Shown here piece by piece: positions 1 to 24,193 of a stretch of DNA of 24,193 bases; positions within the stretch are counted from its first letter, which is position 1, and the number at the start of each line of letters is the position of its first letter. Below the pieces are notes generated by a model. The model saw only the letters and a program-made list of their open reading frames with translations, made no database searches and was not told the DNA's origin. This DNA comes from a virus. The stretch lies in the IMG/VR virus record IMGVR_UViG_3300027759_000415, positions 1-24,193 of that record. One strand, given 5' to 3'. The position numbers and the translations under genes were made by a program.

Positions 1-743
1 AAGTCTGACAAGCTAATCATTGCACTCCGTCTGACTCCACCCACAACAACAACTTCCCCGATTTTGCACAGAATATCATGGCACTCAAGGGAAGTGAGAC
101 GGCGACCTGTTGCTCCTTTAAACTTGGCAACACAGAACTTATAAAGCTCTTCCAAAGGTCCGGGTCCAGAAGCACGTCCACCGAAGGTCTTGAGTCTTGC
201 TCCGGCAGGTCGAACTCTTGATACGTCGAACTTTGGAATCTCGCCAGCGTATAGAAGAGCCAAGAGCTGTCGAAGTGATTTCGCCCATCCCTCTTTAGAA
301 TCCGACACAACAATAGAACTCTTACTATCAAACAACTGCTCCGGGACTTCAGGTAACTTTTTAACATATTGTTGCTCCACAGAGAAACCGACACCAGTGC
401 CACAGAGAAGAATATACATCGCTTCATCAAAGGCTTTAGGGTCGTCTATTGGTAAATAGGAACAGTTAAATGCAGCTACGTTCTGACGCTCTAGCGCAGG
501 TCCTGCTGTCATTACTGCTCTCATACTAGGGACTACATCAAGAGCAACAACAGCTTGCTCAAGTTCAGTACGTAATTCGTGTGTTAATACATAGTTTTGT
601 TTTGTTGCTAAGTGCTTCTCCATGAAATCAAAATATCGTGCCACTGTCTCATTCCAGTGTTCACGACGACCTTTATCGTCAAGATAACGACTGTATCTTG
701 ATTTAGCGATAAAAGTGTTGTACGGAGTCATTGTGTATGGCAT
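1..743 (-). CDS. nrdJ: Class II (B12-dependent) ribonucleotide reductase, N-terminal part
   Basis: Reduces ribonucleotides to deoxyribonucleotides for phage DNA synthesis. The gene runs off the left edge, so only the first 247 codons are present; the frame is open throughout. Visible hallmarks are the proximal active-site cysteine in the FNCSY motif (about residue 94), the VPSMRA motif (71-76), GTGVGFSVE (115-123) and a PxGxRLKTFGGRASGP segment (179-194). This combination matches the monomeric adenosylcobalamin-dependent reductases carried by many aquatic podoviruses. The radical cysteine and the C-terminal cysteine pair would lie outside the window. The chosen ATG follows the preceding stop after three bases; a second Met at residue 5 is an alternative. 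It is the last gene visible in the minus-strand replication operon. Confidence 0.92.
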   Translation of the reverse strand, partial: MPYTMTPYNTFIAKSRYSRYLDDKGRREHWNETVARYFDFMEKHLATKQNYVLTHELRTELEQAVVALDVVPSMRAVMTAGPALERQNVAAFNCSYLPIDDPKAFDEAMYILLCGTGVGFSVEQQYVKKLPEVPEQLFDSKSSIVVSDSKEGWAKSLRQLLALLYAGEIPKFDVSRVRPAGARLKTFGGRASGPGPLEELYKFCVAKFKGATGRRLTSLECHDILCKIGEVVVVGGVRRSAMISLSD

Positions 744-746
744 ATC

Positions 747-902
747 TTATAAAACCTCTTTTTCTAGTCTATCGGCATTGTCCTCAATTTTATCCGAGAA
801 CATCTCTACTATGTCTTCACTGCTGATGTTTAAAAGTTCCAGTAGCGTTACCTCATCTAAAGCAATAAGACGTTCTTTAATTTCGTGCAAAAGCAGTGGC
901 AT
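747..902 (-). CDS. Small conserved phage protein, 51 aa, unknown function
   Basis: The translation begins MPLLLHEIKERL and ends in a charged helix (DNADRLEKEVL). It is leucine- and acid-rich, probably all-helical, with no membrane segment or cysteine motif. It sits ten bases after the DUF3310 gene and three bases before the ribonucleotide reductase gene, so it belongs to the same operon. Very similar short helical proteins occur beside nucleotide-metabolism genes in cyanophage- and pelagiphage-like genomes, as I recall the family. Its function is unknown. The ribosome binding site is weak (AGAAAG about nine bases before the ATG). Support is the intact frame, tight packing and protein-like composition. 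Confidence 0.75.
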   Translation of the reverse strand: MPLLLHEIKERLIALDEVTLLELLNISSEDIVEMFSDKIEDNADRLEKEVL

Positions 903-911
903 AGTTTCTTT

Positions 912-1265
912 CTACTTGTAATACTTATCTACTACATCATCATAATTATCTATTAAAAACTCTAAATAATGCTGAATTTTTTCTAGGTCTTCTCGTCCAT
1001 TTTTATAAGGGAATCGAAGTATGTATTTTACCACATTATGAGACCAAGGGTCAAGTCCCCAATCTAACGCTATAGTCCAAGGTTGTACACCTTTTTTATA
1101 GTGTGTACCGCCTACTTGCTTTGACAAACTGTCACCGGGGTCTTCCATTCCATCCGCAAATTGAGCAGCTAATCTAGCTTTACGAAAAAACTCTTCTGTA
1201 TCATCTTCATACTTTGTTAAAACATCGTAGCCATAATGTGCTGGCATTGCGATTGGATTATCCAT
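912..1265 (-). CDS. DUF3310 protein (T7 gp1.7-like nucleotide kinase family)
   Basis: The C-terminal two thirds carries the DUF3310 signature: VGGTHYKKGVQPW (about 51-63), then a helix with NVVKYILRFPYKNG and DLEKIQHYLEFLI. T7 gp1.7, which has this domain, is a nucleotide kinase; whether this protein is one cannot be shown from sequence alone. The first 45 residues are charged and less conserved. The start codon overlaps the end of the upstream exonuclease gene by eight bases. Its position just before the reductase gene fits a role in deoxynucleotide supply. Confidence 0.85.
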   Translation of the reverse strand: MDNPIAMPAHYGYDVLTKYEDDTEEFFRKARLAAQFADGMEDPGDSLSKQVGGTHYKKGVQPWTIALDWGLDPWSHNVVKYILRFPYKNGREDLEKIQHYLEFLIDNYDDVVDKYYK

Positions 1266-1995
1266 GAGATTTTACCTCTACCGTTTTCTTAGTTGATTTA
1301 GTACCTTGTGACCAGCTTCCACAAGACCTACATTGATATCTTTGATAAGTACCAGTAGTTGACACTGCTGTTCCACGCTTTTGCAAATGCTCATGTCCAC
1401 AAGTCGGACAGCCTTGAATATCGCTGAATAAATTGCGGTTAGGGGGATTTTTAATCCAAGGCAAAAGATTATTGTACAAGTCTTCCAATAAAACAACATC
1501 TTGTATGTTGTAATCTTCCATACGTTTCCAAGCATCTTTATCTCCATTCATACATTTGACCCACAAAGCATGACCTTCGTGTTCGTGTTTCTTACCTAGA
1601 CCCAGACGTTGAGATACATAATCCAGCTTATTGCTAGGAAACCTAAAATTACTACGAACCACACGCAAGAGGTCAATCTGTTTATAAGGCGATGGAGGAA
1701 GTAACTTGGTGAGTAGAAATTCCTTGTTAAGAGTAGGAATATCAAACTTAGTTCCATTGTAATGGATAACAGCATCAGCAGAGTCCAGAAGAGCATGAAT
1801 ACCTTTCAGCATTGTTTTAGGTTTAGATTGGTGTACAGAATCAAAGTAAATGTCTTCTTCACCTAGCCACTTAGCTGCGTAGCATAAGACATAGGAAGAC
1901 TCCATCAATTGATTGATACTGACGTTTTGCTGCCATAATCCCCAGACGTGCGCCGTGTTCGGAGATGTTTCAATATCAAGCAGTAGGATTTTCAC
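1258..1995 (-). CDS. DnaQ-like 3'-5' exonuclease with C-terminal zinc ribbon
   Basis: A DEDD-family exonuclease of 245 residues. Exo I is LLLDIETS (D7, E9), Exo II is HYNGTKFDIP (D85) and Exo III is YNIQD (D166), so all acidic metal ligands are present. A separate C-terminal zinc ribbon follows, CPTCGH at 196-201 and CRSCGS at 222-227, suggesting nucleic-acid binding. The fold resembles the RNase_H_2/YprB-type exonucleases rather than a polymerase proofreading domain. The ATG overlaps the upstream stop in ATGA. The DNA polymerase in this phage already has a proofreading domain, so this enzyme probably works in recombination, repair or host DNA degradation; that is an inference. Confidence 0.85.
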   Translation of the reverse strand: MKILLLDIETSPNTAHVWGLWQQNVSINQLMESSYVLCYAAKWLGEEDIYFDSVHQSKPKTMLKGIHALLDSADAVIHYNGTKFDIPTLNKEFLLTKLLPPSPYKQIDLLRVVRSNFRFPSNKLDYVSQRLGLGKKHEHEGHALWVKCMNGDKDAWKRMEDYNIQDVVLLEDLYNNLLPWIKNPPNRNLFSDIQGCPTCGHEHLQKRGTAVSTTGTYQRYQCRSCGSWSQGTKSTKKTVEVKSHG

Positions 1996-2294
1996 TGTGT
2001 GTCGTCCTCATCATCAAACAACGAATCAAGTGCTTTTTCACGCTTACGATGCTGTAACACCATTTCAAACTCTTTCTTAGAAATAGCGTAGTCATGCTCA
2101 CGTCCGTAAGGATGGTCGGTAATGAACAGAATTTTTTCTGATATTCCATAACCATATTGAGCAGCTAAAAAGTCACCAAACTGTAAGACTAATTCTGTCC
2201 AAGAAGTACAGTCTTCTACACTAAACTCTTTAGTGATTAAACCATCTCCGCTATGTATTTCAAACTTGACTTCCATGTTGTTGTCGTCGTACAT
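1992..2294 (-). CDS. Hypothetical protein, 100 aa, acidic C-terminus
   Basis: Not recognised. The product begins MYDDNNMEVKFEI, contains a mixed helix/strand central part and ends in an acidic tail (SLFDDEDDTQ). No cysteine cluster or membrane segment is visible. I chose the second of two nearby in-frame ATG codons because AGGAG lies seven bases before it; the first ATG, six bases upstream, is only one base from the same AGGAG. The stop overlaps the start of the DnaQ-like exonuclease gene, so the two are probably translated together. Confidence 0.75.
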   Translation of the reverse strand: MYDDNNMEVKFEIHSGDGLITKEFSVEDCTSWTELVLQFGDFLAAQYGYGISEKILFITDHPYGREHDYAISKKEFEMVLQHRKREKALDSLFDDEDDTQ

Positions 2295-2304
2295 TGTCAT
2301 TCTC

Positions 2305-2637
2305 CTATTGTGCCATTAAGTCAAATAAAATCTCTGCATCAATTACTGCAAGTGGTTTACAGTTATTCTGTTTAATAATAACTATTGGTTCACCATCGCC
2401 ATGCTTCTTGCACTGCTCGTAGTAGTTGTAGACGGCTATCTTTGCTAAAGATTTACACTCAAATGTTGCTGGCATTTCTTCCTTAGCAAACTGAGACATC
2501 ACTACATCTTCACCATGACTACCCATTGGACAACTGCGTAAGTCCTTATCCGTTAGTTGCGGATACCTCGCTAGTAACTGCTTTACTGTCCATTGCTGGA
2601 GTAGTCTTCCTTTTTGTTTTGCTGAGCTTGTTTTCAA
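2305..2637 (-). CDS. Putative phage endonuclease (PD-(D/E)XK-like)
   Basis: The 110-residue product starts with a basic segment (SAKQKGRLLQQW), followed by DKDLRSCPMGSHGEDVVMS and then FECKSLAKIAVYNYYEQ. The order glycine-rich GED, acidic/ECK, and a helix with Y/Q is what I know from small phage PD-(D/E)XK endonucleases found in T7-like marine phages. The proposed catalytic residues are D44 in GED and the E-C-K triplet near residue 80. A Holliday-junction or debranching role like T7 gp3 is a guess from genome position. The start is TTG, with AAAGGA upstream and no in-frame ATG near the conserved N-terminus. Its start overlaps the preceding gene by 92 bases, which is large for this genome. Confidence 0.65.
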   Translation of the reverse strand: MKTSSAKQKGRLLQQWTVKQLLARYPQLTDKDLRSCPMGSHGEDVVMSQFAKEEMPATFECKSLAKIAVYNYYEQCKKHGDGEPIVIIKQNNCKPLAVIDAEILFDLMAQ

Positions 2638-2884
2638 GTTTTATTTCCTTTACTTTTGTGAGCATCTTCTTAGGGATGGTAATGCTGTTATTACACATAC
2701 CTATCGTGATAGTCCCGGCAAGTTCAATTTGTTCATCATCTTCAAACACTACAAACCCAACTGACTTACACTTTAAATCTTCACGCTTTGCTTCATGCCA
2801 TTCACCTTGAGCAAGTGCGTCTAACCATTCAACTAGGACGAGCTTGGTGGTGTCCAGACTTGATTTGGACTTCTTTGGAGCCAC
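2546..2884 (-). CDS. Hypothetical protein, 112 aa, possible T7-like accessory protein
   Basis: The core (LVLVEWLDALAQGEW, then SVGFVVFEDDEQIELAG and SITIPKKMLTKVKEI) reads as a compact beta-rich domain of a kind common in T7-like phage replication operons. The function is unknown. The C-terminal 30 residues are Lys/Thr-rich and are the part that overlaps the next gene in another frame. The frame is open further upstream to an ATG at 2971, but that start would overlap the exonuclease gene by 139 bases; I prefer GTG at 2884, giving MAPKKSKSS, with a 52-base overlap. The exact start is uncertain. Confidence 0.65.
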   Translation of the reverse strand: MAPKKSKSSLDTTKLVLVEWLDALAQGEWHEAKREDLKCKSVGFVVFEDDEQIELAGTITIGMCNNSITIPKKMLTKVKEIKLENKLSKTKRKTTPAMDSKAVTSEVSATNG

Positions 2885-3516
2885 AGTAGTTGTGCGTTCT
2901 CCGAAACTCGCTGCTGGTCGCCCTCGTAGGCTTTGAGGACTGCTTGATATAGTTCGCTTTCGTTTGTACATTCTTCAAGAATCCTTTTAGCTTTAACAGG
3001 ACCAATACCCTTCAGTCCAATAATGTTATCAATTCTGTCACCAGTAAGAATTTGAGTATAGAAAGCAGTTAAACCTTCAAACTCAGTTACATGATATTTT
3101 TCTTTATTGCGGTAGTTGTAATGCCAACCTCTAAATTGATTGAGGTCTTTGTCAATATGTACCATGATAGTTTCATCTTCAGGAACTGCGTAAGCAGCGA
3201 TACCAACTGCATCATCTGCTTCAATTCCTTGTACTACTGTAAAGCCCCATGATGTCACTAAATGACATCTAAGTGCTTGTAAATGAACAGGTTTTTCAGA
3301 TACTCTCTGACCCTTATATGGAACTGTAACTGCTATCGCATCACGGAAGTTGCCTTTGCCCGTTAGGAAGCCCTTGTAATCTTCACAGTCCAGCTCCATA
3401 CAAAGTTCAGTCATTGTTTCCTCAAGCCTTGATATCGCAATAGACTCCTCTGCATCGTTACTAGAGAAACCTACTGCGTAGCAAAGACTATCAGCATCAA
3501 TGAGAGCTGTTATCAC
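2833..3516 (-). CDS. 5'-3' exonuclease (FEN/T7 gp6-like)
   Basis: A 227-residue flap-endonuclease-family enzyme. The metal ligands are ALIDADS (D7, D9), EADDAVG (E99, D101, D102), HIDKDLNQF (D122, D124) and GDRIDN (D160, D163), followed by the helix-hairpin-helix-like GLKGIGPVKAKRIL (167-180) that binds DNA. In T7 the equivalent gp6 removes RNA primers and degrades host DNA. The start is GTG, overlapping the SSB stop in GTGA. The last dozen residues (PNQVWTPPSSS) are low-complexity and overlap the next gene. Confidence 0.9.
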   Translation of the reverse strand: MITALIDADSLCYAVGFSSNDAEESIAISRLEETMTELCMELDCEDYKGFLTGKGNFRDAIAVTVPYKGQRVSEKPVHLQALRCHLVTSWGFTVVQGIEADDAVGIAAYAVPEDETIMVHIDKDLNQFRGWHYNYRNKEKYHVTEFEGLTAFYTQILTGDRIDNIIGLKGIGPVKAKRILEECTNESELYQAVLKAYEGDQQRVSENAQLLWLQRSPNQVWTPPSSS

Positions 3517-3932
3517 AGGATGTCGTCGTCCAAGTTTTCAATAGAAGCGTCATCACCACTAGCGTTGTACTTCACTAAATCGGTAATAACAATCTTTGCT
3601 AACGAGGCAGATACACCATCCTTGTTCTTCCACTTCCAGCTATACGGCTTAATCAAAGCGATTGCTTTAGAGCCGTTACCAACTACATCTTTAATCTCGT
3701 TACCATCTTTGTCAAATGGCTGGATAGCGTAGTTTGACTTCACTGTTAAGAACCAACCCTTCTCAGGTTTGTCTTCACGCTTGCGAGGTGCAAGACCAAT
3801 AGACTCTAGGGCTTCAACGGCTGCTGTTGACAGGTTAGCCAAGTCACATTGGAACTTGCCACTCATGTCGTTTACTTTGTCAAAGAAAGCCCACTGAACT
3901 TCTGCTTGAATCTTAACTGGTTTTAATTCCAT
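3513..3932 (-). CDS. Single-stranded DNA-binding protein, T7 gp2.5-like
   Basis: A 139-residue protein with the layout of gp2.5-type SSBs: an OB-fold core beginning KPVKIQAEVQWAFFDKVND, a central GNGSKAIALIKPYSWKWKNKDG segment with aromatic residues suited to stacking on ssDNA, and an acidic tail ending NLDDDIL. In T7 the acidic tail with terminal aromatic residue docks the polymerase and helicase; here the terminus is leucine instead of phenylalanine. It lies between the DNA polymerase and 5'-3' exonuclease genes, as expected of a replisome cluster. AGGAGAT lies upstream of the ATG, and a promoter about 90 bases upstream could drive it separately from the polymerase gene. Confidence 0.85.
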   Translation of the reverse strand: MELKPVKIQAEVQWAFFDKVNDMSGKFQCDLANLSTAAVEALESIGLAPRKREDKPEKGWFLTVKSNYAIQPFDKDGNEIKDVVGNGSKAIALIKPYSWKWKNKDGVSASLAKIVITDLVKYNASGDDASIENLDDDIL

Positions 3933-4022
3933 TTTAAATCTCCTTATCTACTACGTTTAGAAATACTGCCTGTTTATTATACAACAACTTACAACTATTT
4001 GATTTCATAATGTGATAAACTT

Positions 4023-4051
4023 ATTGTAAAGTTTTACTGATTTATTGTAAA
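4023..4051 (-). promoter_or_regulatory. Sigma-70 promoter upstream of the SSB gene
   Basis: On the minus strand TTTACA (4051-4046) is separated by 17 bases from TACAAT (4028-4023). Both hexamers lie inside two copies of a 14-base direct repeat 21 bases apart (plus-strand positions 4021-4034 and 4042-4055). The promoter begins within the last codons of the upstream 62-residue gene. The expected transcript starts about 85 bases before the SSB start codon. A second TATAAT-like element near 3977 lacks a good -35 box. Confidence 0.6.
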
Positions 4052-4230
4052 GTTTGATTAGAATAATCTAGACTTTCTTCCATTGTTCCATCTTCAATAT
4101 CCAATACTGCATCCTTTAACAACTCATAAGTCTCTTCCAAATCAAAACTAGAACTTAATGAATATGTCCCATCTTTGTAAGCAGACACAGCAACCATGCC
4201 GAGTAGGTTTGGGTCTTTTTCTTTAGTCAT
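4042..4230 (-). CDS. Hypothetical protein, 62 aa
   Basis: Not recognised. The product begins MTKEKDPNLLGMVAVSAYKDG and continues with an acidic helical part (DLEETYELLKDAVLDIEDG). It is soluble and small. I chose the ATG that overlaps the DNA polymerase stop by one base (TGATG) over an in-frame ATG 18 bases upstream, because one-base and four-base overlaps dominate this operon; the purine-rich GAAAGAGA upstream may be its ribosome binding site. Its 3' end forms part of a 14-base direct repeat that also builds a promoter. Confidence 0.65.
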   Translation of the reverse strand: MTKEKDPNLLGMVAVSAYKDGTYSLSSSFDLEETYELLKDAVLDIEDGTMEESLDYSNQTLQ

Positions 4231-5879
4231 CAATGTGTCTCTTTCCATGAGTTACCTACCTTGTATTCTCCGTCCAGAGGACAGCGCATTTTTAACACTA
4301 TACCAGCTTCTTTGATTGCTTGCTTACCTAACTGACCTACTTCTTCTGCACGACTTTCTTCTACTTCTATTTGCCATTCATCGTGAACATTAGCAACTAT
4401 TTTAAACTCTATCTTTGATTGACGTAGCTTTCTGTGCAAAATAACAACAGCTTGCTTCATAACGATTGCACCAGCGCCTTGCAGTAGCGTGTTGAGCGCC
4501 GAGTGTTCTGCACGAACGAGTAACTTGCGTCCGTCAAGACCCGGTAGCCATCCTTCTTTAGCGTAGATACGAGCCACTTTCTCTCTAAGAGCTTTAAGTT
4601 TCGGCGTATTTCGTAGAAAAGAATCAATGAGCTTTTGTCCTTCTTTCGCAGAACCTCCAACAATCGACCCGATTTTGGAACTTCCAGCGCCATAGAGGAA
4701 AGCATAGATAAACGTCTTAGCTTGATTCCTCGTTTGCAACCCAGCAGCGGTTTGGTTCGCTGTGTGGATGTCGCCCGATACAACTTCATGTGTATATACA
4801 TTGTCGTTCATATAGTGAGCCAACATTCTCAACTCCAGTCCTGAAGCATCAATGCCAACTAACTTATATCCTTTCTCTACAATCCATAAATCCCGACACT
4901 CGTGTCCGTAAGGACTACCGCTGTTAGGAACCTGTGCCATGTTAGGCTTCATGTGCGTCATACGACCTGTAACAGCGCCGTTGGTGATGACACGACCATG
5001 AACCCTTCCGTCCTTGCCAAGAGCTTCTAGCCAGCTATCAATCTGTGCTATCCGCTTTTGCAACATCATGTACTCTGCTAAGGTTTTTGCTTCTGGGAAG
5101 TCGAGGCTTTCGAGCGTGGTTTCGTCGACGATGACCGACCCTTTTTCTGTAAACTTGTTAGGCTTCCACCCCTTTTCGGTGAGTCTTTCGGCAATTTGCT
5201 GCCGACTGCCGGGATTGAACGGCTCGATGATGTCTTTGAGCGGTTTCCCTGACGTTTTGTGAACTCTTCCAGTGGTGACTTTATCGGGGAAGATGATTGC
5301 CATTTCAACCTGAATAGCGTCCAACTTAGTTTTAAGTATAGATAGTAGTTGTAAAGCCCCAGCTTCATTGAGTTTAAAACCGTTTCTTTCTTGCTCCGCA
5401 ACGATGATTGCAACCTCGTGTTCGAGCGTGATACTTTCTTTTGAATAGTCATTCTTCATCTCCTGAGTTAAATGTTCATATAACTTCTTTGTTACCAATG
5501 TATCTTGAATACAATACTCTTCCATCTCCTTTGACCAACCACTATCAAAGTCTGTGAACTCACCTTTAGCAAACCCTAAGCGTTGTCCCCAAGCAGCAAG
5601 GCTGTGTCCGTCTTCCAAGCTAGGGTTATACAACCTAGACAACACTAGCGTATCGACTACTTGTGACTTTCTAACAGTAACACCCCAAACTCGTTTCAAC
5701 ACTGGGAAGTCAAAGAAGATGCCGTTGTGTGCCACAATTTCAGTTGCGTTGTTAATGTAAGTCTGTAACAACTCAGGAGTCTTAAAAGTAAACCATTCAT
5801 CTGTATCAATATTCCTAGTAACAACACACCAAATCTTGTCGTGTGCTAGGTTAGTTTCGATGTCAAGAATTATCCTCAT
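4230..5879 (-). CDS. DNA polymerase, family A with 3'-5' exonuclease domain
   Basis: A replicative T7 gp5-like polymerase of 549 residues. Proofreading domain: ILDIET (D6, E8), NGIFFDFP (D57), YCIQD (D126). Polymerase domain: GAVTGRMTHMKPNMAQVP (301-318), motif A VGIDASGLELR (D344), motif B RNQAKTFIYAFLYG (R384, K388, Y392) and motif C VHDEWQ (H499, D500, E501). All catalytic residues are present, and Tyr at 392 matches T7. It is about 150 residues shorter than T7 gp5. Between residues about 198 and 221, where T7 carries the thioredoxin-binding loop, only a short connector is present. The gene overlaps its neighbours at both ends. Confidence 0.96.
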   Translation of the reverse strand: MRIILDIETNLAHDKIWCVVTRNIDTDEWFTFKTPELLQTYINNATEIVAHNGIFFDFPVLKRVWGVTVRKSQVVDTLVLSRLYNPSLEDGHSLAAWGQRLGFAKGEFTDFDSGWSKEMEEYCIQDTLVTKKLYEHLTQEMKNDYSKESITLEHEVAIIVAEQERNGFKLNEAGALQLLSILKTKLDAIQVEMAIIFPDKVTTGRVHKTSGKPLKDIIEPFNPGSRQQIAERLTEKGWKPNKFTEKGSVIVDETTLESLDFPEAKTLAEYMMLQKRIAQIDSWLEALGKDGRVHGRVITNGAVTGRMTHMKPNMAQVPNSGSPYGHECRDLWIVEKGYKLVGIDASGLELRMLAHYMNDNVYTHEVVSGDIHTANQTAAGLQTRNQAKTFIYAFLYGAGSSKIGSIVGGSAKEGQKLIDSFLRNTPKLKALREKVARIYAKEGWLPGLDGRKLLVRAEHSALNTLLQGAGAIVMKQAVVILHRKLRQSKIEFKIVANVHDEWQIEVEESRAEEVGQLGKQAIKEAGIVLKMRCPLDGEYKVGNSWKETH

Positions 5880-6244
5880 TCGATGATTTTAACCAAATCT
5901 GTCAAACTAATCAAGTACATTCTTGAAGTGTTGTCATCACCACCACGAATCATCTTAGGCATATTCTTGGTAATATAGGAGCGTAGTTTAGATACTGGGA
6001 ACACTAGCGTCATAACAATGTCATTACCAACAGCAAGGTTATGGAACCAGTAGTCTGCCTCAGTAGAAGCAATACCACTCGGACGACCACGACTCTCAAA
6101 TTCAATAACGATGTTGCCTGTAGACTTCCATTTATCTCTTTCAGTCTTAACTTCTATCTTTTTGTTCTGTAGCATATCCGCTACTTTTTGCTCAAACACT
6201 TGTCCATACTGTAAGTCAAGGTCAAATCTTTTGTCGTTGTTCAT
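5876..6244 (-). CDS. Putative PD-(D/E)XK-type nuclease
   Basis: The 122-residue product shows YGQVFEQKVADML, then KIEVKTERDKWKSTGNIVIEFES and a TEADYWFHN motif. The pattern E-helix, (I)EVK, and a Gly-Asn-Ile-Val-Ile-Glu strand fits small restriction-endonuclease-fold phage nucleases; E in EVKTE and the following K are the likely catalytic pair. It lies directly before the DNA polymerase gene and overlaps it in ATGA. The substrate is unknown; resolvase or recombination roles are possible. An ATG two codons upstream (6250) is the alternative start; the ATG used here overlaps the previous stop in ATGA. Confidence 0.7.
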   Translation of the reverse strand: MNNDKRFDLDLQYGQVFEQKVADMLQNKKIEVKTERDKWKSTGNIVIEFESRGRPSGIASTEADYWFHNLAVGNDIVMTLVFPVSKLRSYITKNMPKMIRGGDDNTSRMYLISLTDLVKIIE

Positions 6245-6447
6245 AAGCATAGTTTTATCAAACCTCCTAAGTACATCAATACCGCAACTGCTTCAACAAC
6301 AAACAAAGCATAGTCTTTCTGATAGACACCTGACCAAGCCCATAATCCACTACCGACTAAACCAAACCAGAGGTTCAACGGGAAAATGTTTAGGCTAGTT
6401 AAGGCAATGCCAATCAGACAAAGAGCTGTGCCAGTCCACTTAATCAT
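6241..6447 (-). CDS. Small integral membrane protein, 68 aa
   Basis: Three hydrophobic segments are visible: ALCLIGIALTSLNIFPLNLWFGLVG read as two short helices, WAWSGVYQKDYALFVVEAVAVLMYLGGLI as the rest. The YQKDYALF turn with downstream hydrophobic helix resembles small PnuC-like or conserved phage membrane proteins of unknown role. The chosen ATG overlaps the previous stop by eight bases; the frame is open to an ATG at 6486, which would add 13 residues but overlap the previous gene by 47 bases. It is probably located in the host inner membrane. No function can be assigned. Confidence 0.7.
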   Translation of the reverse strand: MIKWTGTALCLIGIALTSLNIFPLNLWFGLVGSGLWAWSGVYQKDYALFVVEAVAVLMYLGGLIKLCL

Positions 6448-6721
6448 TCCTATCACTATCGTCCATTCGTTTAATCTCGTGGTCAATCAAGTTTTTTGCA
6501 GCTTGGAGCGACCTACTCAACAACTTCATATCTTCTAAATGATATTCTGCAATTCCACCAGCAGGGATACGATAAGCCTCTAAAGACTGTCTTACGATTT
6601 CTTTTAGCGTTGTTGCAAACTGTACAGGCTCATCAGAATCACCGAACCAAAAACCATAATCAATCGCACCATTCTCGGCAATCCAAGCATAGCCATCTAA
6701 TTTAATATTTTTCTTACTCAT
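6440..6721 (-). CDS. Hypothetical protein, 93 aa
   Basis: Not recognised. The N-terminal half (KLDGYAWIAENGAIDYGFWFGDSDEPVQFATTLKE, read with gaps) is aromatic and beta-like, and the C-terminal half is helical and charged (LLSRSLQAAKNLIDHEIKRMDD). No metal-binding or membrane motif is present. The start overlaps the upstream stop in ATGA and the end overlaps the downstream membrane protein gene. It belongs to the chain of small genes between the helicase and polymerase genes, so a role in replication support or host interaction is only a positional guess. Confidence 0.75.
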   Translation of the reverse strand: MSKKNIKLDGYAWIAENGAIDYGFWFGDSDEPVQFATTLKEIVRQSLEAYRIPAGGIAEYHLEDMKLLSRSLQAAKNLIDHEIKRMDDSDRND

Positions 6722-6918
6722 TTCTCTTGTGCCTTTCTTAGTATTGCTTTAGCAAAATAAATTGGGTCAAATTCTGAATCTGTTGGAGTAACTTCCAAAT
6801 AAGATTCTTCATACAACTTATATATTTCCTCATCTGTTAGTGTCTTTGCTGGATTAAGACCTTTAGCAAGGCAGTCGTTAAATCCCTTGTTATAAAAAAG
6901 TAATTGTTCATTATTCAT
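6718..6918 (-). CDS. Hypothetical protein, 66 aa
   Basis: Not recognised. The product begins MNNEQLLFYNKGFNDCL and is mostly helical and acidic, ending FAKAILRKAQEK. The ATG chosen has GGAGG six bases upstream and overlaps the previous stop in ATGA. An upstream TTG would add four residues but would remove the ribosome binding site. No domain is visible. The FYNKGFNDC segment is reminiscent of short conserved phage proteins of unknown role. Confidence 0.75.
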   Translation of the reverse strand: MNNEQLLFYNKGFNDCLAKGLNPAKTLTDEEIYKLYEESYLEVTPTDSEFDPIYFAKAILRKAQEK

Positions 6919-7034
6919 ACGTTCCTCCAATACCTATCTTTAGGGTTAGCTAACATAGACTTTAACAATTCATCCACCGACCTAAACCACTGAGTCACTT
7001 TCATGCCATCATGCGTAGTGATTGTAAAACTCAC
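6915..7034 (-). CDS. Small hypothetical protein, 39 aa, GTG start
   Basis: The translation begins MSFTITTHDGMKVTQWFRSV and ends NPKDRYWRNV. The GTG start overlaps the preceding stop in GTGA, with GGAGGG close upstream, and its own stop overlaps the next start in ATGA. This coupling on both sides is the main support for such a short gene. It has no cysteine or membrane motif. The function is unknown. Confidence 0.7.
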   Translation of the reverse strand: MSFTITTHDGMKVTQWFRSVDELLKSMLANPKDRYWRNV

Positions 7035-7354
7035 TTACCCTCCGCAATAAACTTATCAACGGCAACATCAATCTCGTTACCAATCATCCAACGCCATTCA
7101 CTCATGTCGCCATTACAGGCAATAACAGACGGAGCAACTAAGCTAGTATCAACATCCCATGACGCACTGCGTAGCCAGCGATAACGCTCTGCATCAGCAT
7201 AGATTTCGGTGTTGTCCTGTATGCGACCAAAGACATCCTTGTTCAGTGTACGCAATCGGTCTATCTCTAGACATAATGCGTTGATGTAATTGCGAGTGAC
7301 GGCATACTCATCGTGCTTCGCATAGTCTCTTGCTGCTTCTACTAAGTCTCTCAT
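7031..7354 (-). CDS. Hypothetical protein, 107 aa
   Basis: The N-terminal half is a charged, probably coiled helix (RDLVEAARDYAKHDEY, LCLEIDRLRTLNKDVF). It is followed by ADAERYRWLRSASWDVD, a motif I recognise as recurrent in short phage and prophage proteins of unknown function, and by a C-terminal DVAVDKFIAEGK. The ATG overlaps the helicase stop in ATGA. No catalytic motif is visible. The motif Y-R-W-L-R with following aspartates may bind a nucleic acid or partner protein, but this is not testable from the sequence. Confidence 0.75.
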   Translation of the reverse strand: MRDLVEAARDYAKHDEYAVTRNYINALCLEIDRLRTLNKDVFGRIQDNTEIYADAERYRWLRSASWDVDTSLVAPSVIACNGDMSEWRWMIGNEIDVAVDKFIAEGK

Positions 7355-8946
7355 AGTGTGTCCTTAATTTCTAACATTCGTCCAGTTTGTCCATTATACA
7401 ACAATGCTCCACAATTACCAGTGTAGCCACTAAAGCGGTTCTTTAGCACACGCACTGAGGTAGTGTTACGCTCAATCATGTCCATCGCCTGTCCGTTACG
7501 CTCTAATCCTATCACGATATCAGACAGTTGCGCTATTGCACCGGAACCTCTTAACTGTGCTAAGGACGTTGCAGCACCTTCCTCATGACCTTTGCTATCA
7601 GGACGTTTAAGGTGAGAGACACAAATCAAACTAATGCCTGTTTCCTGTACAAGCATCCGCAACTTAGTCATAATGGAATCCAAGGCTTTGCGCTCGTCTC
7701 CAACATCACCACCACTAACGATAATACTAAGATGGTCAAGAAAGACATAGCCACAATTAAGCCCTTTAGCCATGTAACGCACTCGATTGACAATATTTTC
7801 CAAACTAGTACTGCCGAAATGGTCAAACAGATAAATGCGGTCACTTCCGAGTGTTCTATCAAAAGCATCTTTAAGCTCCTCTGGTGATACATCAACATCA
7901 GGTAAATGAATTGGTTTGTTTACTGCCAAAGACATGAGGGAACGAGCAGTCTTGCGGACTCCCTCTTCAAGAAACATAAGTCCGATTTTGTCAGTTGTCT
8001 TGTTAAGTATGTGCCATACAATCTCTCTAAGAAATTGAGATTTGCCAAGTCCACTTCCTGCAGTGACCATGACAAGCTCCCCCTTTCGTATGCCATACGT
8101 GAGTTTATTAAGTCCCTCGTAAGGGTAGTCGCAATCAGCCTTTTCAATAGGCGCTGACACAATGTCCCAGAGGGTGTTGCCTTGAATAATTCCATCAGGG
8201 ACATAAGACTCAGCAGACCACCAAGAATCAATAAATTCTTTACCAGCACCATTCTCAAGATAATCACACGCATCCTTGTATCCTTTCTTATGCTTCATTA
8301 CTTTAACTTTGCCACCGAACAATTCAGCAACTGCTTGTGATGCTTTAATTCCCGGCTCGTCAGCATCAAAGCAAATCACAATATTCTCGAATGAATCAAT
8401 CCATTCATATTGCATCTTGCAATCCTTCAGAGCTGCTTGTGCGCCACTTCTAACGCTCACACAAGGATATTTACTGCCTTGCATCTGATAACTCGCCAGT
8501 GCATCTAATTCACCCTCACAAATAGTCAAGTAGCGACCAGCTTTAGTGAATAGATTTTGACCAAATAGAGTTGCCTCTTTGAAGTCCCCAGCAATACTAA
8601 AATCTTTGGTTTCCACTAACCTTGTTTTGATTGCCGTCATCACTCCATCAGCATCATAGTAGGGATAGTAGTGTTTGCCTTCATTCTGTCTTACTCCGTA
8701 GGCTATGCAAGTAGCCGAAGTAATACCACGATTAGCGATACTAAGAGAAGAGCTATTGTCATAAAAATTTAAGTCCTTATTCATTGGTTTAACTACTTTC
8801 GTATGTGTTGTTGTACCATCCCCAGCGACATAGGTTTCGCAAGCAAAACAGTATTGGTGACCATCATCAAACAAACTGTTTGCATCACTACTTCCGCAAC
8901 TCTCGCAAGGGATGTGCTTTAAGTACTTACTCTCAGAAACTGTCAT
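7351..8946 (-). CDS. T7 gp4-like primase-helicase
   Basis: A bifunctional replication enzyme. N-terminal zinc finger: CESCG and CFAC (C14, C17, C33, C36), which selects primer sites. TOPRIM primase: TICEGELDAL (E144) and CFDADEPG (D194, D196). RecA-type helicase: Walker A GSGLGKS (297-303), Walker B YVFLDH (D404), SLICVSHLKRP (H445) and KNRFSGYTG with the probable arginine finger (R504). At 531 residues it is close to T7 gp4 (566). The ATG at 8946 starts just before the zinc finger and overlaps the upstream gene by 14 bases; the frame is open to 9000, but that extension is not finger-like and overlaps by 68 bases. Confidence 0.95.
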   Translation of the reverse strand: MTVSESKYLKHIPCESCGSSDANSLFDDGHQYCFACETYVAGDGTTTHTKVVKPMNKDLNFYDNSSSLSIANRGITSATCIAYGVRQNEGKHYYPYYDADGVMTAIKTRLVETKDFSIAGDFKEATLFGQNLFTKAGRYLTICEGELDALASYQMQGSKYPCVSVRSGAQAALKDCKMQYEWIDSFENIVICFDADEPGIKASQAVAELFGGKVKVMKHKKGYKDACDYLENGAGKEFIDSWWSAESYVPDGIIQGNTLWDIVSAPIEKADCDYPYEGLNKLTYGIRKGELVMVTAGSGLGKSQFLREIVWHILNKTTDKIGLMFLEEGVRKTARSLMSLAVNKPIHLPDVDVSPEELKDAFDRTLGSDRIYLFDHFGSTSLENIVNRVRYMAKGLNCGYVFLDHLSIIVSGGDVGDERKALDSIMTKLRMLVQETGISLICVSHLKRPDSKGHEEGAATSLAQLRGSGAIAQLSDIVIGLERNGQAMDMIERNTTSVRVLKNRFSGYTGNCGALLYNGQTGRMLEIKDTL

Positions 8947-9133
8947 ATTCAAATCCGTCTTTGATGTCCATATCCATCTCAACAAAATCATCTTCATCAA
9001 TATCGGTATTGCTTAACATTTGAGCATTGCACCAAACATCGTGTTCATCGTCTCCACCAACTGTTACATAGTAGGTCTTTGTGACTACGAATGTTGCAGT
9101 CAATCCTTTTGGTTCTCTTTTATATTCAATCAT
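8933..9133 (-). CDS. Small acidic protein, 66 aa
   Basis: Not recognised. The N-terminal half (MIEYKREPKGLTATFVVTKTYYVTVGG) looks like a beta hairpin; the C-terminal half is strongly acidic (NTDIDEDDFVEMDMDIKDG). Many phage proteins this size and charge bind or block host DNA-binding proteins, but nothing here proves it. Its start overlaps the preceding stop by one base (TAATG) and its end overlaps the primase-helicase gene by 14 bases. Confidence 0.75.
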   Translation of the reverse strand: MIEYKREPKGLTATFVVTKTYYVTVGGDDEHDVWCNAQMLSNTDIDEDDFVEMDMDIKDGFEYDSF

Positions 9134-9345
9134 TATTTTACCTCAATTATCCCTTGTTTCACTCGATAAGGATACCTAGACTCAACCCAAAAGCATCTAA
9201 ATACCCCGTCCTTAACACTTAACCATCCGTACCAATCGCTATATTTATCAGCATAATTACCACAAACCTCATGCTCTACCTCAAGCATAGCGATAGAATA
9301 GCCCATAAACGCACTAAAACAAGCTACAAGAGCATATCTCCACAT
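9133..9345 (-). CDS. Small membrane-anchored or secreted protein, 70 aa
   Basis: The N-terminus WRYALVACFSAFMGYSIAML is a single hydrophobic segment that could be a signal anchor or signal peptide. The rest is polar and aromatic, with two cysteines (VCGNYADKYSDWYGW and FRCFWVESRYPYR) that could form a disulfide outside the cytoplasm. AGGGG lies seven bases before the ATG. The function is unknown. Confidence 0.65.
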   Translation of the reverse strand: MWRYALVACFSAFMGYSIAMLEVEHEVCGNYADKYSDWYGWLSVKDGVFRCFWVESRYPYRVKQGIIEVK

Positions 9346-9360
9346 AGATATACCCCTACC

Positions 9361-9540
9361 CTATACGATAGGGACTAAGCGGTCTACGGCTTGATTTAAG
9401 CGGTTTCTGAACTCTTCCATAACCACTTCATACCCGTACTGTCCGCACAATGCCACCATTTCCTCCAAAACAAAATGCTTGTGCATCTCTTCCTGAGCAT
9501 ATTGCAACTCTAAACCCGTCATTTCATCAAATTCATACAT
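9361..9540 (-). CDS. Small hypothetical protein, 59 aa
   Basis: The translation begins MYEFDEMTGLELQYAQEEMH and ends NQAVDRLVPIV. It is glutamate-rich and helical throughout, with one cysteine. AAGGAG lies seven bases before the ATG, a near-ideal ribosome binding site. It is the first gene after the 200-base gap that separates the accessory module from the replication module and is therefore probably the first gene of a transcript. The function is unknown. Confidence 0.7.
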   Translation of the reverse strand: MYEFDEMTGLELQYAQEEMHKHFVLEEMVALCGQYGYEVVMEEFRNRLNQAVDRLVPIV

Positions 9541-9621
9541 AAAATTCTCCTTGTTTTAGACATCTTATCCTAAAGTACATAAAAAACTGTTGTTTTTAGA
9601 CACATTAAAAAAATAAAACAC

Positions 9622-9650
9622 TTGACAACTTTTAAAAAATTCATTACAAT
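9622..9650 (+). promoter_or_regulatory. Near-consensus sigma-70 promoter facing rightward
   Basis: TTGACA (9622-9627), 17-base spacer, TACAAT (9645-9650). The -35 box is perfect and the -10 box has five of six matches. The promoter reads toward the 3' ends of the minus-strand genes at 9743-12529, so any transcript is antisense to them. Predicted initiation is near 9656-9658, exactly where a hairpin begins. Confidence 0.6.
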
Positions 9651-9655
9651 GCCTT

Positions 9656-9685
9656 AACAACATAGACTATCGTTAGATTGTTGTT
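9656..9685 (+). other. Hairpin at the predicted start of the rightward transcript
   Basis: AACAACA (9656-9662) and TGTTGTT (9679-9685) are perfect inverted repeats around a 16-base loop, followed by TT and A. It could be a weak terminator, a 5' stem of a short RNA, or a protein site. The U-run after it is short, so a terminator call is not firm. Confidence 0.35.
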
Positions 9686-9694
9686 TTATGTAAA
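9666..9694 (-). promoter_or_regulatory. Possible minus-strand promoter before the replication module
   Basis: On the minus strand TTTACA (9694-9689), 17-base spacer, GATAGT (9671-9666). The -10 match is only four of six. It would drive the 59-residue gene and the helicase downstream, and its start site would fall almost on that of the opposing promoter. Confidence 0.3.
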
Positions 9695-9742
9695 AACTAT
9701 TAAAACCTATGCACAGTAACGATATAGCTATATAGGTCAATA

Positions 9743-9991
9743 TTAGCGTTCCTCCCAGTATTCATCAACATCATCGTTATCATAGTCTTCTATGTAATCT
9801 CCGTCATCATCTAGCAACTCACCATTCCCAGTATCGCCCTCACTAATCAAGTCATGCCTTACCTGTATAGGTATATAAGCATCAACTGATTTTAAGCAAG
9901 TCGAACACATCTCCAAGAATTGCCTTGTTATGCCATGCCTTACAGTAGATTCATAGTCGTTTAATGCTGTATTGCAACAAATACATCTCAT
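9743..9991 (-). CDS. Small zinc-binding phage protein with acidic tail, 82 aa
   Basis: The N-terminus carries CICC at residues 3-6 and CSTC at 29-32, a typical four-cysteine zinc knuckle, with an intervening YESTVRHGITRQFLEMC segment. The last 30 residues are almost all Asp, Glu and Tyr (DDDGDYIEDYDNDD). Similar short proteins starting MRCI.C.. occur in many T7-like and pelagiphage-like genomes; their function is not known to me. The acidic tail could mimic DNA. AGAAGGG lies before the ATG. A 5-base-pair hairpin (10006-10019) sits in its leader. Confidence 0.75.
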   Translation of the reverse strand: MRCICCNTALNDYESTVRHGITRQFLEMCSTCLKSVDAYIPIQVRHDLISEGDTGNGELLDDDGDYIEDYDNDDVDEYWEER

Positions 9992-10058
9992 AATATAGCC
10001 CTTCTGAGCTGTTTAGCTCTTAGTTAATAGGTAGGTATCAAGTATACCCTAAAGTCGT

Positions 10059-10157
10059 CTATAAAGCCTGTCCTATGGCTCGCAATAGCCAAATCATAAC
10101 CTGTGTATAGACTACAATGCCAGCCAGCCAATAAAACCAAGTATAGTGATTATTCAT
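10059..10157 (-). CDS. Micro-protein with one membrane helix, 32 aa
   Basis: The translation is MNNHYTWFYWLAGIVVYTQV followed by MIWLLRAIGQAL. It is a single hydrophobic, tryptophan- and tyrosine-rich segment with a basic residue near the end, suited to the inner membrane. Its ATG overlaps the stop of the preceding 49-residue gene in ATGA, the same coupling used by most genes here. Because it is short, the call rests on that overlap and on composition. It could modulate host membrane functions or be non-functional. Confidence 0.45.
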   Translation of the reverse strand: MNNHYTWFYWLAGIVVYTQVMIWLLRAIGQAL

Positions 10158-10303
10158 AGTGGCGAACAATTAACATACTTGCCATCATTACAAATAATAC
10201 ATACCTGAGAACCATTAGGACTGTCTATAATGACTGTCTTACAGGCGGAATAGGCAAAGCCTGACAATGTTAAACCAACTGCGATTAAGAATGTTTTAAG
10301 CAT
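10154..10303 (-). CDS. Small secreted cysteine-containing protein, 49 aa
   Basis: The N-terminus MLKTFLIAVGLTLSGFAYSA is a textbook signal peptide: one lysine, a hydrophobic core and an A-Y-S-A cleavage region. The mature part of about 30 residues has four cysteines (C21, C35, C38, C46), including a CIIC pair. The cysteine after the cleavage region is not in a good lipobox, so a periplasmic disulfide protein is more likely than a lipoprotein. It starts 19 bases before the end of the sigma-like gene, with GAGGA upstream. A role against superinfection or in the cell envelope is possible but unproven. Confidence 0.55.
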   Translation of the reverse strand: MLKTFLIAVGLTLSGFAYSACKTVIIDSPNGSQVCIICNDGKYVNCSPL

Positions 10304-10434
10304 GATAGTAATTCCTCATAAGTGATGTTGTGTTTTAATAATTCAATTCTTATCTTTTTAAGTGCGGACTGCTCCAACTGGCTAACCCTTTGGTGACTGA
10401 TACCAAGCGCAGCCGCAACCTCTTCTAACCTCAT
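10285..10434 (-). CDS. Stand-alone sigma-70 region 4-like HTH protein, 49 aa
   Basis: The first 34 residues are LEEVAAALGISHQRV, then SQLEQSALKKIRIEL. This follows the region 4.2 helix-turn-helix of sigma-70 factors, where the usual pattern is LEE(V/I)...(G/S)..R(V/I)RQIE..AL.KLR. In sigma factors this piece reads the -35 element and contacts the beta flap of RNA polymerase. Here nothing else of a sigma factor is attached; a short tail (KHNITYEELLSCLKHS) follows. The ATG directly abuts the upstream TAG, with AGGGG six bases before it. It could redirect or inhibit host RNA polymerase, or act as a small repressor. The homology call is strong, the function is inferred. Confidence 0.7.
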   Translation of the reverse strand: MRLEEVAAALGISHQRVSQLEQSALKKIRIELLKHNITYEELLSCLKHS

Positions 10435-10731
10435 CTATGCCCCTATATTAAGTAGTTTAAAATGCTCCGCCATAAATTGAGTCGTCGACGTTTTTTGTTT
10501 ACGGTTTAACTCTTGAGCGATATCGTCGCCGCCTATATTTTTAATCCATCCATAACCATACCATTGTAATTGTCGGTCATGCCATATTACCTCAAGGCAA
10601 TTCTCGCCCCAAGATACGCTAACGGCTTTCCCGTCGCCTTTTATAGCGTTGTCAATACATCCCATAACTTGCTTTTTACTTGGCTTACGATTGTGAAATT
10701 GATATTCTACAATTTGGTGTAATGTACTCAT
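10435..10731 (-). CDS. Hypothetical protein, 98 aa
   Basis: Not recognised. The product starts MSTLHQIVEYQFHNRKPSKK and has a central VSVSWGENCLEVIWHDRQLQWYGYGW stretch that looks like a tryptophan-rich beta sheet, followed by a helical end. I chose the ATG at 10731 because GGAGG lies eight bases before it; the frame is open to 10758 but that part overlaps the preceding 29-residue gene. The stop TAG is directly followed by the ATG of the sigma region 4-like gene, so the two are co-expressed. Confidence 0.7.
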   Translation of the reverse strand: MSTLHQIVEYQFHNRKPSKKQVMGCIDNAIKGDGKAVSVSWGENCLEVIWHDRQLQWYGYGWIKNIGGDDIAQELNRKQKTSTTQFMAEHFKLLNIGA

Positions 10732-10732
10732 T

Positions 10733-10822
10733 TTAAAATCCTCCGGTGCGATAAACATAAATTAAGAGCGGCAGTGTAAAGCATAGCAGCCCGACTAAAC
10801 AACCTTGTAAAAACTTAATCAT
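10733..10822 (-). CDS. Micro-protein with one membrane helix, 29 aa
   Basis: The translation begins MIKFLQGCLVGLLCFTLPLL and ends IYVYRTGGF: one transmembrane helix flanked by a lysine and an arginine. AAGGGG lies six bases before the ATG. It fills the gap between the 243-residue gene and the next gene exactly, and the next gene's ribosome binding site is inside its last codons. A signal-anchor function in the inner membrane is likely. No family is recognised. Confidence 0.5.
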   Translation of the reverse strand: MIKFLQGCLVGLLCFTLPLLIYVYRTGGF

Positions 10823-10832
10823 AATAAACCCC

Positions 10833-11564
10833 TTAAATTGATTGTAACGGTATGAAGCGCCCTTTTAGCGTGCCATGGACGATAATAGATGGACTTGCTT
10901 TTTTACTATTCTTGCCGCCGTTACAAGCGCCGCACTTGTCACAAGTTAAGCGCTTTCCTGCCTCTTCGCTGGCAGGGCAAGCAAACTCACCGGACAATAA
11001 TGCCTCTTCGCTGCTGCGAACCCTAAACGTGCGGAACCCTTTGGATAACGCTAGAATTCTATCGGCTTCATTATCAGCGCTTGCCATGCAAAAATCCATC
11101 ACGTGGTCGGCTTTACCGGTTTTCCACTGATGAGAATATCCGGTGCTGCCTTTAGAGTTTAATAGCAGGGTTTGCCATATTAATGCCGGTATTGCTGCAG
11201 GGTCGCCGTAAGTACCTAAGCGAACCATTCGACCGGCGGACAACGTCGCCGCTATCGCTAGGTTTTCCGGATATATGCCTCTATTAATGCCGTCGGCGAC
11301 TGCTCTAGGTCCTTGCCCTAAGTTAACATAGCAAGCGCCGCCTAACCCTCTTCTATGGCTGCAGTCGCCGCAGATTGAGGCGTCGGCAAGTGATTGCGAA
11401 TTGATAACCGGCGATAATCCATTGTCAACCAAAATATAGGTTTGAACCATGTCACCGGTTTTTTTATTGGTGCTATTGGTAACGGCGACGGCGACTATTG
11501 GTTTACCGTCTAATAATGAAGCGCCACGATATATGATATATCCGCTTGGTTTTTTTGTTGCCAT
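10833..11564 (-). CDS. Conserved phage/plasmid protein with two cysteine clusters, 243 aa
   Basis: The product contains ICGDCSHRRGLGGACYVNLGQGP (about 64-86, cysteines CxxC then C) and near the C-terminus CPASEEAGKRLTCDKCGACNGG (about 196-217, four cysteines). Proteins with this ICGDC...CYV plus C-terminal cysteine pattern occur widely in phages and plasmids and carry a DUF name (DUF7227 as I recall it); no function is established. The clusters suggest zinc or an iron-sulfur cluster. GGAGGT lies six bases before the ATG. It is the second gene of the leftward early region, after the ArdC-like gene. Confidence 0.7.
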   Translation of the reverse strand: MATKKPSGYIIYRGASLLDGKPIVAVAVTNSTNKKTGDMVQTYILVDNGLSPVINSQSLADASICGDCSHRRGLGGACYVNLGQGPRAVADGINRGIYPENLAIAATLSAGRMVRLGTYGDPAAIPALIWQTLLLNSKGSTGYSHQWKTGKADHVMDFCMASADNEADRILALSKGFRTFRVRSSEEALLSGEFACPASEEAGKRLTCDKCGACNGGKNSKKASPSIIVHGTLKGRFIPLQSI

Positions 11565-11607
11565 GGTATTACCTCCAAAGTTTAGGATACTACAGTAGGA
11601 ATAATGC

Positions 11608-11634
11608 CCTAGTACACTATTAAAGTATACTAGG
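11608..11634. promoter_or_regulatory. 27-base imperfect palindrome between two early genes
   Basis: Arms of 11 bases with one mismatch (CCTAGTACACT and AGTATACTAGG) surround ATTAA. It sits between the ArdC-like gene and the next gene on the minus strand, 45-70 bases before that gene's ATG. There is no U-run, so an operator or RNA-stability stem is more likely than a terminator. It includes the GTATACTTT element shared with the region upstream of the ArdC-like gene. Confidence 0.45.
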
Positions 11635-11647
11635 ACTTACCCCTAGA

Positions 11648-12529
11648 TTATGCCTCTATTAATTCTGCCTCTTCTACTGGCTGCGCTGCCTCTTCGCCGG
11701 TGCTGAATGCCTTAATATAATCGGCGCTTTTTTGTGCCAGTGCTGCGGCTTTGAATATTGCTTTATTATCGTTTTTGAGTACTCTCAACCATGAGGCGAT
11801 ATATCCAGCATGGCGCAGGTCGCCATTAATCTGATAATTGGCGCATAAGAATGCTGCCGACAATTCTGCAATCAATTCCTCTGCAGCGTATGCCTCATTC
11901 CCAAATCTACCGGATAAATCACGATTGAGTCGACTGGCTGCGCCGCTCCAGTGGGTTAGCTCATGCAATAAAGTCGCATAATAACCCGCCTCTGTTTTAA
12001 AGTCTGTTTTTTGCGGCATCTGAATAAAATCTTGAGAAGGGCTATAAAATGCCTTATCGCCGCCATGCTTAATATCTGCGCCGCTTGCTGCTGCCAGTGC
12101 CTCAAGCGCTGCGATACTGTTAAACGTTTTAACCGGTAACACTGGCGCCACGTATCCGTCGACTTGGTCGGCATTAAATACACTGTATGATTTTAATACA
12201 TAATGATAACTTTTCTCTTCGCCGGCTGCCGTTGTTTTGCTGCCAGTCACTGGCGAATAGAATATTATCGTTGTGCCTTTGGTGCCTTTTTTAACTTGAG
12301 CGCCTACAGTCAACCATTGTTTATATGTTGCCCATGCGCCGGACTTGTAACCCGCTGCAGCCTCTGCCATGCTTAAAATGATAGTGTTAATGCCTTGGTA
12401 ACCCTTGCCGCTGATAACGTTATGGCTGCCGGTGCTGCTGCCTTGCCATTGCTTTACCCAAGGTGCTGCGCCGCTCTCTAGCTGCTTAATAATTTGGTCG
12501 GTTACTTGCTGATATATAAGTGATGACAT
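11648..12529 (-). CDS. ardC: ArdC-like antirestriction protein (ssDNA-binding plus zincin domain)
   Basis: A 293-residue protein with the two-domain ArdC architecture. The N-terminal domain (about 1-130: YQQVTDQIIKQLESGAAPWVK, NTIILSMA, WATYKQW) is the ssDNA-binding DUF1738-type part. The C-terminal domain is a zinc metallopeptidase with LLHELTHWSG (H189, E190, H193) and a downstream glutamate helix (YAAEELIAEL). ArdC proteins from plasmids and phages protect incoming ssDNA from restriction. AAGGA precedes the ATG. It is the first gene leftward of the divergent region, so it is probably among the first expressed. Confidence 0.92.
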   Translation of the reverse strand: MSSLIYQQVTDQIIKQLESGAAPWVKQWQGSSTGSHNVISGKGYQGINTIILSMAEAAAGYKSGAWATYKQWLTVGAQVKKGTKGTTIIFYSPVTGSKTTAAGEEKSYHYVLKSYSVFNADQVDGYVAPVLPVKTFNSIAALEALAAASGADIKHGGDKAFYSPSQDFIQMPQKTDFKTEAGYYATLLHELTHWSGAASRLNRDLSGRFGNEAYAAEELIAELSAAFLCANYQINGDLRHAGYIASWLRVLKNDNKAIFKAAALAQKSADYIKAFSTGEEAAQPVEEAELIEA

Positions 12530-12564
12530 GATTGTGAGTCCTTTAGTTTAGGATACTGCGGTTA

Positions 12565-12600
12565 AATTGTGCTGCTTACCTATAGTATAACGGCACAATT
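12565..12600. promoter_or_regulatory. Operator-like dyad around a TATACT box before the ArdC-like gene
   Basis: AATTGTGC (12565-12572) and GCACAATT (12593-12600) are perfect inverted 8-mers. Between them on the minus strand lies TATACTATAGG, a good -10 candidate, with a GTATACTTT element at about the -35 distance further upstream. A regulator bound to the dyad would control the ArdC-like gene. Confidence 0.5.
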
Positions 12601-12722
12601 CTATAAAAGTATACAATTATTTGATAGGTGTCTTCCCTTAAGGGTTTACCCTAGTCTATGTTACCCTGTTATGGTGCAACATTGCCATACACGCTCCGCC
12701 CTGTACAGATATACAGTGTGTC

Positions 12723-12737
12723 ATAGAAACAACATAG
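12723..12737. repeat. 15-base direct repeat, copy 1 (ATAGAAACAACATAG)
   Basis: Identical to the copy at 12818-12832, 95 bases apart. A shorter AACAACATAG core also appears at 9656-9665 in the other regulatory gap. Confidence 0.6.
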
Positions 12738-12817
12738 TCTATATAACTAAAAGTTATGTAAGTGAGTACTAACTAACGTAGTTAAATATGTAAGTGCTTA
12801 CTTCGCTATAGTGTGGT

Positions 12818-12832
12818 ATAGAAACAACATAG
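12818..12832. repeat. 15-base direct repeat, copy 2 (ATAGAAACAACATAG)
   Basis: Identical to copy 1 at 12723-12737. It is directly followed by the G-rich and TTG-rich tract; the TTGTTG units there are complementary to its AACAAC core. Confidence 0.6.
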
Positions 12833-12868
12833 GGGGGAGGGGGTGTTGTTGTGTTGTTAATGTTGTTG
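12831..12868 (+). repeat. G-run followed by TGTTGT repeats
   Basis: Two G-runs (12832-12837 and 12839-12843, with a single A and short extension) are followed by about four TGTTGT-type units to 12868. The plus strand here is almost free of C. Such strand-asymmetric low-complexity DNA can melt easily or form unusual structures, and it is typical of origin or regulatory tracts. Confidence 0.5.
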
Positions 12869-12960
12869 GAGCCGCTATAGCATACAAAAGAGTAAAATAG
12901 GACTTATGCCAACATAGACCTAAATAGTTGAGAATAAAAGATAAAATAGACAAGATTGTT

Positions 12961-13080
12961 TATAATGGAAAATGCTCACCTCTGTAAGAGGGTCTGCGGA
13001 GGCTAGTGTCAATAAGGTAGCCCCGCAGTAAGTGCGTAAGTCATCTTACTGTGAACGCTGTCTGCGCTGCCGTAGGCGCT
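12961..13080 (+). ncRNA. Candidate structured RNA, hairpin cluster
   Basis: Consecutive inverted repeats: CCTCT/AGAGG (12979-12991), TGCGGAGGCTA/TAGCCCCGCA (12995-13027, ten pairs with one bulged A and a 12-base loop), CAGTAAG/CTTACTG (13026-13051, competing with the previous stem) and GCGC/GCGC (13064-13079). A TATAAT stands at 12961-12966 but has no good -35 box. No U-run closes the set. A small RNA or a DNA-structured site are both possible. Confidence 0.3.
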
Positions 13081-13117
13081 GTTGTAGACCCTTTAAACAC
13101 TGTTTATAAAATAATGC

Positions 13118-13146
13118 TTGACAGAATCACAAAAGTATGCTAAAAT
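13118..13146 (+). promoter_or_regulatory. Strong sigma-70 promoter for the packaging/virion operon
   Basis: TTGACA (13118-13123), 17-base spacer, TAAAAT (13141-13146) with an extended TGC just before it. The match is close to ideal for bacterial RNA polymerase. It lies about 200 bases before the small terminase gene, leaving a long leader. Confidence 0.75.
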
Positions 13147-13186
13147 CGCTTTACAAGTGAAAAGCACACAATAAAGATACTGTACA

Positions 13187-13320
13187 GTCCCCTTCGGGAC
13201 GACAAGTTATAGCGCCCTGTAGCAAGGGGAACAACAGCCAACAGGCGTTCCCCTCTCCGATAGCGAACAACGAATCTTCCGATAGCACTCTATAGTACTT
13301 ATAGGGCTTTAATTTTTTTA
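13187..13320 (+). promoter_or_regulatory. Structured leader, possible attenuator before the small terminase gene
   Basis: Stems seen: GTCCC/GGGAC with a 4-base loop (13187-13200); AGGGGAAC/GTTCCCCT (13225-13232 with 13247-13254); GCCCTGTAG (13214-13222) pairing with TTATAGGGC (13299-13307) with two G-U pairs, followed by TTTAATTTTTTTA. The CGCCCTGT at 13213-13220 could instead pair with ACAGGCG at 13241-13247. A stem followed by a T-run upstream of the first gene is the layout of a transcription attenuator. Confidence 0.4.
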
Positions 13321-13344
13321 TGTCTCCTTAAAGGATAAAGACTC

Positions 13345-13806
13345 ATGTCGGATGATTTGTCTTCTAACGAAGTGTTGGTGGTTGAAAAACCAAAGCGTCC
13401 GAAGATTAAAAGACGTGAAGTGGTTAATGGTAAACCAAAGCGTGGTCGCCCCACAAAGGCGGCTATCGCCAAGAAAAAGAATCCCGGCATACTGGGTAGA
13501 CCTCCCGGCGACGCTGCTAGGATAGCGGAGTTTAAAGCTAGACTACTAGCCACTGCTGGTGATAGTGTTATTACAAAGATTATAGAGACTGCATTGGCGG
13601 ATGGTCATCCAGCGCAAGGTGCAATGCTCAAGTTCTGTGGAGAACGATTATTACCATTATCTAGCTTTGAAGCAAAGAGTGGTAGCGGTACTCCGCAGAT
13701 TAGTATTAATATTACTTCGTTAGGTTCTCCTACAATAGAATCTTCTGAAATAATTGAAAACGATGTAACAGATGTTGTTATAAGAGATATTGATGACAAC
13801 ACTTGA
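13345..13806 (+). CDS. Terminase small subunit
   Basis: A 153-residue DNA-recognition subunit of the packaging motor. The first 60 residues are strongly basic and contain two AT-hook-like cores (KRGRPTK and LGRPPGD) that suggest minor-groove DNA binding. A helical domain follows (IAEFKARLLATAGDSVITKI, ALADGHPAQGAMLKFCGERLLP) of the kind found in P22- and T7-type small terminases, then a flexible acidic tail. It overlaps the large subunit start by 14 bases. AAAGGA precedes the ATG. The call is partly positional. Confidence 0.8.
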   Translation: MSDDLSSNEVLVVEKPKRPKIKRREVVNGKPKRGRPTKAAIAKKKNPGILGRPPGDAARIAEFKARLLATAGDSVITKIIETALADGHPAQGAMLKFCGERLLPLSSFEAKSGSGTPQISINITSLGSPTIESSEIIENDVTDVVIRDIDDNT

Positions 13807-15046
13807 TTTTAAACTATTGAATTGGCAACAGACAGTATTTAAAGATAAGACTCGATTTAAAGTTATTGCTGCTGGTCGTCGTTGTGGTAAATCACGATTA
13901 TCTGCAATCACTTTATTAATTGAAGGTTTGAATTGTCCTGAAGGTTCTAGTGTAATGTATGTTGCACCAACACTAGGACAAGCTCGTACCATTATGTGGG
14001 ACTTGTTAATGGACTTAGGCAGACCCATTATCAAATCTGCTCACATTAACAACTTAGAGATTACTTTAGTTAACGGCAGGAAAATCCTCATTAGAGGTGC
14101 TGACAACCAAGACTCTTTGCGTGGTGTGTCTTTATCATATTTAGTAATGGACGAGGTAGCGTTTATTAAGCCAGAGATTTGGGAACGAGTGCTTCGTGCA
14201 GCGTTGTCAGATAAAAAAGGTAGAGCAATGTTTATTTCTACCCCTTCTGGTCGTAATCACTTTTATGAGTGGTTCCAGTTAGGACAAAGTGGTGAAGATG
14301 AGGATTGGAAGTCTTGGCACTTTACTACTGCAGATAACGAGACGATTGACCCTAAAGAGATTGAAGCTGCTAAGAGGACACTAAGTTCCTTTGCATTTAA
14401 TCAAGAGTATATGTCTTCCTTTAACAATGCTGGTTCTGATTTGTTTAAAGAAGAGTGGATTAAGTTTGGTGAAGAACCTAAAGATGGTTCATGGTACATC
14501 GCAGTAGACTGTGCTGGCTTTGAAGAATTAGGTAAGAAACAAACAAACAAACGCTTAGACAAAACGGCTATAGCGTGTGTAAAAGTAGATAATAATAATA
14601 TTTGGTTTGTAGATAAGATTGAGTGTGGCAGGTGGTCTACTGAAGACACGGCACTAAGAATACTTAAAAACATTCAAGAGTATCAACCAACCGCAGTCGG
14701 TATCGAGCGAGGAATCGCTAAGCAAGCAATTATGAATCCTTTGATGGATGCGATGCGTAGAATGAACTGTTACGCTCACATTGAAGAATTAACGCATGGT
14801 AACAAAAAGAAAGTAGATAGGGTTACTTGGGCTTTGCAGGGTAACTTTGAGCATGGACGAATTGTGCTTAATGCTGAAACTGACTTTGATTTATTTGTAG
14901 ATGAGTTGTTGATGTTTCCAACGCAAGGCGTACACGATGATACTGTCGATGCTCTAGCGTACATTGAACAACTTGTAAGACCTTCTTTCGATGTCGATGA
15001 TGGCGGAGATGAGTGGGAAACTTTAGATGTGATAAGCGGATACTAA
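13793..15046 (+). CDS. Terminase large subunit
   Basis: The packaging ATPase and nuclease, 417 residues. Walker A is GRRCGKS (28-34), Walker B and catalytic glutamate are YLVMDE (D120, E121), and a coupling motif follows at FISTPSGRNHF (147-157). The RNase H-like nuclease has YIAVDCAG (D239), VGIERG (E305) and HDDTVDALAY (D382, D386). All expected acidic residues are intact. I start at ATG 13793, one codon after an alternative TTG. The end is followed by the next ATG after a single base. Confidence 0.95.
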   Translation: MTTLDFKLLNWQQTVFKDKTRFKVIAAGRRCGKSRLSAITLLIEGLNCPEGSSVMYVAPTLGQARTIMWDLLMDLGRPIIKSAHINNLEITLVNGRKILIRGADNQDSLRGVSLSYLVMDEVAFIKPEIWERVLRAALSDKKGRAMFISTPSGRNHFYEWFQLGQSGEDEDWKSWHFTTADNETIDPKEIEAAKRTLSSFAFNQEYMSSFNNAGSDLFKEEWIKFGEEPKDGSWYIAVDCAGFEELGKKQTNKRLDKTAIACVKVDNNNIWFVDKIECGRWSTEDTALRILKNIQEYQPTAVGIERGIAKQAIMNPLMDAMRRMNCYAHIEELTHGNKKKVDRVTWALQGNFEHGRIVLNAETDFDLFVDELLMFPTQGVHDDTVDALAYIEQLVRPSFDVDDGGDEWETLDVISGY

Positions 15047-15047
15047 T

Positions 15048-15464
15048 ATGAAATGTCCTATTGAAACACAAGACGTAAAAGCTAATCTTAAAAACAGAGA
15101 CTGGGCTTTTAAGAATGTAGGCTATGGTCCTGCTAATCCAAACGAACCTAATGGTGCTTTCTGGAACGCTAAAGCCAACGAATGGCAGACTGATGTAAAA
15201 CAAGCTAAGTCGATGCGTTGCGGTAACTGCTCTGCCTTTATACAAACCCCACAAATGATGGAATGTATTCGTACTGGTATTGATGCAGAAAAAGAAAGCT
15301 ACGCAGAAGATGTTGTTGAGTCTGCTGGTTTAGGCTTTTGTGAACTATTTGATTTCAAGTGTGCAGATACTCGCACCTGCAACGCTTGGCTCATTGGCGG
15401 TCCAATCACCAATGAAAAAGAAGAATACATTGATGAACCCTTTAAAGATTCAACCGAAGACTAA
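15048..15464 (+). CDS. HiPIP-like cysteine-rich phage protein
   Basis: A 138-residue protein with C58-G-N-C61, C73, then GFCELFDFKCADTRTCNAW (C98, C105, C111). High-potential iron-sulfur proteins bind a 4Fe-4S cluster through CxxC, C and C-x(12-13)-C arrangements with G.C.LF and C.A(W/Y) surroundings, which this resembles closely. The 36-residue gap between C61 and C98 is longer than in cellular HiPIPs. There is no signal peptide. It sits between the terminase and portal genes, so it may be a packaging or virion accessory protein. A zinc-binding alternative cannot be excluded. Confidence 0.6.
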   Translation: MKCPIETQDVKANLKNRDWAFKNVGYGPANPNEPNGAFWNAKANEWQTDVKQAKSMRCGNCSAFIQTPQMMECIRTGIDAEKESYAEDVVESAGLGFCELFDFKCADTRTCNAWLIGGPITNEKEEYIDEPFKDSTED

Positions 15465-15472
15465 GGAATATA

Positions 15473-17473
15473 ATGGCTGAGAATATGGATGTTAACGAAG
15501 GCACTATGTGGGATGAACCCTCTTCATCTGATAAAGAACTAGCAGCTTTTGTTGTTGCACACTGTGACCGCTGGAGAGACAGTCGTGACCAGAACTTCCT
15601 AGAAGACTGGAAAGAATATGAAAGAATCTTTAGAGGTGAATGGGCTTCTGAAGATAAGACTCGTGATTCAGAGCGTAGTCGCCTAATCAGTCCAGCCACT
15701 CAGCAAGCGGTAGAAACTCGCCACGCTGAAATCATGGAAGCTATCTTTGGTAACGGAGAGTTCTTCGACATCAAAGATGACCTAAAGGATTACAACGGAA
15801 ATCCAATGGATGTCCAAGCTCTTCGTGCTTTGCTCATGGAAGACTTAACTGTTAACAAGATTCGCAAATCTGTTGACCAAGTTGAATTGATGGCTGAGAT
15901 TTATGGTACAGGTATTGGTGAAATCATTGTTAAGACCGATACTGAGTATGTTCCTTCCACTCAAGCAATCCCCGGTTCAGAGCAAGCCGCTTATGGCGTT
16001 ACTGAGAAACAATACTTCTGCGTTAAAATAAATCCAGTTAATCCTAAGAACTTCTTGATTGACCCTAATGCTACTTCGATTGAAGATGCAATGGGTTGTG
16101 CGATTGAGAAGTTTGTCTCTATCCACAAAATCGTGGAAGGGATGGAAAAAGGTATCTATCGTAAGGTAGACATCGGACCTACTGGTAACGATGACGACTT
16201 AGAAGTAACTCAAGAAGTTATTCAGTTCCAAGATGACAAGGTTAAACTCCTTACTTACTACGGATTAGTCCCTAGAGAGTACCTAGAAGACCTTGAGAAC
16301 AACGGAGAAGAGGTAATTGACCTATTCCCTGATGATTCAGTTGCAGACAACTACAGCGACCTTGTAGAGGCTATTGTGGTCATTGCTAATGATGGTTTGC
16401 TTCTCAAGGCTGAGAAGAATCCCTACATGATGAAAGACCGCCCTGTAGTTGCTTATCAGGATGATACAGTTCCTAATCGTTTCTGGGGTCGTGGTACAGT
16501 TGAAAAAGCCTACAATATGCAAAAGGCTCTTGATGCACAACTTCGTAGCCATTTAGACAGTTTAGCTCTAACAACTGCACCAATGATTGCGATGGACGCT
16601 ACTCGCTTACCTCGTGGTGCTAAGTTTGAAGTTAAACCCGGTAAAGCTATCCTCACCAATGGTAATCCAGCAGAGATTATGATGCCATTCAAGTTTGGTA
16701 GCACAAGCCCTGAGTCTGCAGCTACTGCTCGTGAGTTTGAGCGTATGTTGTTGATGGCAACTGGTACTCTAGACAGTCAAGGCATGGTATCACAGGCTTC
16801 TCGTGATTCTACTGGTGCTGGTATGTCAATGGCTGTGTCTGGAATTATCAAGAAATACAAGCGTACCCTGACAAACTTCCAAGAAGACTTCATGGTTCCA
16901 TTGATTAAGAAGGTTGCTTTCCGTTATATGCAGTTTGACCCTGAGCGTTATCCTTCTGTAGACATGAAGTTCATTCCTACCGCTACTTTGGGTATTATGG
17001 CTCGTGAATACGAACAACAACAGCTTATTGGCTTGCTACAGACACTAGGACCTAATACTCCTGTGTTGCCTATCATCCTAAAAGGCATTATTGCTAACTC
17101 CAGTCTGTCAAATCGTGCTGAAATGGAAGCTGCACTGACTCAAATGAGCCAGCCAGACCCACAAGCACAGCAGAAACAGCAGATGGCAGAGCAAATGCAG
17201 ATGGAACAGGCTCAAGCAACCACTCAATCGCTGCAAGCTAGAGCGCAAAGAGACCAAGCAGAGGCTCAAAAGACTGTAGTTGAGACACAATTACTGCCTG
17301 AAGAGCTAAAAGCGAAGGTTATTAGTTCACTTTCTACCAATATCGAAGGTGATAACGCACAGATGCAGTTTGAACAACGTGCAAAGATTGCTGATTTAAT
17401 GCTTAAAGAGAAAGATATTGAGAACAAAGGTAAAATTGTTGAACTACAGATGCAAAAAAACGCAAGAATGTAA
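15473..17473 (+). CDS. Portal protein
   Basis: A 666-residue protein of the head-to-tail connector. Visible portal features are the N-terminal YERIFRGEW and SRLISPATQQAVETRHAEIMEAIFG (helical, with an SP/LPAT-like turn), the central PFIAYQDD-type stretch (RPVVAYQDDTVPNRFWGRG) and the EKAYNMQKALDAQLRSHLDSLAL helix. The C-terminal 110 residues are glutamine-rich and coiled-coil-like (QQKQQMAEQMQMEQAQ), a barrel or crown-like extension common in podovirus portals. AAGGA precedes the ATG. It follows the terminase genes and precedes scaffold and capsid genes, as usual. Confidence 0.92.
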   Translation: MAENMDVNEGTMWDEPSSSDKELAAFVVAHCDRWRDSRDQNFLEDWKEYERIFRGEWASEDKTRDSERSRLISPATQQAVETRHAEIMEAIFGNGEFFDIKDDLKDYNGNPMDVQALRALLMEDLTVNKIRKSVDQVELMAEIYGTGIGEIIVKTDTEYVPSTQAIPGSEQAAYGVTEKQYFCVKINPVNPKNFLIDPNATSIEDAMGCAIEKFVSIHKIVEGMEKGIYRKVDIGPTGNDDDLEVTQEVIQFQDDKVKLLTYYGLVPREYLEDLENNGEEVIDLFPDDSVADNYSDLVEAIVVIANDGLLLKAEKNPYMMKDRPVVAYQDDTVPNRFWGRGTVEKAYNMQKALDAQLRSHLDSLALTTAPMIAMDATRLPRGAKFEVKPGKAILTNGNPAEIMMPFKFGSTSPESAATAREFERMLLMATGTLDSQGMVSQASRDSTGAGMSMAVSGIIKKYKRTLTNFQEDFMVPLIKKVAFRYMQFDPERYPSVDMKFIPTATLGIMAREYEQQQLIGLLQTLGPNTPVLPIILKGIIANSSLSNRAEMEAALTQMSQPDPQAQQKQQMAEQMQMEQAQATTQSLQARAQRDQAEAQKTVVETQLLPEELKAKVISSLSTNIEGDNAQMQFEQRAKIADLMLKEKDIENKGKIVELQMQKNARM

Positions 17474-17482
17474 AGAAATCTA

Positions 17483-17511
17483 TTGACTTTTTAATAAAAC
17501 TGTGGTAAAAT
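17483..17511 (+). promoter_or_regulatory. Internal sigma-70 promoter after the portal gene
   Basis: TTGACT (17483-17488), 17-base spacer, TAAAAT (17506-17511) with an extended TGG before it. The start site would be near 17518. It drives the HNH gene and probably the scaffold and capsid genes beyond it. Confidence 0.7.
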
Positions 17512-17543
17512 ACGGCTATATAAGTAAGTAAGCGCTAACTAAC

Positions 17544-17909
17544 TTGAAACCTAAAAAAACAAACGCCCAAAGAGATTTACAGTATGTAAGTACTAAACAA
17601 GGGCGATTTAGAAGTTTAGTAAAAGGTGCAAAAGCAAGTGCTACTAAAAGAGGACAAGTTTTTGCGCTAACTTATGAAGACATTTGTTTGCTGTGGATAG
17701 AACAAAAAGGTAAATGCGCTTATCCAAACTGGGACATGGATTGTATAACAGGTTCAAATACAGTTGTAAGCATTGAACGCATTGACAACAATGTTGGATA
17801 TTTAGCTGAAAACTGTATTTTAGTATGTTGGTGTGCTAATAGAGCAAGAAACACATTAGATTTTACCTTTTTTAAGGAAATGTGTAAAGCCATTAGCAAT
17901 AAAAAATAA
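17544..17909 (+). CDS. HNH-type endonuclease, probable homing endonuclease
   Basis: A 121-residue basic protein. It has the compact phage HNH layout: KGKCAYPNW (C58), SIERIDNNVGY (76-86), AENCILVCWCANRARN (N90, N99). In this family the SI(D/E)R(I/L)D...GY...N.....C...N.. pattern holds the metal-binding site. Such genes insert themselves beside terminase and portal genes in many phages and spread by cutting uninserted relatives. The start is TTG; no in-frame ATG precedes the conserved part and no clear ribosome binding site is visible. The gene is lower in GC and less tightly packed than its neighbours. Confidence 0.7.
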   Translation: MKPKKTNAQRDLQYVSTKQGRFRSLVKGAKASATKRGQVFALTYEDICLLWIEQKGKCAYPNWDMDCITGSNTVVSIERIDNNVGYLAENCILVCWCANRARNTLDFTFFKEMCKAISNKK

Positions 17910-17930
17910 CATTCTCCAAAAGGACAAAGA

Positions 17931-18182
17931 ATGGACGAAAAACTACAAGCCTATTACGAGGCACGATTCTCGATGATGGCTACCCAAGGTTGGAAAGACC
18001 TGCTTGAAGACGCTCAAGGCTTCTTCGATGGTATCAATAAAGTAGCAGCAATACAGAATGAAAATGATTTGTTTATGAAGAAGGGTCAGTTAGACGTTCT
18101 TCAGTGGCTATTAAGCCTTAAAGACAGTTCATCACAGACCTACGAGCAGCTCATGTCGGGAGACTCAGCAAATGGCTCTTAG
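17931..18182 (+). CDS. Hypothetical virion-operon protein, 83 aa
   Basis: Not recognised. The product is mostly helical (KLQAYYEARFSMMATQGWKDLLEDAQGFFDGI), then a polar C-terminal part ending in serine-rich residues. Similar helical proteins sit between portal and scaffold genes in T7-like environmental phages, where they are unnamed. AAAGGAC lies before the ATG. It overlaps the next gene by 11 bases. Confidence 0.75.
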   Translation: MDEKLQAYYEARFSMMATQGWKDLLEDAQGFFDGINKVAAIQNENDLFMKKGQLDVLQWLLSLKDSSSQTYEQLMSGDSANGS

Positions 18183-18405
18183 GGTATTTGATTTCCTCTG
18201 CGAAGAGGGACACTTACACGAACACTTTGTTAGTTATGAGGTGACAGAAGTATCGTGTGAGACTTGCAGTAAAACTGCTTTACGACAGATTTCAACTCCT
18301 ACCATTTATTTGGAACCGTTCTCAGGGAACTTCTCTGCAGCGGCGGATAGATGGGCTAGAAATAGAGCTGAAAAACAGAAACTAGAGCAGAAACAAAATT
18401 CCTGA
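18172..18405 (+). CDS. Small zinc-ribbon protein (FmdB-like), 77 aa
   Basis: The N-terminal half reads RVFDFLCEEGHLHEHFV and SCETCSKTALRQIS. This follows the FmdB-type zinc ribbon (Y-x-C-xx-CGH...CP.CG...R), but the first CxxC has become C-EEG-H, so the metal site would be C/H/C/C. The C-terminal half is a charged helix (RWARNRAEKQKLEQKQNS). Phages often carry such proteins near the capsid gene; the role is unknown. GGGAGA precedes the ATG. Confidence 0.65.
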   Translation: MALRVFDFLCEEGHLHEHFVSYEVTEVSCETCSKTALRQISTPTIYLEPFSGNFSAAADRWARNRAEKQKLEQKQNS

Positions 18406-18473
18406 GACACCTCGTAAGAGCCTCAGATTATTAATCCTAAAATCACTTGATACGGTGACAGGAGACTTTAAAA

Positions 18474-19304
18474 ATGGCAGCACAATTCATTGAACAAAAC
18501 GAACTGTTTAACAGTAACGAACAAGACGAAGTACAAGACATTACAACCCCAGTTCCTGACAGCACTACTACAGGAAAAACTGAAGAGGCTGGTGTCAAAG
18601 CTGAACCAATAGAAGAATTACCAGAGAAGTACAAAGGTAAATCTGCTCTTGATATTGCTAAGATGCACCAAGAAGCTGAAAAGCTCATTGGACGTCAAGC
18701 AAATGAAGTTCACGAAGTACGAAGTCTTGCAGACCAGTTATTAAAACAGCAACTCGATTCCAACAAGAGAATAGCAGCCCCTATTGAAGAATCGCTTGAA
18801 GACGACTTTTTTGCCGACCCAGCAAGTGCGGTCAACAGACAAGTAGAGAAGCATCCTGCAGTACTTGAAGCTAGACAAGCAGCTTTAGAAATGAAGAAGA
18901 TGAAGACGGCACAACAATTGTCATCTAAACATCCTGATTTTGCCACCGTCGCATCAGACGCTGGATTCCAAGATTGGGTAAAATCTTCTGCAATTCGTTT
19001 AAACCTGTTTGCTAAAGCTGACGCTGAATACGATTTTGAATCTGCTGATGAATTGTTGAGTACCTACAAGGAACTTAGACAAGTCAAACAACAGAATCAA
19101 AATACTCAAACAGCAGCAGTTGAAAACAAAGCTCAAGCACAAGCAATGAAGGCAGCTACAGTCGATGTTGGTGGCTCTGGTGAAACCAGCAGAAAAGTAT
19201 ATCGAAGAGCAGACCTTATTAAACTGAGAATGACAGACCCTGACCGCTATATGGCACTTCAAGATGAAATAATGAGTGCTTACGCCCAAGGACGAGTTAA
19301 GTAA
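18474..19304 (+). CDS. Capsid scaffolding protein
   Basis: A 276-residue, highly charged, largely helical protein placed immediately before the major capsid gene. It has an acidic N-terminal region, a PEKYKGKSALDIAKMHQEAEKLIG motif typical of T7-like scaffolds (LP.KY.GKS), a long coiled-coil middle (VRSLADQLLKQQL, LEARQAALEMKKMKTAQQL) and a basic C-terminal end (RKVYRRADLIKLRM...YAQGRVK) that would bind the coat. The AGGAG before the ATG is strong. Confidence 0.85.
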   Translation: MAAQFIEQNELFNSNEQDEVQDITTPVPDSTTTGKTEEAGVKAEPIEELPEKYKGKSALDIAKMHQEAEKLIGRQANEVHEVRSLADQLLKQQLDSNKRIAAPIEESLEDDFFADPASAVNRQVEKHPAVLEARQAALEMKKMKTAQQLSSKHPDFATVASDAGFQDWVKSSAIRLNLFAKADAEYDFESADELLSTYKELRQVKQQNQNTQTAAVENKAQAQAMKAATVDVGGSGETSRKVYRRADLIKLRMTDPDRYMALQDEIMSAYAQGRVK

Positions 19305-19336
19305 TTTTAGAATTTATAATTTAAAGGAAATATATC

Positions 19337-20257
19337 ATGGCATTAGGTACAGATAACGTAACGGTCACAACAGCAGCGACGTTCATCCCAGAAATCTGGA
19401 GTGACGAAATTGCAGCCGCTTACAAGAAATCATTAGTAGCAGCTAATTTAGTTAAAAAGATGTCTTTCAAAGGCAAAAAAGGCGATACAGTTCATATCCC
19501 TGTTCCAACTCGTGGTTCAGCAGCTTCTAAAACTGCAGGTTCACAAGTTACTTTGATTGCTGCAACTGAATCAGAAGTAACAGTATCTATCAACAATCAC
19601 TACGAGTACAGCCGTTTGATTGAAGATATTGTCGAAGCTCAAGCATTGTCTTCACTGCGTCAGTTCTACACAGACGACGCTGGCTACGCTTTGGCTAAAC
19701 AAGTTGACACAGACTTGATTAAATTAGGTCGTATTGCTCAATCTGGTGCTAATACAGCAGCTTACACCAAGGGTTACATCGGTGGTGATGGTTCAACATT
19801 GTATGTTGCTGCAAACAACAACGCTTCTGCATTGACTGATGCTGGTATCCGTCGTGCTATCCAGCGTTTGGATGACAGCGATGTTCCAATGGATGGTCGT
19901 TTCTTCATTATTCCTCCATCAAGCCGTAACACATTGATGGGCTTGGCTCGTTACACTGAGCAAGCGTTTGTTGGTGAAGTTGGCTCTGCTAACACCATCC
20001 GCAACGGCGAAATCGGTAACCTCTACGGTATGCCTGTATTTGTATCTAGCAATGCTGATACAACTTCTGGTAGTACTTCAGCTCGTGCTTGCTTAATGGC
20101 TCACAAAGATGCAATGGTATTGGTTGAGCAAATGGGTGTTCGTTCACAGACTCAGTACAAACAAGAGTACCTAGGTACATTGTTTACTGCTGACACACTT
20201 TATGGTGTTTCAGAGTTGCGTGATTATGGTTCAGTTGCTTTGATTGTTCCAGCATAA
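19337..20257 (+). CDS. Major capsid protein
   Basis: A 306-residue coat protein. The start ALGTDNVTVTTAATFIPEIWSDEI, then KKMSFKGKKGDTVHIPVPTRG, HYEYSRLIEDIVEAQALSSLR and ALAKQVDTDLIKLG follow the N-arm and E-loop/P-domain of HK97-fold capsids from aquatic podoviruses. The later RFFIIPPSSRNTLMGLARYTEQAF and GNLYGMPVFVSSNA segments are typical. AAAGGA lies upstream of the ATG. The gene shows noticeably uniform, highly expressed-type codon use compared with the fibre genes that follow. It is followed by a tandem terminator. Confidence 0.92.
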   Translation: MALGTDNVTVTTAATFIPEIWSDEIAAAYKKSLVAANLVKKMSFKGKKGDTVHIPVPTRGSAASKTAGSQVTLIAATESEVTVSINNHYEYSRLIEDIVEAQALSSLRQFYTDDAGYALAKQVDTDLIKLGRIAQSGANTAAYTKGYIGGDGSTLYVAANNNASALTDAGIRRAIQRLDDSDVPMDGRFFIIPPSSRNTLMGLARYTEQAFVGEVGSANTIRNGEIGNLYGMPVFVSSNADTTSGSTSARACLMAHKDAMVLVEQMGVRSQTQYKQEYLGTLFTADTLYGVSELRDYGSVALIVPA

Positions 20258-20272
20258 GTAGTTTGATTGACT

Positions 20273-20307
20273 CTGCCCCGGTAGAAACTGCTGGGGCAGT
20301 TTACTTT
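20273..20307 (+). terminator. Rho-independent terminator after the capsid gene
   Basis: CTGCCCC and GGGGCAG form seven perfect pairs; four inner pairs (two G-U) can extend the stem around GAAAC. TTTACTTTA follows. Placement 16 bases after the capsid stop matches the terminator used after gene 10 in T7-like phages. Confidence 0.8.
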
Positions 20308-20310
20308 AGT

Positions 20311-20330
20311 ACTCTCTCATAAGAGTTTTA
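20311..20330 (+). terminator. Second, weaker terminator-like hairpin
   Basis: ACTCT (20311-20315) and AGAGT (20322-20326) form a five-pair stem with a six-base loop, followed by TTTT. It lies four bases after the first terminator's tail and probably acts as its backup. Confidence 0.5.
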
Positions 20331-20352
20331 AAATAAACTGTAAAGGTACAAT

Positions 20353-20517
20353 ATGGTTCAATTTAAATGTATTATTTCTGGCAACATTATTTCTTTTGAA
20401 CACGAAGTAGATATTCTAACTACTCGTGATAATCCTGCTTATGAGGAAGTAAAAGAAGAAATAAAACCTGTAGCAAAAACCACTAAGAAAACTGTAGCAA
20501 CTTCTGAGGAAGTTTAA
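20353..20517 (+). CDS. Small post-capsid protein, 54 aa
   Basis: The translation begins MVQFKCIISGNIISFEHEVD and ends in a lysine/threonine-rich tail (KTTKKTVATSEEV). A short protein that starts this way follows the major capsid gene in many T7-like environmental phages; a virion decoration role is only a guess. AAAGG lies six bases before the ATG and the stop is directly followed by the next ATG. It is the first gene after the tandem terminator, so it depends on read-through or on a promoter I could not see. Confidence 0.65.
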   Translation: MVQFKCIISGNIISFEHEVDILTTRDNPAYEEVKEEIKPVAKTTKKTVATSEEV

Positions 20518-21939
20518 ATGTCTATCTATCGTGGTGCAGGGGGTGCAGGAGATGCTGTTGCCGACTCAGCCAGTGAAGCTCTATTAATTCGTCAATTAGC
20601 TGTTGACGTACAAGTTGATGCAGACGCTGCTCAAGCCTCTGCTACTGCTGCTTCTGGTTCAGCTACAACAGCTTCTACACAAGCAAGCAACGCATCAACT
20701 TCAGCAACTAACGCTAGTAACTCAGCGTCTTCAGCAAGCACATCAGCTACAAACGCCGCAGCATCTGCGTCTACAGCAACTACACAAGCATCTAACGCAA
20801 GTACTTCTGCAACGGCTGCTGCAGCTTCAGCAACCAGTGCTTCTGGGTCTGCTTCAACAGCAACTACACAGGCTTCCAATGCAAGTACCTCAGCAACTAC
20901 AGCTTCTACTCAAGCAAGTAATGCTTCCACTTCAGCCACTACAGCAAGCACTCAAGCAACAAACGCTGCAAGTAGTGCATCGGCTGCTTCCACATCTGCT
21001 ACAAACGCAGCAGCATCAGCTACATCCGCTTCAGGAAGTGCTTCTACAGCGACTACTCAAGCCAGCAATGCCAGCACTTCTGCGACTAATGCAGCATCAA
21101 GCTCTACAAGTGCAGGAACATCAGCCAGTACAGCCACAACTCAAGCATCCAATGCTAGTACTTCAGCAACCAACGCTGCTGCAAGTGCCACTACAGCGAC
21201 TACACAAGCCAGCAATGCTTCCACCAGTGCTACTGCTGCTGCAGCTTCTGCGACATCAGCAAGTGGTTCTGCATCGACTGCTACAACACAAGCATCCAAT
21301 GCCAGTACTTCAGCAAGTAATGCTGCTACTTCGGCAACTAACGCTGCCAACTCAGCAACAACTGCAGCATCGTACACACCAAGTCAAACAGGCAACTCTG
21401 GTAAGTTCTTAACTACCAACGGCACTGCTACATCTTGGGGTACTGTCTCAGGTACTATCTCTGTTACTGGTGGAGATTTAACTCTATCTGGTAGTACTGG
21501 TACTGCAATCACCAATGCAACTCTAGCAACTGTTAATAGCAATACTGGTGCTTTTGGTTCTACTACATCCATTCCAGTTATTACTGTAAATGGTAAAGGA
21601 TTGATTACTGCAGTATCAACTGCTTCTGTAGCTGGTGGTGCAGCACTCAGTAACGACACAACAACAGCAAGTAATCTTTATCCTTTATTTGCTGCAGCGA
21701 CTACTGGCACACCTACAACGATTTATACAAGCAATGCAAAGTATTTGTATAAGCCTTCAACTGGCGATTTGCAAGCAAGCCAAGTAGTAGCTTCTAATGG
21801 TTTAATAGTTAACAATGCAACCGTAGCTACAAGTTATTCAATAGCATCAGGAAACAATGCCATGAGTGTTGGTCCTATGACAATTGCTAGTGGTCAGTCT
21901 GTAACAGTTGCTTCAGGTCAAAGGTGGGTGGTTCTATGA
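20518..21939 (+). CDS. Tail fibre protein with long Ala/Ser/Thr repeat shaft
   Basis: A 473-residue protein. Residues 1-35 (MSIYRGAGGAGDAVADSASEALLIRQLAVDV, read with gaps) form a conserved-looking tip for attachment; residues about 36-285 are almost entirely A, S, T, N, Q and G in units such as TTQASNASTSAT; the C-terminal 190 residues have beta-structure motifs (GKFLTTNGTATSWG, ITVNGKGLITAVS, GLIVNNATVATSYS). Such shafts are characteristic of trimeric phage fibres and structural spacers. The C-terminus probably joins the next gene product or the receptor-binding domain. The stop overlaps the next start in ATGA. Confidence 0.85.
   Translation: MSIYRGAGGAGDAVADSASEALLIRQLAVDVQVDADAAQASATAASGSATTASTQASNASTSATNASNSASSASTSATNAAASASTATTQASNASTSATAAAASATSASGSASTATTQASNASTSATTASTQASNASTSATTASTQATNAASSASAASTSATNAAASATSASGSASTATTQASNASTSATNAASSSTSAGTSASTATTQASNASTSATNAAASATTATTQASNASTSATAAAASATSASGSASTATTQASNASTSASNAATSATNAANSATTAASYTPSQTGNSGKFLTTNGTATSWGTVSGTISVTGGDLTLSGSTGTAITNATLATVNSNTGAFGSTTSIPVITVNGKGLITAVSTASVAGGAALSNDTTTASNLYPLFAAATTGTPTTIYTSNAKYLYKPSTGDLQASQVVASNGLIVNNATVATSYSIASGNNAMSVGPMTIASGQSVTVASGQRWVVL
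20628..21370 (+). repeat. Degenerate coding repeat array of the fibre shaft
   Basis: About 250 codons encode repeated units around QASNASTSAT with short variable linkers. Neighbouring units use different synonymous codons for the same amino acids, so the repeat is stronger at protein than at DNA level. The plus strand has few T-rich stretches here; short alternate-frame reads are shadows of this composition. Confidence 0.85.
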
Positions 21940-22496
21940 GTTCAGTCGTAATCTCAGGCGATACAAGCGGTGCTATTACATTAGCTGCTCCAGCCGTAGC
22001 TGGTACTAATACCATTACACTTCCAGCATCTACTGGCACAGTATTAACTACAGGCAGTCCACAATCAGGTGGTGTTATTCAAGTAGTTAATGCTACTTAT
22101 GCTACTCAAGTAAGCACAACAAGTGCAACATTTACTGCTACTGGTCTTACTGCTTCAATAACTCCTAAATTTGCAACAAGCAAAATTCTTGTAACTGTAA
22201 TTCATTCAGGTGTTGCAACAAGTGCTGGTGGCGGTGGATTAGCTGTACAAACTCAATTACTTAGAAATTCAACTGTAATATTATCTTTAGATAGTCTTGG
22301 ATTATATAGCAATGGTTCTACACAATCTGTTGGAACTGATGGATGTGCTACTTATTTAGATAGTCCAGCAACAACTTCTTCCACTACTTATTCAACTAAA
22401 TTTGCTGCTAGAAATGGTATAGCAACTGCTTATGTTCAATACGATGGAGGTGGTGGCTCTACTTCAACAATTACTTTAATGGAGATTGCAGCATGA
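21936..22496 (+). CDS. Tail fibre/adhesin-like protein, 186 aa
   Basis: The N-terminus SSVVISGDTSGAITLAAP followed by AGTNTITLPASTGTVL is the generic attachment module I know from many aquatic phage fibres; it packs as beta-repeats. The rest (GVIQVVNATYATQVSTTSATF, KILVTVIHSGVATSAGGG, STITLMEIA) is a beta-sandwich-like C-terminal domain that may bind the host. I start at the ATG that overlaps the previous stop in ATGA, with AGGTGG upstream; a GTG 12 bases earlier is the alternative. The stop overlaps the next start. Confidence 0.75.
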   Translation: MSSVVISGDTSGAITLAAPAVAGTNTITLPASTGTVLTTGSPQSGGVIQVVNATYATQVSTTSATFTATGLTASITPKFATSKILVTVIHSGVATSAGGGGLAVQTQLLRNSTVILSLDSLGLYSNGSTQSVGTDGCATYLDSPATTSSTTYSTKFAARNGIATAYVQYDGGGGSTSTITLMEIAA

Positions 22497-22747
22497 TTAC
22501 ATTACATGATGCTATTTTTGCTTTAAACCCTTCTATTAAAACTATTCGTGGAGATGTTGCTTACGACCAAAATGAAAATGAAATAGCCTACAATAAAACA
22601 AATGCAGAAATTAAACTAGCGGAATTACAAGCTGAAGAAACTGCTAAAGAACAAGCAGAAATAACTGCTAAAGAATCGGCTCAAGCAAAACTTGCAGCAT
22701 TAGGTTTAACTGCTGATGAAGTTAAAGCAATACTAGGAACTGCATAA
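22493..22747 (+). CDS. Small tail-fibre partner protein, 84 aa
   Basis: The product starts with a compact folded part (MITLHDAIFALNPSIKTIRGDVAYDQNEN) and continues as a long charged helix (AEIKLAELQAEETAKEQAEI, KESAQAKLAALGLTADEVKAIL). Short proteins of this build occur after fibre genes, where they may act as assembly helpers or minor fibre components. It overlaps both neighbours (ATGA before, TAATG after). The function is unproven. Confidence 0.7.
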   Translation: MITLHDAIFALNPSIKTIRGDVAYDQNENEIAYNKTNAEIKLAELQAEETAKEQAEITAKESAQAKLAALGLTADEVKAILGTA

Positions 22748-23859
22748 TGCCATACGGAACAGTAAACGCTGATGTAATTCAGACTTCTACTAGCGGTGGC
22801 ATATTGGGTGCTGGTAATGCTTCTATTATGAAGAATCGCATTATCAATGGTGCAATGGTTATTGACCAAAGAAATGCTGGTGCGGCAGTTACGGCTTTAA
22901 GTAGCGGTGTATATCCAGTAGATAGATTTCAAGTTTATTGCACAACAACTGGTTTAAGCGGTAACGCACAACAAGTTTCTACTGCCCCTGTTGGTTTTGT
23001 AAATTCATTAAAATTTACTACTACTACTGGTGCTACTTCAGGTTCAACTGAAAGAGCCCAAATTCAACAAGTAATTGAAGGCTACAATACTGCTGATTTG
23101 CAATGGGGAACTGCCAACGCAAAAACAGTTACCTTATCTTTTTGGGTTCAATCTTCAAAAACTGGTCAGTTTGGTGGTAGCGTTCAAAACTACGCAAGCG
23201 ACAGAAGCTACCCATTTAGCTACACAATTTCAGCCGCAAACACTTGGGAACAAAAGTCAGTAACTATTGCTGGTGATACAACTGGCACTTGGGAAACTAC
23301 AAATAGTGGCGGTATTTGCTTAAACTTTGACTTAGGCATGGGTTCAACACTACAAGGAACTGCTGGCACTTGGGCGGCAACAAATTATCGAGGTGCAACT
23401 GGCGATACTTCTATTGTTGCTACTACTGGTTCTACATTCTTGGTTACTGGTGTTCAACTAGAAGTAGGTAGTTCTGCTACTGGTTTTGAGTATGTAAATT
23501 ATCAGACTAGCCTAGCTAACTGCCAACGCTATTATCAGCAAATTAATGGTAATACTTCGGTTGGTACTGCCGCTTATGGAATGATGGGTTCAGGAATGGT
23601 TTATACAACTACACAAGCTGATATATCAATTCCTTTAAAAGTTAGTATGAGAGCAACCCCTACATTAGCCCAGTCCACAACCGTAATACAAGTTGGCGGA
23701 ACTTTATATGCAACTACAAGTATTACTGATGCTGGAAGCACTCCAAATGTTGTTTTTGCAAGAGTTGGAAATGCTGGCTCAATGACAGTAGGATATGGTG
23801 CAAATTTAAGTTCAAACAATAGTACATCAGGCTATTTTTCAATGTCTGCGGAGTTATAA
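22747..23859 (+). CDS. Tail fibre/receptor-binding protein, 370 aa
   Basis: The N-terminus (MPYGTVNADVIQTSTSGGILGAGNAS, read with gaps) is an attachment module, followed by KNRIINGAMVIDQRNAGA, a motif recurrent in environmental-phage tail proteins. The middle (RFQVYCTTTGLSG, VTLSFWVQSSKTGQFGG, WEQKSVTIAGDTTGTW) reads as a carbohydrate-binding-like beta-sandwich, then LVTGVQLEVGSSATGFEYVNYQTSLANCQRYY. A C-terminal domain follows. This is most likely a receptor-binding module. The start overlaps the previous stop in TAATG. Confidence 0.8.
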   Translation: MPYGTVNADVIQTSTSGGILGAGNASIMKNRIINGAMVIDQRNAGAAVTALSSGVYPVDRFQVYCTTTGLSGNAQQVSTAPVGFVNSLKFTTTTGATSGSTERAQIQQVIEGYNTADLQWGTANAKTVTLSFWVQSSKTGQFGGSVQNYASDRSYPFSYTISAANTWEQKSVTIAGDTTGTWETTNSGGICLNFDLGMGSTLQGTAGTWAATNYRGATGDTSIVATTGSTFLVTGVQLEVGSSATGFEYVNYQTSLANCQRYYQQINGNTSVGTAAYGMMGSGMVYTTTQADISIPLKVSMRATPTLAQSTTVIQVGGTLYATTSITDAGSTPNVVFARVGNAGSMTVGYGANLSSNNSTSGYFSMSAEL

Positions 23860-23862
23860 AAA

Positions 23863-24129
23863 ATGTATAAATTAATAATAGTTAGAGGAACAGAACCATC
23901 TTGCGTAGTCCGCACAACAGATGGCGCTTGCATCCCTTTTGCCCCTGACAACACAGACTACCAAGCCTTTAAATCAGCCGTATTAGAACAACAACTTGGC
24001 AGTACAGTTCAAGAAGATGGCGATTCATTTAGCCTTAATACTAGCCCTAATGATTCAATCCTAGAAGATGCAGACGGCAATGTAATGACTATTGACCAAG
24101 CAAAAGAATATGTAAGGACTTTGCCATGA
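23863..24129 (+). CDS. Small tail-fibre partner protein, 88 aa
   Basis: The product contains DGACIPFAPDNTDYQAF, a short motif common in phage tail-assembly or fibre-end proteins (usually ...IPFD..N.DYQ.(Y/F)...). The C-terminal half is acidic (SPNDSILEDADGNVMTIDQ). It follows a fibre gene and precedes another one, and its stop overlaps the next ATG. A chaperone or attachment role is likely but unproven. Confidence 0.7.
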   Translation: MYKLIIVRGTEPSCVVRTTDGACIPFAPDNTDYQAFKSAVLEQQLGSTVQEDGDSFSLNTSPNDSILEDADGNVMTIDQAKEYVRTLP

Positions 24130-24193
24130 GCATGATTATTGATGGGACTAATGGTCTTACATTTAATGATAGCACTACACAAACAAAAGCTGG
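24126..24193 (+). CDS. Tail fibre protein, N-terminal start, cut by the window edge
   Basis: The 22 visible codons read MSMIIDGTNGLTFNDSTTQTK and continue, a common start of aquatic phage tail-fibre proteins. The ATG overlaps the previous stop in ATGA. Everything after the first residues lies outside the window. Confidence 0.65.
   Translation, partial: MSMIIDGTNGLTFNDSTTQTKA

Follow-up and report, generated by a model that had tools for sequence, protein, structure and literature searches.

A widespread family of tiny phage proteins matching the C-terminal half of sigma region 4: candidate DNA-binding regulators

The virus record analysed here, a stretch of 24,193 bases that we call the window, carries on its minus strand (10285..10434) a micro-gene whose 49-residue product corresponds to the C-terminal half of sigma region 4 only, comprising H3-turn-H4-H5. 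The micro-gene is a real, conserved member of a widespread family of tiny phage proteins, and with it a single odd open reading frame becomes a defined microprotein family (H3-turn-H4-H5, no region 4.1) found across many uncultivated phages and easily overlooked or misannotated as sigma factors. The family members are most likely small DNA-binding transcription regulators. For the product encoded in the window, we put it at slightly better than even that it regulates transcription as a small protein binding DNA sequence-specifically, with its origin in sigma region 4.2. If the family does bind DNA or RNA polymerase, its members would count among the smallest regulators of transcription and put a minimal region 4 to the test as a specific reader of DNA.

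The homology was assessed by profile searches against sigma region 4 and helix-turn-helix (HTH) families. The full product, MRLEEVAAALGISHQRVSQLEQSALKKIRIELLKHNITYEELLSCLKHS, matches Pfam Sigma70_r4 (PF04545) over positions 23-49 of the 50-position profile with 31.9 bits and an E-value of 9.7e-8, exceeding the gathering cut-off of 24.1 bits. The matched segment is the HTH proper (residues 3-30, LEEVAAALGISHQRVSQLEQSALKKIRI, 10345..10428, minus strand). PHROG_351, ‘RNA polymerase sigma factor’, matches at E 2e-6, models of RpoH, FliA and RpoS match at E-values of about 1e-6 to 1e-4, and a match to HTH_3 barely reaches the cut-off for that family. The original prediction described the product as almost entirely a region 4.2-like HTH without other sigma domains; this holds for the HTH and for the other domains, but a conserved C-terminal helix lies beyond the HTH at residues 39-48, corresponding to sigma helix H5. 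The family profile aligns with residues 32-72 of the 73-residue region 4 of Taq SigA, through its last helix, and with residues 296-337 of 338 in RpoS, nearly to the C-terminus. Considered as a member of the region 4 domain family, the product has the profile match and the HTH fold with H5, and lacks H1-H2 (region 4.1); considered as a functional sigma factor, the 49-residue protein lacks region 2, which binds core RNA polymerase and −10 DNA. The gapless alignment to the RpoS tail raised the question of descent from RpoS specifically, but scores for RpoH and SigA equal or exceed those for RpoS, so no particular sigma can be named as the source. Overall, the product resembles sigma-70 region 4 (Taq SigA, RpoH, the RpoS C-terminus) in HTH sequence, predicted fold and alignment through H5, and differs from sigma-70 in having neither region 4.1 (H1, H2) nor regions 1-3.

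An AlphaFold2 model based on a 33-row alignment has a mean pLDDT of 90.4, with helices at residues 3-10, 14-34 and 39-48, and the five models gave similar confidence. It supersedes a first model built from the ten close relatives only, which had no proper HTH and no match in the PDB. When the PDB was searched with Foldseek, sigma region 4 ranked first, including the −35 DNA complex 1ku7, with probabilities of 0.89-0.97 and TM-scores by query mostly of 0.66-0.75; the E-values were weak (0.6-0.9), as expected because the query is only 49 residues long. Structural comparison also brought up, as a weak match only, UPF0122-type proteins (1s7o, 1xsv), which similarly have a DNA-binding-type HTH and no other sigma domains, but are cellular, about 105 residues long and built on a larger domain. 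In a VIA-align comparison, chains of HU and of homeodomains scored level with sigma, at a Z of about 4, below the level that the tool states to be informative. The tie with HU, together with the replication genes that are constant neighbours of the micro-gene, would suit a DNA-binding protein that serves the replication module in some way other than transcription, for instance by marking the origin, by packaging or by coating DNA as nucleoid proteins do. The HU matches are matches of shape only, however, and the sequence profiles place the protein among sigma region 4 domains and regulators of transcription, so that we regard such a role as rather improbable.

The open reading frame predicted at 10285-10434 is present and encodes 49 residues; its strand (minus), which the prediction did not give, is added here. 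Its neighbours are arranged as claimed. Upstream lies a 107-residue gene with no assigned function (10435..10758, minus strand), whose TAG stop codon (10435-10437) immediately precedes the ATG of the micro-gene (10432-10434). Downstream, a gene for a 49-residue Cys-containing peptide with a signal-like N-terminus (10154..10303, minus strand) overlaps the micro-gene by 19 nt; its counterpart overlaps in nine of ten relatives, and profile searches with the peptide gave no family match. The left side of the window carries genes for DNA polymerase, primase-helicase, exonucleases and single-stranded DNA-binding protein on the minus strand, and the right side carries terminase, portal and major head protein genes on the plus strand. 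The micro-gene sits in the early/replication operon, agreeing with its predicted place in the early module, and throughout the window clade it lies shortly upstream of the primase-helicase. Two further features of this module may be recorded. An 82-residue CxxC protein (MRCICCNTALNDYE...; 9743-9991, minus strand) is strongly conserved beside the micro-gene and has no confident family. A separate DNA polymerase exonuclease subunit (phrog_403) accompanies a DNA polymerase that has kept a match of its own to an exonuclease profile (1258-1995 and 4230-5879, minus strand).

A scan of viral contigs recovered ten relatives (L001-L009 and L054), all on uncultivated phage contigs and 71-94% identical to the micro-gene. 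A scan of genome contigs gave zero true relatives, its sole match being an unrelated one of 19 residues, and tblastn against named phages found no close relative; the gene is absent from four cultured phages whose replication genes are distantly related, as well as from Pf-WMP3. Within the ten relatives pN/pS is 0.15 for the HTH part and 0.22 for the whole micro-gene, values obtained with synonymous sites near saturation, and the recognition segment SHQRVSQL is invariant. The micro-gene is under purifying selection. The start codon stands exactly at the HTH in nine of the ten relatives, with an in-frame stop 0-9 codons upstream, so region 4.1 is, as a rule, not encoded. In L007 and L009 the few codons ahead of the start could have been a remnant of region 4.1; this was dismissed, as they include no start codon and amount to only 8-9 residues. 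The start either adjoins a stop codon upstream of it or overlaps it, with an overlap of no more than 11 nt, in all relatives except the tenth, L054, in which the HTH is fused to an unrelated Cys-rich N-terminal extension. The identity of the upstream gene varies among relatives. This variable context and the small size of the gene might be taken to indicate a chance open reading frame or a decayed, functionless remnant of a sigma gene, but the selection test contradicts this, as do the conserved start and length and the invariant SHQRVSQL, and we find the idea hardly credible. Conservation in related genomes, proposed as a check on the prediction, is thus borne out. In passing, we see that a Cys-rich segment, MYPCKTPCGDIDCxxSC, occurs within the HTH open reading frame in L054 (1929-2144) and within a neighbouring one in L004 (7714-8004), next to a gene resembling a DNA methylase.

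Searching with a profile built from the clade brings up additional stand-alone proteins in other phages, including L017/L031, L061/L132 and a branch in which about 10-20 residues precede an MTQQEVAD segment. The wider family comprises about 65 distinct sequences, mostly of 43-65 residues counted from a plausible start; the sample is biased by the seed pattern MTQQEVA, and the 66 loci are a floor for one branch and no census. Its alignment is nearly gapless internally, from the HTH to an acidic-hydrophobic C-terminal helix (EDL/DFF type) that, from its sequence, is equivalent to sigma helix H5, and 31 of 34 family representatives match Sigma70_r4 at E<=0.001. The genes adjoin those for helicase, DNA polymerase or methylase, in early/replication neighbourhoods. 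One relative carries a tandem pair of sigma-4-like micro-genes with an ATGA overlap (L007:1279-1607), and in another close relative, L013, the gene is missing from this position and a different sigma-4-like HTH open reading frame lies just upstream of the primase-helicase; both arrangements fit a trans-acting regulator that is indifferent to exact position. Small phage proteins with Sigma70_r4 are already present in databases, annotated by domain and without a functional study that we could find. They include a 43-residue example in MW202753 (UOF81603.1), annotated ‘RNA polymerase sigma factor cnrH’, and several of 47-75 residues in BFVD (A0A6J5LV43, A0A6J5LCA9, A0A6J7WNB9). Like the micro-gene product, these proteins of 43-75 residues stand alone and have the same HTH and a similar C-terminal part, but they belong to different phages and are about 35-43% identical to it. 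In the literature searched, a body that leaves out most subscription journals, we found no description of a family without region 4.1, nor of its spread or its diversified recognition helix.

Within the family the HTH scaffold is nearly invariant (E5, A7, G11, A24, K27, L32), and the base-reading positions 14, 15, 18 and 19 differ between subfamilies while being fixed within the window clade. A DNA-binding domain whose specificities diverge, each towards its own target, would be expected to show this pattern. The residues that we take to read bases in sigma-70, R584, E585, R588 and Q589, correspond in the micro-gene product to H/Q/S/Q. The product may occupy the −35 position, as originally predicted, but because R584/E585/R588 are H/Q/S, the canonical −35 hexamer is no obvious target.

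The main rival to a DNA-binding regulator builds on the original proposal: a decoy, appropriator or retargeting factor acting on host RNA polymerase, whose H5-like helix would dock on the tip of the beta flap while its HTH touches DNA near −35, so that sigma region 4 is displaced or has to compete. Of the helices of region 4 in sigma-70, H3 and H4 read the −35 element, and contacts to the flap are found in and near H1, H2 and H5 (PMC2988021). The family aligns with Taq SigA and RpoS through H5 to the end of the chain, and H5 makes contact with the flap tip (PMC2988021). The interface is moreover often targeted by phages, as shown by Xp10 P7 (PMC3985653) and T4 gp33 (PMC7892883). However, H1 and H2, which make much of the flap contact, are missing from the aligned family, which weakens the idea of a beta-flap decoy although H5 remains; the H5-like stretch is also short, and might just as well serve for dimerisation. 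We therefore consider docking on RNA polymerase unlikely, though it deserves to be taken seriously. A broader version, in which a detached region 4.2 with H5 has been carried repeatedly by phages of aquatic bacteria and attaches to the RNA polymerase of the host, either alongside sigma's own region 4 or instead of it, giving the holoenzyme a new upstream specificity through a phage-specific recognition helix, seems to us a doubtful proposition. Small phage proteins do act at the interface of sigma region 4 and the beta flap, namely T4 AsiA, T4 gp33 and Xp10 P7 (PMC2988021, PMC7892883, PMC3985653), but none is described in those papers as a homologue of sigma region 4.2, and gp33 is structurally unrelated to sigma region 4 (PMC7892883).

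The reading that we prefer, a DNA-binding regulator, starts from the C-terminal half of a sigma region 4 (H3-turn-H4-H5). The protein would be made at an early stage, its translation coupled to that of its neighbours in the replication operon, and its HTH would bind promoter or operator DNA of the phage, or possibly of the host. In this way it would tune transcription by the host RNA polymerase, in the simplest form as a Cro-like repressor rather than an activator, possibly as a dimer held together by the long H4/H5 helices. Two points count against a regulator of this kind: a 49-residue domain without region 4.1 may be only marginally stable on its own, and the H5-like helix is also compatible with docking on RNA polymerase. 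A candidate operator, proposed on the basis of sequence, is a 28-bp conserved non-coding element, TAACAACATAGACTATCGTTAGATTGTT (9655..9682, plus strand), which is kept in most relatives. It is partly repeated, its AACAACATAG core recurring at 12728 and 12823, and in five relatives (L002, L004, L005, L006, L008) a second copy of the core lies about 62 bp away. As a separate observation, the 28-bp element directly follows a near-consensus sigma-70 promoter, TTGACA-17-TACAAT, that runs antisense to the early genes (promoter and element together 9622-9682, plus strand).

The polymerase that such a regulator would act upon is presumably that of the host. As originally claimed, the window shows no phage-type RNA polymerase, and a search that covered the window plus two longer relatives and used pelagiphage HTVC200P and roseophage CRP-804 as positive controls was negative; the absence rests on this controlled search, and a search of 24 contigs without a working positive control was set aside. 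Sigma70_r2 was likewise sought in the window and in 26 related or family-bearing phage contigs and gave no match, many of these contigs being fragments in which a divergent partner could escape. This bears on the suggestion that the protein supplies region 4 to a split sigma factor whose region 2 protein is encoded elsewhere in the phage. Such a factor exists in Bacillus, where in SigO-RsoA a separate polypeptide carries sigma region 4 (PMC8103513), as here; but unlike that system no region 2 partner was found, and the late promoter is of canonical sigma-70 type, making a split sigma factor very unlikely.

The late promoter, TTGACA-N17-TAAAAT with a TG extension (13118..13146, plus strand), is conserved in eight relatives with an invariant −35 element, and is of host sigma-70 type. 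Given its perfect TTGACA and extended −10, host sigma-70 should suffice for it unaided. The promoters had been predicted to look host-like, which is right for this conserved late promoter, but a search of the window for early promoters recognised nothing consistent. A part for the micro-gene product in setting the early-to-late switch, as originally suggested, is a conjecture. Just downstream of the late promoter, at about 13180-13205 on the plus strand, a stem-like sequence, CAGTCCCCTTCGGGACGAC, shows few changes in all aligned relatives and is a possible leader RNA structure.
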